From contig JAGHVB010000034.1 in NCBI GenBank assembly GCA_018064525.1, positions 1 through 64,000 of the forward strand: a stretch of 64,000 nt of DNA, in the 5' to 3' direction. Position 1 is the first letter of the stretch. Every line of letters starts with the position of its first letter. The stretch is from Candidatus Treponema merdequi. Its GTDB lineage: Bacteria > Spirochaetota > Spirochaetia > Treponematales > Treponemataceae. Below are positions 1-64,000 of this stretch, piece after piece. Below the pieces are notes generated by a model. The model made no database searches and was not told the origin of the DNA. It was given only the letters and a program-made list of their open reading frames with translations. Both the position numbers and the translations under genes were made by a program.

Positions 1-373
1 AACCATCAAGTAACTCTGCCACCCCGGTATAAAATACCTGATGTTTTTCTCTGTATTCATCAACAACCGTCTTTCCTCTTTCAGTTAAAACCGGATAAAC
101 TCTCTTCTCATTACCATCGTATTGCTCTTTCGCTGTAAGTCCCATTTTGCAAAGCTTAGTAAGCATCTGCGAAACAGCTCCCTTGGTTAGATGCATTTTT
201 TGACCTAAGTCTGTAACTGTCATCTCACTGTTCATATCTATTACATTCATCATCGACATTGCTGCTGTATTAATAGTCACCCCACAATCCAGCGTTATGT
301 CGGTCTTTCTTAGTTTGTCTATTGTTGCCGAAAAACTATAGATCACTTTCAGGTAGTTTCCGATATCTCTCAT
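1..373 (-). CDS. MarR-family transcriptional regulator (truncated by window edge)
   Basis: Reading the minus strand from ATG at 373 gives MRDIGNYLKVIYSFSATIDKLRKTDITLDCGVTINTAAMSMMNVIDMNSEMTVTDLGQKMHLTKGAVSQMLTKLCKMGLTAKEQYDGNEKRVYPVLTERGKTVVDEY..., a MarR-like winged helix with wing. Not in the ORF track (open at the edge). Confidence 0.8.
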   Translation of the reverse strand, partial: MRDIGNYLKVIYSFSATIDKLRKTDITLDCGVTINTAAMSMMNVIDMNSEMTVTDLGQKMHLTKGAVSQMLTKLCKMGLTAKEQYDGNEKRVYPVLTERGKTVVDEYREKHQVFYTGVAELLDG

Positions 374-697
374 GATGACTCCTATCTAGAATAGAATAAT
401 AATTTATGTTTAGTACTAAACTTAAATTATTACATTTACCTCAATATGTCAATAGTATATTCGTACACATCGCTTTCAGTTGTACGAACTTCTACGGCTT
501 CATTCAAAAGATTCTTTGCATAAGTTTTTCCAAGGGACGAACCTGATTATCTTCATATGTATGATAAAACCATCCAGGTCTTATAGATGTATTTACTTCT
601 GCAGCATACCAGACTAAATCTTTTTCATTTTTTAAGATTTACCGACTTCCTAAATCACGGTCTTGAGCATTTATTTTACGTTCACGTTAAATTCCAA

Positions 698-1429
698 CTA
701 TTTATTCAAATAACCGCCGAAAACCCATCCCTGAGTTCCTTTTTTAATTTTCTTTCCTTCGCGGTCTACAGAATTTTTTGTAGCTTCAACGAGAACCCAG
801 TTTGAGTTCTTAAAGTCCAATGTAACTTTGCTTCCGATATCAACAACTTTTACTTCAGTTCCCTGTTTCAAAATACTTACGACTTCGTCATCTGTTGAAC
901 AGCCTTTTCTCATTTTCAAATTTACTTTTGTAAATGCAAACTTATTTTTATTGTCCTGAGTAAAGTAATAATCTTTTGGCTGTTTAATAAGATATCCATT
1001 GAATGTTGCGTATGAACCCTTCCAGTTTTTAAAAGTTGCAGTGAAATACAAACGGCCTTCATCTTCGCTGTATTTTGTCAAAGCAACATCCATTTTCATT
1101 TCACTTGAACAGTCATTATTTGTGCAGATTGGAACTGGAAAGTTCAACGGCATATTTGGATTAAAATATTTTTTTGAAGATTCACCGTAACAGCCGTATT
1201 CAACACAGATGTTATCAATTCCAGTTGTAATCGTAACTGTCATGTTAATAAAACCTAAATCACTTTCTCTATATCCTGAAATATCAGTGACAGTAATTGC
1301 TTCTGGATTCTCGCCAACATTAAGAGTATAAGTTGTGTCCATGTCTTCTTTTCCAAGACAGTTCTTACCCTGTGCAAATACTGCAGCGCAAACAAACAAT
1401 GTCAAAAATAAAGAAATAATTTTTTTCAT
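698..1429 (-). CDS. Exported protein with C-terminal bacterial SH3-like domain
   Basis: Signal peptide MKKIISLFLTLFVCAAVFAQG; C-terminal LKMRKGCSTDDEVVSILKQGTEVKVVDIGSK...WVFGGYLNK is SH3b-like; SD AAAGGAG upstream. Confidence 0.75.
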   Translation of the reverse strand: MKKIISLFLTLFVCAAVFAQGKNCLGKEDMDTTYTLNVGENPEAITVTDISGYRESDLGFINMTVTITTGIDNICVEYGCYGESSKKYFNPNMPLNFPVPICTNNDCSSEMKMDVALTKYSEDEGRLYFTATFKNWKGSYATFNGYLIKQPKDYYFTQDNKNKFAFTKVNLKMRKGCSTDDEVVSILKQGTEVKVVDIGSKVTLDFKNSNWVLVEATKNSVDREGKKIKKGTQGWVFGGYLNK

Positions 1430-1450
1430 AAAAATCTCCTTTCATATTAT

Positions 1451-1518
1451 TCTAAACCGAGCGAAGCGAGGTTTAGAGGAAGTCTATTTTCAAGACTTCC
1501 TCTAGTGTACACTAGAGG
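1451..1518. repeat. Three-stem palindromic element, copy 1
   Basis: TCTAAACC-GAGCGAAGCGA-GGTTTAGA, then GGAAGTCT-ATTTTCA-AGACTTCC, then CCTCTAGTGTACACTAGAGG. Second copy at 4424-4490 with paired changes. Confidence 0.85.
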
Positions 1519-1550
1519 AAAAAAACGGCCTGTATTTTATTACAGGCCGT
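1519..1550 (-). terminator. Rho-independent terminator of the 1570..4401 gene
   Basis: Perfect 10-bp stem ACGGCCTGTA/TACAGGCCGT (1525-1550), followed on the minus strand by a T run. Confidence 0.85.
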
Positions 1551-1569
1551 CAAAAATTTTTAGTTGAAA

Positions 1570-4401
1570 TTATTTATCACAATAATCGCAAGTCATTCTT
1601 CCATTTATATAAATTTCAGAAGGTTCCTCATACATCATTTCCATTGTTCCGCCTCTTTCGATAATCGGAATATTTCTTAAATAACCACTCATCGGTCCCA
1701 TTTCTCCAGTTTCTACGGAATTAAAACGGCCAAAACTTTCTATTGCATTATTCAATAAAATTCTTGAATCGCTTTTCCATTCATAAACGCCGCACAGAGA
1801 ACCGATTTCTACATCTTCTCTTTCCATCGGATTTACATCGACATTTGAATAAACGGTAATTCTATATTTTCCATTCGGAGTAAAATGAACATTCATTAAA
1901 TTTTCGTATGGCATTACAATATAAAAATCAGTTTTACAGATTTTTTCTGTTTTTTCATCAAACAACGGAGTTAATCTTAACTGTTTTTCTTTTTCGTTAA
2001 TGTTATAAAATTTTATCTGCTTTCCTTTATGACTTTCTTCGCTAATCGAAACAAATGAATTGTCTGACATAAAACATACTGTCTCAGAATTTAATTCGTT
2101 GCATGCAGAATATAAAACATTAAGTGTTTTTTTGGAATAAATAGTTACGATATCTTTATAATATGTTTTGTCATAACAACATTTTGAAACAACAGCAAAA
2201 GTAGATTTATCTCCCATTTCATAAACTTTTGATTCAGTTTCATCGTCATGAACTAAACCATAAATCTGTTTTAAGATTTTTCCTTTTGAACTGAGTCTTA
2301 CAAGGCGATTACTTTTTCCGCCGGCAAGAATATAACCTTTTTCATCCGGGCCGAACATTGGCGTAAGGGACGCAAGTTCCTGACCGATTTTTATTGTCTC
2401 TGTTACAGGCTTTCCGTTTTCATCATAGCTTACTTTTACAAGAAGTCCGCCGCCCTGATTTGTTGTGTAAAGAGCTTCACCTTTGCTGTTAAAACTGACA
2501 TCACTAAAGAAAGACTCAGATGTAAAACTTTCATCTTCAGAACGGAGATTTAATTCAAATGTTTCTCCGCCACCTTCAGAATTAATTGCATATACAACAA
2601 GTACCGGAGTTTTTTCTCCGCCGTTTTTAATTCCCTTTATAAATAAATGAGTATTATCAGGACTTACAAACAAATCTGTCGGATAAGAAAAATCTGCATG
2701 CTCAAAAGATACTTCTCCACATTGCTTAAATCTTTCTTTTCCTTCTGCCTCAACTTTCAAAATTTTTCCATAAGAAGTAACCGCAAATATGTTTTCATCT
2801 TTTTCATCAAAAGCCATTACAGAAGATTCATCAAACGGATATCCCATCAAAATCATATAATAATCCTGATTTTCTCTTCCACTAAACTTATAATCACCGA
2901 CAGGAACATAGACAATCTGTCCGTCACCAATTGTCGCATAAAAGTTTCCGTTGTGGCTCATAACAGGATGAACTATTTTTTTTCTTGAAACATCAAAAGT
3001 CTTTTCTGAAATATCAACTTTTGCATTTACGCGGTCAAGTTTTTTATCTCCTTCTCTCATATCTATTGTCGAAAGATACATTGAATCATCAAGATCAAAA
3101 TAAACCCAACCGGAAATACCATTAGTCGTATCAATGATATTTAAAAAATCATCAGGGACAGGAATTGAATCATTATAAACTGCAACCTGCTTAAGAACAC
3201 CGACATCGCCAGATGAAAAAGTTCCGATTTTATATTTTTCATCTGCAAGTGGAATGCTGTAAATCGGTTCATTTACATTTTCTTTTGGAATAATAAAACT
3301 ACCTGCATCAAATGAATGAGCCGAAAACCATTCGCCGCTGATTGCAACAGAATCTTTATCTTTAACAAGTTCCAGACTCTGAACTGCTTCTTTTTTTCTG
3401 ATCGGATCCCAGTATTCATTGTAATTTGATTCATATTTTGTTCCAGCCATATTAACGCCGGATACAATCATGGAATTTAATCTTTCGCCTTCAAAATAAT
3501 TTATGTAGCTTTCAAAAAAAGTATTTATTTTTTTTACTCCGTCATCATCATATACAGAATATGAATACTTGTACTCGCTGACCATTTTTTCTTTTACAAA
3601 ATCAAGATAACCGATTGATGCAGAAAATTTTTCCCAGCCATAAGGATCATCTTCATAAGGACTTGAAAATCCTTCTTCTGTAATTTTATGAACATAAAAA
3701 CCGTCTAAAGAAATATCTTCAGATTCAACAGTTATATGAGTTGAAGAATCGGCCTTCCACGTTCCCTTTCCTTCTTTTGTAATTTCACATTCACCTTCAA
3801 ACCGACAGCAGTAAAAAGTTCCATCGTGATAAAAACAGAAAGTATATCCGTCTTCTTCAAAAGTAGATTTATTTTGCATTCTCATATAAAAAGAATTTGA
3901 ACAGATATAGGCTGCAAGTTCGTCACCAGATTCCGGTTTTTTAATTTCCGGAATTTCTTTCGAAAGATATCCGCCGAAAACCCATCCGTAATTCGGCTCA
4001 GTAACTTTTTCTGAATAATCTGGCATTACAACTTTAACCCAGTAAGACTGAATATCCCCGACAGAAGTTTTTTCTCCGACAGCAACAATTTTTGCCGCAA
4101 ATCTGTACGGAAGCTTTCCGATTGTTTCTTCATCAGTAGAAGGACCTCTTCGCACACGAAGTCCCGAAGTTGCAGAAACATACATCGTGTCGCAAAGTTC
4201 ATTGTTCTCATAAAAACCGTCAATTATATTATCCGAAAATTTTAACGTTATCGGAGTAATTGAATCATCTTCAATAATTGTTTCTTCTTCCTGAACAATT
4301 TCTTTTTTTTCTGCATTATTTTCTTTTCCCTTGCACGCAAAAAGCGCAAGGCCAATTCCGATAAATGCACAAGTCTTAAAAACAATTGATAATTTTTTCA
4401 T
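1570..4401 (-). CDS. Large lipoprotein with SH3b domain and beta-propeller-like region
   Basis: Track ORF starts at 4485, but the lipoprotein signal MKKLSIVFKTCAFIGIGLALFACKG starts at internal Met 29 (4401). SH3b segment SATSGLRVRRGPSTDEETIGKLPYRFAAKIVAVG...YGWVFGGYLSKEI. Confidence 0.75.
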   Translation of the reverse strand: MKKLSIVFKTCAFIGIGLALFACKGKENNAEKKEIVQEEETIIEDDSITPITLKFSDNIIDGFYENNELCDTMYVSATSGLRVRRGPSTDEETIGKLPYRFAAKIVAVGEKTSVGDIQSYWVKVVMPDYSEKVTEPNYGWVFGGYLSKEIPEIKKPESGDELAAYICSNSFYMRMQNKSTFEEDGYTFCFYHDGTFYCCRFEGECEITKEGKGTWKADSSTHITVESEDISLDGFYVHKITEEGFSSPYEDDPYGWEKFSASIGYLDFVKEKMVSEYKYSYSVYDDDGVKKINTFFESYINYFEGERLNSMIVSGVNMAGTKYESNYNEYWDPIRKKEAVQSLELVKDKDSVAISGEWFSAHSFDAGSFIIPKENVNEPIYSIPLADEKYKIGTFSSGDVGVLKQVAVYNDSIPVPDDFLNIIDTTNGISGWVYFDLDDSMYLSTIDMREGDKKLDRVNAKVDISEKTFDVSRKKIVHPVMSHNGNFYATIGDGQIVYVPVGDYKFSGRENQDYYMILMGYPFDESSVMAFDEKDENIFAVTSYGKILKVEAEGKERFKQCGEVSFEHADFSYPTDLFVSPDNTHLFIKGIKNGGEKTPVLVVYAINSEGGGETFELNLRSEDESFTSESFFSDVSFNSKGEALYTTNQGGGLLVKVSYDENGKPVTETIKIGQELASLTPMFGPDEKGYILAGGKSNRLVRLSSKGKILKQIYGLVHDDETESKVYEMGDKSTFAVVSKCCYDKTYYKDIVTIYSKKTLNVLYSACNELNSETVCFMSDNSFVSISEESHKGKQIKFYNINEKEKQLRLTPLFDEKTEKICKTDFYIVMPYENLMNVHFTPNGKYRITVYSNVDVNPMEREDVEIGSLCGVYEWKSDSRILLNNAIESFGRFNSVETGEMGPMSGYLRNIPIIERGGTMEMMYEEPSEIYINGRMTCDYCDK

Positions 4402-4423
4402 AAAAAATCCTTTTATAAAATTT

Positions 4424-4490
4424 TCTAAACCGAGCGAAGCGAGGTTTAGAGAAAACCTCTTTTCAAGGTTTTCTCTAGTGTACACTAGAG
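4424..4490. repeat. Three-stem palindromic element, copy 2
   Basis: TCTAAACC-GAGCGAAGCGA-GGTTTAGA, GAAAACCT-CTTTTCA-AGGTTTTC, TCTCTAGTGTACACTAGAGA. Stem 2 differs from copy 1 on both arms in a compensatory way. Confidence 0.85.
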
Positions 4491-4530
4491 AAAAAAAAAG
4501 AGATTTGCTTTTAGTTGTGCAAATCCCTTT
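4491..4530 (-). terminator. Rho-independent terminator after the DAACS-family symporter
   Basis: AGATTTGC...GCAAATCCCT hairpin, followed on the minus strand by a T9 run that abuts palindromic element copy 2. Confidence 0.75.
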
Positions 4531-4545
4531 TTTTAATTTTAAACT

Positions 4546-5766
4546 CTATTCTGTAACAAGATCTTTCAAATCTTTATTTGTCATTGCACAGACACATGAG
4601 TCACTGTAAATATTAACAGCAGTTTCAATCATATCGATTACTGCATAGATTGGAAGAATGATTCCCATAATTCCAATCGGCATTCCTTTTCCTGCCATCA
4701 ATGAAAGAGTTAAGAAGAAGCATCCCATTGGAACGCCGGCATTTCCAACTGCACTGATTACAGAAACTAAAATCCATGCAATTACTGTAATCAGATTCAA
4801 TTCTACACCTGCATTTTTCATAACGAAAAGTGAAGTTACAAGAATGAATGCTGCACAACCGTTCATATTGATTGTTGTACACATTGGAAGAATAAAGCGT
4901 GAGAATTTTTTATCACATTTGATTCTGTTTTCAACACAGTCCATTGTAACAGGAAGAGTTGCTGCAGAACTCTTTGTGAACAAAGCTGTAAGAATTGCAG
5001 GAATCATATTCTTAAAATGTTTTACAGGATTAATTCCACGAACAAGAAGGAACAATGAAAGAACAACAAAGAACTGAATAAGGTTTCCGCTCAATACAAC
5101 AGCTGTATATTTTCCGATAGATTCCATTGCAATATGAGCACTCATTTCTTTTACAAGCTGTGCAGTAAATGCAACGATTCCGACTGGAAGAATTGCAATA
5201 ATCCATCCGATTACCATAAATACCATTTCCTGAAAACCGTTAATTAAATTCATAATTGCAGTTTTCTTTTCTGATTCTTTCATCTTTGAAACTGCAATTC
5301 CAAATACTGCAGAAACAATCAAAATTGAAAGAACATTTCCAGAAACAAATGGATAAAGAATATTATCTGGAATTGCTCCAATAAAATAATCAAGGAATGT
5401 AGAAGAATTCATGCTTGCGAGTTTTTCAGCAGCAACACCTTCATAAACTGCAGCAGGAAGAACTTCCGGTTTAATAACAAAGAAAAGAATTGCAGCAATT
5501 GAAGAAGCTGCAACTGTTGTCAGAAGAGTGTACATAAGTGTTCTTCTGAAAATCTTTCCTGTTTCTTTATTTCCACCGAGCATTGCAAGTGTTGTAAGAA
5601 TAGAAACTGCAATAGCCGGAACAGCAGTAAATTTAAAAAGTCTTGTAAAAATTGTCGCTACAAAACCACAGACACTGTCAATCGCATTAACATGCAGAGA
5701 ACCCAAAACTGCACCAACAATAAGTGCACTAACCCAAATAATTACCTGTTTAACCTGTTTAGTCAT
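4546..5766 (-). CDS. Dicarboxylate/amino acid:cation symporter (DAACS family, SstT-like)
   Basis: 406 aa polytopic protein with RLFKFTAVPAIAVSILTTLAMLG, TKSSAATLPVTMDCVE and STTINMNGCA-like transport motifs. Confidence 0.85.
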   Translation of the reverse strand: MTKQVKQVIIWVSALIVGAVLGSLHVNAIDSVCGFVATIFTRLFKFTAVPAIAVSILTTLAMLGGNKETGKIFRRTLMYTLLTTVAASSIAAILFFVIKPEVLPAAVYEGVAAEKLASMNSSTFLDYFIGAIPDNILYPFVSGNVLSILIVSAVFGIAVSKMKESEKKTAIMNLINGFQEMVFMVIGWIIAILPVGIVAFTAQLVKEMSAHIAMESIGKYTAVVLSGNLIQFFVVLSLFLLVRGINPVKHFKNMIPAILTALFTKSSAATLPVTMDCVENRIKCDKKFSRFILPMCTTINMNGCAAFILVTSLFVMKNAGVELNLITVIAWILVSVISAVGNAGVPMGCFFLTLSLMAGKGMPIGIMGIILPIYAVIDMIETAVNIYSDSCVCAMTNKDLKDLVTE

Positions 5767-5852
5767 TTTTTAACTCCATTTCTAAAAAGTTAATTATAAC
5801 ATTCAGTATACAATGGAGTTTATTTTTATGATAGAGAGAAGATTAATTTTTT

Positions 5853-5939
5853 CTAGAAGATAAGGTCCAGAACCTTTTTCACTCCTTTTTTGCAGGCATC
5901 AGCAGCACCTTTTAATCCGATACTTACAGTTGTACCGAT
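5853..5939 (-). pseudogene. Remnant of a double-glycine peptide gene (C-terminal 28 codons)
   Basis: Minus strand reads IGTTVSIGLKGAADACKKGVKKVLDLIF*, co-linear and same length as the last 28 aa of the 15845 peptide (LGTGIAVAATAISGTVSKVKKKFFDWLF*). No start; in-frame TAA immediately upstream. Confidence 0.6.
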
Positions 5940-6327
5940 TTATGTTTCTTTCTTACTACAAAAGATATCTTCAGAAATCAAAAACAATTCTTTCATCACG
6001 CCAGAAAGAAAATCTCACAGCCAAAACTTTCGGAAACTTTACGCTTCTCTATAAAAATTCCACTCTGAAATTTCAGCGCAGAAAATCTGTCGAGCTTTTA
6101 GCATATTTAATTTATAAAAATGGAACTGGCGCAAACTCGCAGGAACTTATTAATGTCCTTTTCGGTGACAATGCAACAAGTTCCGCATCAATCCGCTCGT
6201 AATTTCCTGCGACTATTACGATTTTCTGAAAGACCCGTCTTCTGCACGCGGAAAATTCACCGGCGAATTCATGAACCAGTTCTCATGGGCCGAAGAAGCA
6301 ATAGATTTTATTGAAAAAATGATTTAA
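5940..6327 (+). pseudogene. Truncated, frameshifted copy of the membrane SARP-like regulator at 16618..17661
   Basis: FLSYYKRYLQKSKTILSSRQKENLTAKTFGNFTLLYKNSTLKFQRRKSVELLAYLIYKNGTGANSQELINVLFGDNATS matches the intact copy; then a 100-bp deletion relative to it; the 3' end (INPLVISCDYYDFLKDPSSARGK...EEAIDFIEKMI*) continues in another frame. Confidence 0.9.
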
Positions 6328-6352
6328 TATATTATTATTTGGAGGAAATAAT

Positions 6353-6823
6353 ATGAAAAAAACAAACTTTATTTTATTAATTTCATTTTTCACAGCAATA
6401 GCAATATTGTCTGGCTGCAGTCAGCCTGCATCTTCTCAAAAAAAAGATCCACCATTGCAGCCAGCCGCAAAAGATTTTGCAAATAAAATTTACCAGACCA
6501 ACTGGGACAATTCCAACCCACCTTCTGCAGATAGACTTGAATTTTCTTCTGATGGAAGTTCTGCAAAATACATTAGTGTAAGTGATTACTCTGCAGAACA
6601 AAATATAGAAATTGTATGGGAAAATATCAAAGAAGCAATGAAGAAAGCAAACCCAAAAGCAACTTTCGATGATACAAAGTATTACTGCTTTCAGGAACAG
6701 GATGATTTTTCCCCAGTTTCCTTCACCGATCTTATAGAACACGGCTCTTTCTCTGCAGACTATTCAACCTACACAATTCCTGCCACAGCTGAAGATCCGG
6801 AACAGAAATTTTACCGCCAGTAA
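6353..6823 (+). CDS. Putative lipoprotein, unknown function
   Basis: MKKTNFILLISFFTAIAILSGCSQPASS lipobox; SD GGAGG upstream. Confidence 0.65.
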   Translation: MKKTNFILLISFFTAIAILSGCSQPASSQKKDPPLQPAAKDFANKIYQTNWDNSNPPSADRLEFSSDGSSAKYISVSDYSAEQNIEIVWENIKEAMKKANPKATFDDTKYYCFQEQDDFSPVSFTDLIEHGSFSADYSTYTIPATAEDPEQKFYRQ

Positions 6824-6868
6824 CCGTCACTTTTAAAACAAATCAATATTTTCTAAATCTAAAAAAAA

Positions 6869-6900
6869 GCGACCTGCTGTGACAAGCAGATCGCTTTTTT
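6869..6900. terminator. Bidirectional rho-independent terminator
   Basis: AAAAAAAAGCGACCTGCTGTGACAAGCAGATCGCTTTTTT. Confidence 0.8.
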
Positions 6901-6980
6901 TATCGCAGGCAAAGTTCCAACCCTAAAGCCTCACAACTCTAAGATCAACCACTCCGCTCGCGCAATAATTCCTAATTACT

Positions 6981-8705
6981 TTACATTATCTCTTCAATTT
7001 CAAGTTCACCGGCAACACATGGGACTGTGATTGACCAGTTTTCGAGAACCTGCGGATGAACTTCGCCAAATACTCCGACTTTCTTTCCGTTTACCATGAT
7101 TGCAGCCTGACGACCTGGAATAAAACGAGGATCATCACATTCTGCAACTGAGTATTCGTGATCGAGGAAGTACAAAAGTGAAGAAACTTCACTTGCCATG
7201 CTGTTAAAGTTAGCATTGCCTGCTGCTGTCATAAAGCCGAGGCTCTGACGTGTGCGGGTACCAGTGTTTTCTTCATCACAAAGATATGCAACTTTTCCGA
7301 TTTCAAAAATCTTATGAGGGAAGATTGCATTTGCGCTCTGTGCTTCTGCTTTTAAAAGTGAAGCGATGATTGAAGGGCGTACAAACTGATAGTTTTCGCT
7401 CATAGGGTTTGCAACTTCGATGATTTTTGAATCGTCGATATTCATTTTTTCGATGTAATCTTTTTTGCTTCCGAGGTAGTTGAAAATCATTTCCTGATAT
7501 CCAAGTCCTACCATTACGTTCTTTGCTTTTCTTGAGAACAATGTCAAAGGCATCAAGCGGCCGATTGTAAAGTCGTTTGGTTTTTCTGCGTTGAAGTTTT
7601 CAAGTCCGACACCAATCATTACATCTTCGATTATATCTACTTCGTGCAAAAAGTCGTTTCTGTATGGAGCTGGCCATACTGAAAATTCCACATCACCATT
7701 TTCATCTTTTGTTTCAACTTTATTTCCCATTCTTGAAAGAGCGTCCACAACTTTTGCTTTGTCAAAGTCGCTTCCAAGAAGTTTGTTGATGTTTGTAAGT
7801 TTTGCTTTTGTAGGCTCTTGGAAATAGAAAGGAGCGTAAACTGACTTTCCAAATCCTGTGTCGTATGGATGGTCTACTCTGATTGGAATGATGTCGTAAC
7901 CGCAGTCTGCAAAGTCACAGGCAACGATATTGGCAGCAAGCAAAAGGTTTGCCATGTTGTCACCAGTAAGTTCCACCATCAAATCTTTATCGCCAACCTG
8001 AACAGCGCCCAAAGTTGCACTGTTGATGATTGGTGCCATAGACATTACTTCACCAGAATCATCTGTCAAAAGCGGGAACATTTTCTGACCTTCAAGAATC
8101 CAGCCAAAATCTTTTCCTTTCGGATGATCTGTCAAAATCTGACGGCAAGTCATTGGAGCGTCACATGCCAAAGGTACGAATGAAGTTTTATCAGGATCTA
8201 CTGCTTTATAGTGAACAGGCCATTTGATCTGGTCAACGCGATAGAGTCCCATTGAAAGCGAACGGCGTTTGCGGCCAAAGTTCCATGCAAGTTTTTCCTG
8301 TGTCTGAATGATGTCCAAAAGCATCGGTTCGTCGATTGGTTTTCCGGCGATCATAAATGCTACCATGTATGGTCTTACATCTTTTACAGCAGAATCAACT
8401 GTTACGACACGGTTCTGATAGTCTTTGATGTTTCCTTCGCGAGAAAGAAATTTGTCATAGTCACCGAGCTTTGCTCCTGCGTGAATACGAAGCTGACGGG
8501 CAACACCGTTTGTAGACCAGAGGTCAGGACGGTTTGTATCGTTAAGTTCGATTTTGATTACACGCTGGTCTTCTGGCTGTGACATGTCTGGCTTTTCATC
8601 AAGTTCAGCTTTTCCGCATGTTAATTTTTTTTCTAATGTGTCGTAGTCATATTTTTGACCAACCATTTTGAAAAATAATTTTTCGTTAACTTCAATCTTT
8701 GGCAT
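6981..8705 (-). CDS. pheT: Phenylalanyl-tRNA synthetase beta subunit, archaeal/spirochaete type
   Basis: 574 aa, MPKIEVNEKLFFKMVGQKYDYDTLEKKLTCGKAELDE...; B3/B4 and B5-like regions; short form without the EMAP-like N-terminus. Confidence 0.93.
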   Translation of the reverse strand: MPKIEVNEKLFFKMVGQKYDYDTLEKKLTCGKAELDEKPDMSQPEDQRVIKIELNDTNRPDLWSTNGVARQLRIHAGAKLGDYDKFLSREGNIKDYQNRVVTVDSAVKDVRPYMVAFMIAGKPIDEPMLLDIIQTQEKLAWNFGRKRRSLSMGLYRVDQIKWPVHYKAVDPDKTSFVPLACDAPMTCRQILTDHPKGKDFGWILEGQKMFPLLTDDSGEVMSMAPIINSATLGAVQVGDKDLMVELTGDNMANLLLAANIVACDFADCGYDIIPIRVDHPYDTGFGKSVYAPFYFQEPTKAKLTNINKLLGSDFDKAKVVDALSRMGNKVETKDENGDVEFSVWPAPYRNDFLHEVDIIEDVMIGVGLENFNAEKPNDFTIGRLMPLTLFSRKAKNVMVGLGYQEMIFNYLGSKKDYIEKMNIDDSKIIEVANPMSENYQFVRPSIIASLLKAEAQSANAIFPHKIFEIGKVAYLCDEENTGTRTRQSLGFMTAAGNANFNSMASEVSSLLYFLDHEYSVAECDDPRFIPGRQAAIMVNGKKVGVFGEVHPQVLENWSITVPCVAGELEIEEIM

Positions 8706-8795
8706 TTTGTTTTTCCTTCGTTTTATAAATGCTGAACTTTCTCAGCAGCAATCTTTAGCAGGATTTGAAAATCTTTTTCAAACCCCACCGAATAA

Positions 8796-10046
8796 TTAGT
8801 TACATTTTTTGAAAATCAATGATGTATTTACACCACCGAATGCGAAGTTGTTTGACATTACGATGTCTGTATCAATTTCGCGACCTTCGCCCATGATGTA
8901 ATCGAGTTTGCCAACTGCTGGGTCAAGGTTTTCTTTTGTTAAGTTAAGTGTAGGATGGAACCATCCGTCGTTCATCATGTTGATTGTTACCCAAGCTTCG
9001 AGACAACCGCAGCATCCAAGTGTGTGTCCTGTATAACTCTTTGTTGATGAAATTGGAACAGGGCGTTTGAAAACAGATTCTGTTGCGTTTGTTTCTGCAA
9101 CGTCTCCGTGTCCTGTAGATGTTCCGTGTGCGTTTACATATCCGATCTGGTCCGGGCTGATTCCTGCATCATCGATAGCAAGCTGAAGTGCTTTTGCCAT
9201 TGTTTCCTGGTTTGGAGTTGTGATGTGGTTTCCGTCCTGGTTTGTACCAAAGCCGATGATTTCTGCATAGATTTTTGCACCGCGTGCTTTTGCGTGTTCA
9301 TATTCTTCGAGGATAAGAGTTGCTCCACCTTCACCGATTACAAGACCATCGCGTTCTGTTGAGAATGGTGATGGTGATTTTTTAGGTGTATCGTTCTTTG
9401 TAGAAGCTGCATAAAGTGTATCGAAAATATCTGAGTCAGCAGCGCTCAATTCTTCTGCCCCTCCGGCAATCATGATGTCCTGAAATCCGTAAGCGATCTG
9501 TTCATAAGAATAACCGATTGACTGTGAACCAGAAGTACAAGCTGTGTTAGTTGTAATGATTCTTCCGCGGATCTGGAAGTAAACTGAAAGGTTAGAAGCA
9601 GCTGTCTGTGGCATAGCGCGTACATAAGTTGTAGCGTTCATTCTTGTGCAGTCAGCGTTTTCAAGCATTGCACAGAATTCCATCTGAGCATCCATTGAAC
9701 CCATGCATGAACCGTAAGAAATACCAGTGCGTCCGTTGTGAAGTTCTTCTGCAACGTTTCCGTCAGCATCGATAAATCCTGCCATTCTCAAAGCATCATC
9801 AGTTGCCTGAAGAGCAAGGCGTGATACACGACCCATTGAACGAGTCTTTTTTCTGTCATATTTGCGAAGTTCTTTTGTGTAAGGAGCTGCAAGGCGTGTA
9901 TTCATTCCGGCACCGTAGCGGTCCCATTCGTCCATGCGAACTACACAGTTTTCAAGACCCTTGAGAGTCTTTTTCATTTCTTCCCAGTTATCTCCAAGTG
10001 CACTGCAAACACCAGCACCAGTTACAACTACGCGTCTTTTTTCCAT
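8796..10046 (-). CDS. Beta-ketoacyl-ACP synthase (FabF-like; aryl-polyene-type)
   Basis: TNTACTSGSQSIGYS active-site Cys, VNAHGTSTGHGD and FGGVNTSLIF motifs; directly downstream of a dehydratase and a second KS. Confidence 0.88.
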   Translation of the reverse strand: MEKRRVVVTGAGVCSALGDNWEEMKKTLKGLENCVVRMDEWDRYGAGMNTRLAAPYTKELRKYDRKKTRSMGRVSRLALQATDDALRMAGFIDADGNVAEELHNGRTGISYGSCMGSMDAQMEFCAMLENADCTRMNATTYVRAMPQTAASNLSVYFQIRGRIITTNTACTSGSQSIGYSYEQIAYGFQDIMIAGGAEELSAADSDIFDTLYAASTKNDTPKKSPSPFSTERDGLVIGEGGATLILEEYEHAKARGAKIYAEIIGFGTNQDGNHITTPNQETMAKALQLAIDDAGISPDQIGYVNAHGTSTGHGDVAETNATESVFKRPVPISSTKSYTGHTLGCCGCLEAWVTINMMNDGWFHPTLNLTKENLDPAVGKLDYIMGEGREIDTDIVMSNNFAFGGVNTSLIFKKCN

Positions 10047-10049
10047 AAT

Positions 10050-10535
10050 TTATTCTCCTAATACTTTTAAATCTGTAGTTTCCATTACAGTAATTATAGT
10101 TTCGATTGCCGGCACATCAGGATTTTCACTTGAATAAGCAACTCCTGAATATGTCATCATGCTTTCAAGCTCATCAATCTTTTTGATTGCAACATGAACA
10201 GAAGTTCCTGCCTTAAAGCTTGCAACATGTGCCTGATAATTTTGAACACTCAAAAGAAAACCAGGCTTTGGTGGTTCACCGCGTTCGCATCCTGTAACTC
10301 CAGACAGAGCCGAAATACTCTGTGCAATAAGTTCAAATGCAACATGCGATGGAATTCCATCCAGTTCTTCATCATAAAATATATGATTTTTTGTTACAAG
10401 AGATTCTGATTCGAGAGTTCTTGCAACAATATCATGCTGGGTAAGATGATCAAGAAGAAACATCTTTCCTTTGTGTGGCAGAAGATTTATCAGTTCTTCT
10501 GCAGGAACAGTCTGCGGTAACTTTCTAGGTTCCAT
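10050..10535 (-). CDS. 3-hydroxyacyl-ACP dehydratase-like protein (hotdog fold, ApeP-like)
   Basis: LLPHKGKMFLLDHL...IPSHVAFELIAQSISALSG, typical of aryl-polyene dehydratases. Confidence 0.78.
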   Translation of the reverse strand: MEPRKLPQTVPAEELINLLPHKGKMFLLDHLTQHDIVARTLESESLVTKNHIFYDEELDGIPSHVAFELIAQSISALSGVTGCERGEPPKPGFLLSVQNYQAHVASFKAGTSVHVAIKKIDELESMMTYSGVAYSSENPDVPAIETIITVMETTDLKVLGE

Positions 10536-10570
10536 TTAAATTCCTTTGCAGGCAGAGCTCAAATTAAAGC

Positions 10571-11779
10571 TCACACCTTTCTAATAATTAAACTTATATT
10601 ACAACCGCCAAAACCAAACGAATTGCTCATGGCTGTTTTAATTTCATTTTCTAAAACAGTGTCGCGCGAAACAAAGTTCAATGCCGGAATCTCATCGTCC
10701 CTTACTCCGTCCCAGACCTGTACCGGCAGTTTTTTTTCTGCCGAGTGAACCAAAGCTTCGTAGCAGACTGCAAGTTCAAGTGCGCCAGATGCTCCGAGCG
10801 TGTGTCCCATAACCGGTTTAGTGGAACTTGCCCAAACGCGATTTTTTGTACCGCCGAAAACTGCATCGACAGCGCGTGATTCCATTGCATCGTTCAAGTG
10901 AGTTCCTGTTCCGTGAAGATTGATGTAATCAATTTCTTCTGCCGAAAAACCAGCATCACTCAAAGCAGCTTCAATCGCACGACGAGCGCCGCTTCCGTCT
11001 TCGAGAGGTGCCGTCATATGGCTTGCATCGGCTGATTCACCAGTTCCACATAAAATAACAGACACACCAGAGTCACTTACAAGTTCCTTGTCTTTTGAAA
11101 GAACAAAAAGTGCGGCTCCTTCTCCGAGCGTAATACCTTTTCGGTTTTTACTGAACGGATTTGTCTTTTCATCAGAAACAGCTTCGAGGCTGTCAAATCC
11201 CAAAAGAACAGTGTCACTCGCAACATCAACACCGCCGACAACAGCAGCATCAACTATATCTGCTTCCAGAGCCTCACGTGCCTTACAGACAGCACTGGCC
11301 CCGGATGAACATGCAGTACTGAAAACAAAAGCAGGACCTTCAAGCGCGCACTCATTTTTTACAAATGCAGCAGGATAATCCGCACCCTGAACATCAAGCT
11401 CATATCCCTCCGGAAAAGCGCCTGTCTCAAAATATGCCTTATGACCTGCAATCGTAAACTCAGAACCGTTATCACACGAACCTATAAAAATTCCGATACG
11501 CTTTGCACCGTACTTTGCTTTTGCCTTTTCGATGACAGGTTTAATCTGTTCAAGAGCGAGATTCAGGATTCTCGTTATTCTCATATCATATTTTGCAGAT
11601 GGAACAGATTTTAAAAGCGAATCATCAATTTTTCCGGCAAAAAATTCCTTTCCTGAAACAGCAGCAACAGTTTTAATTCCATCCTGACTGCCCGAAACAC
11701 ATGACTGCCACAAAGACTGTTCATCACAGCCGGCAGCACACGCAACTCCAGGTTTAGAAAAATACAGATTCGTCTTCAC
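10571..11779 (-). CDS. Beta-ketoacyl-ACP synthase (ApeO-like)
   Basis: FSTACSSGASAVCKAREAL, INLHGTGTHLND, TLGASGALELA and FGFGGCNISLI motifs. Confidence 0.85.
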   Translation of the reverse strand: MKTNLYFSKPGVACAAGCDEQSLWQSCVSGSQDGIKTVAAVSGKEFFAGKIDDSLLKSVPSAKYDMRITRILNLALEQIKPVIEKAKAKYGAKRIGIFIGSCDNGSEFTIAGHKAYFETGAFPEGYELDVQGADYPAAFVKNECALEGPAFVFSTACSSGASAVCKAREALEADIVDAAVVGGVDVASDTVLLGFDSLEAVSDEKTNPFSKNRKGITLGEGAALFVLSKDKELVSDSGVSVILCGTGESADASHMTAPLEDGSGARRAIEAALSDAGFSAEEIDYINLHGTGTHLNDAMESRAVDAVFGGTKNRVWASSTKPVMGHTLGASGALELAVCYEALVHSAEKKLPVQVWDGVRDDEIPALNFVSRDTVLENEIKTAMSNSFGFGGCNISLIIRKV

Positions 11780-11878
11780 TTAAAATCCTTGTATCGAAAA
11801 ATATTGTTTAATTTTACCTATTTATTGCTTTTTAATCAACAAATGTGATATTATAGAAAAAATCATAAAGGGGAAAAG

Positions 11879-12802
11879 ATGTTAAAAGGTCGTCATTTAA
11901 TTGAACCAGAAAATCTTTCAATTCAAGAAATCGATGAAATTTGTTCTTTAGCAGAACAGATGATTGTTGATCCTATTTCATTTCAAGATGTGTGCCGCGG
12001 AAAAATTCTGGCGGCACTTTTTTTTGAGCCAAGCACCAGAACAAGGCTTTCTTTTGAAGCGGCGATGTTGAGGCTCGGTGGAACAGTAGAAGGATTTGCT
12101 GACGCAAGTTCAAGTTCCACATCAAAAGGCGAAAGTCTTGCAGATACAATCCGCGTAGTTTCTTCTTACGTAGACGTAATTGCAATGCGAAGCCCTAAAG
12201 AAGGAGCGGCGCTTCTTGCTTCCAAATATTCAAACTGCCCGATAATCAACGCAGGCGACGGCGGACACTTTCACCCGACACAGACACTTACCGACCTTCT
12301 TACAATCCGTGCACTCCGCGGCTCGTTCGAAGGACAGACAATCGGATTCTGCGGCGACTTAAAGTTTGGACGGACAGTTCACTCGCTCACACAGGCAATG
12401 TGCCGCTACCCGAAAAACAAGTTTATCTTTATCAGCCCGAAAGAACTCACAATCCCGGAATACATGATCGAAAACATCTTAAAGCCAAATGGAATTGAAT
12501 ATGTCGAAGCCGAACGCCTCGAAGATAAAATCGGCGAGCTTGATATTCTTTACATGACACGCGTTCAGAAAGAAAGATTCTTTAACGAACAGGATTACAT
12601 CCGCTTAAAGGACAGCTACATTCTCGACCGCGAAAAAATGAAAATGGCAAAAAAAGACATGATTGTTCTGCATCCGCTTCCACGTGTAAACGAAATTGCT
12701 CCGGAAGTTGATGATGATCCGCGCGCCGCATACTTTAAGCAGGTTAAGTATGGAATGTACGCACGAATGGCGCTCATCGCAAAACTGACAGGCGCACTTT
12801 AA
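11879..12802 (+). CDS. pyrB: Aspartate carbamoyltransferase catalytic subunit
   Basis: [53 protein letters not shown] upstream. Confidence 0.95.
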
Positions 12803-12843
12803 CAAAACCAGGAACTGAAAGTTCCACTTAATGAGGTATACAA

Positions 12844-13302
12844 ATGCTAAATGTAGATACAATTAAAAACGGACTTGTAATCGACCACATCTGCGCCGGA
12901 AGCGGACCAAAAATCTTTAAATGGCTCGGCCTCGAAAATGCAAACTTTACCGCAGCGCTCGTCATGAATGTTCCATCAAAAACAATGGGAAAAAAAGACA
13001 TCATCAAAGTCGACAACATCATTAACATAGATTTTTCCGTTCTCGGCTTTATCGACCCGAACATCACAGTAAACGTAATCAAAGACGAACAGCGCGTAAA
13101 GAAAATCAAAATGGAACTTCCAAAAAGCGTAGAAAACGTAATCAAATGCAAAAACCCGCGCTGCATCACCCGAACCGAACATTATGTTCCGCAGCGATTT
13201 TTGCTCGTTGATAAAGAAAAAGCACTTTACCGCTGCGAATATTGTGATGCAATGTACAAAGCAGGCGCTCAGGCAGAAGTAGAAGATTTATTTGTAGAAT
13301 AA
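12844..13302 (+). CDS. pyrI: Aspartate carbamoyltransferase regulatory subunit
   Basis: [24 protein letters not shown]; zinc Cys set CKNPRCI...[10 protein letters not shown]. Confidence 0.93.
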
Positions 13303-13365
13303 AGAAATCTGATTACGCCAGAATATTGGTATTTCTAATTAGTTTTGGATCTGGCGTTTTAGTTT

Positions 13366-15675
13366 CTATCTGTATAAGTAATATTCTGCCATATCGCCCG
13401 TAATATCTTTGGCATTACGGTTATTATCCCATTCAGTCATATTTATAACTTTCCACTCAGTTCTGCCGTTCTTTGTTTTATTAATCCAGTCATCACGGTT
13501 TTTTGAACGATACCACTGATCTTTTCCAACCATAGCAATTTCTTTCATTTTAGTACAACCTTTAAACGCAAACCTTCCTATTTGATCTACTCGTAATGTT
13601 ATTCCTTTAATACTTTCACAATTCATAAAGGCTGCTTCGTCTATACAGCGCAAATCACGACACTGAGGGAAAGATTGTAAATTGACACAGTCGTAAAAAG
13701 CATATCGTCCTACTTTTGTTAACCAGATAGGTGGATTTATCGAAGTTAAACTTTTACAACCATAAAATGCTCCGTCTCCAATCTCACTTACAGAACCAGG
13801 GCATACTGTATTTTTGCATCCGGCAACAAGGATATTTCCTTCTTTTTTGATAATTGCGTTACAATTTTCACGGTTGTCGAAAGTCGTACTTTCCGGATCT
13901 ACAACAATATTTTCAAGGTTTTCACAATAAGCAAAAACTGCCATTCCAACTGCTTCCAGATTTTTTGGAATTTTTATTGCAATCAAATTATTGCAGAAAC
14001 CAAAGGCTGTATCTTCCAGCTTTTTTAAGCCTGTACAGTTTAACAAATCAAGATTAACTCTAATATTTTCATTTTCTCTTAATGCTTCTGCAATTTTTGC
14101 AATATCAGGATTTTCATCTGAAATCTGAATAATAAAAATTTTGTCATATGGTTCTATCTGGCTCATTTTAGTTTTAAGTTCAGCCGAAGTTGAAACTACA
14201 GGTCCATCTTTCCATTCAGCCATCATAGTAAGAGAACCATATGTATTTTTAAATGTATCTCCAGGCTGATACAATTCCAGACCACTATTCCAGCCGATAA
14301 AATCCCAGCCTAAAGACGGGCCTGGCTGCGGAAGAGTAACCGATTCTGCATATTCACATTTAATCATATTAGGATTTTTTCCGTGTCCGCCCTGATTAAA
14401 TGTAATTACATATACTTTTATTAAGTATGTAATTTCTGCGATGTCACTATCTGCCATTCCATCTTTAACTGCAATTGCTTTGATTGTAGTATCTGCAGTT
14501 ATTTCAATCGGACCTGTATACTGTGTACTTAAAGAAGTTGGAGCATTTCCATCTGTCGTGTAATAAATCGTTGCACCTTCTGTCGTGCAGGATAATGTAA
14601 CAGAATCCCCTTTATTAACTACAGTATTTTTTTCATCAAAAATTGGTTTAGCAACTTTATTTTTTGCAATCCAATTTGCTTTGATAAGAACGTTATCTTT
14701 TACTGTATATTCATCTTCTGGTTTATAGTCATTTATGCCGTCTGTCCAGCTTTCAAAGAAATAAGAGTCATCTGTAAGAGCCTGTGGCAATGTAATTTTG
14801 TCACCTTTATATTTATTATAAACCGGCTCTGGAGTAGTAGAACCATGTCCGTTTAAACTATACAATACTGAATAAGTCTTTAATACATAAGAAATAGTTT
14901 CTACAGAACTATTATTCATTCCGGCTTTAACTGCAATTGCTTTGATTGTAGTGTCAGCAGTTATTTCAACAGGACCTGTATACTGTGTGCTCGAAGTGGT
15001 TGGATCTGTTCCATCTGTCGTGTAATAAATCGCTGCACCTTCTGTTTCACATGAAATAGTAATCTTTTCGTTTTTATCAATTTTATTGTTTTTGTTTTCA
15101 AAAATCGGAGTTTTTACTGTATTAAGAGCAATCCAGTTTGCCTTAAACATTGTATCATGAGTTACAGTATATGAAGAACCTGCTGCATAAGTATCAGTTC
15201 CATCTGTCCAGTTATCAAATATAAAACCTTCTGCCGTAAGAGCTTGTGGCAATGTAATTTGGTCACCTTTGTGTTTATTTAAATATGCCATCGGACTTTC
15301 GCCATGTCCGTTTGAATCAAAAATAATCGTAAAACCATTCAACAGATAAACAGCAGTTTCTATATTACTTGGAGTCATACCTTCTTTTATTGCAATGGCT
15401 TTAATTGTTGTTTTTTTTGAAATTAAAATTTTCTGTTCCTGATCGTATTTTATACTTCCTGCATTAGGAACAGTTCCATCTGTAGTATAATAAATTACGG
15501 CACCTTGTGTTTCACAGGAAATTTCAACTGAATCATTATTTTCAACAACACCAGATTCTTTACTGAACACAGGAGTTGCAACTCTATCAGGTAATACAGG
15601 TGAAGAACATCCCGTTACAAAACAAACAGCAATTAAACAAATTGCCACTGCAAATAAATTCCATTCTCTTCGCAT
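13366..15675 (-). CDS. Surface lipoprotein: three chitobiase-like/InlB-like tandem repeats plus BspA-type leucine-rich repeats
   Basis: Lipobox FVTGCSSPV; repeated GAxIYYTTDGTxP...EITADTTIKAIAVKxGM and xWTDGxxxYxxxxxYTV...KANWIA modules; LRR_5-like AFGFCNNLIAIKIPKNLEAVGMAVFAYCENL. Start at Met 12 with SD GGAGG. Confidence 0.8.
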   Translation of the reverse strand: MRREWNLFAVAICLIAVCFVTGCSSPVLPDRVATPVFSKESGVVENNDSVEISCETQGAVIYYTTDGTVPNAGSIKYDQEQKILISKKTTIKAIAIKEGMTPSNIETAVYLLNGFTIIFDSNGHGESPMAYLNKHKGDQITLPQALTAEGFIFDNWTDGTDTYAAGSSYTVTHDTMFKANWIALNTVKTPIFENKNNKIDKNEKITISCETEGAAIYYTTDGTDPTTSSTQYTGPVEITADTTIKAIAVKAGMNNSSVETISYVLKTYSVLYSLNGHGSTTPEPVYNKYKGDKITLPQALTDDSYFFESWTDGINDYKPEDEYTVKDNVLIKANWIAKNKVAKPIFDEKNTVVNKGDSVTLSCTTEGATIYYTTDGNAPTSLSTQYTGPIEITADTTIKAIAVKDGMADSDIAEITYLIKVYVITFNQGGHGKNPNMIKCEYAESVTLPQPGPSLGWDFIGWNSGLELYQPGDTFKNTYGSLTMMAEWKDGPVVSTSAELKTKMSQIEPYDKIFIIQISDENPDIAKIAEALRENENIRVNLDLLNCTGLKKLEDTAFGFCNNLIAIKIPKNLEAVGMAVFAYCENLENIVVDPESTTFDNRENCNAIIKKEGNILVAGCKNTVCPGSVSEIGDGAFYGCKSLTSINPPIWLTKVGRYAFYDCVNLQSFPQCRDLRCIDEAAFMNCESIKGITLRVDQIGRFAFKGCTKMKEIAMVGKDQWYRSKNRDDWINKTKNGRTEWKVINMTEWDNNRNAKDITGDMAEYYLYR

Positions 15676-15694
15676 GTAAACTCCTCCAGACAAA

Positions 15695-15741
15695 AAAAGT
15701 ACTTTCACCCGCCCAAAGTTTTTTCGAGTAAAAGTACTTTT
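15695..15741 (-). terminator. Strong hairpin with T-tract between the peptide genes and the lipoprotein gene
   Basis: AAAAGTACTTTCACCCG / CGAGTAAAAGTACTTTT arms (17 bp with G-U pairs), followed on the minus strand by T7. Confidence 0.7.
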
Positions 15742-15844
15742 ATTTATAGAAATAGTATAGAACTAAAAATATTATACTGTCAAATTTTTTTAGTATTGTA
15801 CATTTTGCATTTACAGCTGATGTTCAAATGAATGTCACTTATTC

Positions 15845-16102
15845 CTAGAACAACCAGTCAAAAAACTTTTTCTTAACTTTTGAAACAGTTCCTGAAATTG
15901 CTGTCGCAGCAACAGCAATTCCTGTTCCAAGACTTTTTCCAGTTAAATGAGCTATTTTTTTTGCAGTTACAGGTCCTTTAAAATCATCTCGAATCAGTTC
16001 CCCGCGGCTTTCAATTATGTCTGCGCATTTATCAACAATTTCACCGCCACCAGAAACATTTTCAAGTTCTTCATCATTAATTTTATTTGCTTTTTCTTTC
16101 AT
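15845..16102 (-). CDS. Double-glycine-leader secreted peptide (bacteriocin/RiPP-like precursor) 1
   Basis: MKEKANKINDEELENVSGGGEIVDKCADIIES...GTGIAVAATAISGTVSKVKKKFFDWLF; start at Met 6 of the track ORF with SD GGAGG; GG leader shared with the next gene. Confidence 0.78.
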   Translation of the reverse strand: MKEKANKINDEELENVSGGGEIVDKCADIIESRGELIRDDFKGPVTAKKIAHLTGKSLGTGIAVAATAISGTVSKVKKKFFDWLF

Positions 16103-16138
16103 ATCAGTATCCTCCATAAATAAAATTTTTTATTAAAA

Positions 16139-16360
16139 TTACCTGCACAAAATTATATTTGATTCTTCAAAAGTATCACCGCGTTTTTCGCAGCGTTTTT
16201 TGTATTCTTCCCATTTTTCTATCGGAACATCAAGAGAACCAACTGATGGAACTTTCCACGAAGTAGAAACCTTTCCAGATTCTCTTTCCATTTTGTAAGT
16301 AACAGCTCTTCCACCTGCAACATTTTCAAGTTCTTCATCATTAATCAATGTGCCATTCAT
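16139..16360 (-). CDS. Double-glycine-leader secreted peptide (bacteriocin/RiPP-like precursor) 2
   Basis: MNGTLINDEELENVAGGRAVTYKMERESGKVSTSWKVPSVGSLDVPIEKWEEYKKRCEKRGDTFEESNIILCR; SD AAGGAG upstream; leader nucleotides nearly identical to peptide 1. Confidence 0.78.
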   Translation of the reverse strand: MNGTLINDEELENVAGGRAVTYKMERESGKVSTSWKVPSVGSLDVPIEKWEEYKKRCEKRGDTFEESNIILCR

Positions 16361-16427
16361 ATTTGTCTCCTTTTACCATTTTTTATGGTGTTTTAATTTT
16401 TCCAGACTTTCCTGTCCGGTTCGTCAA

Positions 16428-16457
16428 TTTATACTGTCAGTTTACAGCCAGAGACAA
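16428..16457 (-). promoter_or_regulatory. Putative promoter of the double-glycine peptide genes
   Basis: Minus strand TTGTCT (16457-16452), 18 bp, TATAAA (16433-16428). The first AGCACA box begins 8 bp upstream of the -35. Confidence 0.5.
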
Positions 16458-16465
16458 ACACTATG

Positions 16466-16535
16466 AGCACAATTTTAAGCACAGTTTGAGCACAATTTAT
16501 AAATTTTTATTGAATTTCAGCACAGATTGAGCACA
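16466..16535 (+). repeat. Five AGCACA direct repeats (putative regulator-binding boxes)
   Basis: AGCACA at 16466, 16478, 16489, 16519 and 16530 (offsets 12, 11, 30, 11), within (T)GAGCACAATT-like units. Confidence 0.85.
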
Positions 16536-16617
16536 AAATTCAACTAAAAAAAATATATTCAGAAAATTTGACTTTTTAGATATTTACTATCTTAATAAAA
16601 CAACTTACTATTTATTT

Positions 16618-17661
16618 ATGGAAAATTTTGACACACAAAACGAAAAAAACCGGTCATTAATCAAATGGTATAAAGACAATTTTTATCTGAACGACGATCA
16701 GTTTTTTCCGCTTCTTAACCAGAATTTTTTCTGTACGAGAATTCTCTTAGTTGTAATTTTTTTGTGGGCATTTTTTAGTCTTTTCGGTGCAATTCTTCTT
16801 AATTTTCACAATCTTACACAAATTTATTCACGCATTTTTTATTATTGCGGTTTTATCATTTTAACAGGCAGTCTTTTAATTTTTTCTGCTACCATTAAAC
16901 GCACAAAAAAAATATCTATTATAATTTTTCCAATATATGTTCTGTTTTTCTGTTCCGAACTTTTAGGGCTTTACAATTTTTTTATGTTGAACAAGGTCTT
17001 TAACGGTTTTGTCGTTTATGTAATTTCAAATCTCTGTGTTATTTCACTTTTTGATTTAAGCCCGCTTTTATTTTCGGTCACTTCAATTATTCCATTTTCA
17101 TTAATGGTTTCCGGCTTGTATAATACTTATGGTTTAAGTGGAACTGCGGACTCGTGCCTTCTTTATGTTGTGCTTGTCGTTCTTGCATTTTACAAACGCT
17201 ATCTTCAGAAAACAAAAACAATTCTCACTTCGCGACAAAAAGAAAATCTTTCTGCAAAAACTTTCGGAAACTTTACACTCCTTTATAAAAATTCAACATT
17301 AAAATTTCAGCGCCGAAAATCCCTCGAACTTTTAGCTTACCTTATTTATAAAAACGGAACCGGCGCAAATTCGCAGGAACTTGTTTCTGTTCTTTTCGGG
17401 GAAAATGCAACAAGCGCAGTTTATGGAAACAGTTTAAGAAACTTAATCATCGACATCAAACACACACTAAAAGAAAACCAGATCGAAAACTTTTTCCTTA
17501 GTGAATACAACAACTTTCGCATCAATCCGCTCGTAATTTCCTGCGACTATTACGATTTTCTAAAAGACCCGTCATCTGCCCGCGGAAAATTTAACGGCGA
17601 ATTTATGAACCAGTTCTCATGGGCCGAAGAAGCCATCGACTTTATCGAAAAGAAAATCTAA
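16618..17661 (+). CDS. Membrane-anchored SARP/OmpR-type winged-helix regulator
   Basis: N-terminal multi-TM region, then TFGNFTLLYKNSTLKFQRRKSLELLAYLIYKNGTGANSQELVSVLFGENATSAVYGNSLRNLIIDIKHTLKENQIENFFLSEYNNFRINPLVISCDYYDF, matching the SARP-type DNA-binding pattern and the start of a BTAD-like region. Confidence 0.75.
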   Translation: MENFDTQNEKNRSLIKWYKDNFYLNDDQFFPLLNQNFFCTRILLVVIFLWAFFSLFGAILLNFHNLTQIYSRIFYYCGFIILTGSLLIFSATIKRTKKISIIIFPIYVLFFCSELLGLYNFFMLNKVFNGFVVYVISNLCVISLFDLSPLLFSVTSIIPFSLMVSGLYNTYGLSGTADSCLLYVVLVVLAFYKRYLQKTKTILTSRQKENLSAKTFGNFTLLYKNSTLKFQRRKSLELLAYLIYKNGTGANSQELVSVLFGENATSAVYGNSLRNLIIDIKHTLKENQIENFFLSEYNNFRINPLVISCDYYDFLKDPSSARGKFNGEFMNQFSWAEEAIDFIEKKI

Positions 17662-17726
17662 GTTTCATTCGTAAACAATTTTCTACTCTTCAATAAAAAC
17701 CTCAACCGTTGTATACTTCAATTCAA

Positions 17727-19175
17727 ATGAAAGTAATCTACAACGCAAATTTAATCGACAAAAATACAAACCTCAGAGGTTTTATCGTTCTCGAAAACGA
17801 AAAAATCATCGCCGTCGAGCAACATAACGCAGAAAAACCTGCTCTCGAAGAAATCAAAAACGCAATCAAAAAAAGCGCAGCAGCAAATTCCACTGACACA
17901 TCACCAGACGAAAAACTGTTTTCATCTCTCACAACATCCGACATCACATACACCGACGCAAACTCGCTCACCGTAATGCCCGCCTTTATCGACATGCACG
18001 CACACTTCCGCTACCCGGGACAGCCGCAGAAAGAAGACCTCGACTCAGGACTTGCCGCAGCCGCAAACGGCGGTTTTGGAACTCTTGTTTTAATGCCGAA
18101 CACAAATCCGGTTATTTCTTCCCGCGAACAGGCTCTCGCAGTTATGAACGAAGCACGCGAAAAAAAGATGTCAAATATTTTTCAGACAACTTCTATTACA
18201 AAAGATTTTGGTGGAACTGATACAGCGCACATCACTAAACTCGACCGCGAAAATTTTCCTGTAATTACAGAAGACGGCCACGATGTTCTTTCGACTGATG
18301 TTATGCTTGATGGAATGAAAAAAGCCGGCGCAAATGGAATTATCGTAAGCTGCCATTCAGAAGATCCGGAACTTGCAGTCAAAGCACGCACATACAGACA
18401 GAACGCACTCAAATTGATGAAAGAATACAATATTCCGGCATGGGGAATTGTTCCAGACGGCTTACAGGTTCCACAGAAAATCTACGACGAAATACAGACA
18501 AATCTCGAACAGGCAAACGAACTTTTACGAACTGCCGAAGACACTTTTACAGAACGAAATCTTCTGCTCGCAGAAAAGGCAGACTGTCGTGTTCACATTG
18601 CGCATGTAAGTACAAAAGGAAGCATTGATTTTGTCCGCGAGGCAAAAAAGAAAGCCGCTTCTCTTTCAAAAAAATATATGGTATCGTGCGAAATCACTCC
18701 GCATCATCTTGCCTTGACCGGAACAAAAATCCCGGAAATTTTCGCGCTCGTAAATCCGCCGCTCCGTTCAGAAACTGACCGCCGCTCCCTTATCGAAGCT
18801 CTCCGCGACGGAACAGCCGACACAATTTCTACCGACCACGCGCCGCATACCGCAGACGATAAAGCCGCCGGTTCTCCGGGATTTACCGGAAGCGAAACTG
18901 CATTTGCAGTATGCAACACAGTTCTCGTAAAACAGGAAGGCTTTACGCTCAATAAACTTTCTGAACTTATGTCAGCAAACGCCGCAGAAATTCTCGGACT
19001 TAAAAAAGGCTTGCTCAAGCCGGGCTATGACGCAGATTTAGTTCTCGTTGCACCGGACGAAAAATGGACTGTCCGAGCCGCCGAATTTAAAAGCAAAGGA
19101 AAGGCAAGCCCGTTTGAAGACAAGGAACTTACCGGAAAAGTAAAATCGCTTTATATCGGCGGAAGAAAAATCTGA
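17727..19175 (+). CDS. pyrC: Dihydroorotase
   Basis: VMPAFIDMHAHFRYPGQPQKEDLDSG, ITPHHLALTG, ISTDHAPHT. Confidence 0.92.
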   Translation: MKVIYNANLIDKNTNLRGFIVLENEKIIAVEQHNAEKPALEEIKNAIKKSAAANSTDTSPDEKLFSSLTTSDITYTDANSLTVMPAFIDMHAHFRYPGQPQKEDLDSGLAAAANGGFGTLVLMPNTNPVISSREQALAVMNEAREKKMSNIFQTTSITKDFGGTDTAHITKLDRENFPVITEDGHDVLSTDVMLDGMKKAGANGIIVSCHSEDPELAVKARTYRQNALKLMKEYNIPAWGIVPDGLQVPQKIYDEIQTNLEQANELLRTAEDTFTERNLLLAEKADCRVHIAHVSTKGSIDFVREAKKKAASLSKKYMVSCEITPHHLALTGTKIPEIFALVNPPLRSETDRRSLIEALRDGTADTISTDHAPHTADDKAAGSPGFTGSETAFAVCNTVLVKQEGFTLNKLSELMSANAAEILGLKKGLLKPGYDADLVLVAPDEKWTVRAAEFKSKGKASPFEDKELTGKVKSLYIGGRKI

Positions 19176-19208
19176 TATTTTTTTTATACATCAAGGAAAA
19201 AATCATTT

Positions 19209-19976
19209 ATGCCGGAAATTACAATCGTTCATTACATAATCATCTGTGCTGCAGTCTTTGTTGCAGGATTTGTTGACGCAATTGCCGGAGGCGGCGGACT
19301 TATTACGCTTCCGGCTTATTTAATTACCGGACTTCCGTCACATTATGTTCTTGGAACAAACAAGCTCGGTTCTGCAATGGGAACAGTTGTTTCTACCGCA
19401 GAATATATCAAAGACGGTTTTGTAAACTGGAAAAGTGGAATTTTCTGCATTCTGTTTACATTTGCAGGTGCATTTATCGGTTCAAACCTTGCGCTTTTAA
19501 TTCCTGACAGAATTTTCAAAATCATAATGATTGTTCTTTTACCGGTAATTGCAGTTTATGTTTTTACCCACAAAAAAATTGAAAACACAAATCCGCCTTT
19601 TTCACCTCGAAAAACACTTATTCTCTGCATTCTCTGTTCATTCTTTGTCGGAATCTACGACGGCTTTTACGGTCCCGGAACAGGAACTTTTCTCATTCTT
19701 CTTCTGACAGGACTCTGCCGCCTCACACTCAATCAGACAGCAGGCACAACAAAAATCATCAATCTCACATCCGATTTGACTTCACTTGCAGTCTTCGTAT
19801 GGAACGGAAAAATCATCTGGACTCTCGGACTCATCGCCGGCATTTTTTCTATCGCCGGAAACTATATCGGTGCCAAAACATTCGTCAAGAATGGAACAAA
19901 AATTGCCCGCCCGATTGTAATCATTGTTCTGTCTGCACTGTTCGTAAAAATTTTAGTTGAATGGTTAATCGATTGA
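19209..19976 (+). CDS. TSUP (TauE/SafE) family permease
   Basis: FVDAIAGGGGLITLPAYLITGLP...LGTNKLGSAMGT...GFYGPGTGTF. Confidence 0.9.
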   Translation: MPEITIVHYIIICAAVFVAGFVDAIAGGGGLITLPAYLITGLPSHYVLGTNKLGSAMGTVVSTAEYIKDGFVNWKSGIFCILFTFAGAFIGSNLALLIPDRIFKIIMIVLLPVIAVYVFTHKKIENTNPPFSPRKTLILCILCSFFVGIYDGFYGPGTGTFLILLLTGLCRLTLNQTAGTTKIINLTSDLTSLAVFVWNGKIIWTLGLIAGIFSIAGNYIGAKTFVKNGTKIARPIVIIVLSALFVKILVEWLID

Positions 19977-21113
19977 ACGGCAAACACGGAAGCCGACTTC
20001 TTCATAACCTACTTCATAATATCCATCTTCACGATTTGAAACTGCACTGTCACACGGTGCACTGGAATAGCAGCCTCCACGACGGCATCGTTTGGAATTA
20101 TTCATCGATGAAGCTCCGATTGGATTCTGAAAATAGTCGTCAACTTTATATGAAGAATCATTGACTGTAACATCATCATCATAAAAGTCATAACACCATT
20201 CCCACGCATTTCCATTCATATCATACAGATTTAATTTATTCGGCTTTCTGGTACCTGCATCAGCAATTCCAGTTGTATTATATATTGCAAATTCATTTAG
20301 TGCTGTATCACTTTCACTCTCTGTAAATGCTGAACCTGGATAAGATGTCTGGACTCCAGCATGTGCATAAGTCCATTCTTTTGCATTTGGATCTCCTCCA
20401 CGGGCAGCAAATTCCCATTCTGCTTCTGTAGGAAGTCTGTATCCTTTTTTTGTCCATTTTTTAGTTGTCAAATCATATGCTGCATAGATTTCTTTTTTTA
20501 AATCGGCATCTGATGCAATATACGGATTTTTTAATTCACTATCACTGTAATATACATACTGGTCTGTTTTGTCTCCAAATGTTTTCTTTGTAATTTCATT
20601 ACAGAATGCACAAATCTGAAATACTGTATAATTTACCGCAGGCTTAATTGAATCTGTTGAAGTATTATTCATAACATCTGCCCAAAGCTGTTCTGTTACT
20701 TCATACTGGCTCATTACAAAAGGATCCAGCTTTACTTTTCGGTTTTTTAAAAATGCTCCTTTATAATAATTGCTTTCCGATTCTAAAACATAACTGTTCC
20801 AGCTGGAATCATCAATCATAGTTACTGTTGCTACTGTTCCTGCCGGAATAATTACTGCTTCACTTGTTTTTGCAATTGATTTTCCAGAAATTACGAGATT
20901 TCCATTGAAATCCATCCAGTTTGCTTTTGCAACTTCACCCTGTTTCTGTGATGATACTCCATTAAGACCACCATTTTGTTTAGGAACATAAGTATAAACA
21001 AGCGGAACCTGTTTACTTTCTCCGCCTGTACCCGAAGGACTATTACATCCCGAAACTACACAAACTGTCACTAAACTCAATCCAAATAAAATTCCATTCA
21101 AAAACTTTTTCAT
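19965..21113 (-). CDS. Lipoprotein with formylglycine-generating-enzyme (SUMF1) domain
   Basis: Lipobox VCVVSGCNSP; SQYEVTEQLWADVM, GYRLPTEAEWEFAARGG, NAWEWCYDFY, RRGGCYSS...VGFRVCR. 3' end overlaps the convergent TSUP gene by 12 bp. Confidence 0.88.
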   Translation of the reverse strand: MKKFLNGILFGLSLVTVCVVSGCNSPSGTGGESKQVPLVYTYVPKQNGGLNGVSSQKQGEVAKANWMDFNGNLVISGKSIAKTSEAVIIPAGTVATVTMIDDSSWNSYVLESESNYYKGAFLKNRKVKLDPFVMSQYEVTEQLWADVMNNTSTDSIKPAVNYTVFQICAFCNEITKKTFGDKTDQYVYYSDSELKNPYIASDADLKKEIYAAYDLTTKKWTKKGYRLPTEAEWEFAARGGDPNAKEWTYAHAGVQTSYPGSAFTESESDTALNEFAIYNTTGIADAGTRKPNKLNLYDMNGNAWEWCYDFYDDDVTVNDSSYKVDDYFQNPIGASSMNNSKRCRRGGCYSSAPCDSAVSNREDGYYEVGYEEVGFRVCRSID

Positions 21114-21160
21114 ATTTCCTCTAAAAAAAGTATAAAATTGATAGTTTTAATAGTCAATAA

Positions 21161-21287
21161 CAAAAAACCCTTTGAAAGAGCCCAGGTTGTCTACGGCACA
21201 CCTGTCATCCGCATACCGTTGCTTCGTTCCCGATCTCGCGGGGTTTTGCGGCGACAAATTGCATAGGACCTGGACTCATTCAAAGGG
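21161..21287 (-). ncRNA. ffs: Signal recognition particle RNA (4.5S type)
   Basis: Minus strand CCCTTTGAATGAGTCCAGGTCC...GAGATCGGGAACGAAGCAACGGTATGCGGATGACAGGTGTGCCGTAGACAACCTGGGCTCTTTCAAAGGGTTTTTTG. GGAA tetraloop, AGCA asymmetric loop, GATGAC-AGGTGTGCCG, closed outer stem and T-tract. Confidence 0.88.
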
Positions 21288-21368
21288 TCTCAAGTAATTT
21301 TATATTAACAAAAAATATGAAATGTGTAAACCGACCGAAAAATCTGATTTATTTATTCCATCTTCATA

Positions 21369-22730
21369 TTATCTGAACTTTTGATATGCGATTCCTGTCA
21401 TAGGTTTTGAACGTGCTATTACATTTCCATTTGAATCATACGCTTCAACTACACAATGACAATATTCTTTAAGCATAAAGAAAAACTCTATGTTATTTGA
21501 TGTTTCGCGTTTCTGATTTGCAAGATTTATTTCCTTTTCTGCAGAAAAAGAACTCGGATATGATGTATCATTTATATACAGAATATATTTTGTTGCACCA
21601 GGATATTTATCCCATTTTGCTTCAAGCTGATTTGTATATTTGTTTGCAAAATATAAATTAAAACCTTTTATTGTTCCAACTCCAGAAGACGGTTGTTTTG
21701 GCGGCTGATAAATTGGAGCTGGTTCTGTCACATAATAATAATTAGGACTCAATGTAAAAATTTCTTTGTCATCTTTATCACAGGCAGCAACAATACAGAA
21801 AATAAACTGATTATAATAATCAATTCTTAAAGATATTCCATTTGAATTTGCAGAAGCTTTATACTTACTGTAATTTTTATAATTCTCTGAAAAATCTTCA
21901 AGTTTATCATAGCTGCCTTCTGTGTAATAAACATTATAGTGATCAGCAACCTGCGACTTTGTCCATCTGAAAGTCATTTTATCTGCCTGTTCTTCACCTG
22001 CCCATTCAAAATAATATAACTTGTCTTTTGAAACTGGAGCTGCATAAATCAAATTTTCATTACGATAAAGAATTTCCGAATCTTCTTCATCTTTATAGCA
22101 GGAAGCAATTACAAAATAATATGTTTTATCCGGTTCTGAGATTTGATATGAAAAAGTCTGTGTCGACAAATCAAATTCTTCTCCATATTCAACTATCTCA
22201 TCAAAAGTCGGAACATATTCCCCTTCACACCCATACGCAAAAAGAAAATACAGATTTGCACCCTGAGATTTTGTCCACTTGAGTGTACATACAGAATTAT
22301 TCTGATAGCTTTCTTCAAAATCCCAGTTAAATGAAGGATCATAATAAAAACTCTTATATTCTCCGATTTCCTGAATTTCATTTCCTGCAGAATCTATTGC
22401 CGTAACATAGAAAAAAACATAACCCTGTTCAGTCTCAAGTATAGAAATTTCTGATGTCAGCGGATCTGAATCGAAAAACATATTATTCTGTCTGATTTCT
22501 TCAACTGTTGCAGAATCTGTATCTTTTTCAAGATAATATACGCGGTAGAACGCTGCTCCATAAATTGAACTCCAGTCCATATCAATGATATTTTCAGAAA
22601 TGCTGCACTCTTTCCACCTTAATTTACTTTCCAGATCATTTAAATTATTATCTGTTTTTGAACTTGAAACAGGTGAACTGCAGGAAAATAGTAATATACA
22701 CGAAATCAAAATAATAAAAAGTTTTCTCAT
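21369..22730 (-). CDS. Lipoprotein with fibronectin III-like repeats
   Basis: MRKLFIILISCILLFSCSSPVSSSK lipobox; repeated W(x)xxxGAxxYxxxY motifs. Confidence 0.7.
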   Translation of the reverse strand: MRKLFIILISCILLFSCSSPVSSSKTDNNLNDLESKLRWKECSISENIIDMDWSSIYGAAFYRVYYLEKDTDSATVEEIRQNNMFFDSDPLTSEISILETEQGYVFFYVTAIDSAGNEIQEIGEYKSFYYDPSFNWDFEESYQNNSVCTLKWTKSQGANLYFLFAYGCEGEYVPTFDEIVEYGEEFDLSTQTFSYQISEPDKTYYFVIASCYKDEEDSEILYRNENLIYAAPVSKDKLYYFEWAGEEQADKMTFRWTKSQVADHYNVYYTEGSYDKLEDFSENYKNYSKYKASANSNGISLRIDYYNQFIFCIVAACDKDDKEIFTLSPNYYYVTEPAPIYQPPKQPSSGVGTIKGFNLYFANKYTNQLEAKWDKYPGATKYILYINDTSYPSSFSAEKEINLANQKRETSNNIEFFFMLKEYCHCVVEAYDSNGNVIARSKPMTGIAYQKFR

Positions 22731-22913
22731 ACAGTCAGAATATCATATTTAAGAAATTATTTTAAGGCTAAAAATCTTTATCTGCAGATTTCCCACTGTT
22801 CTAAACTACAACTTTAGCCGATAAATAATAGATAAGATTGAATTTCAATTCATTCTTCTATAAAATACGGATTGTCTGGAATTTACGGACAATAAAATTA
22901 CAAGGAAACAAAA

Positions 22914-23786
22914 ATGGACAAATTAAAAGTACTTTTAGCCAAAGGAAGAATCTACGAATCAGTTTACGAATTATTGAATGATGTTGGTATTTCAATTCAT
23001 CTTCCAGAAAGAACTTACTTTCCTACAACAAATCAGAAAGATTTGGCTTTTCAGGTTGTAAAACCACAGATTACAAGCCTTTTGCTTGCTCAGAATAAAG
23101 CAGATGTCGGATTCTCAGGAAAAGACTGGGTTTACGAAAACGGCGTTGAAGACAAAGTTGAAGAAATCATGGACCTCGGATTTGACGGCGTACGAATCGT
23201 TGCTGCAATTCCAGAGACTAAAGATTTTGACAAGCTTCTCAAAGGACCTGTTACAATCGCAACTGAATATCAGGCTTTGAGCCGCAAATGGGTAGAAAAT
23301 AAAAAAATCGACGGAACAATTTTCCGCACATGGGGAACTTCTGAAGGATTTGTTCAGGACAACGAAGATGCTCTTGCTCAGATTCTTATCGACAACACAT
23401 CAACAGGTTCTTCACTCAAGGCAAACAGACTCAAGATTGTTGATACTTTGATGGAATCTTCAACAAGAATGTACGCTTCAAAAGAAGCAATGAAAGATCC
23501 GGAAAAGAAACAGAAGATAATGGAACTTAAAATGCTTTTTGAAGCAGTTCTCAGCGCTCGCTCACGCGTAATGCTCGAAATGAATGTTTCAAAAGAAAAC
23601 TTCGAAGGCCTCATCAAAGGAATTCCTTCGATGAAGAGCCCGACTGTAAGCCCTCTTTTTGGCGACAACGGTTATGCAGTTAAAATCGCTGTCAAAAAAA
23701 GTGAAGTTCCGACATTACTCCCACAACTCAAAAATCTTGGCGCAACAGACATTCTCGAATACGAACTGCGTAAAGTAATGTGCTAA
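22914..23786 (+). CDS. hisG: ATP phosphoribosyltransferase (long form)
   Basis: LKVLLAKGRIYESVYELLNDVGI, VGFSGKDWVYENG, DNTSTGSSLKANRLKIVDTLMESSTR. Confidence 0.92.
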   Translation: MDKLKVLLAKGRIYESVYELLNDVGISIHLPERTYFPTTNQKDLAFQVVKPQITSLLLAQNKADVGFSGKDWVYENGVEDKVEEIMDLGFDGVRIVAAIPETKDFDKLLKGPVTIATEYQALSRKWVENKKIDGTIFRTWGTSEGFVQDNEDALAQILIDNTSTGSSLKANRLKIVDTLMESSTRMYASKEAMKDPEKKQKIMELKMLFEAVLSARSRVMLEMNVSKENFEGLIKGIPSMKSPTVSPLFGDNGYAVKIAVKKSEVPTLLPQLKNLGATDILEYELRKVMC

Positions 23787-23835
23787 GTGGAATTTTATCG
23801 TATTTTTTTTCAAAACGATTTTTAAGAGGAACGAT

Positions 23836-24453
23836 ATGCGAATTGCGACAGTTGAACGAAATACAAAAGAAACTCAGATTAAGTTAACTCTTAATCTCGA
23901 CGGAACCGGCAAATGCACAGTTAAGAACCCGATCGGATTTTTTGACCACATGCTCCAGGCTTTCTGCAAGCACGGAATGTTTGACCTCGAAGGAGAATTA
24001 AAAGGCGATCTCGAAGTTGATCAGCACCACTTGATTGAAGACACAGGAATTGCGCTCGGTCAGTGCTTTGAAAAAGCACTCGGAAACTGCGCTGGTATTT
24101 TCCGTTCTGGATGTTTCCTCTATCCGATGGATGAAAGTCTCTGTCGTGCTGCCGTTGATTTTGGCGGCCGCCCGTTTCTCGTCTGTAAAGCAGCTCTTAC
24201 CGGAATTCCACTTGTATCAATCGGTCAGGATGGAAAAGAAGCAAGTTTTCAGACAGACTGTTTTGAAGATTTCTGGCAGGGATTTACTGCAAACGCAAAA
24301 TGCAATTTACACCTCGACGCACTCCGCGGCCGCAGCGACCACCACAAAATGGAAGGTCTTTTCAAAGCCGCAGCCCGCGCAATCCGTCAGGCCGTAGAAA
24401 TTGACCCGAGAAGAAACGGTGAAGTTCCCAGCACAAAAGGTGTGATTGTTTAA
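23836..24453 (+). CDS. hisB: Imidazoleglycerol-phosphate dehydratase
   Basis: IGFFDHMLQAFCKHGMFDLEGELKGDLEVDQHHLIEDTGIALGQ, GRSDHHKMEGLFKAAARAIRQA, STKGVI. Confidence 0.95.
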   Translation: MRIATVERNTKETQIKLTLNLDGTGKCTVKNPIGFFDHMLQAFCKHGMFDLEGELKGDLEVDQHHLIEDTGIALGQCFEKALGNCAGIFRSGCFLYPMDESLCRAAVDFGGRPFLVCKAALTGIPLVSIGQDGKEASFQTDCFEDFWQGFTANAKCNLHLDALRGRSDHHKMEGLFKAAARAIRQAVEIDPRRNGEVPSTKGVIV

Positions 24454-24475
24454 GAAAAAATTTTTTCAAAAAAAT

Positions 24476-24522
24476 GGCTGTCCACGAAGTAATTCAAAAC
24501 TTCAACCGGACAGCCTTTTTTT
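24476..24522 (+). terminator. Rho-independent terminator after hisB
   Basis: GGCTGTCC...GGACAGCC (inner GAAGT/ACTTC) then T7. Confidence 0.8.
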
Positions 24523-25441
24523 ATGCATTAAGCAATTTTTGAATTTTATCTAAAGGAACATTAAAAGTATCAGAAGCAACTTCAGCAGAAATATTTAATT
24601 TTTGCATAGCATTAATTGCAGATTCAAGCCTCCCTTTTTCAAGTCCTTGCTCAATACCTTGCTCAATACCTTGCTCAATACCCTGTTCTATACCCTGTTC
24701 TATACCCTGTTCTATGCCTTGTTTTAATCCTTCTTGCAATCCTATCTGTTTTCCTTTTTCAAGACCTTCTTTAAGTTTGTCAGAAAATTCCGTACTTAAA
24801 AACATAAATTGCCTCCGATAATCAATATCCTGCTTGGCCATAGATGTATACCTGCTTAATGTCTCAGTAAACTCATCTGTAGGAATATCAGTTTTAATAA
24901 AATTGAAAAAATTTCGAACATTTTTGTCAGGATGTTTTTCAAGCTGGCATATATTATAAAATACTTTAGTTGTTTCGTCATCTCCAATTTCAGGTAATTC
25001 AAGACACTGTGTTTTAAAAGTATAGACAGGTAATTTCTCATTAAATGGATCTTCAAGACAAAGAAAAATAATTATATTCTCTTTTAATTCAGAATAATCT
25101 TTTCCCTGTTTTAAACTATCAACATCAATACAACTTGAATAAAATCTTGCTCTTTTTAACAGATTTGATTTATTAGTCGTCTGCATCTCAATATCATAAC
25201 AATGCTTATCATCGACTGTATAAACATCAAACCGAATCCCATGAGAATCATAAGAATCTTTAAAATATACTTCTGAATTAGTATATTCCAGTTTTTTAAT
25301 TTTAATATTTAACAAAAGTTCAAGAGTATGTCTGCAGATTTCTTCATTCTGCATAACTTTTGTAAAAATAAAATTATTTGAAAAGGGAAGATTATTCCAT
25401 TTCTCAATCAATTCATCAGGCGCTAAAATTAATTCTGACAT
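24521..25441 (-). CDS. Rpn/PD-(D/E)XK nuclease family transposase-like protein with GIEQ tandem repeat
   Basis: PFSNNFIFTKVMQNEEICRHTLELLLNIKI...GIRFDVYTVDDKHCYDIEMQTTNKSNLLKRARFYSSCID; C-terminal (GIEQ)n. Confidence 0.85.
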   Translation of the reverse strand: MSELILAPDELIEKWNNLPFSNNFIFTKVMQNEEICRHTLELLLNIKIKKLEYTNSEVYFKDSYDSHGIRFDVYTVDDKHCYDIEMQTTNKSNLLKRARFYSSCIDVDSLKQGKDYSELKENIIIFLCLEDPFNEKLPVYTFKTQCLELPEIGDDETTKVFYNICQLEKHPDKNVRNFFNFIKTDIPTDEFTETLSRYTSMAKQDIDYRRQFMFLSTEFSDKLKEGLEKGKQIGLQEGLKQGIEQGIEQGIEQGIEQGIEQGIEQGLEKGRLESAINAMQKLNISAEVASDTFNVPLDKIQKLLNA

Positions 25442-25532
25442 ATTTCTCCTTGAAGTTTTTAATCAACTTCTCAGAGATATAAATACAAATTTTTTTAAAA
25501 AAACTAACCAATATTTAAAAAAATTATATATT

Positions 25533-26237
25533 TTATCCAATCAACTTTTCAACGATAACGAGATTTCTTTCTCTCGCATCGTTTTCTGTATCTGTCAAAA
25601 ATGGAACTTCGAGCGGCTCGATTTTATAAGAGTTTTCATTGTAATTTATAGCAGACATTTCTTCTGTAATTTTTTCTTTCTTTGCTTTATAAGCCGCAAG
25701 CTTTCCGCCAGAAGGAAGCATATTCAAAAGAGTTTTTATCATCTTTTTATCAAGCGGTCTGAAAGCACGGAATACTGCGATGTCTATCGATTCTTTTTCA
25801 ACTCGTTCTGCTTCTACATTTTTTACTGAAACATTTTTAAATCCGAGAATCGCAGCACAGTTTTCAAGAAAAGCACAGCGCTTACTCATTCGTTCCACCA
25901 GAACAAAATTAAACTGCGGTAAACTCGCAGCAAGTGGAATTCCAGGAAGCCCGCCTCCGCTTCCAATATCGCCAATCACAACGCTGCCTTTTTTCGAAAC
26001 GCAGTCATCTGCCAGCGCCTCTATTTTTTTGCACGCACAGAGACTGTCGAGAATATGGCGGACAACAATTTCATCGTGATCATCAGTGTTTACAAGATTG
26101 TAAGCAGAATTAAAAAGACGAAGTTCATTGATATATTTTTCCATCAACGGACAGATACGGTCCGCATCGCTTTGAGAAAAATTTAATTTTAATAATCCGT
26201 CTTTAAGTAAATCTGACATTCTATTTTCCGATATCAA
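25533..26237 (-). CDS. rsmG: 16S rRNA (guanine527-N7)-methyltransferase
   Basis: NLVNTDDHDEIVVRHILDSL, IGDIGSGGGLPGIPLAASLP, VFRAFRPLDK. Confidence 0.9.
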   Translation of the reverse strand: MISENRMSDLLKDGLLKLNFSQSDADRICPLMEKYINELRLFNSAYNLVNTDDHDEIVVRHILDSLCACKKIEALADDCVSKKGSVVIGDIGSGGGLPGIPLAASLPQFNFVLVERMSKRCAFLENCAAILGFKNVSVKNVEAERVEKESIDIAVFRAFRPLDKKMIKTLLNMLPSGGKLAAYKAKKEKITEEMSAINYNENSYKIEPLEVPFLTDTENDARERNLVIVEKLIG

Positions 26238-27159
26238 GAAGAAGATCGCTTGTATATCCGTCTGTTGTTTCGCGAATAGTAATTAAGTTTCCGGTTTTTA
26301 TAGCGGTAACATTTTTTCTTTCACAGAATTTATAAAGCAGGCTGTTCTTGTTTTCTTTGTCCTGAGAAACTGAAAGTTCAACCTGATAAACATTTCTTCC
26401 ATTATGAGTTCCGGCTGCCTTGAAATAAATGTAAAATGTTTCTGACAGAGTAACTTTATTGTAAAGCGCCTTGCAATCGCCAGTCAATAAAAATGATCCG
26501 TCGTTTGTCATATCGCTGAAGTAAACTGCGTTACATGATTTTAACAGATCATAACTGTTTACAACAAACCGTAAAATTGCCGGCGGTTCATTTGAAGGTT
26601 TTAATTTTGAAAAATCAGGTTTTTTAATTTCACTTTGAGCAGCTTTTATTTCATTGAGTTCTTTTAAAATCTGTTCAAGCACTGCATTCTGATTTTGATT
26701 TGTTAAAGTTGAATTTGTAAGCGATGCATTTCCACTGCCTGTCAAAAGTGATGCCATTCCTGGCAAAAGTCCCTGACCGGAAAGTGCTGTCAAATCAGTT
26801 GCACTTATTGAATCAATCTGTCTTAAGACATTTTCTTTTGTTAACTGTTCCGGTGCTGGCTTTGAAGTTTCTGTCTTTGTTTCTGTTTTCTGTTCTGTCT
26901 TTGTATATTTCTGTCCAGGAGTATATTGAGCTGAATTATTTTTTTCCTGATTGTTCTTTTTCGGCATTGCCGGAAAATCAGGCATTTGCATTTTTCCAAA
27001 CTCTACAGAAGGGACAACTGGTTTTACTGGTTTTACCGGCGCAACAGGAATTACATTTCGTGATTCCTGTTTATCATCAGAAGAACTGGCTGTACAGATT
27101 CCACCTGAGAGAAAAATTACAAAACTGACAGCAAAAAATTTTCTCTTACAAAGCTTCAA
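26221..27159 (-). CDS. Exported protein of unknown function
   Basis: Likely TTG start at 27159 (SD GAGGA upstream), giving KLCKRKFFAVSFVIFLSGGICTASSS. The track ATG at 27213 lies deep in the preceding gene. Confidence 0.6.
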   Translation of the reverse strand: MKLCKRKFFAVSFVIFLSGGICTASSSDDKQESRNVIPVAPVKPVKPVVPSVEFGKMQMPDFPAMPKKNNQEKNNSAQYTPGQKYTKTEQKTETKTETSKPAPEQLTKENVLRQIDSISATDLTALSGQGLLPGMASLLTGSGNASLTNSTLTNQNQNAVLEQILKELNEIKAAQSEIKKPDFSKLKPSNEPPAILRFVVNSYDLLKSCNAVYFSDMTNDGSFLLTGDCKALYNKVTLSETFYIYFKAAGTHNGRNVYQVELSVSQDKENKNSLLYKFCERKNVTAIKTGNLITIRETTDGYTSDLLLDIGK

Positions 27160-27955
27160 GAGATTCCTCCACAAAGTCGAGGCGCTGCTGAAGCTGTGCA
27201 ATTGTTTTTTCAAGTCTGTTTTTTTCTTTCTCTAGTTTTGTTTTCTGATCAACAGGTTTCTGTGCTTTCTGTTTCATAATCGAACGGACTGTAACAGGAC
27301 TTTCTCCGGCTAAAATCTGTTCCTGTGCTTCGACACGCTGTTCCGGTTTTTTGATTGCGGCAATCATTTTCATATTGTCAAAACCGATTGCAGGATTTAC
27401 ATCAACTGCTTTTCCGACACGAGTAATATCGCGCGCACTGTTTCTCGGAAGGCACAGAACACGGTCAACATAATCTTCATAACGGATATTTGCTTTCTGA
27501 CAGAGCGCATGAGCTTTTGCAAGAAGCTTTCCAAACTCCTGCATTATTTTTCCGTTTGCTTCAATGTATTCTTTCTGAATTTTTTCTGTCAGTTCTTTCA
27601 ACTCCGGAACTGCATCAATATCGAGAGAATAATATTTTTTTTCTTCTGCAATTTTCAAAAGCGAATGAAACTTTGCCCAGAATGCTTCATTATGAACTTT
27701 TGCATTGTATGTATATCCTGAGCCGTTAACTGCAATCTGTTCTTCACAGATTAAATGATGAGTATATTCGTGAACTGCTGTATAAACTAATTCTGATTCT
27801 GTTTTAAAATTGTGATTGTGTAAAATAATTTCATGTGTGTCCGGTTTGTACAGACCATTGACTCTTGTACTTTCTTTTCCGCTTTGAGTTACAGTAAATT
27901 CTAAATCAGTAACTGCAATATCAAGAAGCATCTCTTTGATTTTTTCGTTGTCCAT
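27146..27955 (-). CDS. Putative zinc metalloprotein (HEYTHH)
   Basis: ELVYTAVHEYTHHLICEEQIAVNGSGYTYNAKVHNEAFW. Confidence 0.6.
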   Translation of the reverse strand: MDNEKIKEMLLDIAVTDLEFTVTQSGKESTRVNGLYKPDTHEIILHNHNFKTESELVYTAVHEYTHHLICEEQIAVNGSGYTYNAKVHNEAFWAKFHSLLKIAEEKKYYSLDIDAVPELKELTEKIQKEYIEANGKIMQEFGKLLAKAHALCQKANIRYEDYVDRVLCLPRNSARDITRVGKAVDVNPAIGFDNMKMIAAIKKPEQRVEAQEQILAGESPVTVRSIMKQKAQKPVDQKTKLEKEKNRLEKTIAQLQQRLDFVEESLEAL

Positions 27956-27964
27956 GCAGACATA

Positions 27965-28780
27965 TTAGCACAAAAATCCAAGACTTGAAAGTATTATACT
28001 TGCACTGACAGTTGCTGCAGTTTCTGTTCTCATCACACGGTTTCCCATCGAGCAGAGAGTGAATCCGCGTTCAGAAAGTAAACTGCGTTCTTTATCTGTC
28101 CATCCGCGCTCACTTCCGATTGCGGCAGCGACACGAGGTTGTAAAGAAGTTTTTTTAGCAGAAGATTTTTCAGTGGAATTTGATAATACGGAATTTTCTT
28201 TTATCTGATCAACAAGATTCTGAAGACTGTCTTTCGGACGAATATTATCGAGAGCATATTTTTGAAAAACATTTTCTCCAAGAGAATCAAGACATTCAGA
28301 AAGTGTGGAATGCAAAAACAATTCCGGCACATGAGTCGATGCGGCCTGAACAGTTCCATCTAAAAGCATCTGATAGGCAGCACCGCGTTCAACTAAAGTC
28401 GACTGCATATAAGATTTTTCTCCAAGCTCAGTTCCAGTCAGATGAACTTCACAGACACCAAGTGCCGCAATATCACGCAAAAGTCTCTTTAACTGAATCG
28501 GCCGCGGAAAACCGATTATCATCACAAGTGGAAAAAGTTTTTTACCATCTGTCTCAGGAGAAAAAGAAAATTCATAAGCATATTCAGTTTTTCCGGTCTT
28601 TTCATTTGCCTTTTCAATCATATTTGTGATAACCGCAGTTCCGGCCTGACCGCCGATTATACCTGCAGAAAAAGTATCACCGGTTTTTTTATGAAGAACA
28701 CGGTTTAAATGAACTGCGCGTTCATCTTTTGAGTCTAAAATCTGATTAATTTCTTCCGGTTTAAAAAGGCAGATGTTCAT
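27965..28780 (-). CDS. rsmE: 16S rRNA (uracil1498-N3)-methyltransferase
   Basis: HLNRVLHKKTGDTFSAG..., AAAIGSERGWTDKERSLLSERGFTLCSMGNRVMRTETAATVSASII. Confidence 0.9.
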   Translation of the reverse strand: MNICLFKPEEINQILDSKDERAVHLNRVLHKKTGDTFSAGIIGGQAGTAVITNMIEKANEKTGKTEYAYEFSFSPETDGKKLFPLVMIIGFPRPIQLKRLLRDIAALGVCEVHLTGTELGEKSYMQSTLVERGAAYQMLLDGTVQAASTHVPELFLHSTLSECLDSLGENVFQKYALDNIRPKDSLQNLVDQIKENSVLSNSTEKSSAKKTSLQPRVAAAIGSERGWTDKERSLLSERGFTLCSMGNRVMRTETAATVSASIILSSLGFLC

Positions 28781-28826
28781 AAAAGTAATATAACGTTTTT
28801 TATAAAATTATGATATAATAAATGTT

Positions 28827-30059
28827 ATGGATGCTACTGGTTTATTTGAAGCTGATGAAAGACCTTATGTTGTCTCAAGATTTACAGCATTTGTAGCCCT
28901 CATCTACCACTTTAGCTTTATTTTTGTTTTTTATGGTCTCAAAGTTTATCCAATGTCGATTTTTAACATTGGAAGTTCAATCATTTTCTTTACTTCTACA
29001 TTCTTCATAAAAAAAGTTAAAAGCATTACTCCATTATTTTTTATGAGTGAATTTGAAGTTATTTTTCATCAGATTTTTGCAGATTACTTTTTAGGTGCAA
29101 ATACTGGATTTCACTTTTTTCTGCTGATTATTTCATATCTTCCATATTTCATTTATACAAAGCATCTTAAAATAGCAATCGTTTTTTCAATTATTCCACT
29201 TTTAATATTTTCGATTATTGAAATATGTGCTCCGTTTATTCAGCCGCTTTATATAATTTCAACAAGAGCTGAATATACAATCAAAATTATAAATATTCTT
29301 GTAACAATTTTTGTTACTGTCGGCATAATCTATACTTTTGCAAAACTTGTAATGTCTGCCGAAGACAAACTTGAAAATGAAGTTCAGATACAGGCAGAAA
29401 AATTACAATTACAAAACGAAAAAATCATCGGTTATCAGAAGAATACAATTTTAAGTCTTTCAAACCTTGTTGAAAACCGTGATAACGAAACAGGTGAACA
29501 TGTAAGAAGAACAAGTGCTTATGTTCACATTCTCGCAAAAGCTGCGCAGATTAACGGACTTTATCCGGAAATTCTTTCAAATAATTATATCGACAATCTT
29601 TACAAGGCAGCTCCGATGCACGACATCGGAAAAATCGTAATTTCAGACTTGATACTTAAAAAACCTGGCAAACTTACACAGGAAGAATTTGATCAGATGA
29701 AACGTCATGCTCCTGAAGGCGGAAGAATCATTAAAGAAATTCTTGAAAACTCTGATGACGATTTATACAAAAAGCTTGCTATTGAAATTGCAACAAGCCA
29801 TCATGAAAAATGGGATGGAACTGGTTATCCTGATCATCTTGCCGGCGATGAAATTCCGCTTAGTGCAAGATTGATGGCAATTGCAGATGTATTTGATGCT
29901 TTGGTTACTTCACGCTGCTACAAAGAAGCTTATTCTATCGATGAAGCTTTTAAAATTATTGAAGAATCAGGCGGTTCACATTTTGATCCTACACTTTCAA
30001 AAGTATTTGTAGAAAACAGAAAAGCCATTTTAAATATTCTTGCAAGATATGCAGAATAA
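28827..30059 (+). CDS. Membrane-bound HD-GYP domain protein
   Basis: N-terminal multi-TM region, then ENRDNETGEHVRRTSAYVHIL...MHDIGKI...HAPEGGRII...SHHEKWDGTGYPDHLAGDEIPLSARLMAIADVFDAL. Confidence 0.92.
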   Translation: MDATGLFEADERPYVVSRFTAFVALIYHFSFIFVFYGLKVYPMSIFNIGSSIIFFTSTFFIKKVKSITPLFFMSEFEVIFHQIFADYFLGANTGFHFFLLIISYLPYFIYTKHLKIAIVFSIIPLLIFSIIEICAPFIQPLYIISTRAEYTIKIINILVTIFVTVGIIYTFAKLVMSAEDKLENEVQIQAEKLQLQNEKIIGYQKNTILSLSNLVENRDNETGEHVRRTSAYVHILAKAAQINGLYPEILSNNYIDNLYKAAPMHDIGKIVISDLILKKPGKLTQEEFDQMKRHAPEGGRIIKEILENSDDDLYKKLAIEIATSHHEKWDGTGYPDHLAGDEIPLSARLMAIADVFDALVTSRCYKEAYSIDEAFKIIEESGGSHFDPTLSKVFVENRKAILNILARYAE

Positions 30060-30074
30060 TTCTATTATTATCTT

Positions 30075-31181
30075 ATGAAGAAAATTACTCCCGCTTATAC
30101 TGTCATCAATACAGTTTTAAAAGTAAAAAAATCTGAAAAAGTTATTATCGCTGCAAATCCTGAAACAAATTTAATCGCTCAGGATCTTTATACCGAAGCC
30201 CTTGCCGCAGGTGCTGAACCTACATTAATTTTTCAACCTGCAAAAAAAGCAATGGATTCCGCAGAACCTGCAGTTATCGCAGCCCTCAAAACAGAACCTC
30301 AGGTTTTTCTTTCAATCTCTTACATGAAACTCGGAAAAGAACCTGCTGCAATTGCAAATCCATACGAAATTAACGGTGAAAAATTTGACAGCACATTCGA
30401 TTATCTTTTGAACGGAAAAAAAGTAATGCGTTCTGTCTGGACTCCCGGCCTTACACAGGATATGTTTGAAAGAACAGTCAACATTGATTATGACCTTCTT
30501 GCAGAACGCTGTAAAAAACTTTCAAAAAAATTTGAAAACGCAGTCAGCGCACATGTAACAGCTCCTGCTGGAACTGATTTAATTATTCCGCTCGAAGGAA
30601 GAAAACCTTTTGATGATAACGGAGACTTTTCAAAACCTGGAAGCGGCGGAAACATTCCGGCCGGTGAAGTTTTTTTAAGTCCTGTAGTTGGTGACCCAAA
30701 AATTGATGGAACTGGTTGCAACGGAAAAATTGTTTACGATGGTTCGATGACTTTTGGCGATGGAGATTCAATCATTAAAACTCCGATTGATGTCACAGTT
30801 AAAAACGGATTTGTCACAGAAATCAAAGGTGCCGAAGAAGCAAAACGCCTCCTGAACACAATCACAGAAGCAGAAACAAAAGCTGCAAAAATGGAAAAAG
30901 AAGGAAAACTCCCGAAAGGACAGGGCGCGGTTTACGCAAGAAATGCACGTAACATCGGCGAACTCGGAATAGGACTTAATCCTTCTGCAACAATCGCGGG
31001 CAACATGCTCGAAGATGAAAAAGCTTTCAGAACATGTCACTTTGCAATCGGACAGAACTATGACGGAGACGCACCAAGTTTAATCCATCTGGACGGCGTC
31101 GTAAGAAATCCGACAATTGTAATTACATACAAAGACGGCAAAACTTTTACCGCCCTCGAAAACGGTGAACTTAAAATCTAA
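30075..31181 (+). CDS. M29-family aminopeptidase
   Basis: KVKKSEKVIIAANPETNLIAQDLY...; ELGIGLNPSATIAGNMLEDEKAFRTCHFAIGQN...; HLDGVVRNPTIVI. Confidence 0.85.
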   Translation: MKKITPAYTVINTVLKVKKSEKVIIAANPETNLIAQDLYTEALAAGAEPTLIFQPAKKAMDSAEPAVIAALKTEPQVFLSISYMKLGKEPAAIANPYEINGEKFDSTFDYLLNGKKVMRSVWTPGLTQDMFERTVNIDYDLLAERCKKLSKKFENAVSAHVTAPAGTDLIIPLEGRKPFDDNGDFSKPGSGGNIPAGEVFLSPVVGDPKIDGTGCNGKIVYDGSMTFGDGDSIIKTPIDVTVKNGFVTEIKGAEEAKRLLNTITEAETKAAKMEKEGKLPKGQGAVYARNARNIGELGIGLNPSATIAGNMLEDEKAFRTCHFAIGQNYDGDAPSLIHLDGVVRNPTIVITYKDGKTFTALENGELKI

Positions 31182-31219
31182 AATAAAACCGCAGCCTCTA
31201 ACGACTGCGGTTTTATTTT
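31181..31219. terminator. Bidirectional rho-independent terminator
   Basis: AAATAAAACCGCAG...CTGCGGTTTTATTTT. Confidence 0.85.
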
Positions 31220-32054
31220 AGAACTTCAACTCAGCTTCACCTTTAAGCTGTTCACGGGTTATCGATTCTGAATGCTTTAGCATCGCAGCCGGAATTCCAT
31301 AAGCTTTTTCAAGACATTCATCTGTTAAAACTTCATCTGGAGTTCCTAAATCGATGTCACGGTTTGGATAAAAAAGTAAAACTGTTTCTGCATATTTTCT
31401 TGTCAGATCAAGTTCATGCATTGATATATAAACTGTAGTTTCAGTTTTCCTGCAATAGTCCCGTACATATTTTACAAAAACATCTTTCTGTTTTTCTTCA
31501 CATGCAAAAAAAGGTTCGTCCATAAAAACAGATTTTGAACCATACAGTAAAGCAAACGCTGCAAGAACTCTCTGCATTTCTCCTTTACTGAGCGCATTTA
31601 ATTTTTTATCTTTAAGTGGAATTAATTCGAACACAGTTTTTATTTCTTCAAGCAGATCTTTTGATTCATCATCAATTCCTTTTGCGTTTGCATTAAGACT
31701 GCCATTTGTGTAAACAAAATTTAAAAGTTCAAAAACATTTTCGTCAGTTTCAAATTCCATATTCTGATAAACAAAAGATGCTAAAAGATTTTTTTCTTCA
31801 TCAGTAATTTCTGAAGTTTCTTTTCCAAAGAGCCAGATTTTTCCATCAAGCGGCATAAGACGGCCACCGGCAAGCAGCATAAAAGTTGATTTACCGGAAC
31901 CGTTCGGACCAACGAGACTTACAAATCCAGACGGAAGTTCTGCAGTAAAATGATCAAAAATAACAGGCGGTTCAATCTGATTTCCGTTTTCATCAACATC
32001 ACCTTCTACAGCAGGATAAGAAAATTTCACATTATTGAAAGTTAAAAAATTCAT
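31218..32054 (-). CDS. ABC transporter ATP-binding protein
   Basis: SLVGPNGSGKSTF Walker A; LSKGEMQRVLAAFALL signature; KSVFMDEPF. Confidence 0.85.
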   Translation of the reverse strand: MNFLTFNNVKFSYPAVEGDVDENGNQIEPPVIFDHFTAELPSGFVSLVGPNGSGKSTFMLLAGGRLMPLDGKIWLFGKETSEITDEEKNLLASFVYQNMEFETDENVFELLNFVYTNGSLNANAKGIDDESKDLLEEIKTVFELIPLKDKKLNALSKGEMQRVLAAFALLYGSKSVFMDEPFFACEEKQKDVFVKYVRDYCRKTETTVYISMHELDLTRKYAETVLLFYPNRDIDLGTPDEVLTDECLEKAYGIPAAMLKHSESITREQLKGEAELKF

Positions 32055-32092
32055 ATTACATCCTTAAAAATGTTCAGCACACAAACTGAAAA

Positions 32093-33013
32093 TTATTTTT
32101 TGCTCGAAATAAATAATCCGGCAATCGTCAAAGCTGCTCCTGATAATCCCATCCATGAAAGATTTTCATGTAAAACAACCGAAGCAACAATAATCGTAAC
32201 GACAGGAATCAGATAAATTGCTTTTGATACTTTTACAGTTCCGACAATTGCACATGCCTTATTCCATGTACAGAACGAAAGACCGCTTGCAAGAAGACCA
32301 AGAAAACACAGACACAGAATATTTTTCCAGTTAACAAAACGCGCCACATTAACACTTTTATCCATCGTAAAATAAAAACACTTTGCAAGTCCGGAATCAG
32401 CTCCGGATTTTGTAATATTCCATCCAAATAGAATAAGTGGAAGAAGCATAATGATTGCAAAGAAAAATATTCTTCTTGTTGAACAGATTAAATCGTAATT
32501 CTTTTTATTGATAAGCGAAACGCAGAGCGAATAAAATCCCCACGAAATTGCGGCACACAATGCGATTAAATCACCTTTCGGATTTATGCTGATATTTGTA
32601 TTTCCATTAAGGCTTACAAGTGCAACACCTGCAATCGAAATTACAAATCCGATAATAAACCATGCATTGATATTTTTTTCTTTTAAAAAAATCTGTGAAA
32701 TGATTGCAGTAAACAGAGGACAGATTGAAACGATTACACTTACATTCGATGCAGTCGTAAAATTAACTGCAATGTTTTCTGAAAACTGATAAACAACAAT
32801 TCCAGTTAAACCAGCAAGCAGATACAAAAGAATATCTTTCTTTTCTACTTTTTCAAATTTAGGTCTGATAATCCAGAGTCCTGCATAAGCAACAAGATAA
32901 CGGAAAAACAAAGTTTCAAGCGGAGAAAAGCTCAGCATCAAAGTTTTCGTACAGATAAAAGAAATGCCCCATACAAAAATCGTGATGGCAGCAAGTAAAA
33001 TTCCAAACAGCAT
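32093..33013 (-). CDS. EamA/DMT family transporter
   Basis: Ten-TM-like protein; IFVWGISFICTKTLMLSFSPLETLFFRY and SWGFYSLCVSLINKK repeats. Confidence 0.88.
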   Translation of the reverse strand: MLFGILLAAITIFVWGISFICTKTLMLSFSPLETLFFRYLVAYAGLWIIRPKFEKVEKKDILLYLLAGLTGIVVYQFSENIAVNFTTASNVSVIVSICPLFTAIISQIFLKEKNINAWFIIGFVISIAGVALVSLNGNTNISINPKGDLIALCAAISWGFYSLCVSLINKKNYDLICSTRRIFFFAIIMLLPLILFGWNITKSGADSGLAKCFYFTMDKSVNVARFVNWKNILCLCFLGLLASGLSFCTWNKACAIVGTVKVSKAIYLIPVVTIIVASVVLHENLSWMGLSGAALTIAGLFISSKK

Positions 33014-33162
33014 ATTCAGAGTATACTCAAAAACTTAGTTAAGTGGAATATTTATCAAAGATATTTTTATCTGCTTTCAATGATTTTTATGTTTCAATAT
33101 TGTTGAATCTGTTAGATTTATGTTATAATTTTATTTATCATAAATAGTTTTGGGGGGAATTT

Positions 33163-33612
33163 ATGAGAATAGCTGTCACATACGAAAACGAACAGGTTTT
33201 TCAGCACTTTGGTCATACAGAACAGTTCAAAATCTACGAAACACTTGAAAACAATCTTATAGATTCAAAAATTGTCAGCACAAACGGACAAGGACACGAA
33301 TCTCTCGCCGGTTTTCTTAAAAATCACAATGTAGAAATTTTAATCTGCGGTGGAATCGGCGGCGGAGCCATCAACGCATTATCAGAAGCCGGCATCAAAT
33401 ATTACGGCGGAGTTACCGGAAATGCAGACCAGGCAGTAAAAGCATTTCTCGAAGGCCACCTTGAATATAACCCGGATGTCAGATGCAGCCATCACGATCA
33501 CGAAGAAGGTCATGACTGCTCTTCTGGAGAACACAGCTGCGGCTCAGACGGACATAGCTGCGGTGATAAAAGTACAGATTTAAAAAATCAGAAATTTACG
33601 CTTGTTAAATAA
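33163..33612 (+). CDS. Dinitrogenase iron-molybdenum cofactor (NifX/NifB) family protein with His/Cys-rich tail
   Basis: MRIAVTYENEQVFQHFGHTEQFKIYE, CGGIGGGAINALSEAGIKYYGGVTGNADQAVKAFLEG; tail CSHHDHEEGHDCSSGEHSCGSDGHSCG. Confidence 0.88.
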   Translation: MRIAVTYENEQVFQHFGHTEQFKIYETLENNLIDSKIVSTNGQGHESLAGFLKNHNVEILICGGIGGGAINALSEAGIKYYGGVTGNADQAVKAFLEGHLEYNPDVRCSHHDHEEGHDCSSGEHSCGSDGHSCGDKSTDLKNQKFTLVK

Positions 33613-33630
33613 ACTGATATTTTTTAACTA

Positions 33631-35139
33631 TCAGACTATTTTCCACGCGTGATTCATCGGGCCGCTTCCTTTTCCGAGATCAAGCATTGCAGAAAGTGCG
33701 CCCGAAATATATTCCTTTGCCAGTTCTACACTTTTTTCCAGAGAAAAACCTTTTGCAAGATTTGATGCAATTGCGCTCGAAAGAGTGCAGCCTGTTCCGT
33801 GGGTGTTCGGATTATCAATACGGTTACCTTTAAACCATTTGTATTTACCGTCTTCGTAAAGAAGATCATTTGCATCGTTTAAACTGTGACCGCCTTTACA
33901 AAGTACTGCTACGGAATATCTTCTGCTGATTAATTCTGCGGCATTTATCATATCGTCTGCAGTTTTTATTTTTGTATCAGATAGAATTTCTGCTTCGGGA
34001 ATATTCGGCGTAACGACAGTCGCAATATTAAGAAGTTCATTTTTCAAAACTTCAATCGCATCATCTGCAATCAGTTTTGCTCCGCTCGTCGCAACCATTA
34101 CAGGATCAACAACAATATTTTTAACTTTGTAAAATTTCAAACGATCTGCAATAACTCTGATAAGACCCGCGTCACTGACCATTCCGATTTTTACACTGTC
34201 AGGAAAAATATCTGAAATATTTGCATCAATCTGTTCTTTTAAAAACTCAGGAGTCACATTCATAATTGAAAAAACTCCTGTCGTGTTCTGCGCTGTCAAA
34301 GCAGTTATCGCACTCATTGCATAAACACCGTTGCAGGTCATTGTCTTTATGTCAGCCTGAATTCCAGCTCCACCGCTTGAATCACTTCCGGCAATCGTCA
34401 TCGAAACTTTCATTTTACGATGTAAAAATATCTGACTTTTAAATTCATTTTCATATAAATCTTTTTGAAATAAACTGACACATTTTTCTTTCATCTTACG
34501 AGCAGCACACTCAACATCATCAGCGCCAAATATCGCACTGATAACAGACACACCGCAGATTCCACTTTCACCTAATTCACCGACATTCGACTGATTTATT
34601 CCACCAATTGCAACAACAGGAATTTTTACCGCATCACAAATTGCTTTCAATGTTTCATAAGAAACAGAATCTGCATCATCTTTCGTATTCGTTGCAAAAA
34701 CTGCGCCAACCCCCAGATAATCAGCTCCCTGCTTTTCTGCAAGAAGAGCCTGTTCCACAGTCTGCGCTGAAACGCCCAGAATCGCATCATCGCCGATAAT
34801 TTGACGCACATTAACAGCGTTCATATCACTCTGTCCGACATGAACACCATCCGCTCCACAAGCCTTCGCAATTTTTACATTATCATTTATCACAAACGGA
34901 ACATTATATTTTTTACAAACCTCTTTTACTTCAAGCGCAAGCTGTAAAAATTCTTCTTCACTGCAATTTTTTTCCCTGAGCTGAACAAAAGTAGTTCCGC
35001 CTTTGATTTCTTTTTCAACAACCGAAGAAAGCGATTCATTTTTTAACCAGTGTCTGTCTGTAACAGCATAAAGACAAAGCGCTTTTGAAAGTTCTGATTT
35101 ATTTAATTTCATATTTTGCCTCACTTTCAAGAATGTCAT
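33631..35139 (-). CDS. Bifunctional thiamine-phosphate synthase/HMP(-P) kinase (ThiE-ThiD fusion)
   Basis: N-terminal ThiE (FVQLREKN, DGVHVGQSDM, YLGVGAVFATNTK); C-terminal ThiD (MTIAGSDSSGGAGIQADIKT, DPVMVATSG, THGTGCTLSSAIASNLA). Confidence 0.92.
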   Translation of the reverse strand: MTFLKVRQNMKLNKSELSKALCLYAVTDRHWLKNESLSSVVEKEIKGGTTFVQLREKNCSEEEFLQLALEVKEVCKKYNVPFVINDNVKIAKACGADGVHVGQSDMNAVNVRQIIGDDAILGVSAQTVEQALLAEKQGADYLGVGAVFATNTKDDADSVSYETLKAICDAVKIPVVAIGGINQSNVGELGESGICGVSVISAIFGADDVECAARKMKEKCVSLFQKDLYENEFKSQIFLHRKMKVSMTIAGSDSSGGAGIQADIKTMTCNGVYAMSAITALTAQNTTGVFSIMNVTPEFLKEQIDANISDIFPDSVKIGMVSDAGLIRVIADRLKFYKVKNIVVDPVMVATSGAKLIADDAIEVLKNELLNIATVVTPNIPEAEILSDTKIKTADDMINAAELISRRYSVAVLCKGGHSLNDANDLLYEDGKYKWFKGNRIDNPNTHGTGCTLSSAIASNLAKGFSLEKSVELAKEYISGALSAMLDLGKGSGPMNHAWKIV

Positions 35140-35968
35140 CTGTCATACAGAAAAGATTATCAATTATTTTTCCTTCTTTCTCTCCAGCAATTCCCATCGC
35201 CGAGATGCACGCTGCAACAGCTTCCAGCTTTTTTTCACGACAGCACGAAACAAACGCACCAAGCATCCCGGAAATCATACAGCCTGTACCGCAGATTTTT
35301 TCCATCTGCTCATTTCCATTTGAAATTACAAAGCAGCGGTCTCCGTCAGAAACAAGATCATATTTTCCTGTTGCTGCAATGATGCAGTTTAATTTCTGCG
35401 CAAGCTGTTTTACGAGAGAAATATTCTGTAAAAGATTTTTTTCTGTGATTGCATCAGAAAAGTTAACATCAACACCAAAAGTATGACCCGCATCACACGA
35501 AAAACTTTTTTCACTTGCAATATCCGAGTCACACGAAATACCCGCAGACTTTTGAACAGATTTCCTTTTACAGAAAACTTCTGCAATTGATTTTATCTCC
35601 GACATATTTCCTTTGATGACATCAAATTTTACTTTTGAAATTAATTTTTTACACGCATCAGTTCTAAACTTTGTCGCACCGCATCCGACAGGATCAAGAA
35701 CTGCAGTTTTTCCAAACTTATTTGCAGTACGGCCAGTTTTAAGCATTGTCCGCAGCGTACGACGGTTTACAGTTCCGATATTAATATTAACTGCCGATGC
35801 CGATTCTGCAAGTTCCACTGCATCACGAAGATCATCAGACATCACGGGACTTGCACCGATTGCGAGAATACAATTTGCGACATCGTTAACAGTTACATAA
35901 TTTGTAAGATTTAAAATTAAAGGTTTCTGACGTTTTATGTCAGAGAGAATTGAATTAATCATTTTCAC
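35099..35968 (-). CDS. thiM: Hydroxyethylthiazole kinase
   Basis: PLILNLTNYVTVNDVANCILAIGASPVMSDD, LDPVGCGATKFR, ICGTGCMISGMLGAF. Confidence 0.93.
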   Translation of the reverse strand: MKMINSILSDIKRQKPLILNLTNYVTVNDVANCILAIGASPVMSDDLRDAVELAESASAVNINIGTVNRRTLRTMLKTGRTANKFGKTAVLDPVGCGATKFRTDACKKLISKVKFDVIKGNMSEIKSIAEVFCKRKSVQKSAGISCDSDIASEKSFSCDAGHTFGVDVNFSDAITEKNLLQNISLVKQLAQKLNCIIAATGKYDLVSDGDRCFVISNGNEQMEKICGTGCMISGMLGAFVSCCREKKLEAVAACISAMGIAGEKEGKIIDNLFCMTDDILESEAKYEIK

Positions 35969-36052
35969 TTCCTACGTTGGCATTATCCAAATCAGGTTAT
36001 AAGGGTAAAGGAAACTCCTACTCTCAGCCGGCCTTGTACCAGCTCCCCATGT
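35969..36052 (-). promoter_or_regulatory. TPP riboswitch
   Basis: Minus strand GGGGAGCTGGTACAAGGCCGGCTGAGAGTAGG...TTTACCCTTATAACCTGATTTGGATAATGCCAACGTAGGAAGTG; conserved CTGAGA, ACCTGA and GGATAATGCCA.GTAGG blocks, directly upstream of thiM. Confidence 0.96.
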
Positions 36053-36192
36053 TTTTATGATGTGATATTAATTATTTTTTAATGGAATTTCAAGAGAAAA
36101 TTTTAAACCAAAATCTCAAAATTCTTAATTTTCTACAAAATATAAATTTTCTCTTTACTAATTCCACTTTTACATATTAAAATTACCCATAT

Positions 36193-37581
36193 ATGACTAT
36201 ACAAGAGTTGAACACAAAAACTATGCAATGCAGCGGCTCCTATAACATAAAAAATTTCTGGGTGTTTAAGGACGATTTATTTGCTTTATCAAACAAAGAA
36301 CTTCTCAACTATCCTTACTGTCTTGTTGCAAAATATTGCTGCCATCTGATGGCCGGAAATATTGATAGCGCAGAAGAAATTCTTAAACTCTTTCCAGAAA
36401 ATTCTCTGCTGCAGCTTGGATGTGAAATCGTAAATCCAAACATCACCTGGAAAAGATTCATTCACATAATGCAGTATCTCGTTAAAAATGACATGTTTAT
36501 TCCTTATGTCCAGCTTTCTGTAGGAAGACCTTCATTAATGAACGGATTTAATGATTTTACAAGAATCTGGCCTTTATTTCCTAAATATAAAAATGTATTT
36601 TTAAATTCAATTGGTCATATTTATGGAACTGATAATGCAGAACATCTTTATGACTTAATGATTGCAGAATCTTATTACCAGAAAAATAATCTTATTGAAG
36701 CAGAAAAACTCGTTACAAAAAGTTTAAAAGACTTTGATAATAACAAAGACAGCCGTTTTCTTTTTATCGCATATCACCTTGAATATAAAATCCTTCTCTT
36801 CAGCGGAGAGATTTTCAATTCAAAAGGTTATATCAAACAGATGAAGGCATTTCTCAAAAAATATAATACTGCAGAATACGAAATCAACCTTCAAGCCGTA
36901 GAAATGTGGGCAAGCCTTCATGACAATGATTATGACAAAGTTTATGACTGGTATCACAACTGTTCTCCAGATGAAAATGGAAATTTCAATATGATTGATA
37001 CCTACCGCTATCTTATTAAACTCCGCTGTTATTTATTGAATGGTGAACATGTAGCACTGCTTTCACTCGTAGAAAAATTACGACCTCTTTTATCACGGGG
37101 ACGCCGATACATGGACCTTTGTGAAATAGATTTGCTTTTAGCAATGAGCCTTTATGAACAGAAAAAATTTAACGAAGCATTTGATACATTTGAACGTTCA
37201 TTAAATATTGCAAAAAGACATAAATACTACAGACTTATTGGTGACGAAGGAGACCGTGCAGCGCATCTTATAATCGATTATATGAAAAAACGCGGTGAAT
37301 CAAAATTCTTAAAAGATGTTTATGAAATTGCAAGAAAAGTTGCAGTTCTCTCTCCGCTTTACTTACGAAACGAAATAAGAAAAAAATGCAATTTTACAGA
37401 TGAAGAAACAGATATTCTTCGCCTTGTTGAACAGGGCAAAAACCGCAATGAAATTGCAGAACTCTTTTTTATCTCGGAAAATACTGTTAAATATCATTTA
37501 AAAAAAATCTATTCCAAGCTTGGCGTAGATTCTGCAAATAAAGCAGTGTGGAAAGCAAAATTATACGGAATTATTAAATAA
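36193..37581 (+). CDS. LuxR/MalT-like transcriptional regulator with TPR-like region
   Basis: C-terminal FTDEETDILRLVEQGKNRNEIAELFFISENTVKYHLKKIYSKLGVDSANKAVWKA. Confidence 0.85.
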   Translation: MTIQELNTKTMQCSGSYNIKNFWVFKDDLFALSNKELLNYPYCLVAKYCCHLMAGNIDSAEEILKLFPENSLLQLGCEIVNPNITWKRFIHIMQYLVKNDMFIPYVQLSVGRPSLMNGFNDFTRIWPLFPKYKNVFLNSIGHIYGTDNAEHLYDLMIAESYYQKNNLIEAEKLVTKSLKDFDNNKDSRFLFIAYHLEYKILLFSGEIFNSKGYIKQMKAFLKKYNTAEYEINLQAVEMWASLHDNDYDKVYDWYHNCSPDENGNFNMIDTYRYLIKLRCYLLNGEHVALLSLVEKLRPLLSRGRRYMDLCEIDLLLAMSLYEQKKFNEAFDTFERSLNIAKRHKYYRLIGDEGDRAAHLIIDYMKKRGESKFLKDVYEIARKVAVLSPLYLRNEIRKKCNFTDEETDILRLVEQGKNRNEIAELFFISENTVKYHLKKIYSKLGVDSANKAVWKAKLYGIIK

Positions 37582-37600
37582 AGAAATTTTTATAATTAAA

Positions 37601-37644
37601 AAGGATGCTTTCAGTAAAATACATTTGAAAGCATCCTTTTTTTT
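37601..37644. terminator. Bidirectional rho-independent terminator
   Basis: AAGGATGCTTTC...GAAAGCATCCTTTTTTTT. Confidence 0.85.
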
Positions 37645-39379
37645 ATCTTGTCATCTTGCGGTAAACAGTCCGTTTTGGAACTCCGGCTTCTTCACCAAAC
37701 TGTTCTTTCTTCCATTCTGCATACTCAGACCAGTTTCCTTCAAAGAACCTTACTTCTGAATTATTTTCAAATGCAAGAATATGTGTACAGATTCTGTCGA
37801 GGAACCAGCGGTCATGACTTACAACCATTGCGCATCCTGCAAAATCTTCAAGTGCTTCTTCAAGTGCACGCACTGTCTGAACATCGAGATCATTTGTCGG
37901 TTCGTCAAAAAGAAGAACGTTTCCGCTTTCCTTTAACATCATTCCAAGATTAAGACGGTTTTTTTCACCGCCGGAAAGAACGCTTACTTTTTTATTCTGA
38001 TCAGGTCCTGCAAAGTTGAACCATCCGCAATATGCATGAGCATTAACTTCGCGGACACCGCCTTCAAGAGCATGACCTTTTTCATCAACGGCACCAAGTT
38101 TAACAAGATCGCCGCCCCCGCCCAAAGTCTCATAAACTGTCTTATTCGGATCAAGACCTGTTCGCATCTGATCAACATAAACAAGCTTAACAGTCTGTCC
38201 GATTTTAATTGAACCGCTGTCAGGTTTTTCACCGCCTTCCTGACCTGCAGCATCAACTATCATCTTAAACAATGTAGTTTTACCTGCACCGTTAGGTCCG
38301 ACAATTCCGACAATTGCGCCGGCTGGAATATGCACATTAAGATTTTCAAACAAAAGTTTGTCACCGAATGATTTAGAAAGTCCTTCAAAATCGATAACCT
38401 GATTTCCAAGTCTAGGTCCTGCAGGAATCGAAATCTGAGTATCTTTAAGCTGAGTCTTTGCACCCTGAGCCATCAATTCGTTGTACTTTGTAATGTGTTC
38501 CTTGTGCTTTGCCTGACGACCCTTTGCACCCATATGAATCCATTCCAATTCCTTCTGAATTTCTTTCTGGCGTTCTGATTCATGCTTGTTTTCAAGAGCC
38601 ATTCTCTGGTTTTTCTGTTCAAGCCATGATGAATAATTTCCTTTGAATGGATAACCTTCACCACGGTCAAGTTCCAGAATCCAGCCTGCAACATCGTCCA
38701 AAAAGTAACGGTCATGAGTAATTGCAATTACAGTTCCAAGATAATCGTGAAGATGTTTTTCAAGCCATGCAACTGTTTCTGCATCAAGATGGTTTGTCGG
38801 TTCATCAAGGAGAAGAATATCTGGTTTCTGAAGCAGAAGACGGCACAAAGCAACACGACGTCTTTCACCTCCAGAAAGAACATCAACAACCTGCTCAGCA
38901 GGAGGACAACGGAGAGCGTCCATTGCAAGTTCAAGATTTGCATCAAGATTCCATGCATCTGCAAGATCAAGCTTTTCCTGAAGTTCAGCCTGACGTGCAC
39001 AAAGCTTATCAAAATCAGCATCCGGATCTCCGAACGCTTCGTTAACTTTATCAAATTCAGCAAGAAGGTCTGTAATCGGTTTTACACCTTCTTTAACAAC
39101 ATCCATTACAGTTTTTCCAGGTTCAAGATACGGCTCCTGTTCAAGATAGCCGATTGTATAACCCGGAGCGAGTGTTGTTTCGCCCGTAAAATCTTTATCA
39201 ATACCTGCAAGAATTTTAAAGAGACTCGATTTTCCAGAGCCGTTAGGACCGATGACACCGATCTTTGCGCCATAGTAATAAGAAATGCCGATGTTTTTAA
39301 GAACAACTTTTGTTCCATACGCACGGCTTACATCATTCATTGTGTAAATAATTTTTTTATCATCAAATGTCTTTGCCAT
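37643..39379 (-). CDS. ettA: Energy-dependent translational throttle protein EttA (ABC-F)
   Basis: Two Walker A motifs (GVIGPNGSGKSSLFKILAG, GIVGPNGAGKTTLFKMIV), two LSGGE signatures and the ABC-F linker. Confidence 0.92.
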   Translation of the reverse strand: MAKTFDDKKIIYTMNDVSRAYGTKVVLKNIGISYYYGAKIGVIGPNGSGKSSLFKILAGIDKDFTGETTLAPGYTIGYLEQEPYLEPGKTVMDVVKEGVKPITDLLAEFDKVNEAFGDPDADFDKLCARQAELQEKLDLADAWNLDANLELAMDALRCPPAEQVVDVLSGGERRRVALCRLLLQKPDILLLDEPTNHLDAETVAWLEKHLHDYLGTVIAITHDRYFLDDVAGWILELDRGEGYPFKGNYSSWLEQKNQRMALENKHESERQKEIQKELEWIHMGAKGRQAKHKEHITKYNELMAQGAKTQLKDTQISIPAGPRLGNQVIDFEGLSKSFGDKLLFENLNVHIPAGAIVGIVGPNGAGKTTLFKMIVDAAGQEGGEKPDSGSIKIGQTVKLVYVDQMRTGLDPNKTVYETLGGGGDLVKLGAVDEKGHALEGGVREVNAHAYCGWFNFAGPDQNKKVSVLSGGEKNRLNLGMMLKESGNVLLFDEPTNDLDVQTVRALEEALEDFAGCAMVVSHDRWFLDRICTHILAFENNSEVRFFEGNWSEYAEWKKEQFGEEAGVPKRTVYRKMTR

Positions 39380-39727
39380 GGGTTTAGTTTATATGAAAAA
39401 TAAGATATAGTATAGAATCAAATACTGAAATTTCTTTTTTAAAATTTAGTGGAATGAAACGCTTAACGAAATTTTTTTTAGTACTAATTTCTCTTATCTC
39501 ACTTACATCTTCTGCAAAACAAAATTTCAATCAGACATTTCAAATACTTCTTTCTGAATCGAAAATAATTTTATACTTACAAATTTTTCAAACATCTTTA
39601 TACTGACTTTGTTATTTTCATTCTGCAGCATAATTATTTTCTGTAAAATTTTATTACATTTCAAATACAAACATCTCTTAATTTTCCAACAAACAATTAA
39701 ATATCTCATTTTAACAAGGAGTTTTTC

Positions 39728-39799
39728 ATGATAAAAATTCTTATTGGACTTGGAATTTTCACTGTGGCTTGCTTCATATTTGCATGGCTTTTCAGTTAA
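39728..39799 (+). CDS. 23-aa single-TM small peptide
   Basis: MIKILIGLGIFTVACFIFAWLFS* with SD AAGGAG at good spacing, followed by a terminator. Too short for the ORF track. Confidence 0.5.
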   Translation: MIKILIGLGIFTVACFIFAWLFS

Positions 39800-39836
39800 A
39801 AAATGTTTTTTTACTAAATATAATTTAAACAAAAAA

Positions 39837-39876
39837 ATACCCCAAAATCAGTCTCCTGTTTCTGGGGTATTTTATT
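39837..39876. terminator. Bidirectional rho-independent terminator
   Basis: ATACCCCA...TGGGGTAT with flanking A/T tracts. Confidence 0.75.
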
Positions 39877-39898
39877 TTAATCTTTAAGTTAAGAAAAA

Positions 39899-40297
39899 TT
39901 ATTTCTTCAAAGTTCCAACAATTGCAACAACCCATCCTGCGAGTAAGCAGTAGAAGCCAACTGTTGCATGTTTGAGAATTCCTTTTCCGATTGCTTTATA
40001 AATTCCACCGTTTGTTAAGAAACCAACAACGAGAATTACGCCACCGACAATGCTCAAAAGTAAGAAAACAAATTTCAAACCAGAAAGCTGTGGCAAAAAG
40101 CATGCTGCGAGACCTGCAATTCCACCAACGATAATAAAAAGAGCTCCGATTGTTACAAATCCTGAATTCTTAAAATTGATAAATTTAAATCCGTTTGAAG
40201 AACCCAAAAATCCAGAGAACATCGGCAAACAGAATCCGATTACTACAAGTGCCATACCAATGAGATAAAGCAAATTTAAACTTGTTTTTTTAGCCAT
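39899..40297 (-). CDS. Small four-TM membrane protein
   Basis: 132 aa, hydrophobic segments, SD AGGAGG upstream. Confidence 0.65.
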   Translation of the reverse strand: MAKKTSLNLLYLIGMALVVIGFCLPMFSGFLGSSNGFKFINFKNSGFVTIGALFIIVGGIAGLAACFLPQLSGLKFVFLLLSIVGGVILVVGFLTNGGIYKAIGKGILKHATVGFYCLLAGWVVAIVGTLKK

Positions 40298-40362
40298 AAA
40301 ATTCCTCCTTAGCTATTAATATTATAATTATATCACAGCCAGAGAGAAATTTCAAAACTAAT

Positions 40363-42000
40363 TTATTTCTTCATGCTCGCAAACGGATCGACCGTTCTGT
40401 ACATTTCACGCAATTTTGGTTTTTCAATTTTTCCAGTAGGATTACGTGGAACTTTTGCAAAAATGATTTTCTTTGGTCTTTTATATTTTGGAAGTGTCAT
40501 ACAGAAATTATTTACTTCTTCTTCTGTACAAGTCATTCCTTCTTTTACTTCGATGATTGCAGCGGCAATTTCACCAAGTCGTTCATCTGCAAGACCGATA
40601 ACTGCAACATCTTTAACTTTATCAAACTTGTGAATAAAGTCTTCAATCTGAACAGGATAAAGATTTTCTCCACCTGTAATGATGACGTCTTTTTTACGGT
40701 CAACAAGATAATAGAATCCCTCTTCGTCCTGCTGAGCCATGTCTCCTGTGTAGAGCCAGCCTTCGCTGTCGAGAACTTCTTCAGTTGCCTTTGGATTTTT
40801 GTAATATTCAGTCATTACGCCAGGACCTTTGACTGCAAGTTCACCGACTTCGCCAAACTTAACTTCTTTACGGTTTTCATCAACAATCTTAAGTGACCAG
40901 CCGTAGCCTGCAATTCCAATCGCACCAATCTTGTTAGTATTTTCAACTCCAAGGTGAACACATCCAGGTCCGATACTTTCTGAAAGTCCATAGTTTGTAT
41001 CGTAGTCGTGATTTGGAAAATATTTTTTCCAGTCTTCGATTAATTTTTTTGGAACTGGCTGAGCACCGATATGCATCAGTCTCCACTGATCAAGTTTGTA
41101 ATCAGAAATTTTTACATCGCCGCGGTCAAGCGCATCAAGAATATCCTGAGCCCAAGGAACCAGAAGCCATACGATTGTACAATGCTCATCACTTGCTGCT
41201 TTCAAAATGATTTCTGGTTTTGTTCCGCGAAGGAGAACGGCTTTACTTCCAGAAATCAATGAACCAAACCAGTGCATTTTTGCTCCAGTGTGGTAAAGTG
41301 GTGGAATACAGAGGAATGTATCCATGCGTGACTGACCGTGGTGTTTCTGTTCTACGGCTGCAGAATGCATAAGGGAGCGGTGTTTATGAAGAATAGCTTT
41401 CGGAAAGCCGGTTGTTCCACTTGAAAAATAAATTGCACCAAAGTCATCGTCTGTAATCGGGATGTCGAGGTTGCGGCTCGAGCAGTTCATAACAAGCTGG
41501 CTGTAGTCTTCGGCAAAAGTCGGACAAGTTCCATTTCCAACGAAAAGCAGAAGTCTGTGTGAAATAAGTTTGTCTGCAATCTCTTCGATACGGCCGATAA
41601 ATTCCGGACCGAAAACTAAAACAGAAATATCTGCAAGATTTACACAGTAATCAATTTCATCTGCCGCATATCTGAAGTTAAGTGGAACTGCAAGAGCGCC
41701 AGTCTTTAAAATTCCAAAATAAATCGGAAGCCATTCAAGGCAGTTCATCAGAAGGATTCCGACTTTGTCGCCTTTTTTTACACCGCGCTCAAGCAAAAGA
41801 TGAGCAAAGCGATTTGCTTTTTCGTTGAATACATGCCAGCTGATTTCGCGGCGGTAAGGCATAAACGGTTCCGGCTGAGTCAAATCGTATTCTTTCCAGG
41901 TAATACGGCGGGTGTCTTTAACTTCCGGGTTAAGTTCAACTAAAGCAATGTCATCACCAAATTCTTTTGCATTGCGTTCAAGATATTGAAAAATAGGCAT
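40363..42000 (-). CDS. Acyl-CoA synthetase/AMP-dependent ligase
   Basis: IYFSSGTTGFPKAILHKH, GYGWSLKIVDENRKEVKFGEVGELAVKG, GWLYTGDMAQQDEEGFYYLVDRKKDVIITGGENLYP, PRNPTGKIEKPKL. Confidence 0.92.
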   Translation of the reverse strand: MPIFQYLERNAKEFGDDIALVELNPEVKDTRRITWKEYDLTQPEPFMPYRREISWHVFNEKANRFAHLLLERGVKKGDKVGILLMNCLEWLPIYFGILKTGALAVPLNFRYAADEIDYCVNLADISVLVFGPEFIGRIEEIADKLISHRLLLFVGNGTCPTFAEDYSQLVMNCSSRNLDIPITDDDFGAIYFSSGTTGFPKAILHKHRSLMHSAAVEQKHHGQSRMDTFLCIPPLYHTGAKMHWFGSLISGSKAVLLRGTKPEIILKAASDEHCTIVWLLVPWAQDILDALDRGDVKISDYKLDQWRLMHIGAQPVPKKLIEDWKKYFPNHDYDTNYGLSESIGPGCVHLGVENTNKIGAIGIAGYGWSLKIVDENRKEVKFGEVGELAVKGPGVMTEYYKNPKATEEVLDSEGWLYTGDMAQQDEEGFYYLVDRKKDVIITGGENLYPVQIEDFIHKFDKVKDVAVIGLADERLGEIAAAIIEVKEGMTCTEEEVNNFCMTLPKYKRPKKIIFAKVPRNPTGKIEKPKLREMYRTVDPFASMKK

Positions 42001-42065
42001 AAAAAATCCTCTGATTTATTGTAATTAAAGTTATTAAATTATATTACAAATCAGAGGAAGTGTCA

Positions 42066-42764
42066 TTACAGATTTTTTACAATTTCTTCTACAAAGTCCG
42101 CACTGATTTTTGCAGCTTCATCTTCTGTAAATTTATAGACTGTTTCAATATTGTCATCTGCCATATCAGACATGCAGCGTACAATGATAAATGGAACTTT
42201 GTTGACTGCCGCTGTGTGAGCAACTGCACATCCTTCCATTTCTACGCAGGCCGGATTAAAAGTTTTCTTGATAAAATCTTTTCTTTCGCCGCCGCTTATA
42301 AACTGATCGCCCGATGCAATAAGACCTTTTACAATTTTATGTCCCTTTGCGCAGTCAGAAGTCTCAAAAGCTTTCATTGCAGATTCCACCATTTTTGAAT
42401 CAGCTTCAAAAGTCTCGCTCATTCCCGGAACCTGACCAATTTTATATCCAAACTGAGTTGTATCAAAATCGTGATAAACTGTCTTTTCAGAAACAACAAA
42501 ATCAAAAATTCCAAGTCCCGATGCCATAGCTCCTGCAATGCCAGAGTTAATGAGATGTGTAATTCCAAAATTAGAAATCAAATTCTGTGCACCAAGAGCT
42601 GCATTAACTTTTCCAACCCCGCACTGAACGATTACAACATCCTTACCGTTCAATTTTCCGCAGTAAAACTTAGTTCCACTTACTTCTTTAACCTCAGCGC
42701 CTTCAAGTTTTTCAAAAAGTGACTTAACCTCACGTTCCATTGCGCCTAAAATACCGATTTTCAT
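42066..42764 (-). CDS. mtnN: 5'-methylthioadenosine/S-adenosylhomocysteine nucleosidase
   Basis: MKIGILGAMEREV, VIVQCGVGKVNAALGAQ, INSGIAGA, VEMEGCAVAHTA, RCMSDMAD. Confidence 0.93.
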   Translation of the reverse strand: MKIGILGAMEREVKSLFEKLEGAEVKEVSGTKFYCGKLNGKDVVIVQCGVGKVNAALGAQNLISNFGITHLINSGIAGAMASGLGIFDFVVSEKTVYHDFDTTQFGYKIGQVPGMSETFEADSKMVESAMKAFETSDCAKGHKIVKGLIASGDQFISGGERKDFIKKTFNPACVEMEGCAVAHTAAVNKVPFIIVRCMSDMADDNIETVYKFTEDEAAKISADFVEEIVKNL

Positions 42765-43014
42765 ATATTTAACCTCGTTTTTCGTCTGTTTTTTGTATTA
42801 TATTGCAGATTTTTATGTTGTAGAAGAGAATTTTATATGGAATTTTTCAAAAAGCCATCAATTTTGCAAGCTTTTCACAAGTTTTTACACCACAAAACCG
42901 TAACAAATGCGAAAAACCGCAAAGAAACGCAATAAATATTAAAAAAAATCAAAAAAAGTTGCATTTTTTCATTAAAAGTACTTGAACATAAATGAAATAT
43001 AGTATAATCTACAA

Positions 43015-43082
43015 TCAAGCAGCAAGCAATTTGTTTTTCAAAAGGGCCGATTTCCTTCCTCCTATTTCGGCCCTTTTTTTTG
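43015..43082 (+). ncRNA. Candidate short sRNA ending in a terminator with anti-SD loop
   Basis: TTGAAC (42982) and TATAAT (43003) promoter-like boxes 15 bp apart, ~25 nt, then AAAGGGCCGA-TTTCCTTCCTCCTATT-TCGGCCCTTTTTTTT. No ORF of consequence between promoter and terminator. Confidence 0.55.
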
Positions 43083-43314
43083 TTTAAAACCCCGCTTTTT
43101 TCAAAACGCCTGGTAATACGGTTACATTTACACATGAAATTCATAAGTTCCGTCATACTTAAAAGAAAAATAGAACAATCTTTTTCATTTAAATAACTTC
43201 TGTTAAATTTATTATAACCAGACATGCAAATCTATATTTAATTCCACTTCTATTTTAACTACACCTCTTTCCTTTAAAATGTTATATTTAATTCATACTC
43301 AGGAGAAATCACAG

Positions 43315-45171
43315 ATGAAAAACAATATCCCGGACTGGAATCTTGATTCCATTTATCACGACATCAAATGTAAAGAATACAAATCAGCACTTAAAAAACT
43401 TGAAGGTGGAATTTCAAAACTCGCATCTCTCAATGCAAAATCAGAATCAGAAAAAGGAACATTCGATTTCTGCCAGTGGCTTTTTGATTACATCACTCTG
43501 GATGATACACTTACGCCGCTTGCAAACACACTTGCAGCATTTTCATATTCAATTTATTCAACTGATACAACAAATAAAGCTTACCTCGACAACTTAAACA
43601 CAGTTGAAAATTTAATCGACCTTTACGATGTTGAAGAAACAAAATTTTCACACACGCTTTCACAAAACGAAAAATCTCTCGATGACTTTTACAAACAACA
43701 TCCGGAATACAAAAAATATCAGTTTGCATTAAATGAAATCATCGAAGAAGACAAACATTCCCTCTCAAGCGCAGAAGAAAAAATCATTTCAAAACTTCAG
43801 CAGACAGGCGGAAAAGCATGGGACAGACTTCACGAACAACTGATTTCAAATCTCCGCGATGAAGAAACAAAAAAACTTTTTAATGAACTTCGAAACGACG
43901 CATACTCTGCAGATCCTTTGATTCGTCAGACTGCTTACAAAAAAGAAATTGCACTTTTAAAACAGAATGAAATTGCATTCGGTGCATGTTTAAATAACTT
44001 AAAAGGCGAAACAAATTCTTTGCTCGGACTTCGCGAGTGGAACAACGCAATTGACCGCGCTCTCTTCTCATCAAGAATGAAAAAAGAAACTCTCGATGCC
44101 TTGATCAGCGCAATCGAAGAAAGTCTTCCTGACTGGAGAAAATATCTCAGAGCAAAAGCCGAATACCTTAAAAAACACAACGCTACAAATTCCACTTCAT
44201 GCGGAAAAAACAAAGGAATCGCCTTCTATGACCTCTTCGCACCAATCAGCGACAATTCAGAAACTAATATCTCTTCAAAATCAGACGATTCAAATTCCAC
44301 TTCGCTCCTTTCAAAAACATGGACTTTTGACGAAGCACGCGATTACATCATCAAAGAATACAATTCATTCTCGCCAAAAATGGGAGACTTTGCTAAAAAC
44401 GCTTTCGATAAAAACTGGATTGATGCGCGCGTTCATCCGGGAAAAGTCGGCGGTGCATACTGCCAGGATTTTTATGTTCAGAAAGAATCGCGCGTTCTTT
44501 CAAACTTTACGGGAGCTTTCTCAGACATCATAACTCTCGCACACGAACTCGGACACGCATTCCACTTTAACTGCATCAAAAACAAAGATTTCAGAAACGG
44601 TGTCTATCCAATGACACTTGCAGAAACAGCAAGTACATTTGCAGAGACAATTGTAAAACAGGACATCATTAAAACATGTTCTGACGAAGATAAAATTAAA
44701 ATCATCGAACTTGATTTGCAGGATGCTTGTCAGGTTTTAGTCGACATTCTCTGCCGCTTTTATTTTGAACGCTCTGTATTTGAAGAACGCAAAAACGGTG
44801 AACTTACTGCAGAAGATTTCTGCCGACTCATGAAAGATGCTCAGGAAAAATCATACGGCAACGGATTGAATAATGAACGCCATGAATATATGTGGGCTGT
44901 TAAATCACACTATTACAGTGTTGATCTTGATTTCTACAACTTTCCGTATGCATTCGGACAGCTTTTCAGTGCAGGCCTTTATGAACGTTTCTTAAAAGAA
45001 GGAAGTTCTTTTGTTGATGTTTACTGTTCACTTTTAGCGGATACAGGTTCAATGACTTGTGAAGACCTTTGCAAAAAAGCAGGCTTTGACATTACAAAAA
45101 AAGAATTCTGGAAATCCGGAATCGAAATGTACAAAAAAGAAATCAAAGAATTCTGTAAGCTGGCAGAATAA
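43315..45171 (+). CDS. pepF: Oligoendopeptidase F (M3 family)
   Basis: LAHELGHAFHF zinc motif, GGAYCQDFYV, YSVDLDFYNFPYAFGQLFSAGLY; start at Met 13 with SD AGGAG. Confidence 0.92.
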   Translation: MKNNIPDWNLDSIYHDIKCKEYKSALKKLEGGISKLASLNAKSESEKGTFDFCQWLFDYITLDDTLTPLANTLAAFSYSIYSTDTTNKAYLDNLNTVENLIDLYDVEETKFSHTLSQNEKSLDDFYKQHPEYKKYQFALNEIIEEDKHSLSSAEEKIISKLQQTGGKAWDRLHEQLISNLRDEETKKLFNELRNDAYSADPLIRQTAYKKEIALLKQNEIAFGACLNNLKGETNSLLGLREWNNAIDRALFSSRMKKETLDALISAIEESLPDWRKYLRAKAEYLKKHNATNSTSCGKNKGIAFYDLFAPISDNSETNISSKSDDSNSTSLLSKTWTFDEARDYIIKEYNSFSPKMGDFAKNAFDKNWIDARVHPGKVGGAYCQDFYVQKESRVLSNFTGAFSDIITLAHELGHAFHFNCIKNKDFRNGVYPMTLAETASTFAETIVKQDIIKTCSDEDKIKIIELDLQDACQVLVDILCRFYFERSVFEERKNGELTAEDFCRLMKDAQEKSYGNGLNNERHEYMWAVKSHYYSVDLDFYNFPYAFGQLFSAGLYERFLKEGSSFVDVYCSLLADTGSMTCEDLCKKAGFDITKKEFWKSGIEMYKKEIKEFCKLAE

Positions 45172-45207
45172 AAAAATCCCCTTTTACTGGATAAAAGTAA
45201 AAGGGGA
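45171..45207 (-). terminator. Rho-independent terminator after the GH5 gene
   Basis: TCCCCTTTTACT...AGTAAAAGGGGA followed on the minus strand by T7. Confidence 0.8.
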
Positions 45208-45234
45208 CATATCAAACAACCCGGAAACTCTTAA

Positions 45235-46470
45235 CTATTTTGCAGCATCAATTGCTGCCTGAATGATTTCTGGAAAAAACCATTTTAAATTCCGGCGGTC
45301 ATAAAAGCCATATCTTTCGCTTTTTTGAGTATTATCCGGAGACATATTATCCCAGACAATGCATGCCATTCCGTAATCTTTTGCAGTACTTACAAAATAT
45401 GAAAACCATTCTTCACGATCTTTATCATTATCTTTATTTGTAGCACCCATTTCTCCAATTACAACTGGAATTCCATTATCCTGAAATTTAATTTTAACTC
45501 CGTTCAAAATTGCAGTTAAATCATTTTTTACACTTTCATCAAACTTATCCCGACCTTCGCCCATCGCAAAATCATACGGAGTATACATGTGAACAGAAAG
45601 TATAAGTTTATTTTCAGAACTGTCCTGTGGAATTTTAAAAGCCTTATACATTGCAAGCTGCGGATTTGCTGCATAAGATGGAAACATTACAATCCGTTCA
45701 GAATTATTTCCGCCTGACGCACGGATAACATTAAGTATAAGCTGATTATATTCATTGATGACCTTTACCGCTTCTGTTCCAGAAGGATTACCTTCATTAA
45801 ACCACCATTCAGTTGGAAGTGCTGCAAGACGCGGTTCATTCATTGTTTCAAAAATAAGATGCTCGTCGTATCCGTCATTAAATGCAAGACATATTTGAAA
45901 CCAGATGTTACTTAAAAATAATTTTGATTCTTCGCTGCATTTTTTTGCCGGATAATATCCGTTTCCAAAATTACATGTATTTGCAATAAGATTATTATCA
46001 TGATGACAATTGATAATTACATACATGTCTTCTTCAATTGCCCAGTCAACGATTTCTTTTACACGGCGCATCCATTTAGGATCAATTGTGTACTGTCTGT
46101 TGATAATATGATTATGCCATGAAACCGGAATTCGGATTGTTTTAATTCCCTTTTGTTTTAAATCTTTAATCATTGCCTGTGTAGTCTTTGGCATTCCCCA
46201 GGCAGTTTCTGTTGAAAGACCACCATTTAAAAGTACAACTGTTGCATCCAGCGTGTTTCCAAGATTCCAGCCGAATCCCATGTCTTTTATAATTTCTTCT
46301 GCAGATTTTGAATTGATTTTTTTACTACCGGAATCAATTATCATTTCCGACTGTAAAGGATAAGGCTCCGTCTTAATTTTTGTTAAATCTTTTTCTGTAC
46401 ATCCCGTTTCAAAACTTAAAAGAACAGAAAAAATACAAATAAAATTAAAAATATAAAACTTTCTTTTCAA
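45235..46470 (-). CDS. GH5 family cellulase/endoglucanase lipoprotein
   Basis: Lipobox SFETGCTEK; MGFGWNLGNTLDA, IKTIRIPVSWHNHI, IINCHHDNN, LIFETMNEPR, PVVIGEMGA. Confidence 0.9.
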   Translation of the reverse strand: MKRKFYIFNFICIFSVLLSFETGCTEKDLTKIKTEPYPLQSEMIIDSGSKKINSKSAEEIIKDMGFGWNLGNTLDATVVLLNGGLSTETAWGMPKTTQAMIKDLKQKGIKTIRIPVSWHNHIINRQYTIDPKWMRRVKEIVDWAIEEDMYVIINCHHDNNLIANTCNFGNGYYPAKKCSEESKLFLSNIWFQICLAFNDGYDEHLIFETMNEPRLAALPTEWWFNEGNPSGTEAVKVINEYNQLILNVIRASGGNNSERIVMFPSYAANPQLAMYKAFKIPQDSSENKLILSVHMYTPYDFAMGEGRDKFDESVKNDLTAILNGVKIKFQDNGIPVVIGEMGATNKDNDKDREEWFSYFVSTAKDYGMACIVWDNMSPDNTQKSERYGFYDRRNLKWFFPEIIQAAIDAAK

Positions 46471-46520
46471 AACATTTCCTTATAATAATTTTCAAATTGA
46501 ATTTATTAAATATAAAATTT

Positions 46521-47567
46521 CTATCTTATAACTCGTCCTGTTCCATCTGAGTGAACAAGATTTAAGACTTCTTTTTCTGATACGCAGTTAAAGTCGCCTT
46601 CAATCGAATGTTTCAAACAGCTTGCGGCACTCGCAAATTCCACTACCTGCTCTAAAGTCTTAAACTCAGGATTGTTTTCTTTCTGTCTGATTAATGCTGC
46701 AATAAGGCCGGCTGCAAATGCATCTCCCGAACCGACACGCTCAACAATATGAATCGAATACACGCGGGAAAATACAGCGTCTTTTCCGTCATACAAAAGT
46801 GCTGACCAGTTATTGTTGTCTGCATTTATTGACTGGCGCAAAGTGATTGCAACTTTTTTAAAACCGTATTTTTTAGAAAGAGTTTCTGCGGTTTTTACAA
46901 AAGCATCGCGGTCGATGATTCCGGAATCGACATTTGTTTTCTGTGTTTTAATTCCAAAAACATTTAATGCATCTTCTTCATTTGCAATACAGACATCAAC
47001 ATACTTTGCAATTTCTGTCATCGTTTTTTTTGCCTGTGCTTTTGTCCAGAGCTTTGACCTGTAATTTAAATCACATGAAACAGTAAGTCCCATTTTTTTT
47101 GCAAGAGCACACGCTTTGAGGGTGAGATCAGCAGTTTTTTTTGAGAGCGCTGGTGTTACACCTGTTATGTGGAACCATTCAGCACCAGAAAATATTTTTT
47201 TAAAATCGTAATCAGTATCTGAACTTTCTGCAAATGCAGAATTTTTTCTGTCGTAAATACAGAGACTTCCGCGCTGCGAAGCTCCTTTTTCCAGAAAATA
47301 AATTCCAAGCCTGTCACCACCACGGGCAACAAAATCTGTATTTACACCAAACCGTCTTATGCTGTTAAGTGCCGACTGACCGATTTCATTTTCCGGTAAA
47401 CGAGTTACATAATTGGAATCAAATCCAAACTGCGCAAGACTTACAGCAACATTCGCTTCTGCTCCGCCAAACTCAGCATTAAAATTATTTACCTGAACAA
47501 AACGATGATGTCCTTCAGGCATCAGGCGTAACATTAATTCACCAAAAGTAACAACTTTCTTCATCAA
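46521..47567 (-). CDS. PfkB family sugar kinase, probably 2-keto-3-deoxygluconate kinase
   Basis: VTFGELMLRLMPEGHHRFVQVNNFNAEFGGAEANVAVSLAQFG; VERVGSGDAFAAGLIAAL. Confidence 0.82.
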   Translation of the reverse strand: MMKKVVTFGELMLRLMPEGHHRFVQVNNFNAEFGGAEANVAVSLAQFGFDSNYVTRLPENEIGQSALNSIRRFGVNTDFVARGGDRLGIYFLEKGASQRGSLCIYDRKNSAFAESSDTDYDFKKIFSGAEWFHITGVTPALSKKTADLTLKACALAKKMGLTVSCDLNYRSKLWTKAQAKKTMTEIAKYVDVCIANEEDALNVFGIKTQKTNVDSGIIDRDAFVKTAETLSKKYGFKKVAITLRQSINADNNNWSALLYDGKDAVFSRVYSIHIVERVGSGDAFAAGLIAALIRQKENNPEFKTLEQVVEFASAASCLKHSIEGDFNCVSEKEVLNLVHSDGTGRVIR

Positions 47568-47618
47568 TCAGTCTCCTTTATCAGGTAAATGTCCCGGTCA
47601 AATTTTTATATGCTGAAT

Positions 47619-48419
47619 TTATTCTGCAAGGAACAAAGTGGCATTTGAATTTCCATTTTCAAGATTAACAAGAACATTTTCTTTTGAACCGTTTGCAAGA
47701 AGCATTGGAATTCCATAAACCGTAGTTTTTTCTGCGGCCTGTATTTTTGTTTCAATTCCACCTGTTCCAAAAGAATTTGTATCTCCAATCGTAATTGACT
47801 TTCGTAAATCTGGAATCGATTTTACTGTTTCAATTAATTTTGCGTCTTTATTTGTTTTCGGATTATCAGAATAGATTCCATCGATGTCACTGAACAGAAT
47901 CAAAAGGTCTGCGCTCCACAAAATTGCAGTAAGCGCACTCAGGTTATCGTTATCACCGATTTTAATTTCATCAAATGAAACAGAGTCATTTTCATTGATG
48001 ATTGGAACAACACCTTCATCAACTAAAGTAAACAATGTATTTCTGATGTTCAATGAACGGTGTTCATTTTCAAAATCATCTTTTGTCAAAAGGAGCTGTC
48101 CGATATGAATTCCCTGTGTCTGAAAAGCTTTTCTCCACTGATGCATAAGTTCGACCTGTCCGATTGAACAGAGTGCCTGTCTGTAATGAACATCTTTTTT
48201 GCGGGCCCATTCCTTTGTTGTCGAAACGCCTGCAACCTGCGCACCAGATGACACCAGAACAATCTGCTTTCCTTCTTTGATAAGTTTTGCACACTGTTCT
48301 GCAAAACTTGCCATAAACTCGGTATTCTGAGTTCCATCTGCCTTAGCCAGTGTATTTGAACCAATTTTAATTACAATTTTACGGGATTCTTTTAACGCTT
48401 TTGAAATATTTTCATTCAT
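47619..48419 (-). CDS. proB: Glutamate 5-kinase (short form without PUA domain)
   Basis: RKIVIKIGSNTLA, LVSSGAQVAG, LLTKDDF, NENDSVSFDEIKIGDNDNLSALTA, GTGGIETKIQAAE. Start at MNENISK. Confidence 0.9.
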   Translation of the reverse strand: MNENISKALKESRKIVIKIGSNTLAKADGTQNTEFMASFAEQCAKLIKEGKQIVLVSSGAQVAGVSTTKEWARKKDVHYRQALCSIGQVELMHQWRKAFQTQGIHIGQLLLTKDDFENEHRSLNIRNTLFTLVDEGVVPIINENDSVSFDEIKIGDNDNLSALTAILWSADLLILFSDIDGIYSDNPKTNKDAKLIETVKSIPDLRKSITIGDTNSFGTGGIETKIQAAEKTTVYGIPMLLANGSKENVLVNLENGNSNATLFLAE

Positions 48420-48553
48420 AATTTTATAATACACACTATAAAAGTTTTTGTCATTATCTCTTCTTAAATTCTTAAGATTCATCACATTTCTAGCAAGTTT
48501 TATGATTTTTTTGTATACTTAAATAAAATGAATGTCAAAAGCAGGAATCTATA

Positions 48554-49135
48554 ATGACAGAACTTTTACAATTATTAAAAATCAATAACCTTAACGATCT
48601 GGCCGACTCTTCAACAAAAAAACCTGTTCAATCTTACGATATCCTTGCTTCAAAACTGCCTCACCTTTCCGGCGTCATTAATAAGAATTTATTTGCAGCT
48701 TTTGATAAAAATGACTATTCAGTTTCTGAACTGTCTCTTAATTTTTTTACACAAAAGCCTGTTAAAGAAACTGATGAAAAAATTACGATCACCGTTTCAG
48801 ATAAAGAAAAAGACAGCAGGTCTGTTGTTTTTACTTTTGACTGCAGTTCAATGAAACTTACTTTTGATTCTTCAAATTCTTTTTCAGATGGAACTTCTCA
48901 AACCGAAAACTTTTCAAACCAAAAAAAATCAATTTCTGTTACAGAAAATACTTTAAAACCTGTTTCGCTGAGATTTATTTTTGACAATGATTCTTTTATC
49001 GTCTTTATAAACAACGGTGAATCAACTTTTTCAGATTCGTACAGACTGCAAAAAAAAGCCCGTAGAATTAAAATCAATACGACTATAACCCGCGGACTTC
49101 AATTCAAAATCATAAATCTTTCAAAAGCATTCTGA
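48554..49135 (+). CDS. Hypothetical protein
   Basis: 193 aa ORF with SD AGGAA upstream; no family recognised. Confidence 0.5.
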   Translation: MTELLQLLKINNLNDLADSSTKKPVQSYDILASKLPHLSGVINKNLFAAFDKNDYSVSELSLNFFTQKPVKETDEKITITVSDKEKDSRSVVFTFDCSSMKLTFDSSNSFSDGTSQTENFSNQKKSISVTENTLKPVSLRFIFDNDSFIVFINNGESTFSDSYRLQKKARRIKINTTITRGLQFKIINLSKAF

Positions 49136-49171
49136 TTTCAAATATTAATTTTATTGATGTTTTCCTTTCTG

Positions 49172-50437
49172 TTATCTTATCTGACCTTCGCCTTCGATAA
49201 GATATTTTGTCGTTGTCAAAACTTTGATTCCCATTGGACCACGGACATGAAGTTTCTGTGTGCTGATTCCAAGTTCTGCACCAAAACCAAATTCGCCGCC
49301 GTCTGTAAATCTTGTTGAAGCATTTACATATACACAACTTGCATCAATTGTATCCTGAAAAAGTTTTACATTTTCACGACTGTTTGTAATTATGCTTTCT
49401 GAATGTTTTGTGTTATGACTGTTGATATATCTGATTGCTTCGTTAACATCAGAAACAGTTTTTACAGCACATTCATAATCAAGATATTCATTTCCAAAAT
49501 CTTCATCTGTTGCCTTTACGACAAATCCTTCGGCAGACTTAATTCCACTTAAAACAGCAAATGACTTTTCATCTGCATGCATCTTAACACGGCCTGCAAA
49601 TTTATCAGAAAGCATCGGTAAAAATTTCTCTACACATTTTTCATTAACGACAATACATTCAAGCGCATTGCAGACACTCGGTCTCTGAATTTTTCCATTC
49701 TCAGCAATCTTAACTGCCATCTCTAAATCAGCACTCTCATCAACATACAGATGACATACACCGCTTCCAGTTTCGATAACAGGAACTTTGGAATTACGAA
49801 CGACATTTTCAATTAATTTTTTTCCACCACGCGGCAAAAGAACATCAATTTTTCCGACTGCGTTCATAATTTCATCAACATCGCTGTGATCATGTTCCTT
49901 AACTTGTACGAGTTCAAGTGAATCAGGATCGCCGCCACATTCTTTGAGAGCATCTTTTATTACTTCTACGATTTTCTGATTTGAAATATACGAATTTGAA
50001 GAGCCGCGGAGCAAAACTGAATTTCCGCTTTTGTAAGCAAGACTGAAAACGTCAAATGTTACATTCGGGCGGTTTTCATAAATGATTGCAACAACTCCAA
50101 GTGGAACTCTTACAGAACGGATTGACATTCCATTCGGGTGTTTCCAGCCGGCAACCTGCTCACCAACTGGATCTGTCTGAGAAATAACAAGACGCATGCT
50201 TTCGATTATTCCATCGATACGCTTATCATTAAGCATAAGACGGTCAATTACCGATTCAGAAATTCCTGCTTTGCGCGCATTTGCAACATCAATTTCGTTT
50301 GCACTGATGATTTCTTTTCTACGTACATCGATTACATCTGCAACATGATTCAGGACCTTATTTTTTTCTGCGGCATTCATAACAGCAAGTTTTATACTTG
50401 AAGCACGAAGCGATTCAAATTGTTTCTCAAGACTCAT
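49172..50437 (-). CDS. proA: Glutamate-5-semialdehyde dehydrogenase
   Basis: PLGVVAIIYENRPNVTFDVFSLAYKSGNSVLLRGSSN, LLPRGGKKLIENV, STRFTDGGEFGFGAELGISTQKLHVRGPMG. Start MSLEKQ preferred; the track ATG (50449) is in the upstream terminator T-tract. Confidence 0.93.
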   Translation of the reverse strand: MSLEKQFESLRASSIKLAVMNAAEKNKVLNHVADVIDVRRKEIISANEIDVANARKAGISESVIDRLMLNDKRIDGIIESMRLVISQTDPVGEQVAGWKHPNGMSIRSVRVPLGVVAIIYENRPNVTFDVFSLAYKSGNSVLLRGSSNSYISNQKIVEVIKDALKECGGDPDSLELVQVKEHDHSDVDEIMNAVGKIDVLLPRGGKKLIENVVRNSKVPVIETGSGVCHLYVDESADLEMAVKIAENGKIQRPSVCNALECIVVNEKCVEKFLPMLSDKFAGRVKMHADEKSFAVLSGIKSAEGFVVKATDEDFGNEYLDYECAVKTVSDVNEAIRYINSHNTKHSESIITNSRENVKLFQDTIDASCVYVNASTRFTDGGEFGFGAELGISTQKLHVRGPMGIKVLTTTKYLIEGEGQIR

Positions 50438-50450
50438 AGATTTCTCCATA

Positions 50451-50478
50451 AAAAAAGCCGGAACTGAACGCTCCGGCT
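50451..50478 (-). terminator. Rho-independent terminator upstream of proA
   Basis: AGCCGGA...TCCGGCT followed on the minus strand by T6-7. Confidence 0.75.
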
Positions 50479-50494
50479 GTATTCTACACTTTAA

Positions 50495-51085
50495 TTAATA
50501 ATTTGCAAGGAAGTACATTCCAAGCAGCATTACAACACGGCACTTATCATTTTCCCATTCTGATGTTTTGGGTAAATTCTGAATATAAAACCAGAAAATT
50601 CCAAATTCTGGATCAATGCGAAGTGCATATTCAAGAAAGTCATCAGACTTAGTCTGAGTTCCAAACATAAGATAAACGACATCGCCGATTATCTGAAGAA
50701 GTTCAGCATAGGCATTTGTCCACTTTGATTTAGAAACAGCCTTACAGAATTCTGCAAGTTTGTATAAAACCTGTTCCTTTAAATCTGCATCTTCCTGTTC
50801 AACCCATGTTTTCTGGATTAAAAGAGATAAGTTTTTTTGAAAGCTTGAAATAAGTTTTTCTTCAAAATCTGAAGTTTCTTTTTCAAATAAAGCAGTTGAA
50901 GATCCGAAAACTTTTGCAATTGTATCAGCCGATTTTAAAATCTGCTTTGAATTACCTGCGTCAAGCAAATTAGTAATTGCAGAGTTTATTTCATTTCCAA
51001 CATACTGTTTAATTATTTTAGATGATTCATTCCCCATACTTTGTATAATAATTTTTAAAAAGACTTTATTCAAGTGGTACATCAC
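50495..51085 (-). CDS. Hypothetical protein
   Basis: 196 aa ORF in operon-like position; no family recognised. Confidence 0.5.
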   Translation of the reverse strand: MMYHLNKVFLKIIIQSMGNESSKIIKQYVGNEINSAITNLLDAGNSKQILKSADTIAKVFGSSTALFEKETSDFEEKLISSFQKNLSLLIQKTWVEQEDADLKEQVLYKLAEFCKAVSKSKWTNAYAELLQIIGDVVYLMFGTQTKSDDFLEYALRIDPEFGIFWFYIQNLPKTSEWENDKCRVVMLLGMYFLANY

Positions 51086-51179
51086 TGCAAATGAAAATTA
51101 CGATATAAGGAAAGCTGAATAAAAAAAGGCCGGCTAAATTAATAGCCAGCCCATTTCGTAAAAAATACCTATGTGTTAA

Positions 51180-52601
51180 TTAAACAGCAAGGAAGAATTT
51201 TACGAGGAAAATCAATGAAAGGATGTATGTAAGAACAGATACATCTTTTGCTTTTCCTGTGCAAACTTTGAGGATTGTATAAGCAATCAAAGCGATTCCG
51301 ATTCCGTGTCCGATTGATCCAGAAATTGGCATTGCAAGGAGCATAAGGAATACTGGAACTGTCTGAGAAATGTCTTCAAAGTCGATCTTCTTTAATCCGC
51401 CGAGCATCAAGATACCTACATAGATCAATGCAGATGATGTAGCTGCTGCAGGAATGATTGCAGCGATTGGTGCGATGAACATACAAGCAAGGAAGATGAT
51501 TCCTGTTGTCAAAGCTGTAAGACCTGTGCGTCCGCCTGCTTCTACACCAGAAGCTGATTCAACGAATGTTGTTACAGTTGAAGTACCAGTTACGGCACCT
51601 GCTACTGTTCCGACAGCGTCTGCCAGAAGTGTTTCTTTCATCTGTGGCATGTTTCCGTCTTTGTCGAGCATGTTTGCTTTAGCAGCTGTTCCAACTACAG
51701 TTCCAATTGTATCGAACATATCGATGATACAGAATGTGATGATCAATGTAATGCTTGTAAACCAGCCGATGTTTGCAAATGTCTTAAAGTCAAATTTGAA
51801 CAATGTTGTATCTGCCATATCTGCAAATGGTGGAAGCCATGAAGCTGTTGCAAGTGAAGCAAATGGATTTACTTTAAAGAAGATTGCCTGTCCAGCCCAG
51901 AAAATAATACTTGCAATGAGCATACCGATGATTACAGCACCTTTAACTCCATAGTGAGCAAGTGCGATAATTACGAACAATCCGATAAACATTGTAACAA
52001 CAGTAAGAACCATTGGTTCCCAGCCAGTTCCCATATTGCCTTTTGCAAAACCTGCAGTCAAAGCACCAAAGAAGTCTCTCATTACAAAGAAGCATCCTTT
52101 TTCTGAATAGATACCAGCATTTGAACCAAGACCGATGTTCATAAGCATAAGACCGATAGCCGGTGAAATACCATAGCGAACTCCAAGTGGAATTGCATTT
52201 ACGATTTTATCGCGGATATTCAATACAGAAAGAATTACGAAAATAATACCTTCGATAAGGATGATACAAAGTGCAGCCTGGAAAGACTGAAGATAAGAAA
52301 TACCAGCCATACCAGCGATGTTTGCAACAACGAAAGCAAAGAAGCTGTTAAGACCCATTCCAGGAGCCATAGCAAATGGTTTGTTAGCTAAAAAAGCCAT
52401 TACAAACATACCGATGGCAGAAGCGATACATGTCGCAAGGAATACACCATTCCAGAGAGCTTTTCCGTGAGCACCAAAACCAGTCAAAAGATTAGGGTTC
52501 AATGCAATGATGTAAGCCATCGTCATAAATGTTGTAAGACCGGCAATAATTTCTGTTTTTACAGTAGTGCCGTTCTCTTTAAGTTTAAAAATTTTATCCA
52601 T
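51180..52601 (-). CDS. NCS2/AzgA-type purine permease
   Basis: KTEIIAGLTTFMTMAYIIALNPNLL, FAMAPGMGLNSFFAF, GTSTVTTFVESASGVEAGGRTGLTAL. Confidence 0.92.
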   Translation of the reverse strand: MDKIFKLKENGTTVKTEIIAGLTTFMTMAYIIALNPNLLTGFGAHGKALWNGVFLATCIASAIGMFVMAFLANKPFAMAPGMGLNSFFAFVVANIAGMAGISYLQSFQAALCIILIEGIIFVILSVLNIRDKIVNAIPLGVRYGISPAIGLMLMNIGLGSNAGIYSEKGCFFVMRDFFGALTAGFAKGNMGTGWEPMVLTVVTMFIGLFVIIALAHYGVKGAVIIGMLIASIIFWAGQAIFFKVNPFASLATASWLPPFADMADTTLFKFDFKTFANIGWFTSITLIITFCIIDMFDTIGTVVGTAAKANMLDKDGNMPQMKETLLADAVGTVAGAVTGTSTVTTFVESASGVEAGGRTGLTALTTGIIFLACMFIAPIAAIIPAAATSSALIYVGILMLGGLKKIDFEDISQTVPVFLMLLAMPISGSIGHGIGIALIAYTILKVCTGKAKDVSVLTYILSLIFLVKFFLAV

Positions 52602-52687
52602 AAAGAAAACCTCCAGTGTTATGGAAAAAAAGATATTTCCATTTTAACATATAAGAGTCGTTTATGAAAGAAAATTTATTTTACTGT

Positions 52688-53275
52688 TTAATTATTACTC
52701 TTTTTAGTAATCGCAATTCCATCGCCAAGAGTAAGAAATTCAGTTTCAAAATCGGGATTAGTTTTTAAAAAGTCAATGTACTTACGGATTTTTTTTACAA
52801 GCTTTATCGTGCTGTAATTGTGGGTCAAACTTAAATCGTCAACCATTCCGTGAAAAGAAAGATTGTCGCTTATAAAGACACCATTTTCAGAAAGGTTATC
52901 CTGAAAATGCTCAAAAAATTTTCTGTACTGAGCCTTTGGTCCATCAATAAAAATCAAATCAAATTTTCTGTCAAAGTCAAAAGTTGCTGCATCGCCAAGA
53001 TAAACCAAAATCCGTTCACCCAGACCATTATCAGCAACATTTTTTACAGCTTCATGATACCGCTCAATATCAAATTCAATTGTTGAAACAAAAACATCAT
53101 CTTTTGTTTTTGCAAATCTTATCGATGAATAACCGATTCCTGTTCCAATTTCAAGAATTGTTTTTACATCGTGTTCAACAATATAATTGCAGATAAAATC
53201 AATTCCTTCGTCTTTCATAATCGGAACGGAATGAGTCTTTGCAAATTTTTTGATCTGAGTGATTTCCTGCATCAA
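52688..53275 (-). CDS. Class I SAM-dependent O-methyltransferase (YrrM/TrmR-like)
   Basis: ILEIGTGIGYSSIRFA, FDLIFIDGPKAQYRKFFEHF, ISDNLSFHG. Confidence 0.83.
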   Translation of the reverse strand: MMQEITQIKKFAKTHSVPIMKDEGIDFICNYIVEHDVKTILEIGTGIGYSSIRFAKTKDDVFVSTIEFDIERYHEAVKNVADNGLGERILVYLGDAATFDFDRKFDLIFIDGPKAQYRKFFEHFQDNLSENGVFISDNLSFHGMVDDLSLTHNYSTIKLVKKIRKYIDFLKTNPDFETEFLTLGDGIAITKKSNN

Positions 53276-53309
53276 TAAGAGCCTTAAAACTTTATTTGGA
53301 ATTTTATGC

Positions 53310-53675
53310 TTATTTTTTTTCCATCAGATATCTTGCAACAAAATCAGGCTGTAATTTATCCTGCATTTTAAAACCTTTAATTACAGCTTTTGTAAGACAT
53401 TTCTGAATGATAAAGCTTACCCAGATTCCGGCAACAACTGCAACAATTCTGATTGGAGTTAAAACTTTTCCAAAAGATTCTGCAGACATATCAGGTGTTA
53501 TACTTCTAAAAATAAAAACTGAAAGAAGTAAAAATGCAAATACAAGAACAATTGTAATAACAAGATTTAAAATACTTGAAATTCCGACAAAAATATATGT
53601 ATTAATTTTCTGTTTTTTTGGTGTCATCGCCTTTTTATCAGGGGCACCGATATTTTTTAATTCTTCTTCTGTCAT
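53310..53675 (-). CDS. Small membrane protein
   Basis: 121 aa with two hydrophobic segments. Confidence 0.55.
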   Translation of the reverse strand: MTEEELKNIGAPDKKAMTPKKQKINTYIFVGISSILNLVITIVLVFAFLLLSVFIFRSITPDMSAESFGKVLTPIRIVAVVAGIWVSFIIQKCLTKAVIKGFKMQDKLQPDFVARYLMEKK

Positions 53676-53692
53676 TTTCTTTTTCCTTAATT

Positions 53693-54247
53693 TTATTTTT
53701 TACCTTTTTTTTCTGAATCCGAAATCATCATAATAAAAGTTATGATTAAAATAATTCCAAACACAACAATCATCGCATCAGCAAAATTAAAGGTCGGCCA
53801 TCTTTCAAGACCAAATATTCCAAAAAATTTTACATCAACAAAATCAACAACACCATTCGGTCTGAAAATTCTATCAATCAAATTTCCGATTCCGCCGCCG
53901 ACAATAGCTGCAATACACCATCTCTGGAGTTTTGTAAATTCATTATTTCTAATTGAAAAATAAATAATGTAGGCAATTACAATCAGCGGAATGACAGAAA
54001 AAATAACTTTTCTAACTACAAGCGGCCATGTTCCACCCATACTGAATGCAACACCAAGATTTCTTACATGAATAATACGGATTAAATCTCCGCCAAAGCA
54101 AAGTTCTGGAACCAGTGTATACGCTGGAATATATTTTACTACAATCCATTTTGTAAGCTGATCAAGGATAATTACAGCAAGCGCAAGACAAAATGGAACT
54201 GTTCGTTTAATGATTTCATTTCTGGTAAGATTATTTTCAGTTTTCAT
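53693..54247 (-). CDS. lspA: Lipoprotein signal peptidase II
   Basis: ILDQLTKWIVVKYIP, RNLGVAFSMG, GGGIGNLIDRIFRPNGVVDFVDV, FNFADAMIVVG-like end. Confidence 0.93.
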   Translation of the reverse strand: MKTENNLTRNEIIKRTVPFCLALAVIILDQLTKWIVVKYIPAYTLVPELCFGGDLIRIIHVRNLGVAFSMGGTWPLVVRKVIFSVIPLIVIAYIIYFSIRNNEFTKLQRWCIAAIVGGGIGNLIDRIFRPNGVVDFVDVKFFGIFGLERWPTFNFADAMIVVFGIILIITFIMMISDSEKKGKK

Positions 54248-54311
54248 AATTATAAATATATCAATTATCCCTGATACCGTAAAGTAAAAACAGAATTCAA
54301 TTCTGATTTTT

Positions 54312-56777
54312 TTATTTTTTAATAAGCATCGTACAGATTACTGCTGTCGTAAGACCGACAAAAACCGAAAGACCAAACATAAAAACCGGCGCAAAAGAAC
54401 TCAAAGCCAAAGCTCCAAACGAAAGAGCACTTGAAATAAACGAAAGTCCTATTGCAACGGAATTCAATTTTTCACTGTCTTCTACTGCGTAAATTATGTA
54501 ATCAATACTCAATCCAAAAACCAGAATAATCCCGGTTACGCTGAAAAATCCAAGTGGAACATTTACAGCAGCAAGAACTGAAACACAGGTTAATACCGTT
54601 ATTACAGGAATTACAATTATTTTTAACAACTCTTTCCAGCTGTAGAAAAACTTTATGACAATAATCATTAAAAGAAAAGCAATCAACAGAAAACCAAGCA
54701 TAATTTTTGTCAAAGAGTTTAATTGAACCGAAACATCAGCAATTTTATTCACAAAATAAATCTGTTCAAAATCAGTGCAAAGATTTTTCATTTCTTCAGA
54801 AGAATCAAAATGCATCGGCATTATGACGCTGTAATAAAAATCATCTACCTGGCCTATCCATAAACTTGAAACTGCAGATTTTATAAAATCCGGAGTATCT
54901 TCAATTCCGATAAATTTATTTTCCGATTCCTGATAATCGCGTATGACTTTCTCTGTCAAAAAATCAGATTCTTCACTATCCATTCCATACATCAGGTACT
55001 GATCTTTAATAAACGGTAAAAGTTTAGTAAATGAATTATAAGATTTTTTCTGCAGATCTTTTGAAGGAATATATTTAGTAACACAATTATAATTAAAAAA
55101 TTTATTTTCTTTTTTTGTTTTATATTCTTCTAAAACTTTTACAAAACGTGCTTCATTATTTAAAACTTCGTCTTTTGTTTTTCCCTTTACGATAAAATAA
55201 CAGCCGTTTGTTCCCGGATTAAGAACCTGATTTGATTCTTTTTCATTTTCAAGAAGTTTTCCTTTCATCGAGTAAAATGTTTTTAAATTATTATCAATCC
55301 GGATATTTTGTCTGAATATAATAATGAAAATCAAACTTGCAGAAACAATTGCAATAAGAAAAACCGGTTTAATTAACGGATGATTTAAATTTAACGATTT
55401 TATTTTTTCTCCAATGGAATTTGCGAAAGATTTTTTTCCGTTTGAATTACCAATTCCTTTTTTTGTACAGGACTTAATTTCTGGATATAAACAGATTGAA
55501 GTCAGATACGAACTTAAAATTCCGCTGAAACTAAAAACAGCAACCTGTTTCAATAACGCAAATGATGAAAACATCAAAAGCAGATAACAGATTTCTGTTG
55601 AAACAAGAGACAAAGTTAATCCCTTAAAAAGTTTTTTTCTTATCTGATTACCATCATCAAGTTCTGTATCAGCTTTCCATCTCACAAAAAAATGAACGCT
55701 GTAATCAAGACAAGTTCCAATTAAAGTAGTTCCAAATACAAATGTCAGAATATGAATTTCACCAAAAATAACAAGAACACAGCAGAATGCTGTCAGCGCA
55801 GAAATCATAATTGCACTGACAGAACACACTACAGGAATTCCATTTCTAAAAACATAAATACAGATTAAAATTATTATAATCAAAGATATCGTTGAAATAA
55901 GTGAAATTTCAAATTGCGCAGAAGTTGAACTTTCATAACTGTGAAACGGAACACCGGAAAAAATAAAATCTATTTCAGATTCTTCAGATTTTTTATCTGA
56001 TGACCTTTCACGATTTAAAGATTCAGATTTGATTTGTTCTGCAGTTTCGTATATTTTTTTTATACCGCTGTTTTTATTTGTAATTGAAGCACCTTCAGGA
56101 GTTAAAATTCCACGAATCATTACATAACAGCTGTCATCATAATATGCCGAAAGAACATCATCACTAAGATTCATCGCTGTTCCATTTGTCATAAGCTTAT
56201 TAAGAGCTGTCATCAATTCTGACTCGCCAAGCAGAAATGGATCGCGGTCAATATTATCTACAGAACTCCATCCGCCATAAATATTCAAATTTGCATCATC
56301 AATAAACTCCAGAATTCCTTCTTCGCTTGAAAGAAGTTCTGTCTGATCATCATCAAGTAAAAAATATCTGTTCTTAAAATAATAATCATGAATTTCATTC
56401 ATCACTGCCGGATCAACAGTCAGCGAAATTTCTTCAAAACTTTCGACTCCGCCTGCTTTTGAAGTAACCGCGTCTTTTTCGTTTAATCGTTCGACAAACT
56501 TTTCTGCAGCTGATTTTGCATAAGATAAATCTTTTCCTTTTGCAAGAACAATAAACATTCTTCCAGTCTTTGTACTTAATACCGCATCAGCCTTACTTAC
56601 TTCACGACTGTTATTTGACTGTGGAAGAATATCAAAAAGATTTGTATTTATACTAAATTTTTTTCCACTTAAAAATAAAATTGCCATCATTACAAATAAA
56701 ATTGAATGAATGGCAATCCATAGAGTTCTAAATCCGTTGTTCTTAGTTAAATTATTTTTCAAAATACTGCTTTTCAC
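54312..56777 (-). CDS. MMPL/RND-type exporter of an aryl-polyene-like cluster
   Basis: 821 aa; twelve-TM organisation in two halves, FGTTLIGTCLDYSVHFFVRW and VFGLSIDYIIYAVED. Confidence 0.82.
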   Translation of the reverse strand: MKSSILKNNLTKNNGFRTLWIAIHSILFVMMAILFLSGKKFSINTNLFDILPQSNNSREVSKADAVLSTKTGRMFIVLAKGKDLSYAKSAAEKFVERLNEKDAVTSKAGGVESFEEISLTVDPAVMNEIHDYYFKNRYFLLDDDQTELLSSEEGILEFIDDANLNIYGGWSSVDNIDRDPFLLGESELMTALNKLMTNGTAMNLSDDVLSAYYDDSCYVMIRGILTPEGASITNKNSGIKKIYETAEQIKSESLNRERSSDKKSEESEIDFIFSGVPFHSYESSTSAQFEISLISTISLIIIILICIYVFRNGIPVVCSVSAIMISALTAFCCVLVIFGEIHILTFVFGTTLIGTCLDYSVHFFVRWKADTELDDGNQIRKKLFKGLTLSLVSTEICYLLLMFSSFALLKQVAVFSFSGILSSYLTSICLYPEIKSCTKKGIGNSNGKKSFANSIGEKIKSLNLNHPLIKPVFLIAIVSASLIFIIIFRQNIRIDNNLKTFYSMKGKLLENEKESNQVLNPGTNGCYFIVKGKTKDEVLNNEARFVKVLEEYKTKKENKFFNYNCVTKYIPSKDLQKKSYNSFTKLLPFIKDQYLMYGMDSEESDFLTEKVIRDYQESENKFIGIEDTPDFIKSAVSSLWIGQVDDFYYSVIMPMHFDSSEEMKNLCTDFEQIYFVNKIADVSVQLNSLTKIMLGFLLIAFLLMIIVIKFFYSWKELLKIIVIPVITVLTCVSVLAAVNVPLGFFSVTGIILVFGLSIDYIIYAVEDSEKLNSVAIGLSFISSALSFGALALSSFAPVFMFGLSVFVGLTTAVICTMLIKK

Positions 56778-57495
56778 TTTCCGATAAAGAATTTATTCCG
56801 GTTTGTCCCGAGAGAACATATTTTTTTTCGTCATCATTAAACTGAATGATTGTAAACTCATTTATTTCTGCACTGTTACCAGCAATCTGTGCTTTAATAA
56901 CTACTTTTTTTAAATAAACTGCAATTGTTTTATCAGATGGAATTAATTCAATTTCAAAATTTTTTTCATTTTTATTTTCTTTGCAGTTAATTTCAAACTT
57001 TGAATTTATTTCATCATAACGGCCGGTAAAAATTGCAGAAATAACATCAGCAATTCCTTTAAATGTTTCATTCTGCTTTCCATCCATTACTTTTTTCTGT
57101 CCGCGAATTTCCTGAACAATTCTATCATCCATCATCACCATAACAGATTTTACAGGCTTTTCTGTAAACCAGATGATTCCATCATTCTGACTTAAAGTAT
57201 ATGTTCCGGATGAATTGATTGCTTTTCCTGTCTTTGCTGATTTCTGAGCAAGTGTAAAATCACCATGAATGATTTTATTTTCAGAAAGTTTCATACAGAA
57301 AAATTTAAATGAATCTAATGTTTCTGAAAATATATTTGCATTAAAAAAAATTACACTTAATAAAATTAAAAAATTAATTTTTCGTAAATTAAAAAAACTC
57401 AATTTATTTTTGCTCCACACTTTATGCGTTTTTTTCTTCATCTTTTGAATCTGCCCAGAAATTATAAAAGTTATACCACTGAAACGGATGTTCAA
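56752..57495 (-). CDS. LolA-like outer-membrane lipoprotein carrier family protein
   Basis: GDFTLAQKSAKTGKAINSSGTYTLSQNDGIIWFTEKPVKSVMVM...; cluster context. True start probably downstream of the track ATG. Confidence 0.72.
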   Translation of the reverse strand: MNIRFSGITFIISGQIQKMKKKTHKVWSKNKLSFFNLRKINFLILLSVIFFNANIFSETLDSFKFFCMKLSENKIIHGDFTLAQKSAKTGKAINSSGTYTLSQNDGIIWFTEKPVKSVMVMMDDRIVQEIRGQKKVMDGKQNETFKGIADVISAIFTGRYDEINSKFEINCKENKNEKNFEIELIPSDKTIAVYLKKVVIKAQIAGNSAEINEFTIIQFNDDEKKYVLSGQTGINSLSESEKQYFEK

Positions 57496-58441
57496 GACAG
57501 ACTTTTTCCAGTTCTCTTACAAATTCAAAACAAAGATTTTTTAAATTTGTTTCACGGTCTTTACGGGCACAATCAGTTTCAACACTGCTTTTTACAACAT
57601 GAACATGATATTTTCTGTTAAACGAAACATCTTTTTTACGCGTTCCAAATAAAAAATAAACAGGTGCTTTTAAAAGCATCGCAATCAGATAAACTCCATA
57701 CGACCACGGAGCTTCTTTTCCAAGAAAATCAGCTTTAATAAAACGGGAATCAGCATTTTTAGAAACACGGTCTCCGGCACTTACAACCATTCCGCCCTGT
57801 TCAATAACTTCCTCAAGATGTTCAATTGTCGCAGGCGTAATATTATTTACATCAACAATATTTTCTGTAAATCCAGGATTAAGTTTTTCAATTGTATTTG
57901 TAAAATTACTTGTAGAACCAAGATCCATTAAAACAGCAATCGGAACTTTTTTATTAAGACAGATATCATTTCTGTTTGCAAGACATCTTAAAACTTCCGA
58001 ATTTCCAAGATGCGATACAACTACAAAAGCACCTTTCCCGGAATTAAGATGATTTATCAGATTATAAACATCATCACCTTGCGAAAATTCAACTTTTACA
58101 CCCGGATTTTTTTTAACCCAGCATTCCATTTTTTCTACAAATGTAATTGCAAAACAGACAATCTGTTTATAGACATTTGGAATTTTCTGTTTAAAATTCT
58201 GACAGTAAGATTTAAATTGATTTTGAAATCGAAGACATTCTGATTTTGCACGTTTATTAAAAACAAAAAAGAAAAATCCGATTATGCGGATCAATCCGTT
58301 TAACAAAAACTTTGGAAAACATTTTATGCAGAATAAAGTCAGATATATCGGAAAACTTGTTTTTATAACTTCTTTTTCCGATGCCCATTGAGTAACATTA
58401 TCTGAACTGTTCAAATTATCTGGCTGTATTTTCTGATTCAC
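57422..58441 (-). CDS. LpxL/HtrB-like lysophospholipid/lipid acyltransferase
   Basis: GKGAFVVVSHLGNSEVLRCLA, FLGKEAPWSYGVYLIAMLLKAPVYFLFGTRK, HPFQWYNFYNFW. Confidence 0.85.
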   Translation of the reverse strand: MNQKIQPDNLNSSDNVTQWASEKEVIKTSFPIYLTLFCIKCFPKFLLNGLIRIIGFFFFVFNKRAKSECLRFQNQFKSYCQNFKQKIPNVYKQIVCFAITFVEKMECWVKKNPGVKVEFSQGDDVYNLINHLNSGKGAFVVVSHLGNSEVLRCLANRNDICLNKKVPIAVLMDLGSTSNFTNTIEKLNPGFTENIVDVNNITPATIEHLEEVIEQGGMVVSAGDRVSKNADSRFIKADFLGKEAPWSYGVYLIAMLLKAPVYFLFGTRKKDVSFNRKYHVHVVKSSVETDCARKDRETNLKNLCFEFVRELEKVCLEHPFQWYNFYNFWADSKDEEKNA

Positions 58442-59189
58442 TTTTCAAACTCTTTTTTCTTTTACGAAGCATTGGATAGCGTAACCACATTCCAATTGTC
58501 ATTCTTGCAAACATAAAAGAAATTCTGATGTTGTCGCGAACCATTCTGAAATTTGATTTTCCGCCAACAGGATAAGATACATTAACAGGAAGATAAATTA
58601 CAGGAACATTTTTCCAGATAAGTCTTACAAGAATTTCTGTATCAAAACCCATATGGCTGTCAACATAAGCAAAACGACAGATTTTATAAAATGGTTCAAC
58701 AGGATAAATTCTATATCCGCACATCGCATCAATAATATAATTTTCTGTCTGAGTAACAAATGCCGCATAATTATTACTGATCTGTCTTCCTGATTTTCTG
58801 TTTTCAGGAATTGTCTCATCAAATTTCGGATAACCGCAGATAAGTGCTTCCGGATTTTCCTGAGATTTTTTTAAAAACAAATCAGACTGTGTGCAATCAT
58901 GCTGACCATCTGCATCAATTTGAAAAAGATGTGTTATTCCGATTTTATGAGCATATTTAATTGCCTTACAGACTGAATAACCTTTTCCTCTGTTAAATAA
59001 ATTTTTAAGTACTGTTACATTCGGATATTTCTGACTGACAAGATTTATATAAACTTTATCTGTTTTTTTATTTCCATCATCAACAACGATAATCGGAAGA
59101 TTATACCCTGCAAGAGAAGAAACAACATTTTCAAGAGTATTACCATGATTATAAACAGGAATTACAAAACCTTGCTTCATATTTACCAA
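58416..59189 (-). CDS. Family 2 glycosyltransferase
   Basis: FVIPVYNHGNTLENVVSSLAGYNLPIIVVDDGN, LFQIDADGQHD, PVNVSYP. Confidence 0.9.
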   Translation of the reverse strand: MVNMKQGFVIPVYNHGNTLENVVSSLAGYNLPIIVVDDGNKKTDKVYINLVSQKYPNVTVLKNLFNRGKGYSVCKAIKYAHKIGITHLFQIDADGQHDCTQSDLFLKKSQENPEALICGYPKFDETIPENRKSGRQISNNYAAFVTQTENYIIDAMCGYRIYPVEPFYKICRFAYVDSHMGFDTEILVRLIWKNVPVIYLPVNVSYPVGGKSNFRMVRDNIRISFMFARMTIGMWLRYPMLRKRKKSLKSESENTAR

Positions 59190-59190
59190 C

Positions 59191-59556
59191 TTATTTCGAA
59201 ATTACAAAAGTTCCACCAGAATAAGTTTTATCTTCATCTTTTGAAGTCAACTTGTAAGTAACCGAACTTTTTTCAGGATTAAATTTTAAACTCATTTTTA
59301 CAATGGAATTTGGTCTGACAGGAGAAGTAAATTTAATGCGTTTTGCACTCTGCACATAACGGGAAGTTCCAAAATACTTTTTTGAAAAATATGTCGCCAT
59401 ATCAATCTGTGCTACTGCAGGTACAAGTTGAATTTCCGGGAAATGTCCGTTAAAAAAATCACATTTTTCCGGTATAAAATATTCCAGAACTACAGAATTT
59501 TCTTCCTGAGAAATTAATTTTTCTTCTTCCAAATTATGTACTTTAATATAATCCAT
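59191..59556 (-). CDS. FabZ-like hydroxyacyl-ACP dehydratase (ApeI-like)
   Basis: FFNGHFPEIQLVPAVAQIDMATYFSKKYFG...SAKRIKFTSPVRPNSIV hotdog-fold signature. Confidence 0.82.
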   Translation of the reverse strand: MDYIKVHNLEEEKLISQEENSVVLEYFIPEKCDFFNGHFPEIQLVPAVAQIDMATYFSKKYFGTSRYVQSAKRIKFTSPVRPNSIVKMSLKFNPEKSSVTYKLTSKDEDKTYSGGTFVISK

Positions 59557-59570
59557 TTAAAAACCTATTA

Positions 59571-61589
59571 TTATATTTTATCATCATCTTCTATTTTGGT
59601 AAATAATGACTGAATCTCAAGCTTCTTTTTCTTACCCTGTAAATCCATAGGAAGTGCATCAAGATAACGCCATTTTTTCGGAATTACAATATTTTCAAAA
59701 AACTGTAGAAGATAATCATGGAAATACATATTGATGTCAAATTTTTTCCAGCCGGCAAATTTATCAGTTCCTTCCTTTGTAAACGACATGGCAGCAACAA
59801 GATACTGTCTTCTGTCACTCATCGCAAGAACACAAACATCCTTAACAAATCCCGACTGCAAAAGACGATTTTCCACTTCTATCAATGAAATGCGTTTTTC
59901 CTCAATTTTAACGATGGAATCTTTTCTTCCCATAAGAATAAAACGGCCGTCCTTATGAATATCAACCAGATCTGCTGTCTGAAAACCTTCAGGATCTTTT
60001 ATATAAGGCGATTTTATATTCAAACAGCCTTCTTCATTTTTAGTAAGGACAGCATTATCAAACGGAGTCCATTCCAGACCATTTTTACTCTGACGGTAAG
60101 CAATTCCACTTGTCTCTGTCGAACCATAAACTTCCATCGGCCAGAAACCAAATACTTTATCAGTTTTCTTGGCAACATCCGGAGTAAGAACACCTCCCGA
60201 TGCAACAATAAACGGATCAATAAGATCAAGCTTATCTTCTACTTCGTTTGTTCTTTTTAAGAAAGCCGGAACTGAAATTATCAGGTAACTTGTATCTGTC
60301 ATTTTTTCAAATTCAGTTGGAAATTCAATTCTGAATCTTCTAAAAGGAATACCAGCGGCAAAAGGAAGCATCATCGAAAAAAGAAGTCCGTAAATATGAT
60401 GATGACTTAAAGTTGCAATTGATTTTCTTTTTCCAAATTCTTCACCCCAGAGACTTAAAATAAATTCATTATCAAGTTCAAATTCTGTAAGACGCTGTAA
60501 AATTGCTTTTGGCTTTCCAGTACTTCCAGAAGTGAACATATGAATTTTTGTCTCATCAGCGATGATTTGAGGACAGTTTCTGATTTCTTCTTCAGATGGA
60601 ATTTCTGCTTTTTCAATCAGAGCAGGAATATAAAATGAACCGGCTGCATCTTTTGCATCTGTTAAAAAGATATCTTCCGGCTTACGCATTTCTTTAATAA
60701 ATTCATCAGAAATATTTGCTGTTAAGGCAATCTGTTTTTTACACTGAAGCAAAGCGACATAAGTACAGATAAAATACCAGTAGTCATTACAGTGAAGTAT
60801 ATATTTTTCTGCATCGTTCTGAGAAATAAATTTTCTTACCTTTGCGCAGTTAACAAGAAATTCTTTCCAGGTTTTATAATTTTTTTCTGACCATGTACCT
60901 TCATAACACATTACAAAGTCATCTTTTCTGCTGTCTGCATTAAATTTTGAAATCGGATAATACTGAATCATTTTTTTATTTACAAAACTCCTTATTATAA
61001 ATTCAACTGCAAAAATCAAACCCATTATACCATAAGAAATTCCGCAGTTATAGAGTGTCCATATTTTATCAGAACAGAATATCGCAGTAAAAGCAGCAGC
61101 TCCACTGTTCAGAATAAAAAATATACACCAGATATATGTTACTTTAAGACAATATTTTTCAATTCGTTTTGCATTTACGGAACCTTTTATTGATTTGTCC
61201 TGTAAAGTTGCAAAACGGAAAATAATATTCGGTTTATTAAAAAGAGTTATTCCAAAAACGAATAACATCGTCATACAAACAACAATAGGATACAGTTTTA
61301 AAAACAAAGAACTATTCGTAATAAAACATATCAGACCTGCCGCAAGTAAAAAAACTGAAGAAGCTAACGGCTTTATGCTGAATGAGAATTTTTTACTCTT
61401 TTGATTTTTTTCAGATGGAACAGAATCGGATGATGCACCTGTTGCAGATAAAAAATAAACAAGTGCTAAAAAAACAACACATAACGATACAATCCTGACT
61501 GGAAACTTATACACTACTAAAAGTGTAAATACCAGTACAGGATAAAGTACCGATATGATTGCAATGAATACCTTAAGAAAGGCTTTCAT
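59571..61589 (-). CDS. Membrane domain fused to AMP-dependent acyl-ACP synthetase (ApeG-ApeH-like fusion)
   Basis: N-terminal ~200 aa multi-TM; C-terminal IHMFTSGSTGKPKAILQRLTEFELD, MEVYGSTETSGIAYRQS, FILMGRKDSIVKIEEKRISLIEVE. Confidence 0.83.
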   Translation of the reverse strand: MKAFLKVFIAIISVLYPVLVFTLLVVYKFPVRIVSLCVVFLALVYFLSATGASSDSVPSEKNQKSKKFSFSIKPLASSVFLLAAGLICFITNSSLFLKLYPIVVCMTMLFVFGITLFNKPNIIFRFATLQDKSIKGSVNAKRIEKYCLKVTYIWCIFFILNSGAAAFTAIFCSDKIWTLYNCGISYGIMGLIFAVEFIIRSFVNKKMIQYYPISKFNADSRKDDFVMCYEGTWSEKNYKTWKEFLVNCAKVRKFISQNDAEKYILHCNDYWYFICTYVALLQCKKQIALTANISDEFIKEMRKPEDIFLTDAKDAAGSFYIPALIEKAEIPSEEEIRNCPQIIADETKIHMFTSGSTGKPKAILQRLTEFELDNEFILSLWGEEFGKRKSIATLSHHHIYGLLFSMMLPFAAGIPFRRFRIEFPTEFEKMTDTSYLIISVPAFLKRTNEVEDKLDLIDPFIVASGGVLTPDVAKKTDKVFGFWPMEVYGSTETSGIAYRQSKNGLEWTPFDNAVLTKNEEGCLNIKSPYIKDPEGFQTADLVDIHKDGRFILMGRKDSIVKIEEKRISLIEVENRLLQSGFVKDVCVLAMSDRRQYLVAAMSFTKEGTDKFAGWKKFDINMYFHDYLLQFFENIVIPKKWRYLDALPMDLQGKKKKLEIQSLFTKIEDDDKI

Positions 61590-61597
61590 TTATTTAC

Positions 61598-61840
61598 TTA
61601 TTTTGAAAGTGGCTGAAGAACGTCTACAACTGCTCCAATTGTTTTTGCGCTCTTGAACATTTCTGGATCGATGTTACCGTTCATGTAAGGTTTCATTTTT
61701 ACAACGAGGTCAACAGCGTCGATTGAATCGAGATCCAAATCTTCGAAAAGTTTTGATTCAAGTGTAACACTTGATTTTTCAACTTCGAATTCACTTTCCA
61801 ATACGTCCTGAAGTTTTGCAAAGATTTCTTCTTTTGTCAT
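61598..61840 (-). CDS. Acyl carrier protein
   Basis: LFEDLDLDSIDAVDLVVKMK phosphopantetheine site. Confidence 0.92.
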   Translation of the reverse strand: MTKEEIFAKLQDVLESEFEVEKSSVTLESKLFEDLDLDSIDAVDLVVKMKPYMNGNIDPEMFKSAKTIGAVVDVLQPLSK

Positions 61841-61861
61841 CTTATACTCCTAATAAAATAT

Positions 61862-62119
61862 TTATGCTCTCTCAGCAGAAATAAATTCTGCCAAGGCATT
61901 AACCGATGCGAAATGTTTTTTGCTTTCTTCATTTTCTGCAGAAAGCTTAACATTAAATTTTTTCTTGATTGCAACACCAAGCTCAAGGGCATCAATTGAA
62001 TCAAGCCCGAGACCTTCACCAAAAATCGGAGCGTCATCCTTAATATCTTCTGGTGTAACATCTTCAAGTTCAAGTGAAGAAATAATCAATTCTTTAATTT
62101 CCTGTTTTAATTCGTCCAT
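61862..62119 (-). CDS. Acyl carrier protein
   Basis: IFGEGLGLDSIDALELGVAIKKKF phosphopantetheine site. Confidence 0.92.
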   Translation of the reverse strand: MDELKQEIKELIISSLELEDVTPEDIKDDAPIFGEGLGLDSIDALELGVAIKKKFNVKLSAENEESKKHFASVNALAEFISAERA

Positions 62120-62162
62120 TAAAAAAGTCCTTTAATAAAAATAAATGCACTAACTCTAATTA

Positions 62163-63314
62163 GTGCATTTGAAAAAATTATACAATTATGCTAAAGTTTT
62201 GTCTATGAAAAGGAACTCAGATTTTAATATTGAAAAATTCGCAGAAGATAAGATTCACGCAGTAGATGCAAAGTTTGAAGCACAGAAAATTGCCTTTGCA
62301 CCACTTACATTTCAGGCCATAAGAGCACTTCTTGACCTTGGAATCATGCAGATTATCAATGATGCCGGAGACGACGGCATTACTGTAGAAGATATCGTTT
62401 CGAAAAGTGGAATTTCAAGCTACGGTGTCAAAGTTTTAACAGAAATGGCAATCGGAATGCACGTAATTCTCTTGAAAATCAAAAATAACAAAGAATATCT
62501 TTCACTCAGCAAGACAGGCTGGTTTTTGCTTGAAGACAATCTGACAAAAGCCAACTTCAATTTTACAAACGACATCTGTTATAAAGGTGCTTTTGACCTC
62601 GGTGAATCAGTTAAGAACGGAAAACCTGAAGGTCTTAAATATCTTTCAAAAGATGCAACAATCATTTACGAAATTCTTTCAAAATTACCGGAAAAAGAAC
62701 ACAAAAGCTGGTTCGATTTTGACCACTTTTACAGCGACATCGCCTTTCCGGAAGCACTTCCTATAGTTTATAAAGAAAAACCTGCTAAACTTTTTGACAT
62801 TGGTGGAAATACAGCAAAATGGGCAATCGCCTCATGCAAATTTGACCCTGATGTTAAAGTAACAATCATAGATCTTCCTGGACAGACAGCTGTCGCAGAA
62901 GAAAACGCAGCAAAAGCAGGATTTGCAGACCGTATTTCCACATACTCAGGAAACATCCTCGCAGATTCCACTGTATTGCCTCCTGCTCCTGATGCCGTTT
63001 GGATGAGCCAGTTCCTTGACTGTTTCTCACTCCATCAGATTACAAAGATCCTTAAAAAAGTACACGAAGTGGCAACAGACAATACAAATGTATATGTTCT
63101 TGAACCGCTTTGGGATAAACAGAAGTTCGAAGCAGAAAGCTATTCACTTCAGGCAACTTCACTTTACTTTACATGCATGGCAAACGGAAACAGCAAGATG
63201 TACCGCTATGGTGAATTAGTTGATGCAATTGAAGAAGCAGGCTTCCAGCTTAAGACAGCTCACCATAATCTTGGTTCAAACTGTTATTCGCTTCTTGTTT
63301 TCAAAAAGAAATAA
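62163..63314 (+). CDS. SAM-dependent methyltransferase (aryl-polyene cluster type)
   Basis: KLFDIGGNTAKWAIASCKFDPDVKVTIIDLPGQTAVAEENAAKAGFADRISTYSGNIL; divergent from the ACP genes. Start possibly 62205 (MKRNSDF). Confidence 0.82.
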   Translation: MHLKKLYNYAKVLSMKRNSDFNIEKFAEDKIHAVDAKFEAQKIAFAPLTFQAIRALLDLGIMQIINDAGDDGITVEDIVSKSGISSYGVKVLTEMAIGMHVILLKIKNNKEYLSLSKTGWFLLEDNLTKANFNFTNDICYKGAFDLGESVKNGKPEGLKYLSKDATIIYEILSKLPEKEHKSWFDFDHFYSDIAFPEALPIVYKEKPAKLFDIGGNTAKWAIASCKFDPDVKVTIIDLPGQTAVAEENAAKAGFADRISTYSGNILADSTVLPPAPDAVWMSQFLDCFSLHQITKILKKVHEVATDNTNVYVLEPLWDKQKFEAESYSLQATSLYFTCMANGNSKMYRYGELVDAIEEAGFQLKTAHHNLGSNCYSLLVFKKK

Positions 63315-63323
63315 GGTTGAATT

Positions 63324-64000
63324 TTGCAGAAAAGTTTTTATATTTCAAAACCATTTCTTTACGCTCCCGGACTTGAAAATGAGTCAGACTGGCTTTTGTG
63401 GGCCGAGGGAAAAAAAGAAATATTAAATGAAAAAACTTCACCTTCTCTTTCATACACGGACCCGCTTTTCCGTCGCCGTTTAAGTCAGCTCTCAAAAATG
63501 ACGGTAGAAACAGTTCATCAGCTTGTGGAATTTTACCCGGCTGCAAAAGAATGCAAAACAGTTTTCACTTCTTTTCGTGGAGAAATCGAACGCGAATTTA
63601 AAATCAGTAAATCAATCGTAGAAGACCAGATGATTTTACCTGCAACTTTTTCACTTTCTGTTTTCAATGCACCAGTTGCACTTGCTTCGATGGCAAACAA
63701 ATTGACTGCCGGTTACAACACAGTTTTTACAACAGACGAAAATTTTAACGAATCATTAATGAGCGGAGCAGTTTCAATTCTTGCCGGTACTCTTGATAAA
63801 ATAATTTTTGTTTATGCGGATGAAATGATTCCTGCAGATTACAGAAAAGCAGCTCCACAAAACAGACCTCCGCTCTGTTTTGCCTGTATTCTTTCTTCTC
63901 AATCAATTGAAAATTTAATTTCACAGGAATATACATCAGAACAAATTCCACAAAATGTTTATGATTTTATTCGACTTCATATCAAAAAGTGCTATAATTA
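63324..64000 (+). CDS. Ketoacyl-synthase-like protein (Ketoacyl-synt_2/ApeC-like), cut by window edge
   Basis: TTG-start reading frame (QKSFYISKPFLYAPGLENESDWLLWAEGKKEIL...DPLFRRRLSQLSKMTVETVHQLVEFYPAAKECKTVFTSFRGEIEREFKISKSIVEDQMILPATFSLSVFNAPVALASMANKLTAGYNTVFTTDENFNESLMSGAVSIL) open for >220 codons; absent from the ORF track. Confidence 0.75.
   Translation, partial: MQKSFYISKPFLYAPGLENESDWLLWAEGKKEILNEKTSPSLSYTDPLFRRRLSQLSKMTVETVHQLVEFYPAAKECKTVFTSFRGEIEREFKISKSIVEDQMILPATFSLSVFNAPVALASMANKLTAGYNTVFTTDENFNESLMSGAVSILAGTLDKIIFVYADEMIPADYRKAAPQNRPPLCFACILSSQSIENLISQEYTSEQIPQNVYDFIRLHIKKCYN

Follow-up and report, generated by a model that had tools for sequence, protein, structure and literature searches.

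In the window, a 64,000-nucleotide stretch of Candidatus Treponema merdequi DNA analysed here, two adjacent genes encoding double-glycine (GG) leader precursors, pepA and pepB, lie opposite a divergently oriented gene for a SARP-like membrane regulator, and the gap between them contains AGCACA direct repeats that form a candidate operator. The strongest new result is a phylogenetic footprint that links one defined DNA site with the family of the regulator. We consider it probable that the locus is a local, membrane-based one-component switch governing a pair of exported peptides, in which the regulator would bind the repeats and activate pepBA as well as its own gene, with export of the peptides in trans. 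The gene anatomy, an operator conserved together with the regulator family, an exporter and the common leader motif are direct outcomes of the computation. Both GG-leader ORFs, like the divergently encoded protein of 347 aa, were found where the earlier note had described them; the intergenic AGCACA direct repeats and a decayed second copy of the module at 5853-6324 go beyond that description.

The regulator gene (16618..17661, plus strand) is divergent to pepBA and encodes a protein of 347 aa, which is composed of a six-TM domain (residues ~26-191), a long signalling helix (149-210), an OmpR/SARP-type winged helix (211-302) and a short C-terminal tail with the sequence CDYYDFL...GEFMNQFSWAE. 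Six hydrophobic segments fall within residues 42-191. An AF2 model based on an alignment with 76 relatives reached a pLDDT of 93.8 and a pTM of 0.83, and revealed six long helices, followed by a helix of 60 residues that exits the membrane and then by an OmpR-type winged helix. This high-confidence model and the hydrophobic segments agree with the multi-TM N-terminus and SARP/OmpR-type winged helix previously read from the sequence. When 28 sequences were used, the pLDDT of the C-terminal half stayed below 60; the final model added relatives and clostridial output domains. Foldseek returned AfsR (8hvr and 8k60; E 2e-3) and EmbR (E 2e-2) as the best folds in the PDB, followed by OmpR-family DNA-binding domains, and a PDB sequence search with the single regulator protein found nothing. 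PF00486 matched 8 of 28 family members weakly (best E 0.008), the window regulator not being among them, and none of the 28 matched PF03704 (BTAD). Because a full BTAD is missing, with only ~45 residues following the wing in the model, we call the protein SARP-like instead of classing it as a SARP. Homology of the six-TM domain to the membrane domains of adenylyl cyclases or diguanylate cyclases was considered and is not claimed, as the folds matched only weakly (E ~0.1 or worse).

Strong matches to the regulator occur in 31 of the 145 other same-genus genomes sampled. Among 85,462 species genomes scanned, only Treponema-type records, including T. bryantii, yielded full-length relatives; the relatives are mostly metagenome assemblies, and the two collections in which they were gathered overlap. 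Clostridial response regulators share only the C-terminal half and have a receiver domain where the membrane domain stands here; SpoIIE-type phosphatases of Treponema that are not linked to peptides share only the six-TM domain. At L239-L243 in relatives, tandem proteins of 454-466 aa carry a regulator-like six-TM domain fused to a SpoIIE-type phosphatase, which suggests a common membrane sensor module. The regulator itself looks like such a modular sensor fused directly to a SARP-like output, as though a two-component pair had been made into a one-component protein. The window regulator forms the longest branch of its own family (1.16 versus a median of 0.23) and has lost the N-terminal DLAD..E[ST]NR motif; its function may therefore have changed or be decaying.

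Five AGCACA units lie in the gap between pepB and the regulator gene. The primary operator candidate (16466..16499, plus strand) comprises three units, at 16466, 16478 and 16489, with spacings of 12 and 11 bp, and the secondary candidate (16519..16535, plus strand) comprises two, at 16519 and 16530, with a spacing of 11 bp. The exact sequence AGCACA-N5-AGCACA occurs twice genome-wide, both times in this gap. A possible pepBA promoter, TTGTCT-N18-TATAAA (16428..16457, minus strand), was read by eye, the consensus promoter scan having omitted it because it demands a T at the last -10 position; its -35, TTGTCT, is situated ~9 bp below the nearest operator unit. Upstream of many regulator relatives, the AGCACA unit recurs as AGCACANAATC-AGCACA in an 11-bp phase. 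Across 196 same-genus genomes, the pattern AGCACNNAATCAGCAC gave 66 matches versus 0 for the reversed pattern. The repeat pattern was present in 21 of the 31 genomes with a strong regulator match versus 6 of 114 others (p 8e-13), the strict form being absent in 10 of the 31. Among 59 relative loci, 53 of 54 repeat sites are intergenic. Extra units in relatives lie 22, 33, 44 or 55 bp away and thus on one helix face. On sequence and phylogenetic evidence, the site resembles the 11-bp-period direct-repeat operators of SARPs, and its position in the common intergenic region supports the earlier proposal that the regulator would control the peptides.

In some relatives the repeats are found at the regulator gene only. 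Elsewhere they also precede non-regulator genes, with no regulator in between, and these mostly encode secreted or surface proteins: large lipoproteins (1000-1900 aa, without a Pfam match), a chemoreceptor (MCP), a GH43 lipoprotein, a GH130 phosphorylase, a pectinesterase-like protein and a lipase-like lipoprotein. A GG-leader ORF was found near none of ~90 regulator homologue loci (two overlapping collections) in a scan that used one leader pattern, which unlike leaders would escape. The co-occurrence of exporter and regulator across the genus is weak (Fisher p 0.04), and many genomes carry regulators without an NHLP exporter. The general module of GG peptides and TM-SARP that the earlier note envisaged is thus not borne out: apart from the decayed copy in the same window, no homologue among the loci scanned pairs the regulator with GG peptides. 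Given the ~90 loci lacking such an ORF, and the lack of pepA and pepB homologues described below, GG peptides as an output are special to this lineage. The family looks like a set of new surface-output switches, joined here to bacteriocin-like peptides.

pepA (15845..16102, minus strand) encodes an 85-aa precursor with the GG leader MKEKANKINDEELENVSGG and a core of 66 aa. A longer pepA ORF reaches 16117 (90 aa), but translation probably starts at the second ATG, at 16102, because a GGAGG ribosome-binding site falls within the 90-aa ORF just 5' of that codon; this corrects the start of pepA. pepB (16139..16360, minus strand) encodes a 73-aa precursor with the GG leader MNGTLINDEELENVAGG and a polar core of 56 aa with two Cys, and its ATG is preceded by a strong ribosome-binding site (SD AAAGGAGAC). 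An ELxxVxGG-type leader, a small ORF and a ribosome-binding site are found together in both genes. The core of pepA joins a hydrophobic, GxxxG-like stretch, GTGIAVAATAISGTV, to a cationic C-terminus, KVKKKFFDWLF, and the core as a whole has a computed charge of +2.8 and a pI of 9.25; for such a small, cationic peptide with a predicted hydrophobic helix, bacteriocin activity is plausible, more so than for pepB. The leader profile search proposed earlier put pepA at the edge of TIGR01847 (15.6 bits, cut-off 15.7) and gave no match for pepB. The class II bacteriocin profile PF10439 reached 11.4 of 27.1 bits, and TIGR03798 (NHLP/Nif11-type leader) matched neither peptide. No curated match was found for pepA, pepB or the regulator in Pfam, NCBIfam and PADLOC searches. 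There were no homologues of pepA or pepB in 200 same-genus genomes and none of pepA in 274 genomes of the family. A phage or mobile origin was rejected, as viral contigs hold no relatives of either gene. The two cores are probably bacteriocin-like or otherwise secreted.

The leaders of pepA and pepB both end in NDEELENV[S/A]GG, and with 0 mismatches this common leader, already recognised in the earlier note, occurs solely at these two sites in the 2.7-Mb genome. A loosened pattern gave 22 matches in the same genome versus 3 for a reversed control, so that leader matches go beyond chance. At least seven further small GG-leader ORFs are scattered over contigs C10, C14, C18, C70 and C86, several of them occurring as pairs, and leaders ending in VNAAG or VSAG adjoin them. 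L071:7724-8780 and L075:7869-8906 of this genome each hold a cluster of three small leader-bearing ORFs, some of the leaders ending in VNAAG/VSAG and not in GG. A leader-like match on contig C43 (L004) was judged spurious, having no small ORF.

Contig C43 carries the single C39-peptidase gene of the genome (PF03412, E 2e-41), a TIGR03796 peptidase/permease/ATPase that scores 1004 bits against a cut-off of 853. Its operon comprises an ECF sigma factor, an HlyD protein (TIGR03794), the TIGR03796 protein, a second ABC protein (TIGR03797), a substrate-binding protein and a TolC-like protein. TIGR03794, TIGR03796 and TIGR03797 all exceed their curated cut-offs, and by its predicted gene content the operon is a complete NHLP-type export system. 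The window itself holds no exporter, as had been stated earlier, and the expectation that one would act in trans found a candidate here. In a genome of the same genus (L244:3329-4376), five tandem precursors of 61-79 aa lie directly upstream of an NHLP exporter; their long leaders, ending in (I/V)LNDEELDSVAGG and variants, are near-identical and their cores differ. The ends of these leaders nearly match those of pepA and pepB, the likeness being confined to the last 12 residues. Over 28 genomes, the leader pattern is more frequent with an exporter than without (6.4 versus 2.6 per genome, p 0.002), a test that is supportive only, because a control pattern likewise rises slightly (1.5 versus 0.86, p 0.04, same genomes). 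Considering the C43 operon, the L244 leader likeness and the leader-frequency test, the proposed export and cleavage of pepA and pepB in trans by the C43 exporter is well supported. The AGCACA operator is absent at the C43 exporter and at the other GG precursors, so that membership of these genes in the same regulon was rejected and the switch is a local one. In a clostridial MAG, an ORF at L229:2752-3753 joins a C39 peptidase domain of the NHLP type directly to a SARP-like winged helix, either through misassembly or as a genuine fusion.

At 5853-6324, 10 kb from the intact module, the window contains a decayed second copy. It consists of a regulator remnant (5939..6324, plus strand), limited to the C-terminal part with an internal deletion and 82-87% aa identity to the regulator, and, divergent to it, a probable pepA-like remnant (5853..5939, minus strand) made up of the C-terminal 28 codons, IGTTVSIGLKGAADACKKGVKKVLDLIF-stop. 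The latter rests on a short ungapped alignment to the pepA C-terminus, and 1.5% of shuffles score as high. The divergent layout of the intact module is retained. The peptide remnant is far more diverged than the regulator remnant, as would be expected for peptides under diversifying selection. Directly downstream of pepA lies a BspA-like lipoprotein gene (13366-15708, minus strand; 780 aa) with chitobiase C-terminal-type, Listeria-Bacteroides repeat and LRR_5 domains. We rejected it as the last gene of a pepBA operon, since it has its own promoter-like site, TTGACA-N18-TATACT; a hairpin-like AAAGTACTTT repeat also precedes it (~15690-15745). Further features of the window are a bacterial small SRP RNA (RF00169; 21177-21275, minus strand) and a TPP riboswitch (35951-36059, minus strand).

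In the mechanism that we favour, the regulator would sit in the inner membrane via its six-helix sensor domain, which most likely responds to a condition of the envelope or membrane; the long helix would link this sensor to the cytoplasmic SARP/OmpR-type winged helix. The winged helix would bind the AGCACA-N5 repeats, in 11-bp phase, between the regulator gene and pepBA, and the bound regulator would most likely activate both pepBA and its own gene. Export of the precursors and their cleavage after the GG would then fall to the genome's one NHLP-type C39 exporter, whose operon lies on another contig. DNA binding, the direction of regulation and export in trans are what we infer from this arrangement. 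Alternatively, the regulator could control itself only, with pepBA adjacent by chance and read from its own promoter. Such a reading fits the lack of pepA and pepB homologues, the unconserved pairing and the relatives in which repeats stand at the regulator alone. We nevertheless judge it unlikely, as the operator with three units is the one nearer to pepB and stands directly above a plausible -35, the repeats of relatives precede other, mostly secreted or surface genes without an intervening regulator, and the same pairing is kept in the decayed copy.

The decayed copy also bears on what the sensor might perceive. A peptide remnant is paired there with a regulator remnant, the intact genes diverge around a common operator region, and the sensor is strongly diverged from its family, as expected if its ligand had changed. 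These features would suit a peptide-responsive switch, in which the six-TM sensor would recognise the exported peptide, or a product of its cleavage, in a quorum-type feedback loop. While the membrane SARP/OmpR-type regulator of the earlier note stands, its peptide sensing appears distinctly improbable, with no GG-leader ORF near the ~90 homologue loci of the two overlapping collections, many regulator-bearing genomes without an NHLP exporter and the same six-TM domain fused to SpoIIE phosphatases unlinked to peptides. We are similarly doubtful of a broader proposal, namely an undescribed Treponema membrane SARP-type class, with a six-TM sensor replacing the receiver and AGCACANAATC 11-bp repeats, of which one member was recruited here to a peptide pair and senses a peptide or envelope effect. 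As for the products, there is an appreciable though lesser chance that the GG peptides are not bacteriocins but act, once secreted, as surface or matrix peptides that do not kill bacteria. The T. denticola GG-signal proteins TDE_0416/0422/0424 are secreted, yet growth inhibition was not seen (PMC11879956); moreover, relatives of the regulator face surface proteins, and no immunity gene was recognised adjoining pepBA. The T. denticola proteins, however, are 167-614 aa long and encoded beside their exporter, whereas pepA has a small, cationic core with a GxxxG-like hydrophobic stretch and a leader at the edge of TIGR01847, and the peptide remnant diverged fast.

The favoured switch would link a membrane sensor family of gut and rumen Treponema to an operator recognisable in the sequence and hence to a testable regulon. 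Candidate members are large surface lipoproteins, fibre enzymes, chemoreceptors and, here, exported peptides. Likewise, a single NHLP exporter that may serve scattered GG precursors offers a concrete spirochaete peptide secretion system to test.

When comparing the locus with NHLP/NHLM systems, the genome has a full exporter operon, and the leader end NDEELxxV[SA]GG is shared with exporter-adjacent precursors. However, the pepA and pepB leaders are short (17-19 aa) and lack the long Nif11/NHLP-like helix of NHLP precursors, and the peptide genes and the exporter lie on separate contigs. The bacteriocin-type signal proteins and TepAB of T. denticola are alike in their 17-18-residue GG leader, treponeme host and nearby lipoprotein genes (PMC11879956). 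pepA and pepB are far smaller than those exporter-adjacent proteins and have their exporter elsewhere, and no membrane regulator is described for the TepAB system in the part of that report consulted.

On the regulator side, the C-terminal half is homologous to that of clostridial response regulators (REC, winged helix and a CDYYDFL...GEYMSQYSWAE tail), with ~31-45% identity. The clostridial proteins carry a receiver and, in the neighbour inspected (L223), are partnered by a histidine kinase; in the Treponema family, the output domain is joined directly to the membrane domain. In ToxR and CadC, a cytoplasmic winged helix at the N-terminus is followed by a single TM helix and a C-terminal periplasmic sensor. 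The regulator shares with them a membrane-integrated OmpR-type winged helix, but its order is reversed, with six TM segments first and no evident periplasmic domain, and it is not of the ToxR/CadC type. SARP operators consist of repeats that recur every 11 bp; PimR is served by two operators, which contain three and two repeats (PMC5930380). The regulator resembles the SARPs AfsR, EmbR and PimR in its predicted winged-helix fold and in its 11-bp direct repeats, arranged as 3+2 units like those of PimR. It differs in having an N-terminal six-TM domain, a C-terminal winged helix and a short tail instead of a full BTAD, and its host belongs to the Spirochaetota, not to the Actinobacteria. We found no earlier example of a membrane-integral SARP-type regulator in the literature searched, and it would represent a new one-component layout.
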